Assembly: GCF_003201285.1 (NCBI RefSeq)
Contig: NZ_QICS01000001.1
Location: 644,678 to 708,677, forward strand
Length of the DNA: 64,000 nucleotides
Origin: Lachnotalea glycerini
GTDB lineage: Bacteria; Bacillota; Clostridia; Lachnospirales; Lachnospiraceae
Reading direction: 5' to 3'
Every line of letters starts with the position of its first letter. Position 1 is the first letter of the stretch. A program made the translations under genes and the position numbers. Shown here in pieces: positions 1-64,000 of the stretch. The notes under the pieces are model-generated. The model made no database searches, was not told where the DNA came from, and was given only the letters and a program-made list of their open reading frames with translations.

Positions 1-1120
1 ATACTTGTTCCACCTTTTTATAATCTGGATTTTTGATTCCAAAACATGTCTCTTGCTCTACACTGTCTGCAAACAATTGATAGTTCACATCCTGCATGAC
101 CATATAGGTTCTCTTTAACAACATTTTTTGATTCTGTACTTCTCCATTCCAAAAAATGTTTCCTCTCAAGGCTTTTTGCAGACCACATAGGGTTCTTAAC
201 AATGTCGATTTTCCGACTCCGTTATGTCCAGTTACAGCAATAATATCTCCTTTATTCGCTTTGAAATTAATATCAGTTAACACATCTTTTTTACCATATC
301 CAATAGAAAAATCCTTGATTTCAATATCAGCGTTGTCATTTCTTAATGATTTATCGTTAATTTTAGGTTCTTCCTGGTTCAGGCTTCTTAGTCCAAGCTG
401 CTTTCTCTCATGAACAGATAAGTTTAGAAAAGCTTCTTGTGTCCATCTATGCTTTATTTCCCCAGCATCCATATAGTAAATCTCATCCGCTAAATCCTTA
501 AGGTAATATAAACGATGTTCTGCAATGATAATGGTTTTTCCCTGACTTTTCAAAATTTGAATATACTCTCTTAAATCACAAATTGCATCGGTATCAAGAT
601 TGGAGGATGGCTCATCCAAAAGGTAAACTTCAGGATTCATGGCATATACAGAAGCAAATGCTATCTTTTGTTTTTCTCCACCCGATAAAGAAAAGATACT
701 GCGATTTAAAAGATTTGTGATATTCAGATTATCCGCAGTCTTTTTTACCCTTTTTATAAGTTCCTGCCTTGGCACTCCATTATTCTCCATTCCGAAAGCA
801 ATCTCACCATCCGTATCCGTATTAAAAAATTGGGTTTTGGGATTCTGAAATACAGATCCTATTTTTTTTGCAATTTCATATAGTTGTTTATCTGCAAGGT
901 TCTCACCATCTACAAACACGCTGCCTGTTAATTCCCCGGAAAAGAACTCTGGTATCAATCCATTGATCATTCTAGTAACAGTAGTCTTTCCACAGCCACT
1001 GCGTCCTGTTAATACAACACACCCACCAGGCGAAACAGAAAAGCTAATGTTTTTTATTTTTCCATTCCCTGTACCATCATATGCAAAGGAAATATTATCA
1101 AGTCGAATTTTCTCTATCAT
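1..1120 (-). CDS. ECF transporter duplicated ATPase subunit (EcfA-type), 3' end outside window
   Basis: Energy-coupling ATPase that powers uptake by an ECF-class vitamin/metal-type importer at the inner face of the membrane. Two ABC ATPase domains are fused in one chain: the first has a Walker A reading GRSGCGKTT and a signature LSGGEKQK, and a second Walker A, GHNGVGKST, follows near 200-230 on the plus strand. The gene runs off the left edge. Two in-frame ATGs exist (1123 and 1120); 1120 is preferred because AAGGAGG at 1126-1132 gives 5-nt spacing. The Shine-Dalgarno overlaps the stop of the T-component gene, so this is the last visible gene of an S-T-A operon. Fused double ATPases are normal for this subgroup. 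Substrate unknown. Confidence 0.85.
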   Translation of the reverse strand, partial: MIEKIRLDNISFAYDGTGNGKIKNISFSVSPGGCVVLTGRSGCGKTTVTRMINGLIPEFFSGELTGSVFVDGENLADKQLYEIAKKIGSVFQNPKTQFFNTDTDGEIAFGMENNGVPRQELIKRVKKTADNLNITNLLNRSIFSLSGGEKQKIAFASVYAMNPEVYLLDEPSSNLDTDAICDLREYIQILKSQGKTIIIAEHRLYYLKDLADEIYYMDAGEIKHRWTQEAFLNLSVHERKQLGLRSLNQEEPKINDKSLRNDNADIEIKDFSIGYGKKDVLTDINFKANKGDIIAVTGHNGVGKSTLLRTLCGLQKALRGNIFWNGEVQNQKMLLKRTYMVMQDVNYQLFADSVEQETCFGIKNPDYKKVEQV

Positions 1121-1130
1121 CATCCCCTCC

Positions 1131-1823
1131 TTATACCATCCCTATAAGCCCAATGACAAGGTAAATGCTAAAAGCAAACACCGCTATCAAATCTCTAAGT
1201 AAAAATTTGATTTGGGCAAGGCTTGTTCTTGGATTTGGATTTTCTATTCCTCGTGTGACAGCAGCAATCGATAATTCATCCGCCGTATTCGAGGCCGCCA
1301 TCATGAGCGGTACGTACAGACATTCTGCTACCATTATCGGACGTAAACAGATATTTTTTATGGATGGTGAAATATCTCTCATACGCATGGCATCCTTTAT
1401 ATAATGCCAGTCTTCTTTCACCACCGGGAGATAGCGCAACATAACTGCAAAAGGAATCACAATGCGATTCGGTATATGTATTTTATAAAAGGCTGCCATA
1501 AATTCTCCTGTCTTTGTTGTTTTGATCATAAGACCCGCCATGAATCCACAAGGGTACACTTTATTTACCAGTCCTAAAAATGCAGCAAATATTGCCTGTG
1601 TAGTTCCTGTCATCTTTGTAACAGAAAGCAAAGTGCCAGCATAAATCATTCCATAAAATAAAGTGCCCATAAAAGCATGTCCAAACTGCCCTGACAGCAG
1701 TGAAAATACTGCAATCAGGCAAACCAAAACCAATTCATATCGTAGTGAGGGTGCAAACATGGTGCAAATAACACAAAGTAATAGCAAAAGCAACTTTGTC
1801 CTCGGGTCAAATCGAACTCCCAT
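1131..1823 (-). CDS. ECF transporter transmembrane (T) component
   Basis: EcfT-type membrane protein that couples ATP hydrolysis to the S component. The protein of about 230 residues has several hydrophobic helices and two charged coupling motifs towards the C-terminal half, seen as DAMRMRD and AAVTRG, which match the Ala-x-x-x-Arg-Gly-type coupling motifs of EcfT proteins that contact the ATPases. The ATG at 1823 overlaps the TGA of the S-component gene (TGATG), a tight translational coupling; a GTG one codon earlier (1826) is possible. It sits between the S component and the double ATPase in one operon. The family is clear from motifs and context; the substrate is not. Confidence 0.85.
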   Translation of the reverse strand: MGVRFDPRTKLLLLLLCVICTMFAPSLRYELVLVCLIAVFSLLSGQFGHAFMGTLFYGMIYAGTLLSVTKMTGTTQAIFAAFLGLVNKVYPCGFMAGLMIKTTKTGEFMAAFYKIHIPNRIVIPFAVMLRYLPVVKEDWHYIKDAMRMRDISPSIKNICLRPIMVAECLYVPLMMAASNTADELSIAAVTRGIENPNPRTSLAQIKFLLRDLIAVFAFSIYLVIGLIGMV

Positions 1824-2434
1824 CACGCTGTTATTCCCGCCTTTTCAAACTGCTTTTTCAATAGTATGCTTCCAATCCATGCACTCATTCCTGCTACTAC
1901 AACTGTTCCAATTAAAATAACAGCCAGCATCCAGTTCTTTGCTGCTGTATTCATGGCATCAATATAGCTTTTTGATGTTCCGCCATTTAGCATGTAATTG
2001 CTCCATGTATTACGGTTTGCAAAATAGCAGATATAAGTCCCGGTAGCTCCTAAGCTAAGACAGATGAATGCAAGCATATTTAGAAATTTATTTTTATATT
2101 TTCCAATCCCTGCAATCAAATCACCGATGATTCCTCCCACAATATAGCCTAAATCCATTGCCCAGTGCATTCCGGTTGCAAACCATATTACTCCACACAG
2201 GATACCCGCAATTGCAATTGCACCACTCTTTGGAACTTTTGCAATTAAAAGCATCATAACAGGTCCTCCAAGTAAAGCGGCTCCTAGCGGCATATAAAAA
2301 GTAAGTACCGGATTAGGTGCAAATACAATTCCACCTACTAACATGGTAACAAATAAAAGTGCTGTAAAAATACCAATTGTCACCAGATCTTTTATACTTA
2401 AACCTTTTTTGTTTGTTCTCGTCTGATTACCCAT
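1823..2434 (-). CDS. MptD/Trep_Strep-family ECF substrate-binding (S) component
   Basis: Integral membrane substrate-capture protein of about 203 residues with five or six hydrophobic segments, beginning with a short charged N-terminus and a first helix around residues 20-45. It resembles the Trep_Strep (MptD) family of putative S components. The start chosen is the ATG at 2434, preceded by AAGGAGG six bases upstream; the longer frame to 2470 has no ribosome binding site and would overlap the promoter. First gene of the S-T-A operon, transcribed from a promoter at 2517-2545 that faces the AraC gene. The family has been linked by context to metal or haem uptake; specificity here cannot be read from sequence. 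Confidence 0.8.
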   Translation of the reverse strand: MGNQTRTNKKGLSIKDLVTIGIFTALLFVTMLVGGIVFAPNPVLTFYMPLGAALLGGPVMMLLIAKVPKSGAIAIAGILCGVIWFATGMHWAMDLGYIVGGIIGDLIAGIGKYKNKFLNMLAFICLSLGATGTYICYFANRNTWSNYMLNGGTSKSYIDAMNTAAKNWMLAVILIGTVVVAGMSAWIGSILLKKQFEKAGITA

Positions 2435-2458
2435 AATTTTCCTCCTTTTTCTTATTTC

Positions 2459-2545
2459 TTGACGTTGCAAGAAATTATGTTATAATATATGTTAGTTGTA
2501 TCTAACCTCGGTTATAAATTTACCACATAGGTATTTCATTTTCAA
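2459..2545. promoter_or_regulatory. Overlapping divergent promoters of the AraC gene and the ECF operon
   Basis: Plus strand: TTGACG (2459-2464), 16-bp spacer, TATAAT (2481-2486), reading into the AraC gene. Minus strand: TTGAAA (2540-2545), 17-bp spacer, TAAATT (2517-2522), reading into the ECF operon. The two promoters face each other, so their predicted start points (about 2493 and 2510) fall inside or at the edge of the palindrome at 2491-2506. A protein bound there would block both. Confidence 0.65.
2491..2506. promoter_or_regulatory. Palindromic operator, copy 1 (GTTAG-N6-CTAAC)
   Basis: GTTAGttgtatCTAAC: perfect 5-bp arms around a 6-bp spacer. The same motif occurs at 7290-7305 and 13658-13673, each just upstream of a transport operon. 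Here it covers the start sites of two divergent promoters. The cognate regulator is unknown; candidates are the adjacent AraC proteins or the now truncated TetR gene at 3597-3722. Confidence 0.65.
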
Positions 2546-2582
2546 TGGTTGTAGATTAGTTTCGCCTAATCAAGGTAATCAT

Positions 2583-3581
2583 ATGTCTAATCAAGGTATT
2601 ATGTTAAGAATGGAGAGTTTAATGAAAGAGAAAATAGATTTTTTTTATGAAAATATATTGGTAGACAGAGGCTTTATATCCATCAAACCAAATGGAAGAT
2701 TTAATTCCTGTGGACAAACTTATCAGCTTTCAAAGGACTTAGGAGAAGGATTTTACTGGATTTATTCAGAAACTGATTTATACGATATCAAGATACATGA
2801 TTTTTCGTTTTTTGAGGATTATTTATTCGAGTGCCAACTGCCTGAATGCATGAGCGTATCCTATTATCAATCAATTGCTGGTCATGAGTTAACTCCGTAT
2901 CGTAGAATCAATGCGAATTGTATCAAAACATTTATAGGTGGAAAGAGTCCATATAAAGCTGTCATGCATAAAAGAATACCCATTCGGGCGGTAGGAATAG
3001 AAATACTGCCTGCTTATTATTTACATTATTTAAAAGAAAAATATCCGGATGATTATTTAAATCCTTATGAAGCCTTTTGCTCCATTGATGAAACATTACA
3101 TTTTCCTGAAATGCTGCTTCTTCTCAATCAAGTGGCTGAATATCGGGGCACTGGAATAAGTGCCAAGCTGTTTTATGAAGCAAAAGTAAATGAGGCTGTT
3201 TCTCTAGTAGTGGAACATTTTCATAAGAAAAGTAAGGAACAGCCGCATATTTCAGATAAAGATATAGAACAGATTTATAATGTATCGGCATATATTAAGG
3301 ATCATGCTGCTTTTCCTTTAACGTTGGAACAACTATCAAGAATTGCATGTATGGGACAAACGAAATTAAAAATAAGCTTTAAATTAATTCACGATTGTAC
3401 CATTACAGAATTTATCCAACAGGCACGAATTGAACATGCTGAATTTTTATTATCACATACCGATTTAAGTATCGCACAGATTGCGCAGACTATTGGATAC
3501 TCTAATGCCAGCAGATTTGCAGAGCTTTTCAAGAGAAATGTTGGTATACTCCCCGGAGAATATCGAAGAATTATGAATTAG
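2583..3581 (+). CDS. AraC-family transcriptional regulator
   Basis: DNA-binding regulator of 332 residues. The C-terminal ~100 residues carry the two-helix-turn-helix AraC domain (TLEQLSRIACMGQTKLK for the first helix-turn-helix, SIAQIAQTIGYSNASRFAELFKR for the second). The N-terminal part is an unassigned sensor region. The start at 2583 has AAGG seven bases upstream and gives nearly the same length as the second AraC protein at 7411-8415 (334 residues). A 21-bp in-frame duplication (2566-2586 and 2587 on) supplies a second Shine-Dalgarno/ATG pair at 2601. Divergent from the ECF operon, which it probably controls; YbtA-like AraC proteins often govern siderophore transporters, which is analogy only. 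Confidence 0.85.
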   Translation: MSNQGIMLRMESLMKEKIDFFYENILVDRGFISIKPNGRFNSCGQTYQLSKDLGEGFYWIYSETDLYDIKIHDFSFFEDYLFECQLPECMSVSYYQSIAGHELTPYRRINANCIKTFIGGKSPYKAVMHKRIPIRAVGIEILPAYYLHYLKEKYPDDYLNPYEAFCSIDETLHFPEMLLLLNQVAEYRGTGISAKLFYEAKVNEAVSLVVEHFHKKSKEQPHISDKDIEQIYNVSAYIKDHAAFPLTLEQLSRIACMGQTKLKISFKLIHDCTITEFIQQARIEHAEFLLSHTDLSIAQIAQTIGYSNASRFAELFKRNVGILPGEYRRIMN

Positions 3582-3596
3582 AAGAGCCATATAATG

Positions 3597-3722
3597 AATA
3601 CCAGTTTTTTCTATAATATCGTCCATCGTAGTTCTGACCAGTCCTTTTTCAATAAAGAGCTGTAAAGCAACTTCTTTAATTTGCTTTTTTCTCTCTTCTT
3701 TCTCCAGTCTCACTCTTGTCAT
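3597..3722 (-). pseudogene. TetR-family regulator, N-terminal remnant
   Basis: A good ribosome binding site (GGAGGAATT) precedes an ATG at 3722, and the first 42 codons encode a normal TetR helix-turn-helix start (ALQLFIEKGLVRTTMDDIIE followed by KTG). After codon 42 homology ends and the frame simply runs antisense through the 3' end of the AraC gene. The ligand-binding domain and the recognition helix are missing, so it cannot be a working repressor. It lies directly downstream of an ABC pair, with a deletion breakpoint about 15 bp from the AraC stop codon. Confidence 0.75.
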
Positions 3723-3749
3723 TATAATTCCTCCTTTCACTACCGACCT

Positions 3750-5495
3750 TTACACATGCCAGTTATCTGCTTTCTTTCGAATATTCCAATAAGTCTGATA
3801 AACTCCCTTTTCTTTAAGCAATTCTTTATGTTTCCCACACTGTGCTACTTTCCCTTCGTTGATTACAATAATTTGATTGGCATTTTTAATAGTAGAGATA
3901 CGATGCGCAATTACAATCAAAGTTTTGTCCTTAACAAGAGCATCGATTGCTCTTTGTATTTCGACCTCATTCTCTGGATCTACACTTGCTGTTGCTTCAT
4001 CTAGCAATACAATTGGTGCATCCTTTAATATCGCTCTTGCAATCGATATTCGTTGTCTTTCCCCCCCTGATAATGTAGAACCAGCTTCCCCGATCATAGT
4101 ATCGTATCCATTTGACAATTCCAAAATAAATTCGTGACAGCAGGCTTTTTTCGCTGCTTTTATTACCTCTTCTCTTGTGGCATCTGGATTTCCAAACTTA
4201 ATATTGTTCTCTATTGTATCCTGAAACAAATATACATTCTGGAATACCATACTTATATAGGATAGCAAACTCTCACTGGTAAAATCTCGTACATCTCTTC
4301 CTCCAATTCGAATACTTCCCTTTTGTACATCCCAAAAACGTGCAAGGAGTCTGGTAATTGTAGTTTTACCGCCACCTGATGGTCCCACAATTGCAGTCAT
4401 CGTATGCTCTGGAATCTGGAAGCTTACATTCTGAATCAAAGGTGTTTTTTCATCATAAGAAAATTCTACATTCTCAAAAGTAATATCAAACTTACTAAGC
4501 TCAATTTTTTTTCCATCCTGATCAATCTCTTTGGCAGTTTTTAATTCTTCCACGCGATTAAGCGATTCATCCATACGACGTATCAATTGTGTAAGCTGTC
4601 CCAATGTTTCAAGTGGAGTAAATATAGTAAATGCTGCACATACAATCACGGCAAAACTAGCGTAATCCATATCATTTCCTAGTACCAGATAGGATGCTGA
4701 TAGCACAATCAAGCAGGCCGCCGTGCGAAAAATCATGGAGTATACACCATATAAGGGTGTAAAGACTTTTATTGGTTCACTGGATGCCTGCTCACTTTTG
4801 GTAAATATCTGCTCCATACCATCCAGATGCTTTTCGTGCATATGAAAAGATTTTACTACTGAAATTCCCTGAATGTATTCCAACGTAGCTGCAATAGCAT
4901 CTCTTTGTGCTGCCTGTTCTTTTTTCGATGCAATGACGGATTGAATCTGTAGCTTATGATAGACCATCATAGAAATAGCTACTCCTGCAATAAAAATCAA
5001 TCCGATTTTCCAGTTAAATGTCACGACAAAGAAGCTGATTGTAACCGTTGCAAGAAATCCCGTTACAATTTTGTCCATCATATGCATAGAATATTGTTCC
5101 ATAAAATTCAAATCACTGGTCACAGATGCAGTGATATCTCCTAGATCATGTTCATAAAAATATCCCATAGACACACGCTTCAAATGATCTCCTACATTCA
5201 TTCTTTCTTTTGCCACCACCTCATAGCCTGCAGTGCTTTGAAGCCGGTAGACAAGATATTGGCTGATAGCCTTTCCAACGATTCCAAAAACCAATAAGCG
5301 AATGACTTGAAACAGTAACCTGCTTGTATACTGTCCCTGTCTCTCCCAATTTGACAAAAATAGAAATAATGCTCCCAGAGAAAACATGGAAAATATAGCA
5401 TCCAAAAAACTAAATAAATAACTAAGCTTTAATCTTTGCGACAACTCATCTGCTATTCGAAGAATCCTTATTATGATCTTAATCATTCTGTGCAC
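3750..5495 (-). CDS. ABC half-transporter, exporter fold (pair 1, second gene)
   Basis: Membrane ABC protein of 581 residues: six transmembrane helices in about the first 310 residues, then a nucleotide-binding domain with Walker A GPSGGGKTT, signature LSGGERQR, Walker B VLLDEATASVD and switch IAHRIS. It overlaps the preceding gene by 17 nt (an alternative ATG lies at 5486), so the two are translationally coupled and most likely form a heterodimer. Close in length and motif layout to the protein at 10165-11895. Exporter-fold pairs of this kind include multidrug exporters and the siderophore importers YbtP/YbtQ and IrtAB; the direction of transport cannot be decided here, but the ECF/AraC context favours nutrient acquisition. 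Confidence 0.88.
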   Translation of the reverse strand: MHRMIKIIIRILRIADELSQRLKLSYLFSFLDAIFSMFSLGALFLFLSNWERQGQYTSRLLFQVIRLLVFGIVGKAISQYLVYRLQSTAGYEVVAKERMNVGDHLKRVSMGYFYEHDLGDITASVTSDLNFMEQYSMHMMDKIVTGFLATVTISFFVVTFNWKIGLIFIAGVAISMMVYHKLQIQSVIASKKEQAAQRDAIAATLEYIQGISVVKSFHMHEKHLDGMEQIFTKSEQASSEPIKVFTPLYGVYSMIFRTAACLIVLSASYLVLGNDMDYASFAVIVCAAFTIFTPLETLGQLTQLIRRMDESLNRVEELKTAKEIDQDGKKIELSKFDITFENVEFSYDEKTPLIQNVSFQIPEHTMTAIVGPSGGGKTTITRLLARFWDVQKGSIRIGGRDVRDFTSESLLSYISMVFQNVYLFQDTIENNIKFGNPDATREEVIKAAKKACCHEFILELSNGYDTMIGEAGSTLSGGERQRISIARAILKDAPIVLLDEATASVDPENEVEIQRAIDALVKDKTLIVIAHRISTIKNANQIIVINEGKVAQCGKHKELLKEKGVYQTYWNIRKKADNWHV

Positions 5496-7269
5496 CTCCT
5501 CCCAAACTCCACGCTGTTGATGTGAGATGTGCCTCCCACATTCGTCTGTAAGTATCTGATGTATCTAGCAGCTCTTCATGCGATCCTCTTGCCGCTATAT
5601 TTCCCTTTTCCAGCAAAATGAGCTGGTCTAAAAACATAACTGTTGAAAGTCTGTGTGCAATCGTGATAAGTGTCTTATTTTTTGTCACTACAACGATTGC
5701 ATCTTGTATTTTATCTTCATTCTCTGGATCTACAAATGCGGTCGCTTCGTCAAGAATTACAATGGGAGCATCCTTTAATATCGCTCTGGCAAGCACAATT
5801 CTTTGTCGTTCACCACCTGATAATCGTTTTCCGGCATCTGCCGCATTCGTACGATAACCATCTGGAAATCTCTGTATGAATTCTTCACATTGTGCCAATC
5901 TAGCTGCCCTCATTACTTCCTGATCAGTTGCGTCCGGCTTTCCGATTCGAATGTTATCCATAATAGAACGCCCAAATAGGAAAGTATCCTGAGACACATA
6001 GCTGACCATATCGGTTAACTCTTTCATGCTAAAAGACTTTAGGTTCCTTCCTCCAATCCGTATTTCTCCTTCTGTTACATCCCAGAAACGATTTAAAAGT
6101 TTGGCCAGTGTGGATTTACCAGATCCAGATGGTCCAATAAGAGCTGTTGATGTTCCTTGTGGTATTTTTAGTGAGATATCATGTAACACCTCTTGCTTGT
6201 CATAAGCAAATGACACCTTTTTGAATTCAATATCATACACTTTCACTGCTTCTTTTATGAAATCTCCCGTTGTTTCCCTTGTTGTTTCCAATTCAACTTC
6301 CTCCAAAGCAGCCGCTATTTTAGGCTGCAACTCATAGAATACGGCCTCATGCTCTCGAAACTCTATTCGTTTCTGCAGTGCACCCACAATTCCTAATGCA
6401 AGTACAATGGACGTAATCAATTCTCCCTGTGTTACAGAACTATTTCTCAACAAAAGTATTCCAACAGGAAGTACAAAGGCAATACAAGATGGCATAATTG
6501 CCTGACCTAGACTCATGTAAGGCCAGCATCTTCGGTACCATTTTAAAGTCATATCCTTTACATTAACAACTGCAGTATGAAATTTTTTAAAAGAGGAATC
6601 TCCTTGGTTGAAAGCCTTGATTACCTCCATACCATTGATATATTCTACGATTGTTCCATTCATAGTTGCGTTGGCTTCCATGTATCTCTTCATCATTTCT
6701 CCATGCCCTAGCATGATTCCACTGTAAGCAAGTGTTCCAAGCACCGAAGATGCAAGTGAAGCCAATGCCAATCTAAAATCAATTGTAATTAAAAAAACTA
6801 TTACTAGAACGGGAAGAAGCGTATATCCCATCTGTTCCGGTATTGCATGAGCCAGCGGATATTCCAATTGTTCCACATCATCTATAATCAGATGTTTTAT
6901 TTCCCCAGCGGTCTTTTTCTGAATCTCTCCCATAGGTATTTTCGCCAGCTTATCCATTAACCTCATTCGAATGTTTTTCATTATCTGATATGCTGCTCTA
7001 TGGGACATCATAGTGGCTTTACTAAATAATAATGTTTTTATCAGATACCCACTCCATGCCGCTGCAAGCAGTAAAATTACTCTGCCATGTTCCATTCTTT
7101 TTTCTAAAATACCATTTAATAGGATTGCAATACATATGTAAGGAATAAATCCTGCCAGTACGGATAAGAAGGATAATATCCGTGCACTCATAAGCTCTTT
7201 CTTCTTATCTCCGGCAAAACCAAGAATTCCTTTCATTGGATTTTCTCTCTTTTCTTTCACCTCATACAC
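5479..7269 (-). CDS. ABC half-transporter, exporter fold (pair 1, first gene)
   Basis: Membrane ABC protein of up to 596 residues with an N-terminal six-helix domain and a C-terminal ATPase domain: Walker A GPSGSGKST, signature LSGGERQR, Walker B VILDEATAFVD, switch IAHRLS. The start is uncertain: the ATG at 7269 has little ribosome binding site, and the ATG at 7236 (MKGILGFAG) fits the usual start of the family. First gene of a two-gene operon, with the GTTAG-N6-CTAAC palindrome at 7290-7305 just upstream and a TATAAT-like -10 beyond it. Partner of the next gene and paralogue of the protein at 11892-13643. Confidence 0.87.
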   Translation of the reverse strand: MYEVKEKRENPMKGILGFAGDKKKELMSARILSFLSVLAGFIPYICIAILLNGILEKRMEHGRVILLLAAAWSGYLIKTLLFSKATMMSHRAAYQIMKNIRMRLMDKLAKIPMGEIQKKTAGEIKHLIIDDVEQLEYPLAHAIPEQMGYTLLPVLVIVFLITIDFRLALASLASSVLGTLAYSGIMLGHGEMMKRYMEANATMNGTIVEYINGMEVIKAFNQGDSSFKKFHTAVVNVKDMTLKWYRRCWPYMSLGQAIMPSCIAFVLPVGILLLRNSSVTQGELITSIVLALGIVGALQKRIEFREHEAVFYELQPKIAAALEEVELETTRETTGDFIKEAVKVYDIEFKKVSFAYDKQEVLHDISLKIPQGTSTALIGPSGSGKSTLAKLLNRFWDVTEGEIRIGGRNLKSFSMKELTDMVSYVSQDTFLFGRSIMDNIRIGKPDATDQEVMRAARLAQCEEFIQRFPDGYRTNAADAGKRLSGGERQRIVLARAILKDAPIVILDEATAFVDPENEDKIQDAIVVVTKNKTLITIAHRLSTVMFLDQLILLEKGNIAARGSHEELLDTSDTYRRMWEAHLTSTAWSLGGGAQND

Positions 7270-7289
7270 CTGCTTTCAATCTTTCTTTG

Positions 7290-7305
7290 GTTAGTTGCTT
7301 CTAAC
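7290..7305. promoter_or_regulatory. Palindromic operator, copy 2 (GTTAG-N6-CTAAC)
   Basis: GTTAGttgcttCTAAC, the same arms and spacing as the sites at 2491 and 13658. It lies about 20 bp upstream of the first gene of ABC pair 1. On the minus strand a TATAAT is found a few bases upstream of it without a good -35 box, which would suit a promoter needing an activator as well as this site. Confidence 0.65.
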
Positions 7306-7363
7306 TCAAAATTATATCAGTTTCTTTCTGCTTAAAATGTCACAATCCAACTTTTTTATATCA

Positions 7364-7398
7364 CAAAAGGGTCTGCCTTTGTTCAGCAAACCCTTTTG
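7364..7398 (-). terminator. Rho-independent terminator after the second AraC gene
   Basis: Inverted repeat CAAAAGGGT ... ACCCTTTTG with extra internal pairing, placed 12 bp beyond the AraC stop codon. The TTTT run is contained in the stem. Confidence 0.6.
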
Positions 7399-7410
7399 AT
7401 TCAAATCATT

Positions 7411-8415
7411 TTATTTATTTATTTTTTTTATTGCCCCAGGTGTTATCCCATATTCTTCGTGAAATCGCCGAATAAAGTAACCCGTATGAGTATATCCTAC
7501 CATCCATGCAACAGCACTGACACTGTAATTACCACTTTCTAACAGTTTTTTTGCCATTTCCATCCTTTTTTTGATGATATAATCATTCACAGTTAATCCA
7601 AAGCACTGTTTAAATCCTTTTTGTAATCTGCTTTCACTCATAGCCGCTTTCTTTGCTATCTCTGCAATAGTCAATGGGTGTGCATAATTCTGATTGATTA
7701 GTTCCTTCGCCTTCAATAGTGCCTCATACTCCTGTTCATGAATCCTGACTCCATAATGATTAATTGCAGCTTCACACATCACCTCATCACAAAGAATTGC
7801 TATCAACTCTAATATCTTTCCGTGAAGATAAATATTTCTTACTTCTTCACACAAAACGCATTCTTCAATCTCCGATAATAGCTTGTTGATACGGGGTGTA
7901 TACCGATATACTTTTACAGGGTAATTCTTTTCCAAAATACAGATTGCTTGTCTTATATAAATACAATGAAACAGTTCTTCAAATCTACTCTTATCGAGTG
8001 TAATACTAATCGAATGATATTTCCTGCCTCCAAAGAAAGTACTGTGACATTGTTGTAAAGCTCCAAAACGAATCTGACATTCCTGTGCTCCAAGTCGGTA
8101 CTGTTGAATCGTATTTTCATTTTGATGGAACCACTGAAATTCTCCTTCGATACAAAAAGATAGCTGAAAAATCTCCTGATTAGAATATTGTTCATCGATC
8201 TCCAATTTTTTGTCCAACGTAAAATCTGAGAGCGTCAAAAGTAATCCCTTTTGAATCTCCGTTGTCAAAATTTTTCCCTTCATTCCCACAGCATGAATCT
8301 GATAACGCGTTCCTCTGGGTATTATTGCCTCTGTTTTTACAGTATTTTCCTTTGACGAAGCCATTATAACTGCACGTTCAGGTATATATTTTTGATTTGG
8401 ATAAATTGCTAGCAT
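7411..8415 (-). CDS. AraC-family transcriptional regulator (second)
   Basis: Regulator of 334 residues with the AraC double helix-turn-helix at the C-terminus (TIAEIAKKAAMSESRLQKGF, then VSAVAWMVGYTHTGYFIRRF) and an N-terminal domain of unassigned fold. GGAG seven bases before the ATG supports the start. It lies between the two ABC pairs. The domain layout and the presence of two exporter-fold ABC pairs recall siderophore loci in which an AraC protein activates the transporters when it binds the siderophore; that role is inferred from context only. It is not a close copy of the AraC at 2583. Confidence 0.85.
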   Translation of the reverse strand: MLAIYPNQKYIPERAVIMASSKENTVKTEAIIPRGTRYQIHAVGMKGKILTTEIQKGLLLTLSDFTLDKKLEIDEQYSNQEIFQLSFCIEGEFQWFHQNENTIQQYRLGAQECQIRFGALQQCHSTFFGGRKYHSISITLDKSRFEELFHCIYIRQAICILEKNYPVKVYRYTPRINKLLSEIEECVLCEEVRNIYLHGKILELIAILCDEVMCEAAINHYGVRIHEQEYEALLKAKELINQNYAHPLTIAEIAKKAAMSESRLQKGFKQCFGLTVNDYIIKKRMEMAKKLLESGNYSVSAVAWMVGYTHTGYFIRRFHEEYGITPGAIKKINK

Positions 8416-8486
8416 TATATATCTCCAATATTATAAGTATGTCCTCTCAGAACATCGTATTCACTTGTATCCATTAATAAAATCTT

Positions 8487-9230
8487 TCATTTTTTGAGTA
8501 TCCTCTTTAAGTAAGCGACATCTAGCAAATTCACTGTTTCAAATTTTCCTTTATAAAACACTCCCCAGTTATTGAAAACACAAGGCAATTCCTTAGCTTT
8601 TTGTAACGTATCCACTTGAATAAAAGAAACTAGAACGTCATTTATCTCACAATATTGTTTTATCAGTTCAATCCTTTCATAGACAAAGGGGCATTGCATA
8701 TCATAATAAATTGTTAACTCTTTACTTTCAATTTCTTGTTTTTTAGCATTTTCGGCGAACTTTGGCCTTGTTCCATCAAAAGAAAGGGCAAGCAATTCAT
8801 ATCCATTATCGGTAGAATCAACAACCTCAAAACCGAACTTCTTAGCAAATAATTGGTCCGAAAGCCAAGCTTTTTGCTTTTTTGCTCCGAGCATACAAAT
8901 GCCAGATTTGCCCCTTTCTTTGGCATCAGCCAAACAATACTCCATCAGCAATTTCCCATACCCTTTTCCTTTTTGACTACTCCATAAGCAGTACAAATAA
9001 TAATAGTTGTCACCAGTTATGGGAACCCAAGCTGTTTCAAGAGGAGCATATTCAATAAAAACCGGAGCCTTTACATTTAACTTTCTAAAGACATGACCTT
9101 CCTTTAGCCGATCTGAAAGCCATTGTCGCTTTGCTTCAATACCTTGATGGAGCTTTTTACTGCGGATAATGCAGCATAAATGCTCATTGACTAGGTTTTC
9201 TGTTGTTAAGTTCACAAAATCAGTATTCAT
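8487..9230 (-). CDS. GNAT acetyltransferase with C-terminal YoaP-like domain
   Basis: Cytoplasmic protein of 247 residues in two parts. Residues ~1-150 are a GNAT-fold N-acetyltransferase with the acetyl-CoA loop seen as SSQKGKGYGKLLMEYC. Residues ~165-247 match the YoaP-like domain, a thioredoxin-like tail with YYDMQCPF near its start. The two-domain layout is that of the YoaP family. The acceptor substrate is unknown. It sits alone between the AraC gene and decayed genes, in the same orientation as the ABC pairs, and need not belong to their function. Confidence 0.75.
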   Translation of the reverse strand: MNTDFVNLTTENLVNEHLCCIIRSKKLHQGIEAKRQWLSDRLKEGHVFRKLNVKAPVFIEYAPLETAWVPITGDNYYYLYCLWSSQKGKGYGKLLMEYCLADAKERGKSGICMLGAKKQKAWLSDQLFAKKFGFEVVDSTDNGYELLALSFDGTRPKFAENAKKQEIESKELTIYYDMQCPFVYERIELIKQYCEINDVLVSFIQVDTLQKAKELPCVFNNWGVFYKGKFETVNLLDVAYLKRILKK

Positions 9231-9518
9231 ATTATATTCATCCTCGCTTTAGATTAACCTTTCAGCATACTAAGCCACTTTTGATTATGAATTCTTCTAT
9301 AGAACTCATTAATGCCCTGTACACTATAATCCTTTTCTCTACAACTCCTAATTTAATTCATAATTTTAATAATACCATATTTTTCATCAATCATAAATAT
9401 TAACCCTGAAATTTTTTTCCGTTTAAAGTTGTTTGATATTGATACAAAGACATTTTGAAACAAGATATTTTCTCCAAAGTTAATCACATTTGCCCGATTT
9501 CCCCCTGATAAAATTATG
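9231..9518. other. Gene-poor gap
   Basis: AT-rich stretch between the YoaP-like gene and the MarR remnant. Short minus-strand frames exist but have no ribosome binding site and no family I recognise; they look like decayed coding sequence. No clear terminator or repeat was seen. Confidence 0.4.
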
Positions 9519-9848
9519 CTAAATATGTTTATAAGCCATTTTTCCTTTTTCTGTAAGAAAAAGACAGAATCGCTTTTTATCCTCGTCATCCTCTTTTTTT
9601 TCGAGAAATCCGTGTACTTCAAGTTTTCGGACAGTTTTTGCTACTACAGCACGTGTTACATTAAAGCCTCGTGCCATTTCAGAAATAAATATACCTGGAT
9701 GATCACCCACCATTTTAATCATGTGGATTTCTCCACGATAGAACTGCATTTCTTCCAAGCCAAAATCTAATATCTTTGTCTTTCCATTGGCAATTTGCTC
9801 TGTCATCTGTATAAAATCATTAATTACAATTTTTTGTAACTTATCTAT
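9519..9848 (-). pseudogene. MarR-family regulator, decayed
   Basis: The frame encodes a MarR winged helix (HPGIFISEMARGFNVTRAVV, then a wing with KKEDDEDKKRF) but stops after about 109 codons, where the family normally has about 145, so the C-terminal dimer helix is missing. At the 5' end a good ribosome binding site (GGGAGG) is followed eight bases on by ATA rather than ATG, in frame with the MarR sequence; the first ATG lies 14 codons downstream at 9806. Loss of the start codon plus truncation points to a pseudogene. An ATA-initiated short protein is the alternative. Confidence 0.55.
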
Positions 9849-10101
9849 CTTGGAGACCTCCCGTTCTTTTTAAGTAAAATTCGCCTTGCAGCCCTTCAAA
9901 TACTCCACCGTCATCATCAATAAGAATATATTGAAATCCATGTCTTGTTAAAGCATTTTCAATATCCTTTTTTGTAAGTAGTACATCAAGTCCGTCCAAA
10001 TGGCTGGATAACCAGCCAAGAATACTCTCAGGCGGTTTCTGATAATCCTCACTGACATTATGCGTAACAACATATAGGTAACCATTTGATGTTAAATCCC
10101 A
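9841..10101 (-). pseudogene. C-terminal remnant, probably of a class I SAM methyltransferase
   Basis: An open frame of 86 codons without a start codon, bounded upstream by a stop. Its sequence (ILGWLSSHLDGLDVLL, then ALTRHGFQYI and a final GEFYLKR) reads like the C-terminal part of a methyltransferase-type enzyme, but the SAM-binding half is absent, so the family call is tentative. It overlaps the 5' end of the MarR remnant, implying that the two once formed an operon ahead of the second ABC pair's 3' end. Confidence 0.4.
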
Positions 10102-10164
10102 TCAATAACTGGAATTAAAACCTGCATAAAAAGAGACATGAATTATTGTGTCCATCTGCGATAT

Positions 10165-11895
10165 CTAAATGCTCCAGGAAACAGCCTCTTTTCTTTTACC
10201 TACAAAACGTTTATAGATTCCTTCCTGTTCAATCAGTTCTTCATGCCTTCCTTTTTGAACGATTTTTCCTCCATCTACTACAAGTATCTGATTTGCATGG
10301 CGGACTGTTTTTAATCGGTGTGCTATCATAATAATTGTTTTATTTCTGGTCAGTTCTTCAAAGGCTTTTTGTAAATGCACTTCATTCTCTGGATCTACAT
10401 TGGCTGTTGCCTCATCAAAAATTATGATTGGCGCATCCTTTAAAATAGCTCTTGCTATGGATATTCTCTGTTTTTCTCCTCCAGAAAGCGCAAACCCCTT
10501 ATCTCCGATCACCGTATCATATCCATTTGGAAGACTGTTGATAAACTCATGGCAACATGCTTTTTTCGCTGCCTTTATAACCTCTTCTCTGGTTGCATTT
10601 GGTCTTCCAAAGCGTATGTTATTTTCAATGGTATCTCCAAAAAGGTATACATTTTGAAACACCATGCTAATTTGTTCCATTAATGACTCCAGTGTATAAT
10701 CTTTGATGTTTTTTCCACCAATCATGATATTACCGCTATCTACATCCCAGAATCTTGCTATCAGATTACAGATAGTTGATTTTCCAGACCCACTTGGTCC
10801 AATGATGGCCGTCATTGTCTTGTCCTTGATCTGAAGGTTCATGTCTTTTAATATTTGTCTCTTCTCATAGGAAAAATCCACATGTTCAAATATAATTTCA
10901 TGATTATCTGGTTTAATAATTATTCCTTTTTCATCCATTAAAGGTACATCATCCATCTGATTTGCCTGCTCGATAGAACTGCCACATACACGAAGAATTG
11001 CAACTCCGTGTCCTGCGGATTCAATCTGTTCAAAAATAATAAAAGAAACAACTATAAACATCAACGAGTATGTGAGCTGCATGGTTCCATTAAAATAGAA
11101 ATATAAGGCTGCTGCCATCATGATTACACTAAATATCCGTAATATTCCTTCTTGCATAATCGTATAGGGCGTAATCAACTGTTCCATTGCCAGATTCGTT
11201 ATTTTACTGCTTTCAATTGCTTTATCTACTTTCTTGTTATCAATTTTTGTTAGGTTGAAGGATTTTACGATCCCCATTCCCTGTATAGTCTCTAATATAT
11301 TTTCTACAAGTTCCGCTTGTGCTTTCTGTCTTTTAGGTGCAGTATCCCTTGATTTTTTCTCCATAGCCGAGGTTATCAGACAGAATAAGAGAACACCTGC
11401 CAATGTAATTAGTCCCATTCGCCAGTCAAAAACCAGCATATAGACAGTAAATACGATGGTAGTGATAAACCCACCTAAAGTCAGAACCAAGACCATTGGT
11501 GCAGTAGTTTCCACATCTCCCAAAACCGTGGTACTAATACCTGTAATATTCCCAAGACTGCTCTGGTTAAAAAATCCCATCGGTATTAATTTCATCCTGT
11601 TTCCAATAAAAACCCTTTTATTTGCAGCCATAAAATATCCCGCATGTGTTTGTTGTAGCTGAGAAAAATAATTTGTGGCAATTTTACCTGCAATACTTAC
11701 AATCATAAGACCTAGCACATACCATATAGTTGTATGATTGGCATTTTTTTCGACTAGTGCCTGAATAGTAAGAAAAATCGCCCCAATCTGCAGCATATGA
11801 AAGATCGCATTAAAAAATCCTATGATGATAGAATTTCTAATATTTTTTTGTTCCTTGCCAGCGAATCTCCATATTTTACGAAAAATTTCTATCAT
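10165..11895 (-). CDS. ABC half-transporter, exporter fold (pair 2, second gene)
   Basis: Membrane ABC protein of 576 residues: six transmembrane helices over residues ~20-300, then an ATPase domain with Walker A GPSGSGKST, signature LSGGEKQR, Walker B IIFDEATANVD and switch IAHRLK. Its ATG overlaps the stop of the preceding gene by 4 nt, a coupled heterodimer arrangement. It is the counterpart of 3750-5495. Substrate unknown; see pair 1 for the export-versus-siderophore-import question. Downstream lie the methyltransferase and MarR remnants. Confidence 0.88.
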   Translation of the reverse strand: MIEIFRKIWRFAGKEQKNIRNSIIIGFFNAIFHMLQIGAIFLTIQALVEKNANHTTIWYVLGLMIVSIAGKIATNYFSQLQQTHAGYFMAANKRVFIGNRMKLIPMGFFNQSSLGNITGISTTVLGDVETTAPMVLVLTLGGFITTIVFTVYMLVFDWRMGLITLAGVLLFCLITSAMEKKSRDTAPKRQKAQAELVENILETIQGMGIVKSFNLTKIDNKKVDKAIESSKITNLAMEQLITPYTIMQEGILRIFSVIMMAAALYFYFNGTMQLTYSLMFIVVSFIIFEQIESAGHGVAILRVCGSSIEQANQMDDVPLMDEKGIIIKPDNHEIIFEHVDFSYEKRQILKDMNLQIKDKTMTAIIGPSGSGKSTICNLIARFWDVDSGNIMIGGKNIKDYTLESLMEQISMVFQNVYLFGDTIENNIRFGRPNATREEVIKAAKKACCHEFINSLPNGYDTVIGDKGFALSGGEKQRISIARAILKDAPIIIFDEATANVDPENEVHLQKAFEELTRNKTIIMIAHRLKTVRHANQILVVDGGKIVQKGRHEELIEQEGIYKRFVGKRKEAVSWSI

Positions 11896-13643
11896 TCCTG
11901 TTCACCATCCTTTGCTCCGATATGCGCATTCCACATATTCTGATATAATTCAGATTCCTGTAATAACTGTTTATGAGTTCCAGCAGCACTGATTTTTCCC
12001 TGATCCACGAGAATAATCTGATCTGCACCAACAATCGTCGATAATCTATGTGCAATCATAATCAGCGTTTTTCCCTGTACCAGCTTTGAGATAGCCTTTT
12101 GAAGAACCGCTTCATTCTCCGGGTCAATATAGGCAGTAGCTTCATCTAATATAACAATCGGTGCATCTTTTAGCATGGCTCTTGCAATGGCTATTCTCTG
12201 CCGTTCACCACCAGACAAGTGTGCTCCACCACCACCTACTTTTGTTTCATATCCACGTTCAAGACCTCGTATGAAAGCATCACAACCTGCCTTTCTTGCC
12301 ACCTCTTCCACTTCTTTATCAGAAGCATTTTCCTTTCCCATACGGATATTTTCCCGAATGGTATCATCAAACAGGAAATTATCTTGAGATACATACGCAA
12401 TCTGATCTGCAATTTGTGTCAGTGGAATTTTGCTAATTTCCTTACCTCCGATTCGGATACTTCCTGTTTCAATATCCCAAAAACCAGCAATCAGCTTTGA
12501 AAGCGTTGATTTTCCACTTCCACTTGGTCCAACAAAAGCATTCACTGTGCCCTGACGTATTTTTAATGTAATGTCCGTTAATATATTCCCCTGTTCTTTT
12601 TCATACGCAAAGGAAACATGATTCATCTCAATATCCATTCCTGACAGGGTGACTGACTCCTTTGGATGGTGTTGTTCCGGTGCTTTTAATATCGTTTCTA
12701 TGGATTCAATAATGGTTCCAGTCTGTGCCAGCGAATCAATAAAATTAGAAGCTGCGATAATTGGTCCAACGATTCCCATGGACAAAATCATTATCATAAT
12801 AAATTCAGAAGATGTAATACTTTTGCTAAGATAAAACGCTAATCCTGCGGGTAATACTCCTATCAGAACAGCAGGACTGAAATTCCGGTAGCATGCCATA
12901 CCAAACTGTGCACTTTTCATCCAGCCATAAAAAAAAGAGGCATTCGCATCTACTGCATCCACATAACCTTTATAAGCTTCCTGACCTTGATTATATGCCT
13001 TGATTACTTCAATTCCATTGATGTATTCTACAATAGAATCATTCATTTTCTTACCGATTTGGACCGATTCCTGATATTTTACTGGATAAGATTTCATCGT
13101 AGTCATCATAAATATCATGCCAATTGGAAGCGTGGCAATCGATAGCAATGCCAGTCTCCAATCAATGAAAAATAGTGTAATGATTAGCACCAACGGAGAT
13201 AAAACATTAGACGTCATTTCAGGTAAAAGGTGAGCAAGCGTTGTTTCCATACTCTCAATTTGATCAACTAATATGCTCTTCCATCTTCCAACCGATTGAT
13301 TCTGTAAGGTTCCCATGGACAGCTTTGCCAGCTTATGTACACATTTATTTCGTACTTCTGCCAATACTGCAAAGGTTGCCTTATGGGACCACGCAGTTGA
13401 AAAAGTAGTAAGGAGTACTTTCCCAAGGCTACCTGTCAAGGCAAGTATAAGCCATGGAATACAGCTTTGCATGTCGGCAGTCTGCTCCAGTAACATAATA
13501 ATGATTTTTCCAGCACAAAAATACGGTATGAAACCTGACAACACCCCCAGAACTGCCAAAATAATCGAGAACTTAAGTCTTGAATGTTCTACTTCTGCCA
13601 ATGCCCATATTCGCTTTAGTGGACTTTGATTTTTTTGTTCCAT
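11892..13643 (-). CDS. ABC half-transporter, exporter fold (pair 2, first gene)
   Basis: Membrane ABC protein of 583 residues with an N-terminal six-helix domain and a C-terminal ATPase domain (Walker A GPSGSGKST, signature LSGGERQR, Walker B VILDEATAYID, switch IAHRLS). AAGGAGG four bases before the ATG supports the start. The GTTAG-N6-CTAAC palindrome at 13658-13673 abuts the ribosome binding site. It is the counterpart of 5479-7269 and forms the second of two parallel heterodimer operons. The upstream TetR gene may read into it, because no strong promoter is obvious between them. Confidence 0.88.
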   Translation of the reverse strand: MEQKNQSPLKRIWALAEVEHSRLKFSIILAVLGVLSGFIPYFCAGKIIIMLLEQTADMQSCIPWLILALTGSLGKVLLTTFSTAWSHKATFAVLAEVRNKCVHKLAKLSMGTLQNQSVGRWKSILVDQIESMETTLAHLLPEMTSNVLSPLVLIITLFFIDWRLALLSIATLPIGMIFMMTTMKSYPVKYQESVQIGKKMNDSIVEYINGIEVIKAYNQGQEAYKGYVDAVDANASFFYGWMKSAQFGMACYRNFSPAVLIGVLPAGLAFYLSKSITSSEFIMIMILSMGIVGPIIAASNFIDSLAQTGTIIESIETILKAPEQHHPKESVTLSGMDIEMNHVSFAYEKEQGNILTDITLKIRQGTVNAFVGPSGSGKSTLSKLIAGFWDIETGSIRIGGKEISKIPLTQIADQIAYVSQDNFLFDDTIRENIRMGKENASDKEVEEVARKAGCDAFIRGLERGYETKVGGGGAHLSGGERQRIAIARAMLKDAPIVILDEATAYIDPENEAVLQKAISKLVQGKTLIMIAHRLSTIVGADQIILVDQGKISAAGTHKQLLQESELYQNMWNAHIGAKDGEQE

Positions 13644-13657
13644 AAATCCTCCTTTTA

Positions 13658-13673
13658 GTTAGTTTTATCTAAC
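13658..13673. promoter_or_regulatory. Palindromic operator, copy 3 (GTTAG-N6-CTAAC)
   Basis: GTTAGttttatCTAAC, identical in arms and spacing to the sites at 2491 and 7290. It lies 4 bp upstream of the Shine-Dalgarno sequence of ABC pair 2, so a bound protein would block start or elongation of this transcript. Confidence 0.65.
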
Positions 13674-13690
13674 CTGATGTTTTAAAAAAT

Positions 13691-13707
13691 AGCGGAAAAA
13701 AGCCCCG
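13691..13707 (-). terminator. Possible terminator after the TetR gene
   Basis: On the minus strand a short GCGG ... CCGC stem enclosing a T-rich loop is followed by TATTTTTTAAAA, 20 bp after the TetR stop codon. The stem is short, so read-through into ABC pair 2 is possible. Confidence 0.35.
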
Positions 13708-13726
13708 CATTTTAGACATGAATGTA

Positions 13727-14347
13727 CTATTTCCAATTGTAAATTTTAGCAAACCCAGCATAATAAAATTCTCTTAGCTGCTTTGCATACAACATGCCAT
13801 CTTCTTTTTTCATATCATGTCGCACCATTTCAAAAATTCCGGAAAAATAAGAACTAGTTACGATGTGAAGAAATTCCGATGTAATTGTCTTATTTTTGAG
13901 TGCATCATCCTTTGTGGCTTCCATGTATTTCACAGTATATTCCATTTCAATCTCCACCAGATGACCTAAAAAATCAGAAAATTCTGTTCCTTCGGCACAT
14001 TCTAATAGTAATTTGAATACATCATAGTGGTCATAAATATAAGCCACGAATGATTCCGCTTCCATACCACTGTAATGAAACATATTCTTCTTTTGATAAT
14101 CAGAATCTTTTTTGTGAAATGACTCTTGTACCTCTAAAAACCATGATTTCAATTCATCAACAACTGGATATACGATGGCATGAAACAACCCTTCTTTATT
14201 ATGAAAACGTGTATAAATAGAACCTGTGCTGGTACCAGCCTCCTTCGCAATGTTGCGAAGAGATGCATCCTTAAATCCCTTACTTAAGAATTCCTTTTTC
14301 GCACATTCATACACTTTCTCATAAACACCTTTAATTTGTTTTGCCAT
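13727..14347 (-). CDS. TetR/AcrR-family transcriptional regulator
   Basis: Repressor of 206 residues. The helix-turn-helix occupies residues ~15-55 (ASLRNIAKEAGTSTGSIYTR), followed by an all-helical ligand-binding domain. Start at 14347 with GAGG upstream. Its own promoter (14394-14422) carries a 34-bp palindrome, so autoregulation is very likely. That palindrome differs from the GTTAG-N6-CTAAC sites, so this protein is probably not the regulator of the ABC pairs unless it binds two kinds of site. Inducing ligand unknown. Confidence 0.85.
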   Translation of the reverse strand: MAKQIKGVYEKVYECAKKEFLSKGFKDASLRNIAKEAGTSTGSIYTRFHNKEGLFHAIVYPVVDELKSWFLEVQESFHKKDSDYQKKNMFHYSGMEAESFVAYIYDHYDVFKLLLECAEGTEFSDFLGHLVEIEMEYTVKYMEATKDDALKNKTITSEFLHIVTSSYFSGIFEMVRHDMKKEDGMLYAKQLREFYYAGFAKIYNWK

Positions 14348-14362
14348 GCATTTTCCTCCTCA

Positions 14363-14422
14363 ATTCAAAACAGTGTTTCATAACACTGTTTTGAATATAA
14401 TACTTTTATATTGCATTGTCAA
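14363..14422 (-). promoter_or_regulatory. Promoter and long palindromic operator of the TetR gene
   Basis: Minus-strand promoter TTGACA (14417-14422), 17-bp spacer, TATATT (14394-14399). It is followed by a perfect palindrome at 14363-14396 with 15-bp arms (ATTCAAAACAGTGTT and its complement) and a 4-bp centre. The palindrome overlaps the -10 box and the start site, the classic place for an autorepressing TetR. Confidence 0.75.
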
Positions 14423-14510
14423 GTATATTTTGTACATTTTATTTAGTTTACTGCACCTCATTATCTGGATCAATTATGTAATCTACTATTCATGGTTTTC
14501 CTCCTATCAT

Positions 14511-15504
14511 CTATTTTCCCCATACTTCTTCAGCTATTTCCTTTACTAATGCAAGCTTTTTCCACTGTTCTCCTTCTGTAAGTTTATTACCAATTTCGCA
14601 AGAAGCAAAACCGCATTGTGGACTTAAATAGATTCTATCCAATGGTATAAAATTTGCAGCCTCATGAATTTTTCTGATAACCAGCTCCTTATCTTCCAGT
14701 ACAGGTGACTTTGAAGTAATCAGTCCCAAAACAACTTTTTTATCACCTAAAACAAACTTAAGCGGTTCAAAGTTCCCAGATCGTTCATCATCATACTCCA
14801 GATAATAAGCATCTACATTTTCTCTTGTAAACAAAAATTCTGCTACAGAATCATATGCCCCACTGCTAAAGAATGTAGAATGATAATTTCCTCTACACAC
14901 ATGGGTATTGATAGACAAATCTTCCGGTTTACCTTCAATAGCCAGATTATTAACTAACAGAAGTTGCTCCATAATTGTATTCAGGTCAGCATCTTTCCCA
15001 TAACGTTTCACACTTCCCTGCGCGACACATACTCCCCATGTACAATCATCAAACTGAATATTACGACAACCTGCATTGTTCAGTTCATTAATTACTTTTC
15101 GGTATGCCAAAGCAATATCATCAATTAATTCCTGATTCGTAGGATAAAATACTCTGGTCTTTTCAATATTAGAGGGTACAATCATCTGCTGAAAAAACTG
15201 AGCTGGTGCCGGTATCGTCTGCTTGGCAACTGTTTTATCATCCTCAAGTACTTTCACAAATTTGTAATGTTGAACAAATGGATGATTTTCCACAGAAATC
15301 TTGCCGATCAGATAGGTATCATCTATGATATCCAGCGTCTTTTTGTTTCTGTACTAAATCAAGAATTGCACGGTTTTCTACTTCTACTAAGTCCTCTTTT
15401 GTTATACTTCCTTCTTCATAATCTGCTCTAGCTTTTCTAAGATAATCTGGTCTTAGGAAACTTCCTACATAGTCGAACCGAAATGGTGTGTGTTTTTTAC
15501 TCAT
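14511..15504 (-). pseudogene. MetE-like (YxjG/YxjH-type) methyltransferase, internal deletion
   Basis: Cobalamin-independent methionine synthase-like protein broken in two. The first 61 codons (start 15504) match the family N-terminus (FRFDYVGSFLRPDYLRKAR) and stop at 15319-15321. The remaining 260 codons resume in another frame at ENHPF and run through the zinc-site region (a Cys-bearing FDDCTWGVC, then HVCRGNYHS and SPQCGF). Family proteins are about 370 residues, so roughly 50 codons, including the usual TDGEFRR segment, have been deleted with a frameshift. A GTG at 15293 could start the downstream part but has no ribosome binding site. Not expected to be functional. Confidence 0.75.
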
Positions 15505-15785
15505 TTTAACTATCTCCTTTTTTGATATAGCTTTATACTATACCAAATACACATTGAAATCTACATGTACAATAAAAATATTTTTAACTTGAATTCGTCG
15601 TTTAAAAGATGTAAACTCTTAATTAATTGTCCTTATACTTTGAACGCATTATTCCACATTTACGATATCCATCCTAATAATAACATTTCCATTCTACTTA
15701 GAACCAACTGTAATCTTAGATACATTTAATGAGATATGATTCAAAAATGTTGTTCTACCACGGCCTTTGCCAGTTTTAATTTCAT
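15505..15785. other. Gap upstream of the MetE-like pseudogene
   Basis: No gene seen. At 15525-15541 there is an inverted repeat TATAG-N7-CTATA next to the pseudogene start, which could be an old regulator site. No riboswitch fold was recognised. Confidence 0.35.
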
Positions 15786-15827
15786 GTGACTCTGTCACAG
15801 AACAAACAGTATTATTATTGCTATAAT
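15786..15827 (+). promoter_or_regulatory. Promoter with a Crp/Fnr-like palindrome
   Basis: A palindrome TGTGACTCTGTCACA lies at about 15785-15799, and a TATAAT box at 15822-15827 has no good -35. The centre of the palindrome is about 41-42 bp upstream of the expected start site, the usual position for activation by a Crp/Fnr-family dimer. It reads towards the oxidoreductase remnant and the permease pair. Confidence 0.45.
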
Positions 15828-15859
15828 CTACACAGTCAAAAAGAAAGGTGGAATGTATT

Positions 15860-15988
15860 ATGGCGAATGTAATTATTATTGGAAATGGTTCTGCAGGTAT
15901 TTCAACTGCACTATATACAACAAGAGCTGGTATCCGCACCACGATTATTGGTAAAGACCACGATCACATAAGGAATATTTTGAAATGA
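15860..15988 (+). pseudogene. N-terminal remnant of an FAD-dependent oxidoreductase
   Basis: Starts with a proper ATG after GAAAGGTGG. The first ~33 codons encode a Rossmann dinucleotide-binding motif (VIIIGNGSAGISTALYT) typical of FAD/NAD(P)-dependent reductases, and the frame stops after 42 codons. In another frame directly downstream, short coding-like sequence continues to about 16033. The rest of a ~400-residue enzyme is gone. The promoter and ribosome binding site survive and may now serve the permease genes. Confidence 0.6.
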
Positions 15989-16074
15989 TATTAAAGCTAA
16001 TTGTAGAACATGATGTACGAACTATCCATTTGTAACAATATTAGATATAATAACAAAAAACAGGAGGTAATCCC

Positions 16075-16554
16075 ATGGATTCCTATATTTTCTATGGACT
16101 TGCCATTTTCCTCTTGATTTTCTCTTTCGTAAAAGATAAAAAAAAGACAAAAATGGCGTTAATGAAAGCTTGGAAAGCATTTGAAAATATCTTGCCTGAA
16201 TTTTTAGTAGTAATTTTACTAGTAGGATTTTTACTTGCTATTCTAAACCCTGAGACAATCTCAAAAATAATAGGTGCTGAGTCAGGTTGGTTTGGCATTA
16301 TACTTGCTGGTATAATCGGTTCTATAACACTTATTCCTGGATTCGTAGCGTTCCCAACTGCAGCTATCCTGCTAGAAAACGGAGCTGGCTACATGCAGAT
16401 TGCCGCATTTTTATCTACTCTAATGATGGTTGGTATTGTAACGCTTCCCGTTGAAATAAAGTATTTTGGAAAGAAAATCTCAATTATACGTAATATACTG
16501 GCATTTTTCTTTTCCTTTATTGTAGCTATAATTATTGGAATGGTGGTGGCTTAA
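16075..16554 (+). CDS. Split ArsP-type permease, N-terminal half
   Basis: Membrane protein of 159 residues with about four hydrophobic helices and a cytoplasmic KDKKKTK stretch after the first. The segment PEFLVVILLVGFLLAILNPE and the glycine-rich GIIGSITLIPGFVAFP resemble one half of the ArsP_1/DUF318 permease family. AGGAGG lies upstream of the ATG at 16075. The next gene starts at the base where this one ends and encodes the other half, so the two probably form one transporter. Substrate unknown; full-length relatives export organo-arsenicals, but the split forms have no established substrate that I know of. Confidence 0.65.
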   Translation: MDSYIFYGLAIFLLIFSFVKDKKKTKMALMKAWKAFENILPEFLVVILLVGFLLAILNPETISKIIGAESGWFGIILAGIIGSITLIPGFVAFPTAAILLENGAGYMQIAAFLSTLMMVGIVTLPVEIKYFGKKISIIRNILAFFFSFIVAIIIGMVVA

Positions 16555-17090
16555 TGAAAAAGATAATCAAACGATACAGAGGATTTCTATTTGTTCTCGC
16601 AGCAATGATACTCCTTATCCTTTTTAATCAAGAACTTGGACTTAAAACACTTCGCATCACAGGAAACTCCGTGAAAGAGATGTTATTAGTAATTCCACCG
16701 ATTTTTCTATTGCTTGGTCTTTTGGACGTCTGGGTACCAAGAGAAACTATGATCAAATATATGGGAGAAGGTTCAGGAATAAAAGGTGTCTTACTTGCCA
16801 TCTTCATTGGTTCTGCTGCCGCCGGCCCATTATATGGAGCTTTTCCTGTTGCTGCTGTATTTATGAAAAAAGGTGTTAAATTCATGAATATATTGATATT
16901 CATAGGTGCATGGTCAACGACTAAGATTCCTATGTTCCTTTTTGAAATAGCAGCACTTGGCAATACTTTTGCTATTACACGACTTCTAATTGATATACCT
17001 GGAATTATCATCATCGCTTTTATCTTGTCAAAAATGGTATCAAAAAAAGAAGTTCAGGCTCTGTATGAAAATGCTGCAAGTATAGATTAA
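16554..17090 (+). CDS. Split ArsP-type permease, C-terminal half
   Basis: Membrane protein of 178 residues with about five hydrophobic helices and the pseudo-repeat of its partner: VIPPIFLLLGLLDVWVP, then GSAAAGPLYGAFPVAAVF, which mirrors the GSITLIPGFVAFP segment of the first half. Translationally coupled to 16075-16554 (one-base overlap). Followed by a strong hairpin terminator at 17142-17179. No cytoplasmic regulatory domain. Likely heterodimeric transporter; substrate not deducible. Confidence 0.65.
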   Translation: MKKIIKRYRGFLFVLAAMILLILFNQELGLKTLRITGNSVKEMLLVIPPIFLLLGLLDVWVPRETMIKYMGEGSGIKGVLLAIFIGSAAAGPLYGAFPVAAVFMKKGVKFMNILIFIGAWSTTKIPMFLFEIAALGNTFAITRLLIDIPGIIIIAFILSKMVSKKEVQALYENAASID

Positions 17091-17141
17091 TTTATTATTG
17101 ACATATGCCAGCACTGATTCCTTTTTAGTCAAAAAAGCAGT

Positions 17142-17179
17142 AAAACCTCCAACTATAAATAAAAATGGTTGGAGGTTTT
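17142..17179 (+). terminator. Terminator of the permease pair
   Basis: Perfect 12-bp stem AAAACCTCCAAC ... GTTGGAGGTTTT with a 14-base loop, 52 bp after the permease stop codon and ending in TTTT. Confidence 0.75.
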
Positions 17180-17281
17180 CGTTATTTCTAAACTACTTGT
17201 TTTTTAATCAATTCGTTAACTGCCGCTTTCGATTTTGATCTGTTTCCGAATATTTTGTAATGATTTTAGTTTCTGCTTCCA

Positions 17282-18136
17282 TTACACCATTTCATTTGCA
17301 AATTTATTATTAATTTTCTCCGCTGCCTCCATCAAACAATCGCATGAAAATCTTTCAAAATCACCTTCATCAACCAATTGTGCAATGACTGGATCAATGG
17401 GAATTCTTCCCAATATATCAATCCCTATTTCTTTTGAAATATCATTCAATTTGCTTTCACCGAATATATTTATTTTTTTCCCACAATCAGGACATTTTAC
17501 ATAGCTCATATTTTCAACCAAACCTAATATTGGTATGTTCATCATTTTCGCCATATTATAAGCCTTTTTAACAATCATAGAAACAAGATCCTGTGGAGAA
17601 GTTACAATAACAATTCCATCCAATGGAATTGACTGAAACACGGTAAGTGGTACATCACCTGTTCCAGGCGGCATATCGATAAATAAGTAATCTAATTCTT
17701 CCCATACAACTTCTGTCCAAAATTGTTTTACTGTATTAGCAAGTATTGGTCCCCTCCATATTACAGGCGCATCTTCTTTGTCTAATAATAGATTTACTGA
17801 CATTATTTTAATATTGTTTGCAGTAGATTCTGGTATGATTCCCAACTCATTTCCCATTGCTTTGCGAGTAATTCCAAACATTTTAGGAATAGATGGTCCA
17901 GTAATGTCGGCATCAAGTATTCCTACTTTGTATCCTTTTCTACTCATCAATACTGCTATCATAGCGGTAACAAATGATTTTCCGACACCACCTTTGCCAC
18001 TTACAACTCCAATCACATTTTTTATATTGCTATACTGATTTAAGTCCTCTAGCATACTTTGTTTACTATGTTCACAGCCTTCACAGGATTCTTTTGTACA
18101 TTCACTATCAGAACATCCTTTTTCTTTTTCCTTCAT
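17282..18136 (-). CDS. Mrp/NBP35-family P-loop ATPase (iron-sulfur carrier type)
   Basis: Cytoplasmic ATPase of 284 residues. A Cys-rich N-terminus (CSDSECTKESCEGCEHSK) precedes the deviant Walker A GKGGVGKS near residue 47; further on are the switch DADITGPS, the motif DMPPGTGDV and a C-terminal CPDCGK pair that in this family bridges a 4Fe-4S cluster between two subunits. Role: assembly or transfer of Fe-S clusters to apo-proteins. Start at 18136 with GGAG upstream. Single gene, convergent with the permease pair. A fragment of a related ATPase lies just upstream at 18332-18439. Confidence 0.88.
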   Translation of the reverse strand: MKEKEKGCSDSECTKESCEGCEHSKQSMLEDLNQYSNIKNVIGVVSGKGGVGKSFVTAMIAVLMSRKGYKVGILDADITGPSIPKMFGITRKAMGNELGIIPESTANNIKIMSVNLLLDKEDAPVIWRGPILANTVKQFWTEVVWEELDYLFIDMPPGTGDVPLTVFQSIPLDGIVIVTSPQDLVSMIVKKAYNMAKMMNIPILGLVENMSYVKCPDCGKKINIFGESKLNDISKEIGIDILGRIPIDPVIAQLVDEGDFERFSCDCLMEAAEKINNKFANEMV

Positions 18137-18331
18137 AATAATACTCCAATCATAAATTTTATTTTACTATCAATTCATTAAAAAATATTTTAATGCAATT
18201 TTGGGCATATGTCAATATCGAAATCTTTTTAAAATTAATCTCATGCATTTTAAACATAAGTCATTTTCAATAATTATTATAATAGATATAAGTAACATCT
18301 GGCGCCTCTGCCTTAGTTATCGTAACATCTG

Positions 18332-18439
18332 TTAGCAGCGGTACCATATAACCATTATATTCATAATCGTTAAATTAATAATATTTTTAGCCAGTTTAGA
18401 TAAAGCAGCAACGACCGCTGTTTTTCCGGTTCCTCCTAT
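18332..18439 (-). pseudogene. Fragment of a MinD/CooC-type P-loop ATPase
   Basis: A 35-codon open stretch without a start codon reads GGTGKTAVVAALSKLAKN, the Walker A region of ATPases that sit beside Mrp genes and carry a ferredoxin-like insert. Stops bound it on both sides. It is too short to be functional. The sequence between it and the Mrp gene, and on to 18592, holds nothing else that I recognise. Confidence 0.5.
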
Positions 18440-18592
18440 TTACTGACTCTATAGTTTGCATAATAAATATAATTTTTTCTTTACTTTTGTCTCTGTCATC
18501 TATTGTCAAAACCTCTTAAGCTTAATATCTTCTCCTTATATCCTTTAAAAACTATTCTTGAGTTCAATTTCACCCAAAACTATCTAGTGAAT

Positions 18593-20296
18593 TTAAGGAA
18601 TTATTGGTAGCATTAAATATGAATCAAATTGACCTCCTGTGTATATAGTTACATCTGCATCCCATATTCTATCATCACCTGTTTGTGTGAATAGTGCACA
18701 GCCACTCTGACTTTGGCTTCCAATTTCTAAAAGAAGCCGATTTCCTTTAGGTATAACAATTGCACTATCCCATATTTCAATTTCTAATGGATAGGCTTCA
18801 CCTGGAATTAATTTTTGTTCCTCATCGAAAGTATAGTAAGGCTTATAATCAGTAGATAATTTATCATCTATTTTACGTAAAGAAGCACGTAACCATCCTT
18901 GACTAATAGGAAATTCATTTGAATTTGCTCCAGAGTTAACAACTTCATGACCCAATGAATCAATATTACGTAAAGACACAAAAATATCCATATCATCAAT
19001 AGTTGAAGATGCCCATAAACGGAGTTTGATGGGTCCAAGAATTTCTGTGGCATTTTCAAATGGAACTGTTTCAAACATTACACGTTTAGAACTACTTTCG
19101 TTCTTAGAAAATTTTTTTATAAAAGGTCTTGGCCAATATTTTGACTCTTGATCCTTATCACCTTTATAGCAAATCATTTCCTTAGATTTAGGAGCTTCCT
19201 TTGAAAGTGTTTTAGAACTTGCATTGAGATAAAATCTAGTCCATTGAGTTCGACTAAGTGGATACTCATTTTCGTAACGCCATTTATATCTATTTCCTCC
19301 ACTAGGAATTGCAAGCTTAACTTTAGGCTCTTTCATTATGCCAGTATCAAGTCCCTTAAGCCAATAATCTAAAAATTTTTTTTGCAATGCACGGCCTTGA
19401 GCAGTATAAAATTCACCTACATGACTACCAATGTGAACTTCAAGCCACTTATATTCAGATGCTGCATTTTGAAAGCCCAGGAAATTTCCACGTGTATGAA
19501 TTCCAGCACTAAACCAATTACTTGCTGATAAAACAGGTACCTTTACTTTATTGAGGTCAGCAAAACGATTTGTCCACATTTTATCACGTAAAGGATTATT
19601 TTTTACTACAGTAAGAAAATCAATACGATTATCTTTCAACTGCTCTTCTGAATATTCTCCATTAGGGTTATACTGATTAGGCAAAATAGCATTTTTCCAC
19701 CAAAATTCTAGAAAACCATTTGCTTGAATTCCCCCAGGACAAGCAAATTCAGCATAATAATCCACTGTTCCTTCCCATGGTATAATACAAGACAAATGAG
19801 GAGGTTGTTCTGATGCTACAGCCCATTGACTCATTGCTAGATATGAGATACCTAGTAATCCTATCTTTCCATTGCTCCATGATTGAGCTCCAGCCCATTC
19901 AATTGCATCATAATAATCTCTCTTTAAAGATTCTGATAATATATCAAGTTTTCCAGGAGATTTACCTATACCACGTTCATCTACTCTAAGTACAGCATAT
20001 CCTTGTGGTACCCAAAATTCAGGATTCGGAGTTTCCCAACTAAGCAATGGTCCTTTATCTTGACTACGAGAATATTCTATTGCAATTTTGGGATTAGCAG
20101 GACCAAATTCTGAAAAATGAAGATCTTTTCCATATGGGCACATCGTCATAATTACTGGAAATTTACCTTCTGATTTAGGTTGATAAAGATTAGCGGCAAG
20201 ATAATTACCATCACGCATAGGAATTTTTACTTCTTCCCACGTAAGTTCATAGAAATGATTACTTCTTTCATTAATATCAATATTGCATTGATTCAT
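18593..20296 (-). CDS. CocE/NonD-family serine hydrolase (X-Pro dipeptidyl-peptidase-like)
   Basis: Cytoplasmic alpha/beta hydrolase of 567 residues. The N-terminal hydrolase domain begins VKIPMRDGNYLAANLYQP and carries the nucleophile serine in GISYLAMSQ near residue 150; a C-terminal beta-sandwich follows from about residue 350 (EILGPIKLRLWASSTIDDMD). It probably cleaves an ester or amide; the substrate is unknown. GGAGG five bases before the ATG supports the start. The promoter and two TetR-type operators lie 225-290 bp upstream, separated from the gene by an inverted-repeat element at 20319-20519. The divergent TetR gene at 20859 is the likely repressor. Confidence 0.85.
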   Translation of the reverse strand: MNQCNIDINERSNHFYELTWEEVKIPMRDGNYLAANLYQPKSEGKFPVIMTMCPYGKDLHFSEFGPANPKIAIEYSRSQDKGPLLSWETPNPEFWVPQGYAVLRVDERGIGKSPGKLDILSESLKRDYYDAIEWAGAQSWSNGKIGLLGISYLAMSQWAVASEQPPHLSCIIPWEGTVDYYAEFACPGGIQANGFLEFWWKNAILPNQYNPNGEYSEEQLKDNRIDFLTVVKNNPLRDKMWTNRFADLNKVKVPVLSASNWFSAGIHTRGNFLGFQNAASEYKWLEVHIGSHVGEFYTAQGRALQKKFLDYWLKGLDTGIMKEPKVKLAIPSGGNRYKWRYENEYPLSRTQWTRFYLNASSKTLSKEAPKSKEMICYKGDKDQESKYWPRPFIKKFSKNESSSKRVMFETVPFENATEILGPIKLRLWASSTIDDMDIFVSLRNIDSLGHEVVNSGANSNEFPISQGWLRASLRKIDDKLSTDYKPYYTFDEEQKLIPGEAYPLEIEIWDSAIVIPKGNRLLLEIGSQSQSGCALFTQTGDDRIWDADVTIYTGGQFDSYLMLPIIP

Positions 20297-20318
20297 GTTT
20301 TTCCTCCTCTACATCTTA

Positions 20319-20519
20319 ATAACTTCTCGGAATCTTGAGCTCTTATTTCATAAGGCTTTCAGACTCCTTATTTTAAAAATCACCCGCATTTTTTCACAAA
20401 AAATCTTGACAAATAACCAAAAATTTGGTACTGCCGCCTTCTATGGCATTTTCCAAAATTACCAGTATTCAGTTTTTAATCTGTCTTAGCACCGATAGGT
20501 GCTAATTCCGAGAAGTTAT
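20319..20519. mobile_element. MITE-like element, 201 bp, with 15-bp terminal inverted repeats
   Basis: The ends are perfect inverted repeats, ATAACTTCTCGGAAT (20319-20333) and its complement (20505-20519). The element is flanked on both sides by CTTA (20315-20318 and 20520-20523), a plausible 4-bp target duplication. A second perfect hairpin, TTAGCACC-GATA-GGTGCTAA, sits at 20486-20505 inside the right end. No coding sequence of note. It lies in the untranslated leader of the CocE gene, between promoter and ribosome binding site. No parent transposase was seen in the window. Confidence 0.6.
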
Positions 20520-20521
20520 CT

Positions 20522-20585
20522 TAGTATAATATTATTAGTACATATGTACTAATAATATTATACTAGTACGTTTGTACTAATGCAA
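20522..20585 (-). promoter_or_regulatory. CocE promoter with two TetR-type operators inside a 44-bp palindrome region
   Basis: Minus-strand promoter TTGCAT (20580-20585), 17-bp spacer, TATAAT (20557-20562). The spacer is itself an operator, TAGTACGTTTGTACTA (20564-20579). A second copy, TTAGTACATATGTACTAA (20535-20552), lies just downstream and is the core of a perfect palindrome at 20522-20565. Both copies share TAGTAC ... GTACTA arms. One dimer would sit between -35 and -10 and another at the start site. The divergent TetR protein is the natural ligand-responsive repressor. Confidence 0.75.
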
Positions 20586-20858
20586 GTTTAATTTTTTAAG
20601 TATACATAACTTAAAAATTTACTAATTCCTTCTTTCTAAAATGCTATTTATATTAATTAAACAATTTAATTCATTAAAATATTCATGACATGTTTTAGTA
20701 AAAGTAACTTTTTAAAACATATTTATGATATAATACGAAATTATAGTGGAGATTATAAGTAAAAAACTTCTTTAGACTGATAAATTAAAATCACTTTTAG
20801 TTATTCAATATATATAGAAAAAGTAAATGTTTTTATACTTTTTTATTAAGGAGATTCG
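20586..20858. other. AT-rich divergent intergenic region
   Basis: Upstream of the TetR gene. A TATAAT-like box occurs near 20731 without a clear -35, and AAGGAGA precedes the ATG at 20859. No other repeat or gene seen. Confidence 0.4.
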
Positions 20859-21470
20859 ATGAGCAATAATTTAAAAAATAAAATTATAGACAAATCAATT
20901 GAACTATTTAATGAGAAAGGGTATTCTAATGTAAAAATGAGAACTATTTCAGAGGAATTAAATATAAGTATAGGTAATTTAACATATCATTTTAAGCGAA
21001 AAAAGGATTTAATGCTTTTTGCAATTGCAAAACAATACGAAGAATACAAAACATTAAAATTTTCATCAGATGTTTCTATGGAAGAACTTAATCAACAATT
21101 TCTAAGTTTTGATGCCTTTCGCAAAAAGTATTTCTTTTATTTTTATAATTTTACAGAATTATCTAAAGAATATCCTGAAATATCAAAAATCCAGATTGAT
21201 GTTGTAAATGAATTATATACTTATTATAATGACCTATTTTCTAATTTCATTAGTAAAGGAATTATGAAAAAAGAATTGTATCCTGGGCAATATGAAGATT
21301 TATCCACTTCTTTGTTATTATTGAATATGTATGGGGCACAGGAAATAATTTTTCTGAAAAAATTTATTAAAAATCAAAAAAATTATTTATCTATCTTGTG
21401 GAGTCTTATATTGCCTAATCTAACAAGCAAAGGAATTACATTATATAACAAATTAAAATCATGTAAATAA
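20859..21470 (+). CDS. TetR/AcrR-family transcriptional regulator
   Basis: Repressor of 203 residues. The helix-turn-helix lies at residues ~10-50 (VKMRTISEELNISIGNLTYH), with a helical ligand-binding domain after it that is rich in Phe and Tyr. AAGGAGA precedes the ATG. Divergent from the CocE hydrolase gene, whose promoter carries two matching palindromes, so it most likely represses that hydrolase and senses its substrate or product. Very AT-rich codon use. Confidence 0.85.
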   Translation: MSNNLKNKIIDKSIELFNEKGYSNVKMRTISEELNISIGNLTYHFKRKKDLMLFAIAKQYEEYKTLKFSSDVSMEELNQQFLSFDAFRKKYFFYFYNFTELSKEYPEISKIQIDVVNELYTYYNDLFSNFISKGIMKKELYPGQYEDLSTSLLLLNMYGAQEIIFLKKFIKNQKNYLSILWSLILPNLTSKGITLYNKLKSCK

Positions 21471-21576
21471 ATGACCCTATAACCTGATTACCATAAATGA
21501 AAGATACCTAACCACATCTTTTCTAAAATAAATTTCTGAAAACACTAGTAGCAAAGCTACTCAGTGTCGTACGTTT

Positions 21577-21615
21577 GCCAAATGCCAATTCGTGCTAGCA
21601 CGATTGCCACTTGGC
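21577..21615. repeat. Imperfect palindrome centred on CGTGCTAGCACG
   Basis: A perfect 12-bp core (21591-21602) extends outward as GCCAA-x-TG-x-CAAT arms with two mismatches, giving about 39 bp of dyad symmetry between two convergent genes. It could be a bidirectional terminator or the remnant of a small repeat element. There is no T-run. Confidence 0.45.
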
Positions 21616-21681
21616 TTGCCAACATTTAAACTATACTGCTTTCCCCTTGAAGAGCGCAAAATTACTGATGGTGCGGTAATC

Positions 21682-22113
21682 TTACATCTCTTTATCATAT
21701 TTGAAGCGATAATATATTCCATACCCTTGTACAAATAGATATGTGAAAACTAATAATAATAAAGCTATCATATCAATACCCATTAATGCAAAAGACAATA
21801 ACAATGCCCCATATACAAAGATCATCATATCATAAGCTTTTGCCTTAGATCGATTAGCAATTTCTACATTACGTTCATCATTTTTATCTATATTAATTTG
21901 TTTTTGTACTTCTGGATTACCTTTAATTGCTTTACATGAAATATAATTGCCCATTCCATGACCAAACACACCACAACCGAGACCGACACAGATATATGGC
22001 AATGCTAACATGATTCCTTGTGGATTAATTAAGTATTTAACCAAATATAATCCTATCACTAATAAAGCTCCACCCATTATTATTGCAATGTAACTTGATT
22101 TCAAACTTTTCAT
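21682..22113 (-). CDS. Small four-helix membrane protein of unknown function
   Basis: 143 residues with four predicted transmembrane helices: residues ~8-26, 32-55, ~93-112 and ~115-133. Between helices 2 and 3 lies a charged loop (QKQINIDKNDERNVEIANR), a pattern of membrane proteins often paired with a small helix-turn-helix gene. Its ATG overlaps the end of that regulator gene by 4 nt, so the two are coupled. The function of such pairs is not established. A weak ATTAC ... GTAAT hairpin follows the stop codon. Confidence 0.6.
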   Translation of the reverse strand: MKSLKSSYIAIIMGGALLVIGLYLVKYLINPQGIMLALPYICVGLGCGVFGHGMGNYISCKAIKGNPEVQKQINIDKNDERNVEIANRSKAKAYDMMIFVYGALLLSFALMGIDMIALLLLVFTYLFVQGYGIYYRFKYDKEM

Positions 22114-22313
22114 CTTAATTCCTCCTCAAATATAAATATTTCTTCAATTGTCATTTCAAAGTAGCGGGCTATTTTGAAAGCTAAAACAATAGACGGATTA
22201 TATCTTCCGTTTTCTAGTGAACCTATTGTCTGTCTAGAAACTTCTAATATAGCCGCCAATTCCTCTTGCTTGATGCCTCTTTGCTTTCGGATTTCTTCTA
22301 GACGATTTTTCAC
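22110..22313 (-). CDS. Small Cro/CI-type helix-turn-helix regulator
   Basis: DNA-binding protein of 67 residues of the short HTH_3 type (GIKQEELAAILEVSRQTIGS) with a C-terminal YFEMTIEEIFIFEEE tail. The start chosen is GTG at 22313, preceded by AGGAAGG five bases upstream; the ATG at 22349 coincides with the predicted transcription start and has no leader. Four-base overlap with the downstream membrane-protein gene. An inverted repeat across the -35 box suggests autoregulation. Confidence 0.75.
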   Translation of the reverse strand: MKNRLEEIRKQRGIKQEELAAILEVSRQTIGSLENGRYNPSIVLAFKIARYFEMTIEEIFIFEEELR

Positions 22314-22355
22314 AGCAACCTTCCTTTCAATGTTAAGTTTACTTTCCATAACCGA

Positions 22356-22409
22356 ATAATATCACTCTTTATAACCAATGTCAAGTATACTTTCCATGAA
22401 GTGTATACT
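22356..22409 (-). promoter_or_regulatory. Promoter and putative operator of the HTH/membrane-protein operon
   Basis: TTGACA (22379-22384), 17-bp spacer, TATTAT (22356-22361). An inverted repeat AGTATAC-N12-GTATACT (22384-22390 and 22403-22409) touches the -35 box from upstream, a plausible site for the encoded HTH protein. Confidence 0.65.
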
Positions 22410-22475
22410 AAAGTTTTCATCTAATTGTGTGGTATTCTATTTACCACGACTTAATAATGCTTGATTTGATATGCC

Positions 22476-22501
22476 AAAAGTCGAGAAAAATCTCGACTTT
22501 T
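22476..22501. terminator. Isolated perfect hairpin terminator
   Basis: AAAAGTCGAG-6 nt-CTCGACTTTT. It lies between the IS200-type element and the HTH promoter and would stop transcripts leaving the transposase gene on the minus strand. It may also be what is left of an older gene's 3' end. Confidence 0.6.
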
Positions 22502-22539
22502 CTATTTATATTACTCTGGAGAGTCAAAAGTTTTGTAAC

Positions 22540-23260
22540 CCTTAGAAGCCAATAAATCTTATAGAATATAAGCCAAAGCTTTGGAGATATAGCGTCGTCA
22601 CGAGAGCACTCATCGCCAGCCGGGCTATTTTTTCCGCAAAGCCCTAAAGGGCTCCCTTATTTCTTAGTGCTTTTGTTTACTGGCTCACCCGTAAACGGGT
22701 CATAATATTCTTTTAACGTCATTTGGTCATATTCACAATCTTCTTTTATTTGATTCTGAATATATTCTTGTATCTTTTTTGCATTTTTACCTACTGTATC
22801 AACATAATATCCTCTACACCAAAAATTCCTGTTTCCATATCGATATTTTAAATTTGAATGTCTTTCAAATATCATTAATGAACTTTTTCCTTTTAGGTAT
22901 CCCATAAATTCTGATACACTGATTTTGGGTGGTATTCTTACCAACATGTGCACGTGGTCTTTACAACATTCTGCTTCAATTATTTCTATCCCTTTTCTCT
23001 TACACAACATGCTAAGTATCTGACCTACATCCTGTTTGATTTGTCCATATAATACCTGTCTTCTGTATTTTGGCGCAAATACAATATGATATTTGCATTC
23101 CCACGTTGTGTGTGCTAAAGTATTTTTATCCATTATTGGATCCTCCTTTGTTTTATATGCGTGGTTGGCGAACCTTTACATATTATAACGCTGGAGGTTT
23201 TTTACTTAAAGCTAAAGCAAAACCGAGGGACCACCGGCATAGCCGGAGGTTTATTTTTAT
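22540..23260 (-). mobile_element. IS200/IS605-type insertion sequence (boundaries approximate)
   Basis: Single-gene element whose transposase is at 22657-23133. Ends of this family carry hairpins rather than inverted repeats. One candidate is ACC-a-CCGGC-ata-GCCGG-a-GGT at 23230-23250 on the 5' side; another is AGCCCT ... AGGGCT near 22640-22655 on the 3' side. Exact cut sites were not determined. Confidence 0.6.
22657..23133 (-). CDS. tnpA: IS200/IS605-family Y1 transposase
   Basis: Single-strand transposase of 158 residues. It starts with the family signature (TTWECKYHIVFAPKYRR), has the HUH metal-binding motif as HVHM near residue 60, and carries the catalytic tyrosine in the helix KKIQEYIQNQ near residue 125. 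Length is normal for an intact TnpA, with no accompanying TnpB, so IS200-like. AAGGAGG eight bases before the ATG. Probably functional. It landed just past the terminator of the bacteriocin-type export operon and outside any gene. Confidence 0.9.
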   Translation of the reverse strand: MDKNTLAHTTWECKYHIVFAPKYRRQVLYGQIKQDVGQILSMLCKRKGIEIIEAECCKDHVHMLVRIPPKISVSEFMGYLKGKSSLMIFERHSNLKYRYGNRNFWCRGYYVDTVGKNAKKIQEYIQNQIKEDCEYDQMTLKEYYDPFTGEPVNKSTKK

Positions 23261-23271
23261 GGTTATACAAA

Positions 23272-23310
23272 CAAAAACCGATGATCTGTGATTACTCACA
23301 AGTTCATCGG
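23272..23310 (-). terminator. Terminator of the lactococcin-972-type export operon
   Basis: On the minus strand, a stem CCGATGA ... TCATCGG with inner TGTG/CACA pairing is followed by TTTTTG. It lies about 30 bp beyond the small membrane-protein gene. Confidence 0.65.
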
Positions 23311-23342
23311 CTCTGCGTCTTAGCGTCTGGCTCTTTGATACC

Positions 23343-23471
23343 TTAGATATGTATTATCCTTCTAATTATAATTATTATATGTTGCATACCATATTTATAT
23401 AGAAGAAAAATAAATAACAAAAGAAGAAATAATAATAAGAAGATTATAGCTGTTTTTTTATTCTTTTTCAT
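23343..23471 (-). CDS. 42-residue membrane peptide at the end of the export operon
   Basis: Short frame beginning MKKNKKTAIIF, with one very hydrophobic helix of leucine, isoleucine and phenylalanine and a basic tail (IIRRIIHI). AAAGGA lies 11 bases upstream of the ATG, which is somewhat far. It starts 42 bp after the ABC ATPase gene and ends before the operon's terminator, so it is probably co-transcribed. Function unknown: it could be an accessory or immunity peptide, or a chance AT-rich frame. It has no cysteine or Gly-Gly leader and is not a lactococcin-972 precursor. Confidence 0.45.
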   Translation of the reverse strand: MKKNKKTAIIFLLLFLLLLFIFLLYKYGMQHIIIIIRRIIHI

Positions 23472-23512
23472 ACAGCGTTCATTCCTTTCATTAGAGTTAT
23501 TTGATAATCATA

Positions 23513-24133
23513 CTATAATTTGTTTAAATTAATAATTCTATCCGCTGAATCTGCAACTTCTTTATCATGGGTCACACAAACAATTGTTTTTCCAGCTTTT
23601 TTTATGTCTTTAAAAATCTCTATAACATCCATTTTATTTTTATAATCTAAATTTCCGGTAGGTTCATCAGCTAATACTAGCTCATATGGCTTCATCATCA
23701 TCCTTGCAATTGCTACTTTTTGTTGTTCTCCTCCACTTAAATGATAAACTTTTTTATTTAAATAACTAAGGTCTAAACCTACTTTTTTCATAATGTCATT
23801 TATAACCTTTTTATCCAGCTTTCCCAAATTAGATATTTTGATATTTTCTTCAACGGTTTTATTGGTCATCAATAAAAAGTCTTGAAATATATATCCAAAA
23901 AATTGTCTTCTAAGTCTTAATATATCTGTCTTGGTAAAATTAATTCTACCATTTAAACTTAATTCTCCACTATCTGGTTTTTCAAGTAATCCTATGATGT
24001 TTAATAATGTAGTTTTACCAACACCGCTCTCTCCAGTTATACAAACAAATTCATTTTTACTTATACATAGAGATACATTTGATAAGATTATTCTTTGATC
24101 AAAATTCTTATTAATGTTTGATAATTTTATCAT
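23513..24133 (-). CDS. ABC ATPase of a lactococcin-972-type export system
   Basis: ATPase subunit of 206 residues, MacB/LolD-like: Walker A GESGVGKTT near residue 38, Q-loop region GYIFQDFLL, signature LSGGEQQK, Walker B LVLADEPTGNLD, switch VCVTHD. Its gene overlaps the end of the 711-residue membrane protein by 4 nt, and ATPase plus large permease is the recognised arrangement of lactococcin-972-group export/immunity modules. It powers the permease from the cytoplasmic side. No bacteriocin gene was found upstream. Confidence 0.85.
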   Translation of the reverse strand: MIKLSNINKNFDQRIILSNVSLCISKNEFVCITGESGVGKTTLLNIIGLLEKPDSGELSLNGRINFTKTDILRLRRQFFGYIFQDFLLMTNKTVEENIKISNLGKLDKKVINDIMKKVGLDLSYLNKKVYHLSGGEQQKVAIARMMMKPYELVLADEPTGNLDYKNKMDVIEIFKDIKKAGKTIVCVTHDKEVADSADRIINLNKL

Positions 24134-26265
24134 ATTAATTCTCCTTTAATAAATTGGATCTCGCCTTTTAAGAGTAAATACATATTTATTATTCTAGCCA
24201 CAAGATAATCCACAATTGACATTAGAGCAACAATAATAATGCTATATAATAGTATATTTTTACATATAATAGCCACGAAAATTAATAAAAATATATTTAT
24301 AAATAAGTTTGCCAAAATTAAATGTTTATAAATAAAGATAAAATGATGTCCATGTAAAGACTTTATAATAATTGTTGAAAAAAAAGACTTATAATAGGCG
24401 TATGTTATTACAATCATAAATAATATTATTAATAAAGATATAATTATAGTATTTAATATTAAATTATCGATTTTATCTTCTACATTTTTAATTTCTTGTC
24501 CTTTTTTGTCATACACGGATGTAATTGAATTTAGTTCGGCAACATTATATTTTTGTGTTATTGTGCTGATTTCTTTTAATGCACTATATTCATCTTCAGA
24601 CTCTACAAACATATAATTTCCCAAACATGAGGCTAAAAAAGAATTATCTATATTTTCTGTGTATACAGTAATTATTGGATCTTCTACTGTATTCAGAGCA
24701 TCTCCACTATTCTGATTATAAGTAAAATAATGCTGGTTATTTTCTATATAGATTATATTAATTGTTAAATCATTAATTTTTTGTTCAATTTTTTTTTGAT
24801 TACTAGCATCCTTATAAATATTAGTCACTTCAACTTTTTGAAAATAAAACCATTCTTTAAACGACTTCTCTATGATACTTTCATAACTGATAAATTTTTC
24901 TGGTACTAATATGTTTAAAACATTGTCATTTCTATCTATTATATCAATAACATTTTTCTCATCTGGAGTTTTGACAATATGTTTCTTTAGATAATTGATA
25001 TCAACTACTATATTTCTGCCATAAGGAGAATATAAATCTTCTTCACTTTTTACATTTATATTATAGTTATAATCATACTCTTCTTTGTTCCCATCTATAT
25101 TTTCTTTTTCTGGACGTTCAAAATTTATTGTCTTCATTAAAAATCCTTTATTTAAATTACTTAAATCTTTATATACTCTTGAAATTTTATCATTAAGTAA
25201 ATTTTCAGAACTTAAATTATCATAATTAAATGGTGAATATATTTCTTGTAGATTATATAAATTTTTTGTATTTTTCCATAAAGTTAAACTATTTTGATTT
25301 TCATTTAATATTACATTTTGATTAAATAGATTTTGGAATATAAAAATAACTAGTAAAAGTAAAACAAATTTTAAAAAATAAGAAATGATTATTATCTTCG
25401 ACAATCCTTTTTTTCTACTTTTATTATTTACAGTAGTAAAAATCAATGAAAACAAAACTATAGATAGTAAAAATAATAATATCGCGATAGCTATATTCAA
25501 TGTTATCATTATAAAAATAACTTCAATTTGTTGATTAAAAAAAACAAATTTATATATAATTGCAATCATCGTTAAGTTACTTATGAATATAGTTAAAAAT
25601 AATGACTTGTATATAGATTTGTTTAATATATTGTATATTTGAATATGCGTATATCCCCATAGCTGATGAATAAAATACTCCTTCTTACTACTTGAATAAT
25701 AAAAAAATATGATTAGTATAAACAAAAAAATGAGCAAAGCAAATATAGGGAAAACACTTACATCTATATAACTAACAAATCTATTAGATAAATATGTATC
25801 TTTTTTAAACGATGATTCTAGAACAGATAGTTCACAGTAGTTTTTGAGTTCATTTGAAAGTTTCTTGATTATGCCCTTATCATTAGTATCAATATATAAC
25901 AAATTTTTAAATCCGACATCCAAAATTTCCTCAAAACTATGTACTTTTATATCCCTATTAAATAATAAATTAGGCATAAATAATGCTTCCTTATATTTAT
26001 CATTCATAGTAGAATATATATCGATTTTATTTGTACTTAAAAAACTATATTGTGCAATTTCAACATCGTTTTCTTCAGAAAAATTATTAATTTTTTTTAA
26101 AAACTCTGATATTAATTCATTATTATCAGTAGTATAAAAAGAAAAAGATATAGTAGTTTTATCGAACAATAATTTATCAATTACATTTTTATTAATATGC
26201 AAGAAAGAAAATATATTAATTAATGTAGTTAAAATAGCAACCGTTATTATTAATTTATTTTTCAA
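24130..26265 (-). CDS. Bacteriocin-associated integral membrane protein (DUF1430/lactococcin-972 type)
   Basis: Large permease of 711 residues, organised like a MacB/FtsX-type protein. There is a first helix near residues 5-25, an external domain to ~170, a cluster of helices at ~178-330, a second long external domain (~340-600, Asn- and Asp-rich), and C-terminal helices to ~700. The layout matches the seven-helix bacteriocin-associated family. With the ATPase it would export or give immunity to a bacteriocin. Extremely AT-rich. A promoter was not identified; the upstream neighbourhood is a set of dead mobile genes, which hints that the operon itself was acquired. Confidence 0.75.
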   Translation of the reverse strand: MKNKLIITVAILTTLINIFSFLHINKNVIDKLLFDKTTISFSFYTTDNNELISEFLKKINNFSEENDVEIAQYSFLSTNKIDIYSTMNDKYKEALFMPNLLFNRDIKVHSFEEILDVGFKNLLYIDTNDKGIIKKLSNELKNYCELSVLESSFKKDTYLSNRFVSYIDVSVFPIFALLIFLFILIIFFYYSSSKKEYFIHQLWGYTHIQIYNILNKSIYKSLFLTIFISNLTMIAIIYKFVFFNQQIEVIFIMITLNIAIAILLFLLSIVLFSLIFTTVNNKSRKKGLSKIIIISYFLKFVLLLLVIFIFQNLFNQNVILNENQNSLTLWKNTKNLYNLQEIYSPFNYDNLSSENLLNDKISRVYKDLSNLNKGFLMKTINFERPEKENIDGNKEEYDYNYNINVKSEEDLYSPYGRNIVVDINYLKKHIVKTPDEKNVIDIIDRNDNVLNILVPEKFISYESIIEKSFKEWFYFQKVEVTNIYKDASNQKKIEQKINDLTINIIYIENNQHYFTYNQNSGDALNTVEDPIITVYTENIDNSFLASCLGNYMFVESEDEYSALKEISTITQKYNVAELNSITSVYDKKGQEIKNVEDKIDNLILNTIIISLLIILFMIVITYAYYKSFFSTIIIKSLHGHHFIFIYKHLILANLFINIFLLIFVAIICKNILLYSIIIVALMSIVDYLVARIINMYLLLKGEIQFIKGELI

Positions 26266-26755
26266 ATCCTAACCTCACTTTGCTTTTTATCAGAGATTTC
26301 ACTTTTAGTCTGTAAATTTTTGAGAACTATTCTGATTACATAAAATATACATTTTTACTGATTATTTCCACCTATGGTGATTATTATTCACCAGTTACAA
26401 TACGAAACACATTTAGGAAACCTTTGGAATCAACAGAATGCTATCTACGATTGAAAGCATTACTTTATGAACATCTAGAACGCCTACATCGGTTACTCTA
26501 TAACAGGGAAAGGACGCAAGGTTAAATGTGAATGACAACATTGGCAAATATGCTAAAATACATCAGTTATCTAATCCAGAACAGCTTGTCTTTATTAATA
26601 ATCACCAAGGTCTATTCACTCATTCTGAGATATCATCATCTTGCAAAAATATAAAAATGAGTAAAGCAGAAGAAGTTGTTCGCAATCATGAGTATAGTAT
26701 ATACAATTTTGAGGCTTTCGAATTCTAGGCATCTTCTTGAAAGCAGTGTAATCTT
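26266..26755. other. Gap with unidentified short frames
   Basis: Coding-like plus-strand sequence occurs at about 26370-26525 (no start codon) and at 26528-26728 (66 codons beginning MNDNIGKYAKIHQL). I recognise neither. They lie ahead of an integrase fragment and look like remains of an integrated element. No bacteriocin precursor with a signal peptide was found on the minus strand upstream of the permease. Confidence 0.35.
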
Positions 26756-26926
26756 ATGTATAACAGAGATTTTCTAGCTCACTCATCTGTTACAATAACA
26801 GAAATTTATACAAGATTAAATCCGGAGTTCAAGCGTAAATTTTTAGAGGAGTTCACATTAAAAATTGATACGCCTATTGATAAATACTCCGAAAAAGAAA
26901 AGCAGACACTTATTGATTGGTTATAA
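26756..26926 (+). pseudogene. C-terminal remnant of a tyrosine recombinase (integrase)
   Basis: A frame of 56 codons contains the family's final motif, FLAHSSVTITEIYTRL, whose tyrosine corresponds to the catalytic one (LGHSS-x-x-T-x-x-x-Y pattern). The rest of the enzyme, including the other catalytic residues, is missing. It marks the edge of a former integrated element. Confidence 0.65.
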
Positions 26927-27139
26927 AATAAAAAATAATATGTAGAGTAAAGTAAAGGGGAGAAGCTTTATTTGCTGGCTTCCTACCTATTTTTCTACAA
27001 AATATAACAGTATTATTAAACGAGTTATACACTGCTTTACATAACTCGTCTGCTCAAAGGACATGCGAATGGTAGAGTTGCTCATGTAAATAATCGTAGA
27101 GAACTGTGTATGGAGCATTTTTTGATGAAGTGACTAGTC

Positions 27140-27352
27140 TTAATAGATATAACGTAACCGATCCATAGTGGGTACTCCTACAAAGCTAACCGCTCCTATG
27201 AGCGGCATTCGGCAATTCGCCGGAAGTTTATCCGACCAAGGGAGCAGATTTTCGCAGAAACTGCTGTCTTTTTCATCCAGATGTTTTGGAATCCCTGTCA
27301 GAAGATACTCAAAATAGTCATAAGGCTTCAGAATCCGCATAGATAATCCCAT
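27140..27352 (-). pseudogene. IS66-family transposase, C-terminal remnant
   Basis: About 50 codons (KPYDYFEYLLTGIPKHLDEK, then LLPWSDKLPANCR) match the conserved end of IS66 TnpC proteins, which are about 500 residues long. No upstream part and no tnpA/tnpB were seen. Confidence 0.7.
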
Positions 27353-27495
27353 TTATTATCAATATTTCAGTCAAATATTCTGCAAAAAAAACCGTCATGT
27401 TTAGCCTCCGTTCTGACTATAATCATACACTAATTCACAAAAATTGCAATAGGATTTACGCGAGTGGTATATTTTTAATCTATTTCCAATAGATT

Positions 27496-27882
27496 TTGGT
27501 GCAATGTAGAACGAGATTCCCGTTATGTAAACGAGTTTCACATTTTGTAAGTGACCTTCAAATTTTCGTTATGGATGGTGCGTTACGGACAAAGATTTTT
27601 TTCTGCGATCCTCTTGCTTCCTGGCAAAAAGGAAAACTGGAGAAAAATCATGAATATATCCGCAAAATTATACCTAAAGGTATTTCTCTGACCGATTATA
27701 CGCCACAGGATATCCTTTTAATGACTAACCATATCAACAGTACAGCAAGAGCCAGTTTAAATGGTCGCACCCCATTTGAACTGGCTCTGTTGCTTCTTGA
27801 TTCAAAGCTACTTGAACTATTAGACCTACATGTAATTGAATCCGATAAAATTATTTTAACACCGAGACTTCTGAAACATTAA
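27496..27882 (+). pseudogene. IS30-family transposase, C-terminal remnant
   Basis: From about 27570 the frame matches the end of IS30 transposases: FFCDPLASWQKGKLEKNHEY with the last acidic catalytic residue, then MTNHINSTARASLNGRTPFE. The N-terminal helix-turn-helix and the first catalytic aspartates are absent, and the first ~25 codons of the frame are unrelated. Confidence 0.7.
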
Positions 27883-28162
27883 TTCCTGTTTCACTTTCAT
27901 CTTGCAGACAGATATCATTCCATGAAAAACAAACTTCGACATGTGGATTTTACTTTTGCAAGTATTTTTCAGATGTCTGGATATCTTGCGCAAAAAATAT
28001 CACTCTTTTATAGTTTCTTCTGCTATTATAATTACTTTTTCTTAAATTTGAAACACTTATTTCATCAAGAAAAGTAGTTATTCCTTCAAAACTTTCAACT
28101 TTTATTATGAGGGATTCTCGGTTTTCATTCAAGCTTTCGTTTTGAAATTCACGTCCAATAGA

Positions 28163-28387
28163 TTATGTCGATTTAAGGTTTCCCTCTGACTTTGGCAATA
28201 GAATTGTAACCTTAAAAACATCCCCTGAAAAAATATAATTCATATCCCCCCTATTTTGCCTTACCATATCTAAAACAATGGACATACCAAGACCATGGTT
28301 ATCCGAATCACTTTTTGAAGTAACCAACTTTCCATTCCTTATCACTGGTGAATTTTTTCTGTTCATTATATCTTGCATATAATCCAT
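28163..28387 (-). pseudogene. GHKL sensor kinase, C-terminal remnant
   Basis: 74 codons ending a GHKL ATPase domain: the glycine box reads NHGLGMSIVLDMV, followed by the last strand FSGDVFKVTILLP. The membrane sensor and the dimerisation region are missing, and there is no ribosome binding site at the ATG. AgrC/ComD-like kinases have this ending. No response-regulator partner was found. Confidence 0.6.
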
Positions 28388-29028
28388 TTATTTGCAATTT
28401 TCCTTATTCATTATTAAATAATACCATATTTTTCATATTAATTTATTAATTAACTGTAAATATTTGTATATTTTTTATTATTTTTATAACAATTTAGACT
28501 CATTGGAAAGTCCAAATCAACTACAACAATTTATTACTTAAACCATATTTTAATATTTAGAAAACGAAATAAAAGCAGTAGCCAAAGTCACCCTCACAGA
28601 CAACTTAAAACACACTGCTTTCCATACATTCCATGTACCGATTCCCATCTCACAGATTATCTTCTGCAATCAACTTCATCGTTACAAATTCATTTATTTT
28701 CTTTACACATTACAGTCAAAATCCCTGACGCCATTCATTATTCCAAAGCCAATCAGCACCAAATTTACCTGACACCATTATAATGGAGTCAATTATAAAT
28801 TTTTCTCATCACTTGATTTTTTTCACCAAGTGACACCACTTTGATTTGACACCTTTTTCACCCATTTTTGACTCCAATTTTGACACCTTTTGACTCCAAT
28901 TTTGCCCCAAAACCTACGGTGAGTTACGATAAGAAAAAGCACTTCCAAATCGCCCTAACCCCCATAGAATCTAGGCTTTTAATGCCCTTCCCTACAACTC
29001 ATAAGGCGTCACCTGATATACATAATAA
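28388..29028. other. AT-rich gap downstream of the MarR-regulated ABC operon
   Basis: About 640 bp with no gene. It contains several TGACACC/TGACTCC words on the plus strand between 28770 and 28910 and the tandem repeat listed separately. No convincing hairpin terminator for the ABC operon was found. Confidence 0.45.
28866..28909. repeat. 22-bp tandem repeat, two copies
   Basis: TTTTGACTCCAATTTTG is repeated exactly at 28866-28882 and 28888-28904, with period 22. Related GACACC/GACTCC words occur nearby. Confidence 0.6.
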
Positions 29029-30876
29029 TTATACTGCTTCTGCCCTTTCAAACTGTGAATTATACAAATTGGAGTAGAAGCCATTGGCTGCCAGCAGTTC
29101 ATCATGGTTACCCTGCTCTATGATATCTCCATCCTTCATCACAAGAATTAAATCTGCATTCTTGATGGTAGATAGTCTATGTGCAATTACAAAGCTTGTT
29201 CTTCCACTCATCAGATGATCCATCGCTTTTTGAATTTGAATCTCTGTTCTTGTATCAACGGAACTGGTTGCTTCGTCCAAAATCAAAATTTTGGGATCCG
29301 CTAATATTGCTCTTGCTATTGTAAGTAATTGCTTCTGACCTTGTGAAATATTACTTGTTTCTTCATTTAATGTCATTTGATAACCATCTGGCTGTGTCAT
29401 AATAAAATGATGAGCGTGCGCTGCTTTTGCAGCCTCAATTACTTCTTCATCTGTGGCATCAAGACGTCCATATCTAATGTTTTCCATTATTGTTCCATTA
29501 AACAGCCAGGTATCTTGTAAGACCATACCAAACATTTCTCTAAGCTCATTACGGTTAAAAGCTCTCAAATCATGTCCGTCTACTTTGATCACTCCTGCAT
29601 TAACATCATAAAAGCGCATGAGAAGCTTTATCATCGTCGTTTTACCGGCACCAGTTGGTCCAACAATAGCTATCTTTTTCCCTTCTTGAACCTTAGCCGA
29701 AAAATCATTAATAATAATTTGATCCCTATTATATCCAAAAGATACATTTTCAAACTCAACATTTCCGTTTAACTTAGCAACATTAACTGCATCTTTCACG
29801 TTTTGATCTTCTTCCTCTTCCTCTAAAAATTCAAATACTCTTTCACCTGCTGCAGCTGATTGCTGAAGCATATTTCCAACTTGCGCTATCTGCTGAATTG
29901 GTTGTGTAAAGCTTCTGATATATTGGAAAAACGACTGAATCTGTCCAACCTGAATACTTCCTTTAATCGTTAAATAGCCCCCCAATAAGGCAACCATTAC
30001 ATAGCCCAAATTGCCAATAAATTGCATAATTGGCATCATCATTCCGGAAAAAAATTGTGATTTCCATGCAGAATCATATAGTTTCTTATTCGTCTCTTCA
30101 AATTCATGAATAACAGACTCTTCCTTATTAAAGACTTTAACTATATTATGTCCTGAAAACACTTCCTCTACCTGACCATTAATCTCACCAAGAAATTTTT
30201 GCTGACTTTGAAAATATTTTTGTGAACGCTTCATAATAGACCCAATCAATCCCATTGATATTGGAAGAATACATAAAGCAGCCAGTGTCATCCACCCACT
30301 TATTCTTAACATCATAATCAGTACACCTATAAGTGTTGTAACCGATGTTATCAATTGCGTTATACTCTGGTTTAAACTCTGTCCTAACGTATCGATATCA
30401 TTTGTAACTCTAGATAAAATTTCTCCATGCGTTCTGCTTTCAAAATACTTTAAAGGCATTCTGTTTATTTTTTTTGATATATCTTTCCGTAATGAATAGG
30501 TTACATCATTGGCAACCCCAGTCATAATAAAACCTTGTACGAATGAAAAACATGCACTTAATAAATAGAGTCCTAGAAGCATTGTCAAAGTACTTATTAT
30601 TTTATCAAAATCAATTCCACCTGTACCGCTAATCTTTTTTATCAAACCTTCAAAAATTTCAGTTGTTGCATCGCCTAATATAGTCGGCCCTACAATATTA
30701 AAAGCTGTACCTGCTATTGCAAATACAAGCATTGCAATAAGACGAAACATATATTTAGACGTACTCATAAATTGAATCAGTTTTTTCATTGAGGATTTAA
30801 AATCTTTTGCTTTTTCTCCTGCCATCACAGGACCATGTCCCATAGGTCCTCTTCCTCTTGGTCTTTCATTACTCAT
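29029..30876 (-). CDS. ABC multidrug-type half-transporter (second gene of MarR operon)
   Basis: Membrane ABC protein of 615 residues. An Arg/Gly/Pro-rich N-terminus (MSNERPRGRGPMGHGP) precedes six helices between ~55 and 340, then the ATPase domain: Walker A GPTGAGKTT, signature reading ISQGQKQ, Walker B ILILDEATSSVD, switch IAHRLS. The degenerate signature (SQG instead of SGG) and full Walker B glutamate are common in one half of heterodimeric LmrCD/BmrCD-like exporters. Overlaps the partner gene by 8 nt. Probable drug or peptide efflux, under MarR control. Confidence 0.87.
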   Translation of the reverse strand: MSNERPRGRGPMGHGPVMAGEKAKDFKSSMKKLIQFMSTSKYMFRLIAMLVFAIAGTAFNIVGPTILGDATTEIFEGLIKKISGTGGIDFDKIISTLTMLLGLYLLSACFSFVQGFIMTGVANDVTYSLRKDISKKINRMPLKYFESRTHGEILSRVTNDIDTLGQSLNQSITQLITSVTTLIGVLIMMLRISGWMTLAALCILPISMGLIGSIMKRSQKYFQSQQKFLGEINGQVEEVFSGHNIVKVFNKEESVIHEFEETNKKLYDSAWKSQFFSGMMMPIMQFIGNLGYVMVALLGGYLTIKGSIQVGQIQSFFQYIRSFTQPIQQIAQVGNMLQQSAAAGERVFEFLEEEEEDQNVKDAVNVAKLNGNVEFENVSFGYNRDQIIINDFSAKVQEGKKIAIVGPTGAGKTTMIKLLMRFYDVNAGVIKVDGHDLRAFNRNELREMFGMVLQDTWLFNGTIMENIRYGRLDATDEEVIEAAKAAHAHHFIMTQPDGYQMTLNEETSNISQGQKQLLTIARAILADPKILILDEATSSVDTRTEIQIQKAMDHLMSGRTSFVIAHRLSTIKNADLILVMKDGDIIEQGNHDELLAANGFYSNLYNSQFERAEAV

Positions 30877-33034
30877 TTGCTAATTCCTCCTTTGATAGCT
30901 GAGATATTGCAATTTGCATATAGACCTCGCAATTATTCAAAAGCTCTTTATGCGTTCCAATCCCTACCACCTTACCTTCATCCAGCACAATGATTTGATC
31001 CGCATGTAAGATCGTACTAATTCTTTGTGCAACAATTAAGGTAACGACTTCACTTGTAACAGCTTTTAACGCCTTTCTAAGTATTACATCTGTTTTATAA
31101 TCAAGGGCTGAAAAACTGTCATCAAATATAAATATTTCCGGCTTTCTTGCAATCGCTCTGGCTATTGACAAACGCTGTTTTTGGCCGCCCGATACATTAG
31201 AACCTCCCTGTGAAATTTCAGCTTTAAATTTTTCCGGTTTCTCATTAATAAATTCCATCGCCTGTGCTATCGTTGCGGCATTTTCTATCTCCGATTCCGG
31301 TACATGATCACAGCCATATCGGATATTTGAATCGATTGTACCTGAAAAAAGAACTCCTTTTTGAGGAACATAACCTATTTTTTGATGTAAATCGTGCTGT
31401 GTATAATCCTTAACATTAACACCATCAACCAAAATTTCGCCTTCTGTTACATCAAAGAACCGTGGTATTAAATTTATTAAAGTTGATTTTCCACTTCCTG
31501 TACTTCCAATAATTGCTGTTGTTTCACCCTTAGATGCTTTAAATGAAATATCAGACAAAACATTTTCCCTTGCATCCGGATAAGCAAAAGATACATGATT
31601 GAATTCTATGCTGCCTTTCAAAGTCTGTGTCTCTTTCATCGATACCTCCGGATCCTTAATAATCAATGGTGTATCAAGTACCTCGTTAATACGAACAGCC
31701 GATACACTTGCTCTTGGAATCATGATTGATACCATAGTCAGCATTAAAAATGACATAATAATCTGCATTGTGTATTGGATAAATGCCATTAAATCACCCA
31801 CCTGCATGGCTCCTTTATCAATACCGTATGCACCAACATATACAATCAACAAGGTTATTACGTTCATAATTAACATCATAAGAGGCAGCATAAAAGTCAT
31901 ACAGCGATTTACAAATAAATTTGTTTTTGCTAATCTTGCATTCGCATCTTCAAAACGTTCTTCTTCATGCTTTTGAGTACTAAAAGCACGAATGACAGTA
32001 ATACCGGTAAGGATTTCTCTTGTCACGAGATTTAATTTATCAATCAATGTCTGCAATAGCTTAAAACGAGGCATCGCTATTTGCATCAGAATAAGTACAA
32101 CTAAAAGAATAATACCTACTGCCAGCACAATAATCCATGACATCGAGGTGTTCGTTTTTAATACCTTAAGAATACCACCTATTCCTAAAATCGGGGCATA
32201 TAAAACAATTCGAAATAACATCGTCATGAATAATTGAACCTGTTGAATATCATTTGTATTTCTCGTTATCAACGATGCTGTGGAAAATTTATCAAATTCT
32301 GAACTTGAAAAGGAGATAACCTTTTTATACACGCACTCTCTTAGTTCACTACTAAAGGTTGCTGCAACCTTACAAGATAAAAAGGTAACCAAAATGGAAA
32401 CAATCATACCTAGCAAAGCAAATGCAAGCATCTTTAATCCTGCCATTAAAATATATACTTGTTGTAAATGTTCAATATCAATCCCTTGCGCTACATACTC
32501 TGCTTTCACATATGCAATTGAAGATTGCGTTATAATGGAATCTGACATATTTTCAATATTTGATGACATGCTATCTAGCATTACATCAAGCTGCTGTTTT
32601 GGTAATTGAGATAAAAATGCAAATATGTCCTCATCCTTAGTTAATCCTAATTTCTCCTTGATGGCCGCTGCTTGATCTGTGTCATTTGACAAGGCCATTG
32701 TAATAAGCATAGGTTTACCAAAGACTGTATTAAGCTGCTCTCTGGTTGAAGCATCTATTTGCTCTAATTTTAGCAAGTCTTTGTCCTGCTCATAATTGGC
32801 TTCAACCAGACTTTTATCCTCTTCACTCATAAACAAATACAGTTTATTCATTTCATCTACTCTGATCTGATCTGCTACCGCGTCTTCAATCCCTCCTTGC
32901 TGAATACCAACATTAACAATTTTTGATGTTAAACCTGGTAACGACAAGTCACAGTAAGCCTGAATAAAAAGCATAAAGATAATTGCTATAATTGGTATCA
33001 ATGACTTTTTTAAATACTTAGCTAGTTTAAACAT
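30869..33034 (-). CDS. ABC multidrug-type half-transporter with enlarged extracellular loop
   Basis: Membrane ABC protein of 721 residues. After the first helix (residues ~12-30) an inserted, mostly polar and helical segment of about 150 residues (from VNVGIQQGG to about residue 190) precedes the remaining helices; the ATPase domain has Walker A GSTGSGKST, signature VSGGQKQR and Walker B FIFDDSFSALD. The Asp after the Walker B aspartate, in place of the catalytic Glu, suggests a non-hydrolysing site, as in asymmetric heterodimers such as BmrCD. The insert is typical of this subfamily. First ABC gene after marR, 22 bp from it. Confidence 0.88.
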   Translation of the reverse strand: MFKLAKYLKKSLIPIIAIIFMLFIQAYCDLSLPGLTSKIVNVGIQQGGIEDAVADQIRVDEMNKLYLFMSEEDKSLVEANYEQDKDLLKLEQIDASTREQLNTVFGKPMLITMALSNDTDQAAAIKEKLGLTKDEDIFAFLSQLPKQQLDVMLDSMSSNIENMSDSIITQSSIAYVKAEYVAQGIDIEHLQQVYILMAGLKMLAFALLGMIVSILVTFLSCKVAATFSSELRECVYKKVISFSSSEFDKFSTASLITRNTNDIQQVQLFMTMLFRIVLYAPILGIGGILKVLKTNTSMSWIIVLAVGIILLVVLILMQIAMPRFKLLQTLIDKLNLVTREILTGITVIRAFSTQKHEEERFEDANARLAKTNLFVNRCMTFMLPLMMLIMNVITLLIVYVGAYGIDKGAMQVGDLMAFIQYTMQIIMSFLMLTMVSIMIPRASVSAVRINEVLDTPLIIKDPEVSMKETQTLKGSIEFNHVSFAYPDARENVLSDISFKASKGETTAIIGSTGSGKSTLINLIPRFFDVTEGEILVDGVNVKDYTQHDLHQKIGYVPQKGVLFSGTIDSNIRYGCDHVPESEIENAATIAQAMEFINEKPEKFKAEISQGGSNVSGGQKQRLSIARAIARKPEIFIFDDSFSALDYKTDVILRKALKAVTSEVVTLIVAQRISTILHADQIIVLDEGKVVGIGTHKELLNNCEVYMQIAISQLSKEELANE

Positions 33035-33055
33035 TGCATTTTCCTTCCTATTTAT

Positions 33056-33562
33056 CTATTTTCGATGCATTTTATCATGATGTTTAGTAAATTCCTGCAT
33101 TACTTCATCAATCTCTTTATCATCAAGCGTTTGACGGATATTTTGAATTAATTGAATTAACAAGCGTCTCAAAAGACACATTTCAACATCAGAAACTCCT
33201 GAAAATATTATTTGGTCTATATCTTTTGTAACGTTTTTTACTTTCTCTAATAGCATTTTACCCTCTTTGGTTATAAATACTCTTGATACTCTTTTATCTG
33301 TCGAATCAATCTCTTTTTTTATCCATCCAGCTTTCTCCATGCGTCTGATTGAAACCGCTACAGTTGGCGGTTGAATCTTCAGTTTGTTCGCTATTTCTTT
33401 TTGATTTAATCCAGATTCATTGTTCACCAGATTCAATAAAGCCTCCTGACCCGGATGCATTCCTACATCAGAGGCTATTTTATACTTTTTAATAAAATAT
33501 ACTCTCGTCAATTCGAAAAAAAGTTCTCTGGTTGATTTACTGTCATAAGATGTTTGATTCAT
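33056..33562 (-). CDS. MarR-family transcriptional regulator
   Basis: Repressor of 168 residues with a winged helix at ~55-100 (LNQKEIANKLKIQPPTVAVS, then a wing with KKEIDSTDKRVSRV). First gene of a marR-ABC-ABC operon. The promoter carries a perfect palindrome directly after the -10 box, so it most likely represses its own operon and is released by the transported drug or a metabolite. Full length for the family. Confidence 0.88.
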   Translation of the reverse strand: MNQTSYDSKSTRELFFELTRVYFIKKYKIASDVGMHPGQEALLNLVNNESGLNQKEIANKLKIQPPTVAVSIRRMEKAGWIKKEIDSTDKRVSRVFITKEGKMLLEKVKNVTKDIDQIIFSGVSDVEMCLLRRLLIQLIQNIRQTLDDKEIDEVMQEFTKHHDKMHRK

Positions 33563-33582
33563 ACTCTCACTTCCATTCTTTA

Positions 33583-33628
33583 ATTAGTCGACTAATAATT
33601 ATTATATTCATTATTTTAATAAATGCAA
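33583..33628 (-). promoter_or_regulatory. marR operon promoter and operator
   Basis: TTGCAT (33623-33628), 16-bp spacer, TATAAT (33601-33606), then the palindrome ATTAGTCGACTAAT (33583-33596) at the start site. A related word, TAGTCGGCTAA, occurs 135 bp upstream at 33721-33731 and may be a second, weaker MarR site. Confidence 0.7.
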
Positions 33629-33748
33629 CTATATTTTATGCTATTTCACATTTTTTTCACATTTTATATTTAAATTTGCTAATATTTAATATAAAAGCAG
33701 AGTAAAAATGCCGTTTTATATAGTCGGCTAACTATTTTTTTATTAAAA

Positions 33749-33788
33749 TAATGGAATTAAAAGGGGAACTTACCTCTTAATTCCATTA
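33749..33788 (-). terminator. Terminator of the ftsY-ilvA unit
   Basis: 12-bp perfect stem TAATGGAATTAA ... TTAATTCCATTA with inner pairing. On the minus strand it is followed by TTTTAATAAAAAAAT. It lies about 35 bp beyond the ilvA stop codon. Confidence 0.75.
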
Positions 33789-33821
33789 TGCTGCTATCTT
33801 GTTCTTTTATGAAGCAATGAA

Positions 33822-35033
33822 TCAAGGATTCGCCTGTAAAAATTTAGGGTCATATCCGTTATCTTTTAAAGCCTGTACAATTTGTACTTTGTGATCATGT
33901 CCATATGCTTCCAGTGTAATACGAAGTTCAACCGCTGCATTTCTATTTATACTTACAAACTGATTATGTTCAAGTTTAATTACGTTGCCTTGCTGTTTTG
34001 CAATGATGTCTGCAACTCTTACAAGCTCACCTGGTTTATCAGGTAACAATACTGATACGGTAAAAATTCTGTCCCTTTGAATCAGTCCATGCTGGACAAT
34101 AGAGGACATTGTAATTACATCCATATTGCCGCCGCTTAATATTGATACAATTTTCTTTCCTTTTGCTTCTAAATGCTTCAAAGCTGCAACCGTCAACAAA
34201 CCGGAATTCTCTACTATCATTTTATGGTTTTCAACCATATCAAGGAAAGCAACAATTAATTCCTCATCATCAATTGTAATGATATCATCAATGTTTTTTT
34301 GTATATATGGGAATATTTTACTCCCCGGCGTTTTTACAGCAGTTCCATCCGCAATAGTATTAACATTTGGAAGTGTCGTTACTTTTTTGTTTTTCATTGA
34401 TACTTGCATGCAATTCGCATTTGCAGGCTCAACACCAATTACTTTGATCTTTGGATTCAAAAGCTTTGCAAGAGTAGATACACCTGTTGCAAGTCCACCT
34501 CCCCCAATAGGGACTAATATATAATCTACTGTCGGAAGCTCTTTTATAATTTCCATTGCTATAGTTCCCTGCCCTGTTGCGACAGCCAAATCATCGAATG
34601 GGTGAATAAATGTATAACCTTTTTCTTTCGCAAGCTGCAAAGCATAATTACAAGCTTCATCATACACATTTCCAAAAAGAATTGTTTCTGCGCCATAACC
34701 TTTGGTTCGATTAACTTTCATTAATGGAGTTGTCGTAGGCATTACAATGGTCGCATTGACACCAAACAACTTTGCTGCATAAGCGACTCCCTGCGCATGA
34801 TTCCCTGCTGACGCCGTAATCAATCCCTTTGCTCTTTCTTCATCTGTTAGTGTACTTATTTTGTAATAGGAGCCTCTTATCTTATACGCGCCTGTAAATT
34901 GCATGTTTTCAGGCTTTAAATACACTTTATTGCCTGTTTGTTCACTAAAGTAATCGCTATATACCAGTTTTGTTTCTAAAATTACTTTTTTCACTACCTC
35001 TGTTGCTTCTTCAAATTTTTCTAAAGTCAGCAT
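33822..35033 (-). CDS. ilvA: Threonine ammonia-lyase
   Basis: PLP enzyme of 403 residues converting L-threonine to 2-oxobutanoate and ammonia, the first step towards isoleucine or a catabolic route to propionate. The PLP lysine lies in FTGAYKIRGSYY near residue 50, the phosphate-binding glycine loop is VPIGGGGLATG near residue 175, and the C-terminal ~75 residues form an ACT-like regulatory domain (SVLLPDKPGELVRVADI). The single short ACT domain resembles the catabolic/short type more than the two-domain biosynthetic IlvA. It starts directly after the ftsY stop codon, so it is co-transcribed with ftsY. Confidence 0.88.
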   Translation of the reverse strand: MLTLEKFEEATEVVKKVILETKLVYSDYFSEQTGNKVYLKPENMQFTGAYKIRGSYYKISTLTDEERAKGLITASAGNHAQGVAYAAKLFGVNATIVMPTTTPLMKVNRTKGYGAETILFGNVYDEACNYALQLAKEKGYTFIHPFDDLAVATGQGTIAMEIIKELPTVDYILVPIGGGGLATGVSTLAKLLNPKIKVIGVEPANANCMQVSMKNKKVTTLPNVNTIADGTAVKTPGSKIFPYIQKNIDDIITIDDEELIVAFLDMVENHKMIVENSGLLTVAALKHLEAKGKKIVSILSGGNMDVITMSSIVQHGLIQRDRIFTVSVLLPDKPGELVRVADIIAKQQGNVIKLEHNQFVSINRNAAVELRITLEAYGHDHKVQIVQALKDNGYDPKFLQANP

Positions 35034-35984
35034 TTACTCATCATCTTCTTTCTCATCGTGCTTTACGTCAAATAATGCATTAACAAAATCATTCGCATTA
35101 AATTTCTGCAAGTCATCAATAGTTTCTCCTACACCAATATATTTAACCGGAATACCAAGCTCTGAGTGAATTGCAATTGCGATTCCTCCCTTAGCCGTTC
35201 CATCTAATTTGGTCAAAATAATTCCTGTAATGTTCGCAGCTTCCTTAAATTGCTTTGCCTGTGCAAGGGCATTTTGTCCTGTCGTTCCATCAAGCACCAC
35301 CAAAGTTTCTCTATACGCATCAGGATATTCTCGCTCTAATACCCTGTCAATCTTCTTTAGTTCCTCCATTAGATTTTTCTTGTTATGAAGTCTGCCTGCT
35401 GTATCACACAGAAGCACATCTGCATTTCTTGCTTTTGAAGCAGCAACTGCATCATAAACAACCGCTGCCGGATCAGCACCCTCCTGACCTCCGATAATAT
35501 CGACACCTGCACGATTTGCCCACTGTGTCAACTGCTCACCTGCCGCTGCCCGAAATGTGTCTGCCGCTGCCAAAACAACTTTTTTTCCTTGATCCTTTAG
35601 TTTCCCAGCTAGTTTTCCTACACTTGTAGTTTTTCCTACACCATTCACACCAATTACCAATATAACAGATTTCCTATGTTCGAATTCATACGCTGTCTCT
35701 CCGACATTCATCTCATCCTTAATGCTCTCTATCAAAAGCTCCTTACATTCAGCAGGATCTTTAATCTTATTTGCTTTCACCTTTTCCTTCAAATCTTCAA
35801 TAATAGAAGTGGTTGCATTAATTCCCAAATCTCCCATAATCAGGATTTCTTCAATTTCATCGTAAAATTCATCATCTATACTGGAAAATCCATTAAAAAT
35901 AGAATCAATTCCTGATACAATGTTATTTCTTGTTTTGGTCAGTCCTTCTACCAGCTTTCCAAAAAAACCCTTTTTCTCACCCAT
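35034..35984 (-). CDS. ftsY: Signal recognition particle receptor
   Basis: SRP GTPase of 316 residues that docks ribosome-SRP complexes at the membrane. The short N-terminal A region (KKGFFGKLVEGLTKTR) is followed by the four-helix N domain and the G domain with G1 GVNGVGKTT, DTAGR (G3), TKLDGTAKGG (G4/G5 region) and the family motif AADTFRAAA. AGGAGG precedes the ATG. Part of the smc-ftsY block, as in many Firmicutes. Confidence 0.95.
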   Translation of the reverse strand: MGEKKGFFGKLVEGLTKTRNNIVSGIDSIFNGFSSIDDEFYDEIEEILIMGDLGINATTSIIEDLKEKVKANKIKDPAECKELLIESIKDEMNVGETAYEFEHRKSVILVIGVNGVGKTTSVGKLAGKLKDQGKKVVLAAADTFRAAAGEQLTQWANRAGVDIIGGQEGADPAAVVYDAVAASKARNADVLLCDTAGRLHNKKNLMEELKKIDRVLEREYPDAYRETLVVLDGTTGQNALAQAKQFKEAANITGIILTKLDGTAKGGIAIAIHSELGIPVKYIGVGETIDDLQKFNANDFVNALFDVKHDEKEDDE

Positions 35985-36048
35985 ATCTTCCTCCTGTATC
36001 TAAAACTAATTATTTTATGAAACCACTATTATTCACTGATTATAATCT

Positions 36049-39000
36049 CTATTTATCTAAATCATCTTCGATTAAATTAACCGAAACCAGAGTTGATACA
36101 CCCTTTTCTTGCATTGTGATGCCATATAGCCTGTCTGCTGCTGCCATCGTTCCACGCCTATGTGTAATAATAATAAATTGTGTATTCTTTGTCAACTTAT
36201 GTAAGTATTTTGCATAACGAGAAACGTTGGAATCATCAAGTGCCGCCTCTATTTCATCCAAAAGACAAAACGGAGAAGGCTTTAAATTCTGAATAGCAAA
36301 TAATAATGCAATAGCAGTAAGTGCCTTTTCTCCACCCGATAATTGCATCATATTCTGAAGCTTTTTCCCAGGCGGCTGTGATATAATGCGTATTCCTGCT
36401 TCCAAAATATCGGTGTCTTCCATTAGCTCAATCGTTCCTTTACCTCCACCAAACAACTCTTGAAAGGCTTTATCAAACTCTATTTTTATCAATTCGAATT
36501 TTTCCATGAACTGATTGCGCATTCCAATATCCAATTCGTCAATAATTTTAAGAAGTGTTTCTTCCGACTCCACCAAATCATCTCTTTGTTCACTCAAAAA
36601 ATGATATCGCTCTGAAATGTTTTTGTAATCCTCAATTGCATTTACATTCACATCACCAAGCTTTTTGATTTCCTCCTTAAGCCTTATGATTTCTTTTTTT
36701 AACTCTGACTGGCTATCTAATTCTTCATTTCGCATTTTAAGAGCTGAACCATATGTGATTTCGTATTCCTCCCACATATAGTTAATTTGACTCTCACTTG
36801 CTTCCTCATACTTTTCTTTTTGGTTCACCAAACGAAAAACTTCCTTGTCTAATTGGTTGATTCGTTCAGACAATTCCTCACGTTTTGAAAAAAAGCCCTT
36901 ATGACTTGTAGTCAGTCCTTCCTTCTTTATTGTAAAGCACTTGAGATTTTCCTGACATTCTAAGAATATACTCTCCATTTGTATAGATTCTTGTTGAAGA
37001 GCTTTAATCTCCTCTTCTTTTAATAAAATATCATTTTTAGCGCCAAAAATACTATCGTTTAATTGCTGCAACTGAGCATTTAGCTTACTGATCTCTTGAT
37101 TCACACGTCTGATATTTTCCAAAATAAATTCGTTCTTTTGGTTCAGATTAGCAAATTCTAAATTTATGTCAGCAGCTTTTTTTGAATATTCTATTTCTTT
37201 TGCTCTTTCTTCCTCTAACCTTTTGCTTTCCTTTGCAATGAGTACTTCGTATTCTTTTTCTTTTGCTTCTGAGTCAGACAGTTCTGTTTGAATCTCTTCT
37301 TTTCCCTTTGTGATATCCTTGATTTGCTGTTCGATTTCCTGACTTTCCTTTTTTAAATCCTCAAATAACACAATACTGCTGTTTTTCCTATCCTCTGCCT
37401 GATTTATATTCATTTTTGCTGTATTTTGCATCAAATACTGTTCTTGAAGTTCTTTTTTCAGCTTTTCAATCTGTTCATAAGCATATTGTCGCTTTGTTTT
37501 CTTTTCATCTATTTCTTTTTGAAGAAGCTCTGCCTCTTTGTAACGAAGGGCAGTCTTTTCCTTTAGTTCTTCAATTTCACGTCTTCTGCCAAGCAAATTG
37601 CTTGTATTCTTAAAAGCACCTCCAGACATGGAGCCTCCCGGATTTAAAGATTCCCCTTCTAAGGTTACAATCCTAAGTATATATTTATACTTTCTAGCCA
37701 AAGAGATTGCATGATCTATATCATCTACTACAATCGTCCTTCCCAGTAAATACTTAGACAGTCCCTGATACTTTTCTTTCGTCGTCACTAAATCACTTGC
37801 TAAGCCGATAACTCCTTTTTCCCTTAAGGCATTTTCTTGATTGAATATAGTCTTATTTCCAATGCTTGTAAGCGGCAAAAAGGTTGCTCTTCCGTATTTA
37901 TTTGACTTTAAGTAGTGAATCATTCGTTTCGCTGTCTCTTCATCCTCAGTAACAATATTTTGAATGCTTCCACCCAAAGCAGTTTCAATTGCAACTTCAT
38001 ATTCCTTTTCCACTTTAATAATATCCGCCACAACACCGATAATTCCCTGTTCTTCTTCTTTTCTCTCCATGATACGGCGTATACTGTTTCCATAGCCATC
38101 ATATTTCTCCGTTATATTAATCAAAGAATCCAAACGGGATTTTTCCATATGGAACGCAGATTGCGTTTCATTTCTTCTTTGATTCATTTCAAGAAGCTCT
38201 TCTTGAATAAATTTGACCTTATCTTCGTTATAGCTGGTTTCTTCATTAAGCTTAAGAATATTGCTTGAAAATGTCTCCAACCCTTTTTGATATTCCTTTA
38301 AAAGCTCATCCTGCTCTGCTTCTTCACTTTTTACTTTCAGTAATTTTTGGCTAAGCTCTGCCTTTTGAAGACTAATCTGCTCAAGCATTGTATCAAAGCG
38401 CTGCATCTTGCTCTTAGTAGATGCTCTTTCATTTAGTAAATCAAAGATTTCATTTTTATACTCATCTATGCAGGCATTTAAACCAGTAATTCTATTTTGT
38501 ATTTCTCTGATGATATCGGCTGCGTTTATCTGTAAATCATCAATAGCGTCCAGCTGTTGATTGATATCCTCTTTCTGAGTGGTGAACTCTTCCTTTTGTC
38601 TTTCTTTTAATGCAACTTCCGAAGTAATAGCTGATATTCTTTCCTGCAAATTTTCATCGTTTTGCCTTACAGAATTAATCTGCTCCTTTAATACATTTAT
38701 TTTACCTTCCACATCACGGCTTAAGATACCTGTCTCATTTTGTTTGTTTCGATATTCTTCAATTTTCAAATCAATAGCTTCAATATCTGCTTCAAGCTTT
38801 TCGTATTCCAATTTTGTACTTTCATAACTTGACTTAGTTTCTGTCAAATCTCTGTCTGCAATAGAAAGCTTTTCATCTACCTGACTTAACTGCTCCTCAA
38901 TCCGTTTGGTATCCATTAAAAATAAATTGACATCAAAAAGCTTAAGTTCTTCTTTTTTCTTTAAAAATGCTTTAGCAGTTTCTGATTGTCTTTCAAGAGG

Positions 39001-39609
39001 CTCTATTTGTTTCTCTAACTCTGACAAAATATCTGTAACACGAAGCAGGTTCTGCTTCTCATCCTCAAGCTTTTTCTGTGCTACCATCTTTCTTCTTTTA
39101 AATTTTACAATTCCGGCCGCTTCATCAAACAGTTCCCTGCGTTCCTCTGGCTTACCACTTAATATTTTATCAATCTGACCTTGTCCAATAATGGAATAAC
39201 CCTCTTTACCAATTCCGGTATCATAAAATAGCTCGTGAACATCCTTTAACCTGCAACTTGTTCCATTCATAAGATATTCGCTTTCACCAGACCGATAAAC
39301 CCGCCTTGCAACCGTTACCTCTTCAAAATCGATTGCCAATTTATGATCAGAATTATCAAGTGTTATAGCGACACAAGCAAAGCCAAGAGGTTTTCTATTC
39401 TCCGTTCCTGAAAAAATAACGTCCTGCATGCTGGCACCTCTAAGCTGTTTCGCACTTTGTTCTCCTAATACCCAGCGAACCGCATCAGCAACATTACTTT
39501 TCCCACTTCCGTTTGGCCCAACAATACCTGTTATTCCATTGTGAAATTCAAACACTATTTTATTTGCAAAGGATTTAAAACCCTGCACCTCTATACTCTT
39601 TAAATACAT
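36049..39609 (-). CDS. smc: Chromosome segregation ATPase SMC
   Basis: Condensin core of 1186 residues. The N-terminal ATPase half has Walker A GPNGSGKS at ~32-39; coiled coil covers ~165-500; the hinge (~515-650) includes GVVADIIKVEKEYEVAIETA; a second coiled coil follows; and the C-terminal head has the signature LSGGEKALTAIALL and Walker B CLLDEIEAALDD. Full length, no interruptions. CAGGAG upstream of the ATG. It lies 12 bp after rnc in the conserved rnc-smc-ftsY order. It needs ScpA/ScpB, which are not in this window. Confidence 0.96.
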   Translation of the reverse strand: MYLKSIEVQGFKSFANKIVFEFHNGITGIVGPNGSGKSNVADAVRWVLGEQSAKQLRGASMQDVIFSGTENRKPLGFACVAITLDNSDHKLAIDFEEVTVARRVYRSGESEYLMNGTSCRLKDVHELFYDTGIGKEGYSIIGQGQIDKILSGKPEERRELFDEAAGIVKFKRRKMVAQKKLEDEKQNLLRVTDILSELEKQIEPLERQSETAKAFLKKKEELKLFDVNLFLMDTKRIEEQLSQVDEKLSIADRDLTETKSSYESTKLEYEKLEADIEAIDLKIEEYRNKQNETGILSRDVEGKINVLKEQINSVRQNDENLQERISAITSEVALKERQKEEFTTQKEDINQQLDAIDDLQINAADIIREIQNRITGLNACIDEYKNEIFDLLNERASTKSKMQRFDTMLEQISLQKAELSQKLLKVKSEEAEQDELLKEYQKGLETFSSNILKLNEETSYNEDKVKFIQEELLEMNQRRNETQSAFHMEKSRLDSLINITEKYDGYGNSIRRIMERKEEEQGIIGVVADIIKVEKEYEVAIETALGGSIQNIVTEDEETAKRMIHYLKSNKYGRATFLPLTSIGNKTIFNQENALREKGVIGLASDLVTTKEKYQGLSKYLLGRTIVVDDIDHAISLARKYKYILRIVTLEGESLNPGGSMSGGAFKNTSNLLGRRREIEELKEKTALRYKEAELLQKEIDEKKTKRQYAYEQIEKLKKELQEQYLMQNTAKMNINQAEDRKNSSIVLFEDLKKESQEIEQQIKDITKGKEEIQTELSDSEAKEKEYEVLIAKESKRLEEERAKEIEYSKKAADINLEFANLNQKNEFILENIRRVNQEISKLNAQLQQLNDSIFGAKNDILLKEEEIKALQQESIQMESIFLECQENLKCFTIKKEGLTTSHKGFFSKREELSERINQLDKEVFRLVNQKEKYEEASESQINYMWEEYEITYGSALKMRNEELDSQSELKKEIIRLKEEIKKLGDVNVNAIEDYKNISERYHFLSEQRDDLVESEETLLKIIDELDIGMRNQFMEKFELIKIEFDKAFQELFGGGKGTIELMEDTDILEAGIRIISQPPGKKLQNMMQLSGGEKALTAIALLFAIQNLKPSPFCLLDEIEAALDDSNVSRYAKYLHKLTKNTQFIIITHRRGTMAAADRLYGITMQEKGVSTLVSVNLIEDDLDK

Positions 39610-39621
39610 ACCATTCTCCTG

Positions 39622-40314
39622 CTAAGATTTTCTAAGTTTTACAATAGCGCTATAGGCAGCCTCTTGTTCTGCCGCTTTTTTGGTTCGGCCGATTCCATGT
39701 CCTACAATGTTATCTCCTATCATTGCATCAACAATAAACTTTTTGTTGTGGTCTGGTCCTTCTTCGCCAATCAGCTTATAAATTAATTCGTCTTTATAAT
39801 CACTTTGTACAATTTCTTGCAGGATAGTCTTGCTATCATAAAAGAGCTGCTTATGTTCTATATCTGATAAAATGAATTTATAGATAAACTCTTTTGCATT
39901 AGCAAAACCACCATCTAAATAAATAGCTCCAATCAATGCTTCCATTGCATCGGAAACTATTGAATTTCGATCTCGTCCGCCGGTTAAATCTTCCCCCTTT
40001 CCAAGTAATAAATATTTTCCCAATTCGATTTCTCTGGTACAAAAAGCTAACGTTTGTTCACATACAATACTCGCTCTTATTTTAGTTAAATCTCCCTCTG
40101 GAAACTTTGTATACTTTGAATATAAAAAATCACTTGTCACTATTTCCAAAACAGCATCACCTAAAAATTCCAGCCTTTCATTACTCGTTAATCTGCTTAA
40201 TCGATGCTCATTTGAAAAGGAACTATGTGTCATTGCCTGACGAAGTAAGCCAGAGTCTTTAAACTGATATCCTATTCTTGTTTCTAAATCCTCAAATAAT
40301 ATCTTTTTTGTCAT
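39622..40314 (-). CDS. rnc: Ribonuclease III
   Basis: Double-strand-specific RNase of 230 residues processing rRNA and structured mRNAs. The catalytic domain has the signature NERLEFLGDAVLE near residue 45 and the second acidic site DAMEALIGAIYLDGG near residue 122; the C-terminal double-stranded-RNA-binding domain begins near residue 160 (KTILQEIVQ). GGAGG precedes the ATG. It starts about 210 bp after acpP, with a terminator between them, so it has its own or a shared read-through transcript. Confidence 0.95.
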   Translation of the reverse strand: MTKKILFEDLETRIGYQFKDSGLLRQAMTHSSFSNEHRLSRLTSNERLEFLGDAVLEIVTSDFLYSKYTKFPEGDLTKIRASIVCEQTLAFCTREIELGKYLLLGKGEDLTGGRDRNSIVSDAMEALIGAIYLDGGFANAKEFIYKFILSDIEHKQLFYDSKTILQEIVQSDYKDELIYKLIGEEGPDHNKKFIVDAMIGDNIVGHGIGRTKKAAEQEAAYSAIVKLRKS

Positions 40315-40385
40315 TATTACACCTCCCTGAATGAACTACTAAATAATCTTATAAGAACGTCTTTTGCACCTACTATTTTACAACA

Positions 40386-40409
40386 CAAAAGCCCTATTCA
40401 GGGCTTTTG
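40386..40409 (-). terminator. Terminator between acpP and rnc
   Basis: Perfect 10-bp stem CAAAAGCCCT-attc-AGGGCTTTTG, about 115 bp past the acpP stop codon. It separates plsX-acpP from rnc-smc-ftsY-ilvA. Confidence 0.75.
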
Positions 40410-40524
40410 CGTATCAACTTATGCGATAAAACAAGCCAATTCGCCATAATCGTATGGCCATAAGGCACTTCACACAAACCGAAAGCTTCCTAAGGGGTTT
40501 CATACTCTCAGTTAACACTTATAA

Positions 40525-40755
40525 TTAGTTGTTAAGATTCTTAATTTGTTCAATTACATCTCCAACTGAAACTATATTTTCAGCATCTTCATTGGATATC
40601 TCAATATCAAATTCTTCCTCTATTCCCATTATAATTTGAAAAATATCTAGAGAATCGGCACCCAAATCATCAACAAATGTTGTCTCCATCGTAATTTCAT
40701 CTGCATCAACATTTAATACCTCTGCAATAATTTTTTGTAATTTTTCAAATTCCAT
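40525..40755 (-). CDS. acpP: Acyl carrier protein
   Basis: Acidic 76-residue carrier for fatty-acid synthesis. The phosphopantetheine serine is in [12 protein letters not shown] at residue ~37, with the usual flanking acidic helices ([26 protein letters not shown]). LDIFQ replaces the more common LDTVE but is seen in clostridial ACPs. It lies 20 bp after plsX in the same operon. Confidence 0.95.
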
Positions 40756-40775
40756 ATTTTTTCAATCCTTTCTAC

Positions 40776-41789
40776 TTACTCATCCTTCATTATAATATTT
40801 GCTTTGATTTTTTCATTAATTTTTTGATTCTTAAAAGCTACACATTGTATAATTGAGTTGGTAACTTCCTTGGCTTTAGAACTTCCATGAGTCTTTACTA
40901 CAAGTCCATTCAGTCCCAAAAGCGGTGCCCCGCCGTATTCACTGGCATCAAAGGACTTAAGAGTTGCTTTTAACGCAGGCTTAACAAGAAGTGCTCCTAT
41001 TTTACTCTTTAAAGATGACATCATACCATCTTTCATCATAGTCAATAAAGTTGCGCCAACACCTTCATATAATTTGAGGATAACATTTCCTACAAATGCC
41101 TCACATACTATTACATCCGCATATCCGCTTGGAATATTTCTTGCTTCAATGCTTCCGATAAAATTAATATCACTGCTTTCCTTCAATAAAGGAAACGTCT
41201 CCTTAACAAGCATATTTCCTTTTTCTTCTTCTGCCCCTATATTTACAATTGCAACTCTTGGATTTTTAATACCTACTACATTCTCCATGTAAATAGAACC
41301 CATTTTTGCAAATTGAACTAAATGCGATGCTCTGGCATCAACGTTGGCACCACAATCAACCAATAATGAAACTCCTTTAGCTGTAGGAATCAATGGAGCA
41401 AGTGGAGGTCTTTCTATTCCTTTTATTCTTCCAACTATTACCTGACCCCCTACAAGAATAGCTCCCGAGCTACCTGCTGATACAAGAGCGTCTGCCTCAT
41501 GATTTTTTACCATGTTCATAGCCTTTACTAAAGATGAATCTTTTTTTTGTCTTATCGCCATTACAGGTGGTTCTTCGGTTGCAATTACTTCTGTAGCATT
41601 AATTATTTCAAGTTGTTCTTTATTATATTCATATTTCTTAAGTTCTGCCTTAACAATCTCTTCTTTGCCAACAAGAAATATTTTAATATTGTTCTCCTTA
41701 TTTATTGCTTCTATTGCACCTTTTACGATTTCTCCCGGGGCATGATCCCCTCCCATAGCATCAACTGCCACTTTCACTATTTCTTGCAT
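40776..41789 (-). CDS. plsX: Phosphate acyltransferase PlsX
   Basis: Peripheral membrane enzyme of about 337 residues that makes acyl-phosphate from acyl-ACP for phospholipid synthesis. The N-terminus reads VKVAVDAMGGDHAPGEIVKG, the family signature, and later comes ALVSAGSSGAILVG. The start is ambiguous: the ATG at 41789 is 13 bases from AGGAGG, while a TTG at 41798 is only 4 bases from it; both give nearly the same protein. In many Firmicutes plsX follows rpmF directly; here an 11-gene cluster lies between them. Confidence 0.93.
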   Translation of the reverse strand: MQEIVKVAVDAMGGDHAPGEIVKGAIEAINKENNIKIFLVGKEEIVKAELKKYEYNKEQLEIINATEVIATEEPPVMAIRQKKDSSLVKAMNMVKNHEADALVSAGSSGAILVGGQVIVGRIKGIERPPLAPLIPTAKGVSLLVDCGANVDARASHLVQFAKMGSIYMENVVGIKNPRVAIVNIGAEEEKGNMLVKETFPLLKESSDINFIGSIEARNIPSGYADVIVCEAFVGNVILKLYEGVGATLLTMMKDGMMSSLKSKIGALLVKPALKATLKSFDASEYGGAPLLGLNGLVVKTHGSSKAKEVTNSIIQCVAFKNQKINEKIKANIIMKDE

Positions 41790-41929
41790 ATGAGTCAATT
41801 TCCCTCCTTGAATACCTAATAATCAATATACTAGATATCGATTTATAAATCAATATTTATTTTGATTATTTTCCAATAAATATTATATCTGACTCATTAT
41901 ACTGTATTATATCATTTTTAGATAACAAA

Positions 41930-41980
41930 AAGAGCCGTTGAAAAATGATTAATATAACCATTTGGACAACAGCTCCTCTT
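41930..41980 (-). terminator. Terminator of the long biosynthetic operon
   Basis: On the minus strand, an interrupted stem (AAGAGgaGC-GTTG ... CAACgGCTCTT) is followed by TTTTTG, about 30 bp after the CAT-like gene. It separates the cluster from plsX. Confidence 0.6.
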
Positions 41981-42008
41981 ATAACAAGCATAGTATAAAA
42001 TTACTATA

Positions 42009-42644
42009 TTACAAATATTTTTCAATATTGTAAAAATATTCTTGAACCTTTTCATAAAAACGGCTTAAATGTAATCCGTCCATTAGAGCATGATGTGCCT
42101 GTACTCCTAATGGTAGTTTAACTGTATCACCTATTTTCTCATACTTTCCCCACGCAATTCGTGGAATGGAATCGGCAGTTTTAGTATTGACCGGTTGTAT
42201 TACCTGGGTAAAAGCCAGCCATGGCACGCATGAAACAAAAATAAGATCATCTCTATCTGGTTCATGATAGATATCTATATTGCCACGCAGCTTTTCTGAT
42301 TCTATAACAGCTCTTTCATAGAATCTATTAAAATTCGCATCAAATTCAACCGTACAAAAATTAAAAGCATCTTCTACCGTCAGCAATGTATAAGAAGGAT
42401 GTATAATTTCATATTCTATTACCTTATCCTCTTTTAATCGATATCTAAATTCTGTTACAGAATTAGCTGCTTTCGAAACAAAAAATAAAACTGTTTTAAA
42501 AATTGAGAGATTTGTTTTTTTACAATAAAGATAAAGTTGTGTCATATCAACATTTACAGTAACTCCCATATACGGATAATCCATGTTTTTATATAATTGA
42601 TACAAATATTTTCTTGAAGATTTTTCTATATCCACATATTTCAT
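42009..42644 (-). CDS. CAT-like (chloramphenicol acetyltransferase fold) O-acyltransferase
   Basis: Trimeric-type acetyl-CoA acyltransferase of 211 residues. The catalytic His motif is HHALMDG at ~184-190, and the CAT-family core features FLYCKKTNLSIFKT-like and FVSCVPWLAFT-like stretches are present. Canonical CATs give chloramphenicol resistance, but many clostridial homologues of this length are not resistance enzymes. Here it is the last gene of the biosynthetic operon, so it may acylate the product as a tailoring or self-protection step. Drug resistance should not be assumed. Confidence 0.8.
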   Translation of the reverse strand: MKYVDIEKSSRKYLYQLYKNMDYPYMGVTVNVDMTQLYLYCKKTNLSIFKTVLFFVSKAANSVTEFRYRLKEDKVIEYEIIHPSYTLLTVEDAFNFCTVEFDANFNRFYERAVIESEKLRGNIDIYHEPDRDDLIFVSCVPWLAFTQVIQPVNTKTADSIPRIAWGKYEKIGDTVKLPLGVQAHHALMDGLHLSRFYEKVQEYFYNIEKYL

Positions 42645-42670
42645 TTTCTCTATTCCACCTTATGTAATTT

Positions 42671-44146
42671 TTAAAAGAAATCAAAATCATTTAATTCAAA
42701 GCCTAGTTCAGTCATTTGTTTATAATATGGAGATTTTACTGTCGCTTCTCTTGTACTTTTTTTCAATTCCTTTAGCCATCTTAAAGTATCCTCTTTAGTT
42801 TGATATGGCATATCATGAGTTACTAACTCGGAATAGATTCCATTTTCTCTTCTTTCTACCGTAGAGAATATTTTGAAATCATCATAATTATGAAAATATG
42901 CATTTATATTATATAAATGCCTGTTTTTATATAAATCAGTTTGTGGGAAAAGCAATAGTTGAGAAACTCTTTCTGTAAATACTCCCATTTTCGTTGTCTC
43001 TTTAATCGCTTCCTCAGTTAACCGAACGTCCTCTTTAGTCTCTCCCGGCAAGCTAATCAGCCACCATGCTGTTGATAAGGTTTTTGTTTTTCCTAATATT
43101 TCTACATCTGAATATATTTTATCCATGTTATGATAACGGTTCATATTTTTAGCAACTTTTTCAGAACCTGTTTCAATGCCATAGTCAACTGCAACTTTTT
43201 TAGCCGGAAAGGATTCTAACACTTCAAAAATATCTGAGTTGACATAGCCTGGCTCAATAAAAAAATGCATAGCATCCATTTTCAAATTATTCTTTTTAAC
43301 TAATTCCACATATTTTTCTATCGGTTTATTCCCATTTGCATAAAAGGAATCTTGTATCAAAATATTTGTTTTGCCTTCTTTTAAATATATTTTTAATTGC
43401 TCTACTAAATATTCAGGAGAATGAAAGTCACGTTTTCTTCTGCCCAAACGCCCAATATCATCTGCTTCTAAGCAATATGCACACTGCTGAGGACATCCTC
43501 CTCTAACCGTATCCAAAGCCGCAGCAAACGGTATAATATCACCCTTTGCAGGCTTTATTTTCGGCCATACAACGGAATGTGACATAAAAGGAAGATCATC
43601 GAGTTTTAGTTTGACTTCTCTTGGCTTAAACGAGACTTGATTCATGTCCTGATCATAAGTCATATATCCGGCTATATCCCTATCCAACTTACCGGTATTC
43701 TCTACTGACCTCACCAATTCATGAAGAGTCTCTTCTCCTTCACCCACAATTACTCCATCAATTATATCAAAATAACCTCTAACAATATCCTGTGCAAAAA
43801 AGCTGGCATGCTGTCCACCAATAACAATAGGAATATCTCCATATATATTTCTTATTAATTTCGCAGTTTCTAACATTCCTACGCTCTGATGAACCCACAT
43901 ATTCCCAATTCCAAACAAGACAGGCTTTCTTTCTTTGATCTTATTTATAACCTGTTCTACCGTATAACCGTTTCTTAATGCTTTTGCTAAATGTAAGACT
44001 TCTACAATATAACCCTTACTTTTAAGATAAGAAGCTAAGGCTAATAAGCCAATACTGTCAAACTGATCGAACAGCGCCGGCTGTATTTTTGCCAGCTTAA
44101 ATGATGTATGTGGCTGAATCAAACAAACATATTTATTCTTCTCCAT
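42671..44146 (-). CDS. B12-binding-domain radical SAM enzyme
   Basis: Cytoplasmic enzyme of 491 residues. Residues ~5-150 form a cobalamin-binding Rossmann domain (SIGLLALASYLKSKGY, VIGGQHASFFAQD); the radical SAM domain follows, with the 4Fe-4S cluster cysteines C218, C222 and C225 in CPQQCAYC. Related enzymes methylate unreactive carbon or phosphorus centres, or cyclise, using cobalamin and SAM. The lower-axial DxHxxG motif is not present, which is common in this class. It lies 2 bp after the methylthiotransferase-like gene, with which it probably acts in sequence. Substrate unknown. Confidence 0.88.
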   Translation of the reverse strand: MEKNKYVCLIQPHTSFKLAKIQPALFDQFDSIGLLALASYLKSKGYIVEVLHLAKALRNGYTVEQVINKIKERKPVLFGIGNMWVHQSVGMLETAKLIRNIYGDIPIVIGGQHASFFAQDIVRGYFDIIDGVIVGEGEETLHELVRSVENTGKLDRDIAGYMTYDQDMNQVSFKPREVKLKLDDLPFMSHSVVWPKIKPAKGDIIPFAAALDTVRGGCPQQCAYCLEADDIGRLGRRKRDFHSPEYLVEQLKIYLKEGKTNILIQDSFYANGNKPIEKYVELVKKNNLKMDAMHFFIEPGYVNSDIFEVLESFPAKKVAVDYGIETGSEKVAKNMNRYHNMDKIYSDVEILGKTKTLSTAWWLISLPGETKEDVRLTEEAIKETTKMGVFTERVSQLLLFPQTDLYKNRHLYNINAYFHNYDDFKIFSTVERRENGIYSELVTHDMPYQTKEDTLRWLKELKKSTREATVKSPYYKQMTELGFELNDFDFF

Positions 44147-44148
44147 TA

Positions 44149-45372
44149 TTATACTCCTGAATTTATGGTTTCTAAATATTTGCTCTGCTTGCTTCTATCT
44201 GGACAAATTGTATCCAAGCAATGTTGCCAATAAACATTATCATTCGTATTTGCTCTTAAACAGACTTCTTTTTTACAAAAAATAACCGCTTGCGATTTTT
44301 CTTCTTTATGTACTACGTATCCATTCTCTCCTAACTGACTTATGAAAAAATCAATTCTTCTCATTTTTTCCTGTTGTTCTATCTGACCGCTCATAGCTGC
44401 TGCCTTTGTCCCATCTTTAGGAGAAAATGCAAAGATGTGCCCCCAATCAAATTTTGTATCCAGAATAAATGCAACGCTTTCCATAAATTCTGACTCCGTT
44501 TCGGTTGGAAATCCAACTATAACCTCTGTTCCCAGAATAATATCAGGACTATACTTTTTAATTTCAATATAAGCTTCCTTTAATTGATGCACATCGACTT
44601 TTCGGTTCATTAAGTCTATAATTCTCTCACTTCCAGCCTGAATAGCTGAAACTATCATTCCTAGTTTATTCTTTTTTGCTGCTTCCAGTATACTATCGTA
44701 ATATTTTAACAGCCATTTAGGATGTAAGGAATCAATAAGTGCACTATAAGAATTTTCTTTAAACGGAAGAGCGGTGAGTAGGGTCGCAAAGCTCTCTTTA
44801 ATATCCAAACCATAAGCACCCACGTTATCTCCATTAATGACTACTTTATCAGCATCACTTTCATTAAATGCTTCCACCTCTGTCACACACTCTTCTACTG
44901 TTTTACTATGTAATTTGCCTACTGCCCATTTTGTTGCACAATATGAGCAATTTTCCGGACATCCTCGTGATACCTCAACACAAAAGTATTTGTCCCCCCA
45001 AGTCATATCATGTACTTCTTGAATATCAGAAAGTTTATGGAATTTACCGAATATGTCATCGAATTTTTCCAATTCAGTGTTTCTAATAACGGTACCTGTA
45101 AATATAGATTTCAATTTATCCACATCCGTGTCTGGTACACATCCTGTTACAATTATTTCCGCTGATATTTTTTTTGCACTCTCAATCTCATCTAATGCCA
45201 TCTTCGCAGTTTCATTAATAAAACCACAGCTCGTAACTACAATATAATCACTTTCTTCTTTTTTATTTGTTAACTCATAACCATTGGCTCTCAAATAAAC
45301 TTTTAATTTAGCCATATCCATTTCTCTGCGGCTACAATTTAAATTACAAATTACACATACCTTTAAGCTCAT
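44149..45372 (-). CDS. Methylthiotransferase-like (MiaB/RimO-type) radical SAM enzyme
   Basis: Iron-sulfur enzyme of 407 residues. The N-terminal UPF0004 domain keeps the three cysteines expected to hold the auxiliary cluster (CSRREMD near residue 13, SCGFINETA near 49, TGCVPD near 78), and the radical SAM cysteines are in RGCPENCSYC (138, 142, 145). The C-terminal TRAM RNA-binding domain of MiaB/RimO is not evident; instead there is a Cys-containing tail (FCKKEVCLRANTNDN). It would insert sulfur or methylthio groups, but loss of TRAM and its place in a biosynthetic operon suggest a small-molecule rather than tRNA or ribosomal substrate. Confidence 0.82.
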   Translation of the reverse strand: MSLKVCVICNLNCSRREMDMAKLKVYLRANGYELTNKKEESDYIVVTSCGFINETAKMALDEIESAKKISAEIIVTGCVPDTDVDKLKSIFTGTVIRNTELEKFDDIFGKFHKLSDIQEVHDMTWGDKYFCVEVSRGCPENCSYCATKWAVGKLHSKTVEECVTEVEAFNESDADKVVINGDNVGAYGLDIKESFATLLTALPFKENSYSALIDSLHPKWLLKYYDSILEAAKKNKLGMIVSAIQAGSERIIDLMNRKVDVHQLKEAYIEIKKYSPDIILGTEVIVGFPTETESEFMESVAFILDTKFDWGHIFAFSPKDGTKAAAMSGQIEQQEKMRRIDFFISQLGENGYVVHKEEKSQAVIFCKKEVCLRANTNDNVYWQHCLDTICPDRSKQSKYLETINSGV

Positions 45373-45472
45373 ATAACTTTTCGTTCATATGACATCTAAT
45401 ATAATGACATCATAAAAACTACTCCTTTCGTTTGATTTTAATATTTAGCACACCTTATATACAGTGTTTTGC

Positions 45473-46177
45473 TCACAAGTTATTTTTTATGAAAATTCCC
45501 CTTAAGACACTCCTATTTCCAATATTAATTTTTGTTTGGTATGAAAATGTATTACCTTCTGGCAACAAATAATTATCCTTTAAAATATCTAATATTTTAT
45601 GTTCTGGCAATAAAATCATATCCAATTGATCCGGTGTTTCGTATAGATAATCTTCGCTTTTCTTAATCAAATCTTTTTCTACGAAAGCATCGGTAAAAAC
45701 ATTCATGCATAGATGTCCTCCTCTCTTTAATATTCGTGATGTTTCTCTAATTGCTGTAATAAATTCTTCAACAGATGATGTATTATGATAGATTCCATTT
45801 GCCAAAACATAATCTATACTTTCATTTTCATAAGGAAGACTTAACATATTAGCTATTTTAAAGCTGACTTTTTCTGTTTCATTTAATTCCAGTAATTCAA
45901 TCTTTTTTCGCGCTGCTTCCAACATATTTTCATGTAAATCACATGCTAACACCTGAAATCCAAGTGATGCAAGCATATACGTGTTTCTGCCTCCACCACA
46001 TCCCAAATCTAAAACTGTATCATTTTGGGGTTCAACAACACAAGTAAAATAATCTTTCCAGTATAACGGAATACCTGCATTTGCAAATTCACTTACAATT
46101 TTGCTGCTATTCCAATAATCGTTTGCTTTTTCTTCACTTACTTTCTTCAATTTACTTCCTTTCCTTTTATCTTTCAT
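45473..46177 (-). CDS. Class I SAM-dependent methyltransferase
   Basis: Cytoplasmic methyltransferase of 234 residues. Motif I is VLDLGCGGGRNTYML near residue 57; motif II/III are LACDLHENML and PYENESIDYVLANGIYH, and a C-terminal cap follows. It overlaps the HAD gene by 11 nt, so it belongs to the same operon. The family covers O-, N- and C-methylation; nothing in the sequence fixes the acceptor. A second methyltransferase (53098-53811) opens the cluster. Confidence 0.85.
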   Translation of the reverse strand: MKDKRKGSKLKKVSEEKANDYWNSSKIVSEFANAGIPLYWKDYFTCVVEPQNDTVLDLGCGGGRNTYMLASLGFQVLACDLHENMLEAARKKIELLELNETEKVSFKIANMLSLPYENESIDYVLANGIYHNTSSVEEFITAIRETSRILKRGGHLCMNVFTDAFVEKDLIKKSEDYLYETPDQLDMILLPEHKILDILKDNYLLPEGNTFSYQTKINIGNRSVLRGIFIKNNL

Positions 46178-46976
46178 AAAAATAGTTTTCTATCAATTTG
46201 ATTACGGATAATCCTTGAGAATATTCTAATTGAATATCTGCATACCTTTGTAATTCTTTTGGTAAATTTCCTACTCCCACGCCAATCTTTGCATACTTTA
46301 ATAAGTCAAAATCATTCATATCATTGCCAAATGCAACCACCCTATGCTCTTTTAATTCTTGATACATATTAACTATTTTTTCAGCAGCTAAGCCTTTAGA
46401 AGCATGAGAAGATATAATTTCTATTATTGCCCCTGATGTATTATCGGCATCTTGAAATACAGATGCTTTCATCATCTTACCATTTTGTTTCATAAAGCTT
46501 TCATATACATTTTTTATTCTTTCTGGTTTATCTTTAAAAGCAATCGAAATTATTCTTTCAGATTTAAGCTTGTCTATTTTGACTATATCAGAGCTTCCAG
46601 CAATCTTATAATGATTAACTTTTCCCTTTTCATTTGTAACTAGTGAAACCTCAAAATTGTATAATTGCAAAAAAGATATGACAATTCTTACCACTTCATA
46701 ATTGATGTTCCAATCCCTTATTATTCGTCCTGTTCTAAAATCCACTATGGCAGCTCCGCCACATATTGCCACCGGGAGCGTAAATTCAATATGCTTCATA
46801 ATTTCCCTTGAGCTTCTATGATCTCTGGAAGTTATATACGTAAACTTGAGTCCTTTTTTCATCATATCATTTAGACTTTTGACAGCTTCCGGCTCCAGTT
46901 CATGGTTTTTATTGAGTAAAGTACCGTCTAAATCACTAATGAATAAATAATTTCCTTTCTTGTTTTTTTCTTTCAT
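46167..46976 (-). CDS. HAD-superfamily Cof-type phosphatase
   Basis: Phosphatase of 269 residues with the nucleophile motif ISDLDGTLL near residue 15, motif II TYITSRD, the Cof-type cap at ~80-190 and the metal-binding motif IV FGNDMNDFDLL. Cof-type enzymes dephosphorylate sugar phosphates and phosphorylated cofactors. Its position between the aminotransferase and methyltransferase genes suggests removal of a phosphate introduced by the GHMP-fold enzyme or carried by an intermediate. Four-base overlap with the aminotransferase gene. Confidence 0.85.
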   Translation of the reverse strand: MKEKNKKGNYLFISDLDGTLLNKNHELEPEAVKSLNDMMKKGLKFTYITSRDHRSSREIMKHIEFTLPVAICGGAAIVDFRTGRIIRDWNINYEVVRIVISFLQLYNFEVSLVTNEKGKVNHYKIAGSSDIVKIDKLKSERIISIAFKDKPERIKNVYESFMKQNGKMMKASVFQDADNTSGAIIEIISSHASKGLAAEKIVNMYQELKEHRVVAFGNDMNDFDLLKYAKIGVGVGNLPKELQRYADIQLEYSQGLSVIKLIENYFYER

Positions 46977-48034
46977 ATATTTATATTTCCTAACATTCTT
47001 TCCACCGCTTTATATAATTGAACAAAACTATCCTCATCACTATGAATTGTAATTCTTACTGCATTTGCAAATTCCAATCCCTTTTCTTCTTTTACCGAAA
47101 AGCTTAGTATATTTTCTTTCACCAGCAAATCCCATATACTTATACTATTATTGTTATATCCTATAATTAAGGTATTACTTAAGGAATTGCAAACATAAAA
47201 ATCAGTATTATTTGAAACAAGCTTTGTTAGCTGCATTTTGTGATCATCTATTTTTTTCTCCATATTCTTAAAGAGACTTTTCTTTAATATAAGCTTTTTT
47301 GCTAATAGAACAGAATAATTGCTAACTGGAAATACTGACTCTTGATCCTCTATTATTCGCTTGAATTTCTCGTCCATTGCAGCATAACCAAGTCTGATAC
47401 CCGGAAAGCCATAATATTTTGAAAATGTTCTAAGAATAATAAGATTAGGATAACTGATTCCATTTTCCAAAAGAGAATAGCTCTTTATATCACTCACTGA
47501 ATCCATGGAAGCTTCATCTACTATAAAAAGTATGTCTGACATTTTTTCCACTAATGTCTTTAATTGTTGCATTAAGAACCCTTTTCCGGTAATAGGATTA
47601 GGATTGGATATCCAAACCGCCTGACACTTTTTATATCTTATTTGTTGTTCTAATTTTTCAATATCTAATAATAATTCCTCTATACTGATAGGCAGAAATA
47701 AAAATTCAACATTATCTAATGTTTCATATATTCGATAAAAATTTGGTACTACAACGCCTACTTTTAGATTTTTTAGTAGGAAATTATTAATCTTCCATAT
47801 GATATCCTCAGAACCTGCTCCAACCAAAAAGTTCTCATTTGAATATTCCTCACTTAAAATTTTTTTTATTTCCTCATAATTTTCATCGGGATACTTATTT
47901 AAATATTGAAACACTTCATTTGGAGATAAGTCATTTATTAAATTAAATATCATATTGTCCTTATTGTAGCTTAATGAATAATCACTAAATTCCTCATTAT
48001 TGCGATATTTTTCATACAGACTTAAATAATTCAT
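46973..48034 (-). CDS. Class I/II PLP aminotransferase, HisC/CobD-like
   Basis: PLP enzyme of 353 residues. Conserved points are AGSEDIIW (phosphate-binding turn), SNPNPITGK near 143-151, the aspartate in IVDEAS near 173, the Schiff-base lysine K206 in TFSKYYGFPGIRLGY, and a C-terminal arginine in NAVRITI. This type includes histidinol-phosphate aminotransferases and the threonine-phosphate decarboxylase CobD. With a GHMP-fold kinase-like gene directly upstream, a phospho-amino-acid substrate is an attractive guess. Overlaps hadA-type gene by 4 nt; cluster member. Confidence 0.82.
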   Translation of the reverse strand: MNYLSLYEKYRNNEEFSDYSLSYNKDNMIFNLINDLSPNEVFQYLNKYPDENYEEIKKILSEEYSNENFLVGAGSEDIIWKINNFLLKNLKVGVVVPNFYRIYETLDNVEFLFLPISIEELLLDIEKLEQQIRYKKCQAVWISNPNPITGKGFLMQQLKTLVEKMSDILFIVDEASMDSVSDIKSYSLLENGISYPNLIILRTFSKYYGFPGIRLGYAAMDEKFKRIIEDQESVFPVSNYSVLLAKKLILKKSLFKNMEKKIDDHKMQLTKLVSNNTDFYVCNSLSNTLIIGYNNNSISIWDLLVKENILSFSVKEEKGLEFANAVRITIHSDEDSFVQLYKAVERMLGNINI

Positions 48035-48046
48035 ATTTTTTCTCCG

Positions 48047-49129
48047 CTATTTCATGTAATTAACTTTGTAAATGCCATTATTGATCTTCGTTTTTATAAT
48101 TTTCATATCTTTTTCTTTAAAAGCTTCCAAACACTTGGCTGAATTTTTAGTTATTGCAAATACTGCCGGTCCTACAGATGAAATTGATAGGACATCTACA
48201 TATTTTTCTGTTTTAAGAAAGGATAATTCATCCATTAAGCTGACCATACCGTTGTATGTATAGGAGCAATTTTGTATACTACCCATATTATATCTATAAT
48301 CGTAAATGACATCCCCTACCACTTCTAGATTTCCATTAATTGCGGAGGGTAGAAAATAATGTAACATATTAAAGGCAATTTCATTTTTATATTTCGTTCC
48401 GCAGTCCATAAACTTATCTAAGTTCTCTTTTTCATCGTCAAATTGACATTTCGAATCTATAAATACATAGTTGTCCGGAATTCCTATAATAACATCATAG
48501 TCCTCCTTGATATCAACCGATAAGATTACGGTACTTTCACCTGCCAATACTAATAATCCGCCGGTATGCAGACCCGAAGCGGCAGAGCCTCCAATACACT
48601 GAACGGGATTTAAATTAAAAGAATCATGATCTATTTCCTCCCCATAATTTTGAGCCAAATACCTTATTAATATGTCAGCCTCAATCGGGCAGCCAAACAA
48701 ATGATTAATTGCGGCGGCGGTTCCTGCTTGCAAGCATCCGGTTGAACCTAATCCACAATGCTTTAAATTATTGTAGTTTTTAATATTAACTTGAAAACCG
48801 CCCTCATATCCCAGTGCTTTCTTCATAATTAAACATGCATGTCTAATAACAGTTTCTCTATCTTTTATTTCCTCATTTACAACTATCTTTTCATCAGATA
48901 TGATACCTATTTCAATTTCTGCAAATATTTGAGTAGAAAAAACAACCTCTCCTGGAGTATATTTCATATTATTATTTTCTACAATCTTGCTAGGGTCTAT
49001 TGCCATTGCATTTAATCTCATGGGATAATCAATTGATATTTTTTGTCCTTGCAATTTAACAGGATTTCTACATATAATTGGATTAAACACCGTTCCTACT
49101 TTAAAATAATCAAAATTTTTAATTTCCAT
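48047..49129 (-). CDS. GHMP-kinase-fold enzyme, beta-RFAP-synthase-like
   Basis: Protein of 360 residues with the GHMP ATP-loop motif as KHCGLGSTGCLQAG near residue 130 (classical Pro-x-x-x-Gly-Leu-Gly-Ser-Ser) and a later glycine-rich stretch GGSAASGLHTGGLLV. By eye the arrangement is closer to beta-ribofuranosylaminobenzene 5'-phosphate synthases of methanopterin synthesis than to homoserine or mevalonate kinases, but a true kinase (for example PduX-like threonine kinase) cannot be excluded. GGAGG precedes the ATG. Central gene of the cluster. Fold confidence is good; reaction confidence is low. Confidence 0.6.
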   Translation of the reverse strand: MEIKNFDYFKVGTVFNPIICRNPVKLQGQKISIDYPMRLNAMAIDPSKIVENNNMKYTPGEVVFSTQIFAEIEIGIISDEKIVVNEEIKDRETVIRHACLIMKKALGYEGGFQVNIKNYNNLKHCGLGSTGCLQAGTAAAINHLFGCPIEADILIRYLAQNYGEEIDHDSFNLNPVQCIGGSAASGLHTGGLLVLAGESTVILSVDIKEDYDVIIGIPDNYVFIDSKCQFDDEKENLDKFMDCGTKYKNEIAFNMLHYFLPSAINGNLEVVGDVIYDYRYNMGSIQNCSYTYNGMVSLMDELSFLKTEKYVDVLSISSVGPAVFAITKNSAKCLEAFKEKDMKIIKTKINNGIYKVNYMK

Positions 49130-49147
49130 TTTTCCTCCATATCCCGT

Positions 49148-50209
49148 TTAGTAAATTCCGTTTACTGGTTCAAATATTAATCTTCCATTTTTCTCTTGAC
49201 AATTCATTTCTCTATCTATATAAAATTGTTTATTATGATACAATTTTATAATCCAATCTTCACAATATTTGATTTCCTGTTGTAAATTATCGCAATCAGA
49301 ATAATGCTGCAAAAACCCATCTAAACTGTTATTTGATATGAATATCCAATCTTCTGCTTTTAGTAAAGGATCAATACCTAACAAACGCATTAAATTTTCT
49401 TTAAATTCTCTGTTAAGATAAGTTTGAACTACTTCTTCCATCCAGGCTATTGGCTTAGAACGTCCTGTAATTTTGAAAAGATTAACGCCTAAGCTTTCGT
49501 ATACATACAAATCTTCGGGTCTAATAAAATTTGCCATTAGAAGCTGATAAGGATTTTGTATTTTGATTAAATTACATTTTTCATGAAACTTTCTATCATC
49601 ATTCCCCATTCCCAATTCGTTATAATGCTGCTCTCTATATGGGCATCTTCTCAAGCAGCTTTCATTCACCATAAGTTCTAATTGCATATTATTATTTTTT
49701 ACATAATCTAAAACCTTTCTCAAATCCTTAAAATTTCTATTTAAGTCGTGGTGTGCAATGATTTTAGCCGGGGATATTGATAAATAAGATTTTACATCCT
49801 CTATTGTTTTTATTCCTGCAATTGTTGAAACGTTAATTCTAATATCGGGATATCTCTTTCTTATATATTGCATCAGTTCTTTGGAAGATATCGTTAAGGA
49901 ATCTGCCTTAAACTCATTAATAATCCATTCCAGCTCCTCATCCAAAAACCTGCATGATTCTATTTCAATAGGTGTATTAATAAGATAAGCAAAAGAAATA
50001 TTATGTTCATCTAAAATTCTCTTGATTTGCAAAGCATTTTCTTTTGTTGTATTATGAGCGATTGCTAAAGACCGTCCCTGAGGCGTAATCCCGTTTGATA
50101 ACGCTCCATACATTTCTCCAATATGAATACCATTACTTTGTCTCAATCCAACTATTCTTTTTATACTTTCTAAATTCCATTGACATGGAACCGTCAACAT
50201 AGTTTTCAT
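49148..50209 (-). CDS. Peptidase U32/UbiU-like protein
   Basis: Protein of 353 residues resembling the U32 'collagenase-like' family: a TIM-barrel N-terminal part (LTVPCQWNLESIKRI, DSLTISSKELMQYIRKRYPD, INVSTIAGI) and a cysteine motif NESCLRRCPYREQHYNEL near residue 180, with a further Cys in HEKCNL. In UbiU/UbiV and TrhP relatives such cysteines hold a 4Fe-4S cluster used in oxygen-independent hydroxylation, and true peptidase activity is doubtful. Here it is likely a redox or hydroxylation step in the pathway. Starts two bases before the decarboxylase stop codon. Confidence 0.72.
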   Translation of the reverse strand: MKTMLTVPCQWNLESIKRIVGLRQSNGIHIGEMYGALSNGITPQGRSLAIAHNTTKENALQIKRILDEHNISFAYLINTPIEIESCRFLDEELEWIINEFKADSLTISSKELMQYIRKRYPDIRINVSTIAGIKTIEDVKSYLSISPAKIIAHHDLNRNFKDLRKVLDYVKNNNMQLELMVNESCLRRCPYREQHYNELGMGNDDRKFHEKCNLIKIQNPYQLLMANFIRPEDLYVYESLGVNLFKITGRSKPIAWMEEVVQTYLNREFKENLMRLLGIDPLLKAEDWIFISNNSLDGFLQHYSDCDNLQQEIKYCEDWIIKLYHNKQFYIDREMNCQEKNGRLIFEPVNGIY

Positions 50210-50210
50210 C

Positions 50211-51452
50211 CTAGTTATCCTTTCTGTTTACTTGGCTTATACGTACAATATCCTCAATAAAATAGTCTAAACTTTCCTTTGTGACATGGGGCATAATATA
50301 TATTTTGTAGCAGTAGTAATCTTGTCCTCTGTATTTAAGTATAAAACCATCCAGAATATATTTTTTTTCTAATTGATCAGATAATATTCCATCTTGTATA
50401 CAATTAAAATGAATGCATACCATGTTGGTTCCTTGGTCCGATATTACTTCTATGAGGTTTTTGCTTAATAATTGTTTTACCAGATATTCCTTTAAAATGA
50501 TTAATTTATTTAATTCACGCTTAAATCCTTCTTTTCCTAGATACTGAAACATAACCCAACATGTGGCGGCGGCGGCTCCGTTTCTTGAACTAATCAGTGT
50601 CTTATCATAAACCGTTTTAGCATACTTAATTGGAATAGCAATACTCTCTTGTAATGATTTTCTACAAATAAATATACCTGCTGAAAATGGAACATACCCC
50701 ATTTTGTGTGGATCAACCGTTAACGATTTCACACTTTTGTATTTGAATATACCCTCATTTTCATGTAAAAAAGGAAACACCAGTCCACCTATTGCAGCAT
50801 CTATATGAAAATAAAACTTAATACTATTTTCCATTTCATAATGTTGAATTAGCATATCTATCTTTTCTATATTATCTTTACTTCCAGTCATGGTATATCC
50901 CATTGTTGCAACAATTATAAAGCTTTTAACACCTAGGTTAATTTGGCTATTAATGATTGATTCCAGTTCGGCTAAATCCATTACATATTCGTCTGTATAA
51001 GAAATTGTTATTACATTGGATAAACTACATAAGCAACATGCTTTATCAATTGACTGATGGGTTAAATAGGACTTAATGACACAGCAATCCTTTCCCAATA
51101 ATTCTTTTCCAATCCAAGTACCCATTATATTTCCTTCTGTTCCTCCAGAAGTCACATATCCATCCACAGTATCATCGCCATATAAGTCCCCTAGCATCTC
51201 AATCAATTCTTTTTCCATTTTTCTTGTTTGGTCTAATTGGGTAAATACATTAGAAAAAACACCTACATGATTTTCATTATATTCCAAATAATTTTTATAC
51301 GTTTCCAATGCTATTGGATTCGGTATTGTTTGAGGATAACCCAAAAATACACTCTTTTCTTCAGAATTAATATAATTTTTTGGTGGATTCATATATGGCG
51401 TAAGCTTTTCTTTTGTTCTTCCTTCTTCAAGAAATTTCATCCTTTTATACAT
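50211..51452 (-). CDS. Group II PLP-dependent amino acid decarboxylase
   Basis: Decarboxylase of 413 residues. Conserved points are TSGGTEGNIMG (phosphate binding), FHIDAAIGG (aspartate to the pyridine nitrogen) and the PLP lysine in DPHKMGYVPFSAG (K250). The family contains histidine, tyrosine (MfnA-like), glutamate and aspartate decarboxylases; the short length and motif style suit the prokaryotic histidine or MfnA types. The ATG at 51452 is preferred over 51473 because AAGGAAGGGG lies five bases upstream. First gene of the long operon, with a strong promoter at 51542-51570. It probably supplies the amine precursor. Confidence 0.85.
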   Translation of the reverse strand: MYKRMKFLEEGRTKEKLTPYMNPPKNYINSEEKSVFLGYPQTIPNPIALETYKNYLEYNENHVGVFSNVFTQLDQTRKMEKELIEMLGDLYGDDTVDGYVTSGGTEGNIMGTWIGKELLGKDCCVIKSYLTHQSIDKACCLCSLSNVITISYTDEYVMDLAELESIINSQINLGVKSFIIVATMGYTMTGSKDNIEKIDMLIQHYEMENSIKFYFHIDAAIGGLVFPFLHENEGIFKYKSVKSLTVDPHKMGYVPFSAGIFICRKSLQESIAIPIKYAKTVYDKTLISSRNGAAAATCWVMFQYLGKEGFKRELNKLIILKEYLVKQLLSKNLIEVISDQGTNMVCIHFNCIQDGILSDQLEKKYILDGFILKYRGQDYYCYKIYIMPHVTKESLDYFIEDIVRISQVNRKDN

Positions 51453-51541
51453 AAAAGCCCCTTCCTTTTTCATAAATACAAATCAAAATAAGCAGAAAAA
51501 CGCAGCATTCAAGCCGTTTTAATGTTTATTTATATAGACAA

Positions 51542-51570
51542 ATTATAACAACATTCATCTTTATTTTCAA
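51542..51570 (-). promoter_or_regulatory. Promoter of the nine-gene biosynthetic operon
   Basis: TTGAAA (51565-51570), 17-bp spacer, TATAAT (51542-51547), about 90 bp before the decarboxylase start. Upstream, TTCGAC occurs twice as a direct repeat (51599-51604 and 51629-51634), 30 bp apart, a possible activator site. Confidence 0.65.
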
Positions 51571-51682
51571 GAAATTATTATCGCATCTTACGTTTTGTTT
51601 CGACTCATTTCAATTTTGCATATCTTAGTTCGACCTATTATGACTTTTATCATACGAATGATTGCCCATGCTGGACAAAAAA

Positions 51683-51714
51683 AACCAACAAAATCACATA
51701 GTGATATGTTGGTT
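51683..51714 (-). terminator. Terminator of the methyltransferase-MATE unit
   Basis: On the minus strand, AACCAACA ... TGTTGGTT with an inner ATCAC/GTGAT stem is followed by eight T. It lies 12 bp past the MATE stop codon and divides the cluster into two transcription units. Confidence 0.8.
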
Positions 51715-51725
51715 CTGAATGCCTA

Positions 51726-53081
51726 CTAAATATAATGATATATTTTTTTATATTTAATAATAAAAAAAACGGAAATAAATATTGTTGAAAACTCTGCTAT
51801 TGGAACAGCTAACCATACACCAATTATTCCAAATAGCTTTGCTAAAATGATAATACCTATTGTTATAAATCCAAATGTTCTCAAAAACGAAATAATTGCA
51901 GATATTTTTCCATTAGATAACGCTGTAAACATAGAGGAAATAAAAATATTAATTCCACTAAACAAAAAGCTAAGTGGAAATACTAAAAATCCCTCTTTCG
52001 TAATCTTATACACAGATGTATGTGAAGGAGAAAATACCTCTGCCAGATTTGGTGCAAATATAAATAGTAATGCACATATTAAAATGGATGTACAAATGAT
52101 AAACCGCAAACATATTGTTATGATTTTTTTAAGATTTTGTGAATTATTACTTCCAAAATTATAGCTTACTACTGGTGCGACTCCCATTGAAAAGCCAATA
52201 TACAAAGTAGATGCAAAAAACTGAGTGTAAATCATTATTGTAATAGCTGCAACTCCGTCTTCTCCTGCTAATTTCATCATTGTAATATTAAACAAAAATG
52301 TTGTAATAGCTGCAGCTAATTGACTTACCATTTCTGACGAACCATTTAAGCAGCTTTTTGCTATTACCTTAAAATCCACAATTGGTTTATTAAAATATAA
52401 AGTACCTCTGTTAATTATAAAAAATGCAAAGCCAATAATGGATGGAATCAGATAACCAATACCAGTTCCCAGCGCTGCACCTTTCATGCCCCAATGAAGC
52501 AATACAATAAACAAATAATCTAAAATTATATTTGCAACTCCTGCACTAATGGATAAGAACATACCCAGACTTGGTTTTCCGGCTGTAACAATTAGATTTT
52601 GAAATAATACTTGCAGCATACTTGCAGGTGTAAAAAGCAATAGTATATATAAATAGTCTCTACAATATGGATATAAAGATGAACTTGCTCCAAGAGCGAA
52701 TATAATAGAACGTAAAAAAATCAGTCCTACAACAGCAATCATACAACCAATTACGAAACCCACTAATATAATTAGTGTAAAGTCCTGTCTTGACCTTCTA
52801 TCTTCTCCTGCTCCCATTTTACAGGCTACAATAGCACTCCCTCCTGTCGCTAACATAGTCCCCAGACCTACAATAAAATTATTCAACGGACAAATAATAT
52901 TCATCGCAGATAATGCGTCCGTATTAATAAATCGCGCTACAAATATAGTATCAACAATAGTATATAATCCCATAAAAATCATCATTAAGATAGTAGGAAA
53001 TGCAAATTTTAATAATTGATAAACTGTAAATTCTTTTGCCAATGCATTATTGTTGCTGCATTCGTTAATTGTATCTATCAT
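51726..53081 (-). CDS. MATE-family efflux transporter
   Basis: Cation-coupled multidrug/toxin exporter of 451 residues with twelve hydrophobic helices in two similar halves (first half opening LLKFAFPTILMMIFMGLYTI, second from about residue 235). The acidic residue in the first helix region (YTIVDTIFVARFI) is typical. Genes of this type in clusters usually export the product. Coupled to the methyltransferase gene upstream (17-bp gap). Second and last gene of its transcription unit. Confidence 0.9.
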   Translation of the reverse strand: MIDTINECSNNNALAKEFTVYQLLKFAFPTILMMIFMGLYTIVDTIFVARFINTDALSAMNIICPLNNFIVGLGTMLATGGSAIVACKMGAGEDRRSRQDFTLIILVGFVIGCMIAVVGLIFLRSIIFALGASSSLYPYCRDYLYILLLFTPASMLQVLFQNLIVTAGKPSLGMFLSISAGVANIILDYLFIVLLHWGMKGAALGTGIGYLIPSIIGFAFFIINRGTLYFNKPIVDFKVIAKSCLNGSSEMVSQLAAAITTFLFNITMMKLAGEDGVAAITIMIYTQFFASTLYIGFSMGVAPVVSYNFGSNNSQNLKKIITICLRFIICTSILICALLFIFAPNLAEVFSPSHTSVYKITKEGFLVFPLSFLFSGINIFISSMFTALSNGKISAIISFLRTFGFITIGIIILAKLFGIIGVWLAVPIAEFSTIFISVFFIIKYKKIYHYI

Positions 53082-53097
53082 GATATTTTCTCCTCTA

Positions 53098-53811
53098 CTA
53101 TTTTCTGCATATAAAAGCTCCCATACGAAAATCTATCTTTGATAATCTTTTTACCATATGAAAGCCAGCCTTTTTGATTGCAGATAAATATTCTTTTTCT
53201 GTGAATAATGTAATTTGCTGCTTACTTTTATATTGATCAATTTTGCCATGATTGCTAATCAGATGATACATATCTACATCTACCTTTTTATTACTTATTC
53301 TTTTTACAGACTCCATATAGCAAAATTTAATAGTTTCAGTCTCTCCTGATCCATGATAAATATTTTCCTCAAAAGTTTCCTGCGTATCCCAAGGTGTTAA
53401 TATTAAAATCCCCCCATTTACCAAGCATCTAAAAGTACATCTTAAACCATTGACTAATTCATTATAATCATTAGCAAATCCAATACTGCCAAAAAGATTT
53501 ACTGCAACACCATATGTTTCATCCAACTCAAAATCAAACATATTTTTTTTGTAGAACTTACAATTTGGCATTTTCTGAATTGCCTTTTTTAGCATAGCCT
53601 CACTTAAGTCCATTCCTTCTATTTCAAAATTACTTGATAAATTTTTAGTCTGTTCTCCTGTTCCGCATCCCATATCCAAAAGCTTATTATTTCCGGATAT
53701 ATTAAATTCTTTAGAAATAGATATAATTTTTTCAGCCTCTTTTTTGTATTCTTCTTCATCAATATACATTGCATCATAATAAGACGCAATCGTATCGAAA
53801 TCTGCATTCAT
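53098..53811 (-). CDS. Class I SAM-dependent methyltransferase
   Basis: Methyltransferase of 237 residues. Motif I is LLDMGCGTGEQTKNL near residue 43; then GMDLSEAML (motif II), MFDFELDETYGVAVNLFGSI and GGILILTPWDT. The N-terminus begins with FDTIASYYDAMY, a common lid element of small-molecule methyltransferases. First gene of the short unit with the MATE exporter. AAGGAGG lies 13 bases upstream, further than usual. Acceptor unknown. Confidence 0.83.
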   Translation of the reverse strand: MNADFDTIASYYDAMYIDEEEYKKEAEKIISISKEFNISGNNKLLDMGCGTGEQTKNLSSNFEIEGMDLSEAMLKKAIQKMPNCKFYKKNMFDFELDETYGVAVNLFGSIGFANDYNELVNGLRCTFRCLVNGGILILTPWDTQETFEENIYHGSGETETIKFCYMESVKRISNKKVDVDMYHLISNHGKIDQYKSKQQITLFTEKEYLSAIKKAGFHMVKRLSKIDFRMGAFICRK

Positions 53812-53857
53812 AATGTATTTTCTTCCTCCTTTATAACTTATTTTTTTCTATAGAAAC

Positions 53858-53883
53858 TTTGTAATTGAAGAATAGATTACAAA
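53858..53883. promoter_or_regulatory. Inverted repeat in the methyltransferase-MATE leader
   Basis: TTTGTAAT-N10-ATTACAAA, perfect 8-bp arms, 47 bp upstream of the methyltransferase ATG. A possible operator or a leader hairpin. No regulator gene lies next to it. Confidence 0.4.
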
Positions 53884-53910
53884 TGGTAAACTATCTATAT
53901 ATAACTTTTA

Positions 53911-54144
53911 TTGACTATATTGATAAACATTTTTTATCTTATCATACATATTCAAAAAATAAAAGTGGAATACGAAAATTACAAAAAAATAACCCTGATA
54001 GAATTATCAAGATCATTGTTCCCTTTACTACACTCAGATAATCTCTTACCTTTTGATTTGTCGTACCATATTTTACGTGTCAGTGCTAATTTACTTGAAA
54101 TGGTTAAGCTAGATTGTGCTGATATTGTTAAAGAAATAAATTGA
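53911..54144 (+). other. Unidentified 77-codon frame, likely a remnant
   Basis: The only plus-strand frame at the cluster edge. It begins MTILINIFYLIIH and ends MVKLDCADIVKEIN. The second half looks more protein-like than the first, and a GTG inside (VEYENYKK) could be the start, but no ribosome binding site is evident and I recognise no family. It lies between the cluster and the rpmF terminator, where insertion debris might be expected. Confidence 0.25.
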
Positions 54145-54181
54145 TGTTACAAATAGGTAAAATTAGATTTTATAACAAAAA

Positions 54182-54211
54182 ACAAGGGATGATATTGTTT
54201 CAAACCCTTGT
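54182..54211 (-). terminator. Terminator of rpmF
   Basis: ACAAGGG ... CCCTTGT stem with a 16-base loop; on the minus strand it is followed by TTTTTTG. It lies 20 bp after the rpmF stop codon, so rpmF no longer reads towards plsX. Confidence 0.75.
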
Positions 54212-54231
54212 CTTTACTAGCTTTTAGCTAA

Positions 54232-54411
54232 CTAATCAACTGAAATAATTTCTTTTTTGTTGTAAGATCCGCAAGCCTTACAAACTCTATGAGGCATCAT
54301 TAAAGCACCGCACTTGCTGCATTTTACTAAATTTGGAGCACTCATTTTCCAATTAGCTCTTCTTTTATCTCTTCTCGATTTAGAAGATTTATTCTTTGGA
54401 CAGATAGACAT
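54232..54411 (-). CDS. rpmF: Ribosomal protein L32
   Basis: Small zinc-ribbon protein of the large ribosomal subunit, 59 residues: SICPKNKSSKSRRDKRRANW at the start, then two Cys pairs CSKCGA and CKACGS that bind zinc. The ATG at 54411 has AAGGAGG seven bases upstream; a frame two codons longer (GTG) lacks spacing. Follows the DUF177 gene as usual, but plsX, its common downstream neighbour, is 12.4 kb away. Confidence 0.95.
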   Translation of the reverse strand: MSICPKNKSSKSRRDKRRANWKMSAPNLVKCSKCGALMMPHRVCKACGSYNKKEIISVD

Positions 54412-54481
54412 GGTCACACCTCCTTATTATTCAATAAGTTTCAAAAGTATTATTGAATGATTCCAATTCAATAATATTGAA

Positions 54482-55006
54482 CTATTGCTTAGAATTGTTA
54501 AATATATCACGGATAACTGCCATTCTTGGATCTAACTCTGCCCGATCACAGCCGCATTCCCCAAGATTGAGATTTGCACCACACCTATTACATATTCCCT
54601 TGCAAGAATCTTTACAAAGAACTTTCATAGGCCAGTTAATTAAAATCTCAGCGTAAATCAATTTATCTACGTCAAGATCATATCCCATAATATAATCTTT
54701 TTCATCCAGCTCATTTTCCCTATTTTCTTCAATTAAGCCCAGATTTACATCTTTAGTGACATCAATATGAAATTTCGTTTTAACAGGCTCTAAGCAGCGG
54801 TCACAAGGAATGGAAACAGTTAAATCTGCTTTTGCTTCAATCGTAATGTTTTTATTTCCTACATTCGTAAGGAGCAAATTTACATCACTTTTAAATACAA
54901 TTTCAAATTTACCTGATTTAATATCAAAAAAATCCATTTCTAATGGCGCTTTCGTCTGTATTACTTTATCTTCATAGGCTAAAACGTCTGTCAATTTTAT
55001 TAGCAT
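54482..55006 (-). CDS. DUF177/YceD-family protein
   Basis: Cytoplasmic protein of 174 residues. The C-terminal half has a conserved cysteine pattern, CDRCLEPV near residue 95, then LCKDSCKGICNRCG and GECGCDRAELDPRMA. In bacteria this family is encoded directly ahead of rpmF and is linked to 23S rRNA or ribosome assembly (YceD). Here it lies 70 bp upstream of rpmF. Normal length. Confidence 0.85.
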   Translation of the reverse strand: MLIKLTDVLAYEDKVIQTKAPLEMDFFDIKSGKFEIVFKSDVNLLLTNVGNKNITIEAKADLTVSIPCDRCLEPVKTKFHIDVTKDVNLGLIEENRENELDEKDYIMGYDLDVDKLIYAEILINWPMKVLCKDSCKGICNRCGANLNLGECGCDRAELDPRMAVIRDIFNNSKQ

Positions 55007-55071
55007 AATAGTCTCCTATACACACTTGTATTATTATACCTACCTTGTGTTGCTTTGTCAACATCTTTTAT

Positions 55072-55107
55072 AAATTTAAGCTCACAATTATTCGTGAGCT
55101 TAAATTT
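55072..55107 (-). terminator. Terminator of pta-ackA
   Basis: Perfect 14-bp stem AAATTTAAGCTCAC ... GTGAGCTTAAATTT with an 8-base loop, about 105 bp past the ackA stop codon. Confidence 0.7.
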
Positions 55108-55212
55108 TCTATACTATCGAAATATATTCTTACTACAAAATAAAATTCGCTCTGTGCATATTCAAATACCATTTACATATTTAGCTATTTAAAACACACA
55201 AGCCCTGATACT

Positions 55213-56406
55213 TTATTTTGTAACTAATAATAATGTCTCTCTTGCAATTGCAAGTTCTTCATTCGTTGGAATCAATAAAACCTTAACCTTAGAATCAGAA
55301 GTGGAAAGTGTTGCTTCCTTACCTCTTACTGATGATGAAGCTTCATCGTATTGTACACCTAAATAACCAAGATATTTACAAACTTCTTTTCTAACGATAC
55401 CATCGTTTTCACCCACTCCTGCTGTAAATACAATTGCATCTACACCATTCATAGCTGCTGCATATCCTCCAACTATTTTTGCTACCTGATAGCAGAAAGC
55501 TTCTCTTGCTAATTTAGCTTTTGCATTTCCTTCTTCCGCTGCATTCTCAAGATCTCTGAAATCACTGGAAAGTCCAGAAACTCCATAAACTCCTGATTCC
55601 TTATTTAAAATATTCATAATTGCATCAATGTCCAGATTTTCCTTTTTAGCAATAAATTCCATGATAGCTGGGTCAATATTACCTGAACGGGTTCCCATCA
55701 TAACACCTTCAAGAGGAGTCAGCCCCATAGAAGTATCAACGGATTTACCGCCATTTACTGCACAGATACTTGAACCGTTACCTAAATGGCATACAATAGT
55801 CTTTAAAGATTCAAGCGGTTTTCCTAAATACTCTGCTGTTCTCTTAGATACAAAGCTATGGCTGGTACCGTGGAATCCATATCTTCTCACCTTATATTGC
55901 TCATAATATTTGTACGGTATTCCGTAAATATATGCTTCCTCAGGCATTGTCTGATGGAATGCAGTATCAAAAACAGCTACCATTGGCGTATTTGGCATTA
56001 AAGCTTTACAAGCTTCGATACCAATAATGTTTGCTGGATTGTGAAGTGGTGCTAAATCATTGCATTCTTCTACTGCTTTCATAACTTCTGCTGTAATTAC
56101 AGTTGAGCTTGCAAATTTTTCTCCACCATGTACCACTCTATGACCAACTGCACCAACCTCATCTAAGCTCTTAATCACACCTGTTTTGGCATTCATTAAT
56201 GCATCAAGTACCATTTGAATGGCCTCTTTATGTGTAGGCATTGCTGCCTCTGTTATTTCTTTTTCTTTGCCTGCTGGCTGATATACTAATCTTCCATCAA
56301 TACCAATTCTCTCGCAAAGTCCCTTTGCTAATACAGCCTCTGTGTCAGAGTTAATTAATTGAAACTTAAGTGATGAGCTTCCACAATTTATTACTAAAAT
56401 ATTCAT
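55213..56406 (-). CDS. ackA: Acetate kinase
   Basis: Converts acetyl phosphate and ADP to acetate and ATP, the energy-yielding end of acetate fermentation. 397 residues. The N-terminal signature is [16 protein letters not shown], with RVVHGGEKF near residue 90, the catalytic-region [10 protein letters not shown] near 147, and a C-terminal [16 protein letters not shown] precedes the ATG. It lies 27 bp after pta, as a two-gene operon. Confidence 0.97.
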
Positions 56407-56433
56407 TTGAATTTCCTCCTTATGTTTAATTGA

Positions 56434-57429
56434 CTAATTTGCCTGTGCCTGCACTGCTGTAATTGCTACTACACCCACGATATCATCTGCATTACAACCT
56501 CTAGATAAATCATTTACCGGCTTAGCAATTCCTTGTGTAACTGGTCCATAAGCCTCTGCCTTAGCTAATCTTTGAACTAATTTATAACCGATATTTCCTG
56601 CATCCAAATCAGGGAATACTAATACATTGGCACGCCCGGCTACCTTGCTTCCCGGTGCCTTAGACTGACCAACACTTGGAACAATTGCAGCATCTAACTG
56701 TAATTCTCCATCAATCTCAATATTCGGATACAGTTCCTTTGCAATTTTAGTTGCTTCAACTACCTTGTCAACATCAGCATGCTTTGCACTTCCTTTTGTA
56801 GAATGGGAAAGCATCGCAACAATCGGTTCTTCTTGTACCAATAACTTAAATGATTCTGCTGAAGAAGCTGCTATTGCTGCTAATTTCTCTGGGTCAGGAT
56901 TCTGCTCTAGACCTGCATCTCCAAAAATAAAGGTTCCATTTGCACCAAACTCACAATCTGGAACAACCATTAAAAAGAATGCAGAAACTAATTTGGTACC
57001 TGGCTTCGTCTTAAGAATCTGTAAACATGGTCTTAAGGTGTCTGCTGTTGAATGGCACGCACCTGATACCATTCCATCTGCATCACCTAATTTAACCATC
57101 ATTACACCGTAGTATAAATAATTCGATAACAATATTTCTCTAGCCTGTTCCTGTGTCATTCCTTTACTCTGTCTTAATTCTACCAGTTTATCAATGTATG
57201 TAGATGTTTTTTCAGAAGTAGCTGGATCAACAATAACTGCTCCTGATATATCTAATCCTTTACTTCCTTCTTCAACAGCATCCTTGCTGCCAACTAAAAC
57301 TACATTGGCTATCCCTTCTTTTAATATGGCAGCCACCGCCTCATAAGTTCTGCGATCCTCAGTTTCCGGCAACACAATCGTTTGCTTGTCTACTTTTGCA
57401 CGTTCCTTAATAGTGTCAATAAATCCCAT
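56434..57429 (-). CDS. pta: Phosphate acetyltransferase
   Basis: Short-form (Class I) phosphotransacetylase of 331 residues that interconverts acetyl-CoA and acetyl phosphate. Conserved stretches are VLPETEDRRTYEAVA at the start, MVSGACHSTADTLRP near residue 120, MLSHSTKGSA near 208 and a C-terminal VNDLSRGCN. It forms the acetate pathway with ackA. The 248-bp region upstream (57430-57677) holds its promoter region; I see no other element there. Confidence 0.96.
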   Translation of the reverse strand: MGFIDTIKERAKVDKQTIVLPETEDRRTYEAVAAILKEGIANVVLVGSKDAVEEGSKGLDISGAVIVDPATSEKTSTYIDKLVELRQSKGMTQEQAREILLSNYLYYGVMMVKLGDADGMVSGACHSTADTLRPCLQILKTKPGTKLVSAFFLMVVPDCEFGANGTFIFGDAGLEQNPDPEKLAAIAASSAESFKLLVQEEPIVAMLSHSTKGSAKHADVDKVVEATKIAKELYPNIEIDGELQLDAAIVPSVGQSKAPGSKVAGRANVLVFPDLDAGNIGYKLVQRLAKAEAYGPVTQGIAKPVNDLSRGCNADDIVGVVAITAVQAQAN

Positions 57430-57677
57430 TGTGGTAAGACTCCTTTCATGTGTATCTTATTATTTTTTCCTCATTCATCGAGGTTTATTCACCAGTGTGT
57501 ATTACTATTCTCAGTAAAAAAGCATAATTCGCCTTAAAAATAGAAAATATCTATTTATTACCTCAAATTATGTCTTTATCACGCTTAATTTCATTATACT
57601 ACTAATGTTTATTGTATACAAGAAGTATTTTTTTTAGAACATTTAATTAAAATTTTAACAATCTTTTTTACCAGATC

Positions 57678-58082
57678 TTACTTTTGAAAACATTGCTTTG
57701 ATAAATATTGTATAATATCCTTTCTTGTAACCAAACCTATAAAAACCTCTTGATCATCTATAACCGGTATAAAATTCTGATACAATGACATGTCCATCAA
57801 ATCCTCAATATTTGCATCAATATTAACCGGCTTATTATTTACCCTTCGCTTAATATCAAGTATGGATATATGCTCTAAATCACTTATTTTGTTCAAATCA
57901 TTAGCCAAAGTCCATAAGAAATCTCCCTCTGTAACAGTACCTTTATATTTTCCATCTCTGTCTATCATAGGAATTGCCGTATATCCATAGTGCTTCATCT
58001 TTTCCAGTGCTTGCCTTACTGTAAAATCACTATATATGTAAGCCGTATCACTTTTAGGTATCAAAAAAAACAATATATTCAT
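57678..58082 (-). CDS. CBS-domain-pair protein
   Basis: 134 residues made almost wholly of two CBS motifs: the first around DFTVRQALEKMKHYGYTAIP, the second around NIEDLMDMSLYQNFIPVIDD with GLVTRKDIIQYL. Such stand-alone pairs bind adenine nucleotides and act as energy or redox sensors of partner proteins. AGAGG precedes the ATG. Single gene; no partner gene adjacent, so its target is unknown. Confidence 0.83.
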   Translation of the reverse strand: MNILFFLIPKSDTAYIYSDFTVRQALEKMKHYGYTAIPMIDRDGKYKGTVTEGDFLWTLANDLNKISDLEHISILDIKRRVNNKPVNIDANIEDLMDMSLYQNFIPVIDDQEVFIGLVTRKDIIQYLSKQCFQK

Positions 58083-58244
58083 TTGAAATTCCTCTCTAAC
58101 TCTAACAATTTATTCCTTTTTATTATAACTCTTTTTGCACTATAACAACATACTTTCTCAATTTATTTAACATAAGTTTCACATGATTTTTAAATAAAAT
58201 ACAATTTGCTTTAATTTATATTCCTGTCAACCATATTAATTTCC

Positions 58245-58272
58245 TTGACTTGCGCTACTCATGTGTTATAGT
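58245..58272 (+). promoter_or_regulatory. Promoter of tmcAL
   Basis: TTGACT (58245-58250), 16-bp spacer, TATAGT (58267-58272), about 42 bp before the ATG at 58314. Confidence 0.6.
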
Positions 58273-58313
58273 ATATGCAAATATATTTTTAGAAAGAGAG
58301 GATTCCCTATAGC

Positions 58314-59561
58314 ATGAAAATAGTGGGTCTTATTACAGAATACAATCCCTTTCACAATGGGCACTTATATCATATTAAAACTGCCAAAAAATTAACAGAT
58401 GCCGACTATGTAGTTGTTGTTATGAGTGGCAATTTTCTACAGCGTGGTACTCCTGCCATTATTGATAAATACAGCCGTACTCGTATGGCATTAGCCAGTG
58501 GGGCAGATCTAGTCATTGAACTGCCCTGTGCTTATTCCACGTCAAGTGCAGAATTCTTTGCATCAGGATCGGTCGCTTTGCTTAGCCAAATGGGATGCAT
58601 TGATTATTTATGCTTTGGCAGTGAATGTGGTGATACTGAAATTCTAAAAAAGATTGCTTTCATCCTAGCCGATGAGCCATTGACCTTTAAGGAGTTGCTG
58701 AAAAAATATCTAAAAGAGGGGCTTTCCTTTCCTATAGGAAGAAAAAAAGCACTTCTTGATTACATGGCCGATACGACAATGACAAAAGAAGAGCTTGAGC
58801 CCATTTTATCGGAACCTAACAATATTCTGGCAATTGAATATATCAAAGCGCTGATTAAGCAAAATAGTAAAATTATTCCTCTGGCTATTAAACGAGTCGT
58901 ATCCGGCTATCATGATAGTTTAATTAAAGACAAGATATGCTCCGCTACAGCCATTCGCACAGCCTTTCAAACAAGTGGCTTAAATAGCTTTAGGGAACAG
59001 GTACCCTCTTATGTTTTTGACATTTTATCTGAGGCATATAACAGAACTTTTCCAATATATCCAAATGACTTTTCTTCTTTATTAAAGTATCGCCTGCTCC
59101 TTCAAAATTCAAAACCTTTTCAGGCATATTGGGACGTTTCCGAATCTCTTGCAAATACCATTACAAGAATGCTTTCTCAATTTAAAAATTATGAGGACTT
59201 TGCCAACTTATTAAAAAGTAAACAATACACTTTTACAAGAATCAATCGCAGTCTGATTCACATTCTATTAAACCTAGAAGCAGATACGATTCACCAATTT
59301 ATAGAGCATAACTATGCTCTATATATACGAATCCTTGGGTTTAGGAAATCCTCTACCCCCTTACTGACTGCCATCAAAGCAAACTCTGGTATCCCAATTA
59401 TCAGCAAGCTGGCTGATGCCAAAAATCACTTAACACAGTTAGGACTTCTTATGTTGGAACAAGACATTTTAGCGTCTGATATTTATAATACCATTGTCAT
59501 TGATAAATTTGACTTTAGCATTCCAAATGAATTTCAACAACAAATTGTTATCTTTGAATAA
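58314..59561 (+). CDS. tmcAL: tRNA(Met) cytidine acetate ligase (nucleotidyltransferase fold)
   Basis: 415-residue enzyme of the YlbM/TmcAL family that adenylates acetate and forms N4-acetylcytidine at the wobble base of elongator tRNA-Met. The N-terminus has the nucleotidyltransferase motif GLITEYNPFHNGHLYHI (His-x-Gly-His), followed by VVVMSGNFLQRGTPAI and SADLVIELP-like text. Full length. Its only plus-strand neighbours are none; it is convergent with apbE, with a shared terminator between. Use of acetate fits with the nearby ackA-pta. Confidence 0.9.
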   Translation: MKIVGLITEYNPFHNGHLYHIKTAKKLTDADYVVVVMSGNFLQRGTPAIIDKYSRTRMALASGADLVIELPCAYSTSSAEFFASGSVALLSQMGCIDYLCFGSECGDTEILKKIAFILADEPLTFKELLKKYLKEGLSFPIGRKKALLDYMADTTMTKEELEPILSEPNNILAIEYIKALIKQNSKIIPLAIKRVVSGYHDSLIKDKICSATAIRTAFQTSGLNSFREQVPSYVFDILSEAYNRTFPIYPNDFSSLLKYRLLLQNSKPFQAYWDVSESLANTITRMLSQFKNYEDFANLLKSKQYTFTRINRSLIHILLNLEADTIHQFIEHNYALYIRILGFRKSSTPLLTAIKANSGIPIISKLADAKNHLTQLGLLMLEQDILASDIYNTIVIDKFDFSIPNEFQQQIVIFE

Positions 59562-59594
59562 AGCAATCAGCGCATTTAAATTGAACGCTGCTTG
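59562..59594. terminator. Bidirectional terminator between tmcAL and apbE
   Basis: Stem AGCAatCAGCG ... CGCTGCT with an AT-rich loop, wedged between two convergent stop codons; both strands give short T-rich tails. Confidence 0.6.
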
Positions 59595-59595
59595 T

Positions 59596-60630
59596 TTATT
59601 CTATTATTTTATAATCATCTTTTAAAATTGTAATACTATCCTTTAATTTTTGACTTACCATGACATTTTTATCGGAATCAACAAATATAGCCTCGGCATC
59701 GTAATACTCCAGTAACGGCAAACTTTTGTCATATCCTAATATAAAGCATGCCGTCGATAATGCATCACTTAGAACACCAGAATCACTTACAATAGTTACT
59801 GAAATCAAACCACTCTCACTTGGATAACCTGTTTTAGGGTCTAAAATATGATGATAGCGTTTTCCATCCTGTATAAAATATTTTTCATAATCGCCTGAAG
59901 TCGAAACGAAGCAAGCATCATGAAATGATAAAGCAGCAAAAACGTCTTGCTGTTCTCCTCTTGGATCTGTAATACCTACTTTCCAATTTGAAGAATCCGG
60001 CTTGCTTTTATAGACAAGAATACTTCCACCTACTGAAATAACTGCCCCATCTACATTCCCCTTTTGATCAAAGTATTGTTTGATTTTATCACATGCAATT
60101 CCTTTACCAATTGCACCAAGATCAATACTTGAATTAGCAGGTAACGAAACACCTTCATCTGATACGATTAACTTATTAAAATCTACATCCTTTAGAAGTG
60201 CTTGGATTTCCTCATCGCGTGGAACCTTGGGATTATCCCCTTCAATATCCCATAATCTTGATATTTTTCCTATTGTAATATCTAAGGCTCCGTCACTATG
60301 ATTGCCAACATCAATTGCAGTAAGTAAATCTGCTCTCACATCATCTGATACATTTACTGCTCCCACTCCAGCCATTGCATTGATTTTTGCTATTTCTGAT
60401 GATTGAATTCTCCATGATAACATATTATCTTCAATATCAACTATCAGATTTAATACCTCTTGGGTATCATCAGAATCTGCATAAATAGTCTGATTAATAA
60501 CCGTTCCCATGGCAAAGTCTACACTCGTATACGCATCTGAATTCTTTGCTGAACAACCTGTTAAGCCAATCCATGTAATTACACCTATTAGTAATATTTT
60601 AAATGTAAAATTATTTAACTTTCTTTTCAC
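59596..60630 (-). CDS. apbE: FAD:protein FMN transferase (lipoprotein)
   Basis: Attaches FMN covalently to threonine or serine of secreted or membrane flavoproteins. 344 residues. The lipoprotein signal peptide ends at the lipobox LTGC near residue 26; then come DFAMGTVINQ, the FAD-binding DLGAIGKGIACD near residue 165 and the metal/substrate loop SVGGSILVY, with the C-terminal HHILDPKTGYPS. Coupled to the Gx gene (4-nt overlap). Acts outside the membrane. No Rnf or NQR gene is in the window; the target is elsewhere. Confidence 0.92.
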   Translation of the reverse strand: MKRKLNNFTFKILLIGVITWIGLTGCSAKNSDAYTSVDFAMGTVINQTIYADSDDTQEVLNLIVDIEDNMLSWRIQSSEIAKINAMAGVGAVNVSDDVRADLLTAIDVGNHSDGALDITIGKISRLWDIEGDNPKVPRDEEIQALLKDVDFNKLIVSDEGVSLPANSSIDLGAIGKGIACDKIKQYFDQKGNVDGAVISVGGSILVYKSKPDSSNWKVGITDPRGEQQDVFAALSFHDACFVSTSGDYEKYFIQDGKRYHHILDPKTGYPSESGLISVTIVSDSGVLSDALSTACFILGYDKSLPLLEYYDAEAIFVDSDKNVMVSQKLKDSITILKDDYKIIE

Positions 60631-61133
60631 TCTGAACTCCTATTTTGAAATACATTCACTCTGTCTATAATTATCTGGCTGATTATCCCAATTATGATTC
60701 CCGCAATAATTCCCGAAAGAAACAAAACAGGTAAATAATATATTATCGCTTTTGTATGCAGTAGTAAAGCCGCCGCAATAATTTGACCCACATTATGCAT
60801 AACTGCGCCTGATACACTGATTCCAACATTAGAAAATTTATTTGTTTTCTTTAATAATAACATTACAAGAAGACTCAGTACCGAGCCTGTAATACTAAAA
60901 ATCATAGCAAATAATTTGCCAAACATAAATGTAGTTAAAATAATTCTCAACTCAGTAATTAAAATTGCTTCCTTTTTTCCCAAAACAGATAAAGCTATTA
61001 TTGTAGCCGAATTGGCAAGTCCCAATTTAATACCCGGTACTGCCATATTAATTGGAAACGTTTGTTCAATATACCCGGCAAGCATTGCAACACCTATTAA
61101 CATTCCACAGGATACAATATCCCTTGTTTTCAT
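60627..61133 (-). CDS. Gx-family membrane protein (heptaprenyl diphosphate synthase component I-like)
   Basis: 168-residue integral membrane protein with five or six helices (IVSCGMLIGVAMLAGYIEQ at the start, then GLANSATIIALSVLG). The family is annotated as 'Gx transporter' or heptaprenyl diphosphate synthase component I, and typically lies next to ApbE genes in Firmicutes, as here. A role in flavin or quinone supply to extracellular flavinylation is proposed from such context; it is not shown by sequence. Confidence 0.8.
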   Translation of the reverse strand: MKTRDIVSCGMLIGVAMLAGYIEQTFPINMAVPGIKLGLANSATIIALSVLGKKEAILITELRIILTTFMFGKLFAMIFSITGSVLSLLVMLLLKKTNKFSNVGISVSGAVMHNVGQIIAAALLLHTKAIIYYLPVLFLSGIIAGIIIGIISQIIIDRVNVFQNRSSE

Positions 61134-61306
61134 AATTTAATACCTAGTCTCAAGCAATATATGTACATATTAGTTGAGGCGCAAACTCAGAGGGTTTCAA
61201 TTATGTGTTTGCATTTATCCTTTCTTTAAAATTTTCCATCCTTAGTTCCATAGCAGGCTCTATAGGCTGAATTAATAAATCTTATCCTCATGTCATGAAT
61301 TAAGAG

Positions 61307-61341
61307 CCTCCACAGCTTATTGCTGTAGAAACTCTTTATAC
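61307..61341 (-). terminator. Possible terminator after the UPF0210 gene
   Basis: Imperfect stem AAGAG-CCTC-CACAGC ... GCTGT-AGAAA-CTCTT, 23 bp past the stop codon. The T-tail is weak. The rest of the 61134-61363 gap shows nothing else. Confidence 0.45.
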
Positions 61342-61363
61342 TAATTATGCTTGAAAACTCGAT

Positions 61364-62728
61364 TTAATTTTTAAAGCTATGAATTGGCGCTGGTATACGT
61401 CCTTTACGATTTACAAAAGCATCGCATGAGAACTGATTCACAGGCATAATAGGTGCATAACCAAATAACCCACCAAATTCAACTGTCTCCCCAACATCTT
61501 TTCCAATAACAGGAATAATTCGAACAGCAGTTGTCTTCTGATTGATCATTCCAATCGCCATCTCATCCGCAATAATTCCTGATATTGTTGTTGCTTTAGT
61601 GCTCCCCGGAATAGCTATCATGTCGAGTCCAACAGAGCAAACACATGTCATTGCCTCTAATTTTTCCAGAGTTAATGCACCAGCTAATACTGCATCAATC
61701 ATTCCTTGATCTTCACTTACAGGAATAAACGCACCACTTAATCCCCCTACATAGGAAGATGCCATCACACCGCCTTTTTTAACCTGATCGTTTAATAATG
61801 CCAATGCTGCAGTAGTTCCTGGGGCACCTGCATATTCCAGTCCAATTTCACATAGAATATCAGCCACACTGTCACCTATTGCCGGTGTTGGCGCCAAAGA
61901 TAAATCCACAATTCCAAATGGTACACTTAAACGTTTGGATGCTTCTTGTGCCACTAATTGACCTACTCTCGTTACTTTAAATGCAGTTCTCTTAATTGTT
62001 TCACATAACACTTCAAAACTTTCACCACGAACCTTTGATAAGGCTGTCTTAACAACACCAGGACCGCTAACTCCAACATTAATAATAGCGTCTGCTTCTG
62101 TTACACCATGAAATGCACCTGCCATAAATGGATTATCATCAGGGGCATTACAAAATACTACCAGCTTCATACATGATACAGAATCTATTTCTTTTGTCAT
62201 TTCTGCTGTTTCCAACAATATCTCACCCATCAATCGGACAGCATCCATATTGATTCCTGTCTTTGTAGATCCAAGATTCACAGAACTGCAAACTCTTTCT
62301 GTTGTTGCCAATGCCTTTGGAATGGAGCGAATTAACAATTCATCAGACGCTGTCATTCCTTTTGAAACAAGTGCTGAATACCCACCAAGTAGATTTACAC
62401 CAACTTCAACAGCTGCTTTATCTAGCGTTTTCGCTATCGTTACAAAATCGTCTATAGTTTTACAGGCAGCAGCACCAATTAAAGAGATCGGAGTAACTGA
62501 TATTCTTTTATTTACAACGGGAATACCATATTCTTTTTCAATCTCATTTCCGACTTTAACCAAATCCTTGGCAGTTGTTGTTATCTTTTCATATATTTTT
62601 CTATTTAATTCTTCTAAATCAGAATCAATGCAATCCAGCAAACTGATTCCAAGGGTAATAGTTCTCACATCCAAATTCTCTTGTTCTATCATCTTATTGG
62701 TCTCATTGACCTCAAACATATTAATCAT
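61364..62728 (-). CDS. UPF0210/DUF711 (PFL-like) family protein
   Basis: 454-residue cytoplasmic protein of the DUF711 family, distantly related to pyruvate formate-lyase; catalytic function unknown. Conserved glycine-rich stretches include [27 protein letters not shown] and [13 protein letters not shown]. The ATG at 62728 (MINMFEV) is chosen because GGAGG lies nine bases upstream; the longer frame starts with a TTG that is part of that Shine-Dalgarno region. Follows the ACT-domain gene; this pair (UPF0237-UPF0210) is a conserved operon. Confidence 0.88.
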
Positions 62729-62752
62729 ATTAGTTAAGTCCTCCAACTTTTG

Positions 62753-63025
62753 CTAAATTCGGTGCATCTTATTAAAAATATCTTCATGCTGGCAAGTAAT
62801 CTTAACCCCGATTTCCTCTCCAATTTTATCAAGTTCAACAGCCATGTCACCAAAAGATTTGGATGATTTGTTTGCATCAACAATCATCATCATATTAAAA
62901 TAATCCTGTACGATTGTTTGTGATATATCTAAGATATTAATGTCATTTCCAGCCAGGTAGGTACAAACCTTAGCAATGATACCTACGGTATCTTTTCCAA
63001 CTACTGTTATAATTGTCTTTTTCAT
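62753..63025 (-). CDS. UPF0237 ACT-domain protein
   Basis: 90-residue single ACT-like domain (TIITVVGKDTVGIIAKVCTY, then NILDISQTIVQDYFNMMM), related to the glycine cleavage regulator GcvR. Probably binds an amino acid and regulates the DUF711 protein encoded 25 bp downstream. Normal length for UPF0237. Confidence 0.88.
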   Translation of the reverse strand: MKKTIITVVGKDTVGIIAKVCTYLAGNDINILDISQTIVQDYFNMMMIVDANKSSKSFGDMAVELDKIGEEIGVKITCQHEDIFNKMHRI

Positions 63026-63109
63026 ATTAATCTCCTCTTTTTCGTTATTGTATCATTCTGTACAGTTGATTCATAAATTACTATGTTAAATTTAACCGAT
63101 CCCTCTGTA

Positions 63110-63907
63110 CTATATTGCTATGAGTTCAGATACTGAGTCTCTTTTTGCTACGGTTATAGAAAAATCACCTGGCTTATACGAGGTTTCACCCATTGATATT
63201 TCAAGCCTTACTGTTTCGTAAGCAAGCTCTTCATAATTGTTCTCTTTGCTAAGATGTCCTAAAACCACTGCTTTTAGCTTATCACTAAGCAGCCTGCAAA
63301 GTAATCTGCCAGACAATTCATTTGACAGATGTCCTTTATCACCTAAAATACGCTGTTTTAAATAATACGGATATGATCCGACTTGCAGCATGTTGATATC
63401 GTGATTCGCTTCTAATAATAATACATCTAAATCCTTTAAATTGTCTATAGTATAATCATCATATTTTCCTAAATCTGTTGCAACAGCGATTGATTTCTCA
63501 CCGCGTGAAATTCGATAAGCAACCGGCTGCACTGCATCATGAGACACGGTAAACGGATGTACTGTCAACTCATCCACCTGAAATTCCTTATCTGCTTCAA
63601 TTTCTCTAAACAATTCATCTGGTATCGCACCTAACGATTTTGCACTTTTTATTTCACGAATAGTTCCTTTGGTCGCATAAATTGGAATACCATATCTTCT
63701 GGAAACCACACCCAATCCTCCAATATGGTCTGAATGCTCGTGTGTGATTAATATTCCATTCATATCCGCAGTTTTTAAGCCTATTTGATTTAGACCATTT
63801 TCGATTCTTTTTCCACTAATTCCTGCATCTATCATCAGGTGAGTATTTGAAGAACCAACATATATACAATTACCACTGCTTCCGCTTGTTATACTACATA
63901 AATTCAT
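63110..63907 (-). CDS. Metallo-beta-lactamase-fold hydrolase, YycJ/WalJ-like
   Basis: 265-residue metal-dependent hydrolase. The metal-binding motif is THEHSDHIGG near residue 55, with further ligands in TVSHDA and LLEANHD, and the N-terminal SITSGSSGNC is the family signature. Relatives are 5'-to-3' exonuclease-like enzymes linked to the WalRK operon. The ATG at 63907 has AAGGAGG four or five bases upstream; the longer frame to 63970 would overlap the GGDEF gene. Its substrate in this organism is not known. Confidence 0.88.
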   Translation of the reverse strand: MNLCSITSGSSGNCIYVGSSNTHLMIDAGISGKRIENGLNQIGLKTADMNGILITHEHSDHIGGLGVVSRRYGIPIYATKGTIREIKSAKSLGAIPDELFREIEADKEFQVDELTVHPFTVSHDAVQPVAYRISRGEKSIAVATDLGKYDDYTIDNLKDLDVLLLEANHDINMLQVGSYPYYLKQRILGDKGHLSNELSGRLLCRLLSDKLKAVVLGHLSKENNYEELAYETVRLEISMGETSYKPGDFSITVAKRDSVSELIAI

Positions 63908-63929
63908 GTTTGCCTCCTTTTGTATAGCC

Positions 63930-64000
63930 TTATTCATACTCTCCGTCAAATGTAATGCATCCTCTTCCACTTATCTTAGAATGATACATGGCCTTATCTG
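63930..64000 (-). CDS. GGDEF-domain protein, C-terminal end (partial)
   Basis: The last 23 codons of a gene that begins beyond the right edge: DKAMYHSKISGRGCITF, the end of a diguanylate cyclase domain (the usual Ala-Asp-x-Ala-Met-Tyr-x-x-Lys motif). Stop codon at 63930-63932. It ends 22 bp before the YycJ-like gene. Activity cannot be judged because the active site lies outside the window. Confidence 0.7.
   Translation of the reverse strand, partial: DKAMYHSKISGRGCITFDGEYE

Follow-up and report, generated by a model that had tools for sequence, protein, structure and literature searches.

A candidate metabolite methylthiotransferase paired with a B12-binding radical SAM protein in a nine-gene operon of Lachnotalea glycerini

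The methylthiotransferases MiaB and RimO use two molecules of SAM per turnover, one of which methylates a sulfur on the auxiliary cluster whilst the other makes the radical. Cobalamin-dependent radical SAM enzymes in which a B12-binding domain is fused to the radical SAM core are called class B methylases. Further MiaB-like clades that have no assigned function have also been named. According to the excerpted text of a 2023 study, the substrates known for methylthiotransferases are tRNA and, beyond it, ribosomal protein S12 alone; the study regards the enzyme responsible for 17(2)-methylthio-F430 as yet to be found, the candidate having been inactive on F430 (PMC10702137). Methylthio-cytokinins are treated as formed on tRNA in the excerpts of PMC7680852, and in those of PMC9177418, PMC13063428 and PMC8326336 methylthiotransferases are mentioned only alongside ribosomal proteins or among the works cited. 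No small-molecule methylthiotransferase was found among the titles and beginnings of abstracts of the matches listed from the openly licensed PMC literature. In this study we analysed a 64,000-nucleotide stretch of the Lachnotalea glycerini genome (hereafter the window), which encodes a methylthiotransferase-like protein of 407 residues. We consider it likely from its sequence and setting that this protein is a fourth, diverged methylthiotransferase which acts on a small metabolite of a nine-gene operon, and no longer on tRNA or S12.

The gene pair and its operon

The gene for a B12-binding radical SAM protein starts 2 bp past the stop of the methylthiotransferase-like gene (Table 1). In the methylthiotransferase-like protein, UPF0004 (PF00919) scores 51.1 bits against a Pfam cut-off of 27 and Radical_SAM (PF04055) 60.2 bits against 29.5, and by these two sequence criteria the protein is a member of the MiaB/RimO-type superfamily. 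Its neighbour matches PF02310 (58.2 bits) and PF04055 (41 bits), both above the gathering scores, and its best match among the named NCBIfam models, TIGR04190, lies below the cut-off at 109 of 500 bits. Both genes belong to an operon of nine genes, here called the cassette, which occurs in the same order and direction in four of four carriers, namely the window, Eubacterium ramulus and two further genomes (G553 and G1043), and runs from the PLP decarboxylase through the U32, GHMP, HisC/CobD-like, HAD, methyltransferase, methylthiotransferase-like and B12 radical SAM genes to the CAT-like gene. The two radical SAM genes adjoin in all four, which indicates that their pairing is more than chance, and the CxxxCxxC motif of the B12 protein is kept in each. 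In an alignment of 16 proteins (four cassette and 12 housekeeping methylthiotransferases), all six cluster cysteines of the methylthiotransferase-like protein (C13, C49, C78, C138, C142 and C145) are invariant. The preliminary description of this locus thus holds for the coordinates, lengths and 2-bp spacing of the pair, which are exact by open reading frame positions, for the retention of the six cysteines, and for the cobalamin-binding nature of the 491-residue neighbour, seen in its B12-binding and Radical_SAM domains.

Table 1 Features of the operon and its upstream region in the window; 4/4 refers to the four cassettes
Feature	Coordinates	Strand	Length (aa)	Details
CAT-like acyltransferase	42009..42644	-	211	HHxxxDG kept in 4/4
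B12-binding radical SAM protein	42671..44146	-	491	CxxxCxxC at 218-225
TRAM-less methylthiotransferase-like radical SAM protein	44149..45372	-	407	UPF0004 + Radical_SAM; auxiliary cluster C13/C49/C78; radical SAM C138/C142/C145; tail C366, C371, C385, C390
Class I SAM methyltransferase	45473..46177	-	234
Cof/HAD-IIB phosphatase	46167..46976	-	269	least conserved of the nine
PLP enzyme	46973..48034	-	353	about equally like HisC and CobD
GHMP-fold protein	48047..49129	-	360	weakly like beta-RFAP synthase; H-x-G-L-G-S turn and Arg38 invariant in 4/4
U32-family protein	49148..50209	-	353	Cys 9, 185, 189, 212 and 316 invariant in 4/4
PLP amino-acid decarboxylase, MfnA-like	50211..51473	-	420	DPHK motif in 4/4
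Promoter-like site	51542..51570	-		TTGAAA-17-TATAAT with TG; ~70 bp ahead of the first gene
MATE efflux transporter	51726..53081	-
Second class I methyltransferase	53098..53811	-

Conservation relative to the window copy is highest for the B12 enzyme (71-73% identity), the methylthiotransferase-like protein (62-72%) and the GHMP protein (66-70%), followed by the decarboxylase (55-59%), the U32 protein (51-59%), the methyltransferase (50-58%) and the CAT-like protein (53-55%), with the HisC/CobD-like enzyme (42-46%) and the HAD phosphatase (34-36%) the lowest. For the HAD protein of G553 and G1043, the listed TTG start omits the first motif, which the upstream open frame supplies in G553. The promoter-like site is the best of the scan, in which the total of 72 sites was not above that of shuffled sequences (76.1). 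The MATE transporter is perhaps the exporter of the operon product; no match to its gene (E<=1) was seen in the stretches around the other three cassettes.

Divergence from the housekeeping methylthiotransferases

The L. glycerini genome (4,862,006 bases in 48 contigs, completeness 97.92%) encodes three further, full methylthiotransferases, which score 457.2 (MtaB), 527.1 (MiaB) and 509.1 bits (RimO) against their NCBIfam models, all above the cut-off, and E. ramulus, G553 and G1043 each hold three further proteins above the TIGR00089 cut-off that group with MiaB, MtaB and RimO in the tree. The cassette protein of the window, on the other hand, obtains about half of each equivalog cut-off or less: 145.9 of 355.3 bits for MiaB, 182.2 of 357.05 for MtaB and 177.2 of 356.95 for RimO, whilst e-MtaB (TIGR01578), the archaeal and eukaryotic tRNA methylthiotransferase, is matched over residues 13-335 with 168.8 bits and its cut-off of 314.7 is missed. 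The 251 bits of the TIGR00089 subfamily are not reached by any of the four cassette proteins (222.8 in the window; 231.6, 223.2 and 216.7 in the others). In a tree of the same 16 proteins, built on 477 of 522 columns, with no e-MtaB included and with a warning from the program that long branches meet, the cassette proteins form a group of their own (support 100/100) outside the MiaB, MtaB and RimO groups, each of which likewise lies on one side of a branch. The cassette proteins are 21-26% identical to MiaB, MtaB and RimO, compared with 27-35% among those three. Across all 16 proteins 27 alignment columns are invariant, the six cysteines among them; 20 more are fixed only in the 12 housekeeping proteins. 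At 11 of these the cassette set has a different fixed state (a gap in one case), and at the other nine it varies, two of the nine keeping the housekeeping residue in some cassette proteins. The stretch I-x-P-x-x-R-G-x-x-R-S past the radical SAM cysteines, present in 12 of 12 housekeeping proteins, has lost four of its six residues in every cassette protein, Gly and Ser being retained. The AlphaFold model, made from a two-row alignment (mean pLDDT 58.4) and relied on for the overall fold only, finds its best structural matches in MtaB (9a6d), MiaB and RimO, with TM-scores near 0.5. What the cassette protein shares with MtaB, MiaB and RimO (TIGR00089) is UPF0004, the radical SAM core, the cluster cysteines and the predicted overall fold, whereas it differs from them in its lower identity, its scores below the equivalog and subfamily cut-offs, the four lost signature residues, and a Cys-rich tail in place of a detectable TRAM domain.

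Pfam found neither TRAM nor TRAM_2 in the window protein (E<=0.1) or in the other three cassette proteins (E<=10). This absence is weak as sole evidence, because the MtaB of the same genome also has no Pfam TRAM match; we therefore dropped it in that role and added a comparison of C-terminal tail profiles. With hhalign, the cassette tail gave 0.1-0.2% against MiaB, MtaB and RimO, the control pairs being MiaB-MtaB (91.8%), MiaB-RimO (77.3%) and MtaB-RimO at only 6.2%, the last of which means that the comparison can miss true relatives. Adding the 25 residues ahead of the tail raised the cassette values to 9.4-31.3%, in alignments confined to 15-25 columns at the start. The tail itself carries K-E-E-K-S-Q-A-V-I-F...C...N-x-[YF]-W...C-x-D-T-x-C in all four cassette proteins and so does not look like a decaying TRAM; in the low-confidence model it is mixed, with two strands and short helices. 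C371, C385 and C390 are present in all four proteins and C366 in two, its place being taken by Ser in G553 and G1043, which weakens the idea of a third cluster held by four tail cysteines. The suspicion in the preliminary description that TRAM is lacking thus agrees with both the HMM searches in four of four proteins and the tail profiles, and the other outcome that it had weighed, a housekeeping tRNA enzyme that is the genome's only MiaB or MtaB, does not apply, as separate MiaB, MtaB and RimO genes each score above their NCBIfam cut-off; the phylogeny against these three that it had proposed also sets the cassette proteins apart, subject to the small set of proteins and the long-branch warning. 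The loss of TRAM can only suggest a new substrate, since RimO has a TRAM domain yet acts on a protein, and since TRAM was not the specificity determinant in MiaB/MtaB chimeras, as excerpted from PMC10702137.

Substrate and proposed reactions

The neighbours comprise a C-riboside-synthase-like protein, a U32 protein, two PLP enzymes, a phosphatase, a methyltransferase and an acyltransferase, joined in E. ramulus by DAHP synthase and SAM synthetase, and this composition points to a small-molecule pathway; we read it as a route that would use PRPP, aromatic precursors, SAM, PLP and acyl-CoA. Among NCBIfam models, the GHMP protein is best matched by beta-RFAP synthase (NF040726), at 44.9 of 328 bits over 280 residues (46.0 bits in G553), and has a homoserine kinase match over 95 residues (31.8 bits). 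Like the C-riboside synthases ForT, PyfQ and beta-RFAP synthase it has the GHMP fold, and when placed by hand on ForT as excerpted from PMC8183095, it has the pyrophosphate-turn residues His, Gly and Ser at ForT spacing, a pair of Ser residues three apart and an invariant Arg. In the same hand placement it differs from ForT by a Cys at the place of Arg135, a Gly at the place of Thr106, and the distances between these elements. The sole sensible PDB match of the GHMP profile is a homoserine kinase (E 0.0036), ForT not being among the PDB matches, and the predicted model is poor (pLDDT 46.8); ForT is itself described as related to homoserine kinase in the excerpts of PMC8183095. A role as a kinase, homoserine kinase- or PduX-like and paired with the CobD-like enzyme, is also conceivable for the putative synthase. 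The U32 protein matches TrhP (17.5 of 534 bits) and UbiU (17.9 of 440 bits) weakly and about equally. In the excerpted text of PMC6747719, UbiU and UbiV carry 4Fe-4S clusters and act as O2-independent hydroxylases; the window protein resembles these two and TrhP in its U32 domain and conserved cysteines, but its C-x3-C-x22-C with a distant Cys is unlike the motifs given there. NCBIfam terms TrhP, a tRNA hydroxylase, prephenate-dependent, and such a dependence would fit the DAHP synthase in the E. ramulus operon. The E. ramulus genome holds two genes each for DAHP synthase and SAM synthetase, the second DAHP synthase having been found by Pfam profile only, whereas the protein search gave just the cassette copy. 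G553 and G1043 also have two SAM synthetases each, outside the cassette, so the argument from SAM synthetase is weak.

A metabolite is favoured over tRNA or the ribosome because the nine genes are kept together and because the E. ramulus copy also encodes DAHP synthase and SAM synthetase. The preliminary description had likewise suggested a small-molecule substrate, and this context supports it; the lack of a detectable TRAM domain and the separate MtaB, MiaB and RimO agree with it. As the cluster cysteines are kept, MiaB/RimO-type chemistry is plausible in the cassette enzyme; other conserved positions differ. If it works as MiaB and RimO do, a (methyl)sulfide would sit on the N-terminal cluster (C13, C49, C78), and a 5'-deoxyadenosyl radical generated at the radical SAM cluster (C138, C142, C145) would open a C-H bond for transfer of S-CH3; C-methylation of that molecule is the probable role of the B12 radical SAM enzyme. 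We infer both the methylthio group on the product and the assignment of methylation, not other radical chemistry, to the B12 enzyme. Tentatively, and with low confidence, the scaffold may be an aryl or heteroaryl C-riboside. In such a route, joining PRPP and an aromatic carboxylate of the chorismate pathway would fall to the GHMP protein and dephosphorylation to the HAD enzyme, with amination or decarboxylation by the PLP enzymes, hydroxylation by the U32 protein and acylation by the CAT-like enzyme. It is possible, if doubtful in this full form, that the cassette proteins are a further methylthiotransferase clade, the family's first on a metabolite, methylthiolating a free small molecule, perhaps a C-nucleoside-like aryl C-riboside formed under anaerobic conditions from PRPP and an acid derived from chorismate, together with a B12 radical SAM C-methylase. 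Any small-molecule substrate would be of a kind new to the family, and a TRAM-free enzyme that is dedicated to a metabolite operon and fixed in it would illustrate how the family can turn to small molecules, provide a sequence signature for finding others, and flag an undescribed natural product in anaerobes, E. ramulus among them.

An extra tRNA (or rRNA) methylthiotransferase with a new specificity for RNA, on an operon gained by horizontal transfer, would agree with MtaB and MiaB as the closest matches of the predicted fold, the kept cluster cysteines, the weak match of the U32 neighbour to TrhP, and the finding, from the excerpts of PMC10702137, that TRAM does not set specificity. We nevertheless regard it as improbable, given the lack of a TRAM-like tail, the same nine partners in four of four carriers, the tRNA methylthiotransferases already present in these genomes, and the best NCBIfam matches of the seven neighbours other than the U32 protein, which are metabolic or generic enzyme families.

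Metabolite methylthiolation must also be weighed against a peptide or protein substrate, RiPP-like or S12-like, for which RimO is a precedent; RiPP clusters are also known to include B12 radical SAM enzymes, and larger gaps lie ahead of the CAT-like gene in G1043 (200 bp) and G553 (577 bp). There is little room for a precursor gene in the other two carriers, however, where the largest intergenic gap is 100 bp (window) or 80 bp (E. ramulus); the sole open reading frame of at least 20 residues touching the window gap is on the opposite strand, the G553 gap holds a broken methyltransferase rather than a precursor, and no RiPP recognition or precursor family was found among the Pfam and NCBIfam matches listed. 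Pfam terms the U32 protein a peptidase, yet studied relatives are Fe-S hydroxylases in the excerpted PMC6747719. A RiPP cluster is therefore unlikely, and a peptide or protein substrate in general very improbable. There is, finally, a small chance that the substrate is a small molecule but that no methylthio group is transferred, the protein performing sulfur insertion only or other radical chemistry and any methyl being supplied by either the B12 enzyme or the neighbouring class I methyltransferase. The altered residues near the radical SAM cysteines in all four proteins, the new conserved tail cysteines (C366 in two of the four) and the two adjoining, presumably methylating enzymes are consistent with this, whereas the auxiliary cluster, which carries the sulfur, has kept its full set of three cysteines, and this speaks against it.

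Carriers and genomic setting

The nine-gene cassette is rare, absence elsewhere being judged from samples; the four carriers found fall in three genera and two families, with G553 and G1043 in the same class as the window genome. A contig scan of 84,980 species, from which records closely similar to that of the window may be missing, yielded 117 matching stretches and a single confirmed relative, E. ramulus ATCC 29099 (73% identical). G553 and G1043 carry CPENCSYC, one of the scan peptides, yet were not returned, and are thus either absent from the contig collection or were missed. In whole-genome samples, which overlap, the methylthiotransferase search returned one of 61 genomes (its own; E<=1e-40) and, in the family sample, two of 397 (its own and E. 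ramulus; E<=1e-50), whilst a profile of the B12 enzyme returned one of 392 in the order sample, again its own. The GHMP profile returned two of 245 in the class sample (its own and G553), two of 11 in the family of G553 (G553 and G1043), and six of 398 in the phylum sample, five of these weak. The five weak relatives lie in other classes (E 1e-17 to 1e-21); the two of their loci that were read hold TrpF-like, alcohol dehydrogenase and aldolase genes, not the nine-gene cassette. Carriage on plasmids was rejected, as all 53 plasmid records matched were less than 60% identical (24.0-28.4% for the ten listed).

The larger G553 gap lies between the B12 and CAT-like genes, and the broken gene within it is related to the second methyltransferase of the window (53098-53811), matching its first 99 and last 76 residues at 40% and 33%, with the middle missing; a relative of this methyltransferase is at most a trace in G1043, and none was seen in E. 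ramulus. Given this broken relative, the second methyltransferase could formerly have been a more widespread part of the cassette. The operon and the two genes upstream of it sit between rpmF (54232-54417) and plsX (40776-41798), both named by eye. No methylthiotransferase match at E<=1e-40 was found in the two congeners searched, in one of which (G001) the rpmF-plsX gap holds a single gene of 219 residues, and in the other (G002) a gene of 433 residues adjoins plsX and the locus ends before rpmF. Horizontal gain of the operon is likely, though not proven. The GC content is 30-31% over 45-54 kb of the window, compared with mostly 33-38% outside, and over 42-46 kb, the stretch of the radical SAM pair, it is 33-36%, like the flanks.

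Variable cargo beside plsX

The stretch adjoining plsX does not carry the same cargo in three congeners, namely L. glycerini and the two genomes represented by the plsX loci L055 and L056 (table), and it may be a hot spot for insertions.

A methyltransferase remnant in a related cassette

In the cassette of G553, a carrier genome of the same class as L. glycerini, a class I methyltransferase gene related to the window gene at 53098-53811 has the B12 radical SAM gene on one side and the CAT-like gene on the other, and is broken, its middle portion being absent. This broken gene suggests that the cassette once had a tenth gene.

Relatives in other gene settings

Beyond the window, the MTTase query gives five more matches (L005-L009) inside about 31 kb of the L. 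glycerini genome (G000:C1:220132-254264), perhaps a further cluster rich in radical SAM genes; two of these loci were inspected. In two genomes of other classes, a GHMP gene resembling beta-RFAP synthase has different neighbours.

Features of the compared loci
Feature	Location	Remark
Cargo 1, stretch with the nine-gene operon	window 41798-54232	
Cargo 2, 219-aa gene		between rpmF and plsX
Cargo 3, 433-aa gene		adjoins plsX; locus stops short of rpmF
Broken methyltransferase gene	L016:4676-5198	
Radical SAM genes, 467 and 437 aa	L005 and L007	B12-type appearance, judged by eye
TetR-like and nitroreductase-like genes	L005, L007	adjoin the radical SAM genes
GHMP gene with TrpF-like, zinc alcohol dehydrogenase and DhnA-type aldolase genes	L025:6984-10812, L026:1718-5988	neighbours named from sequence reading
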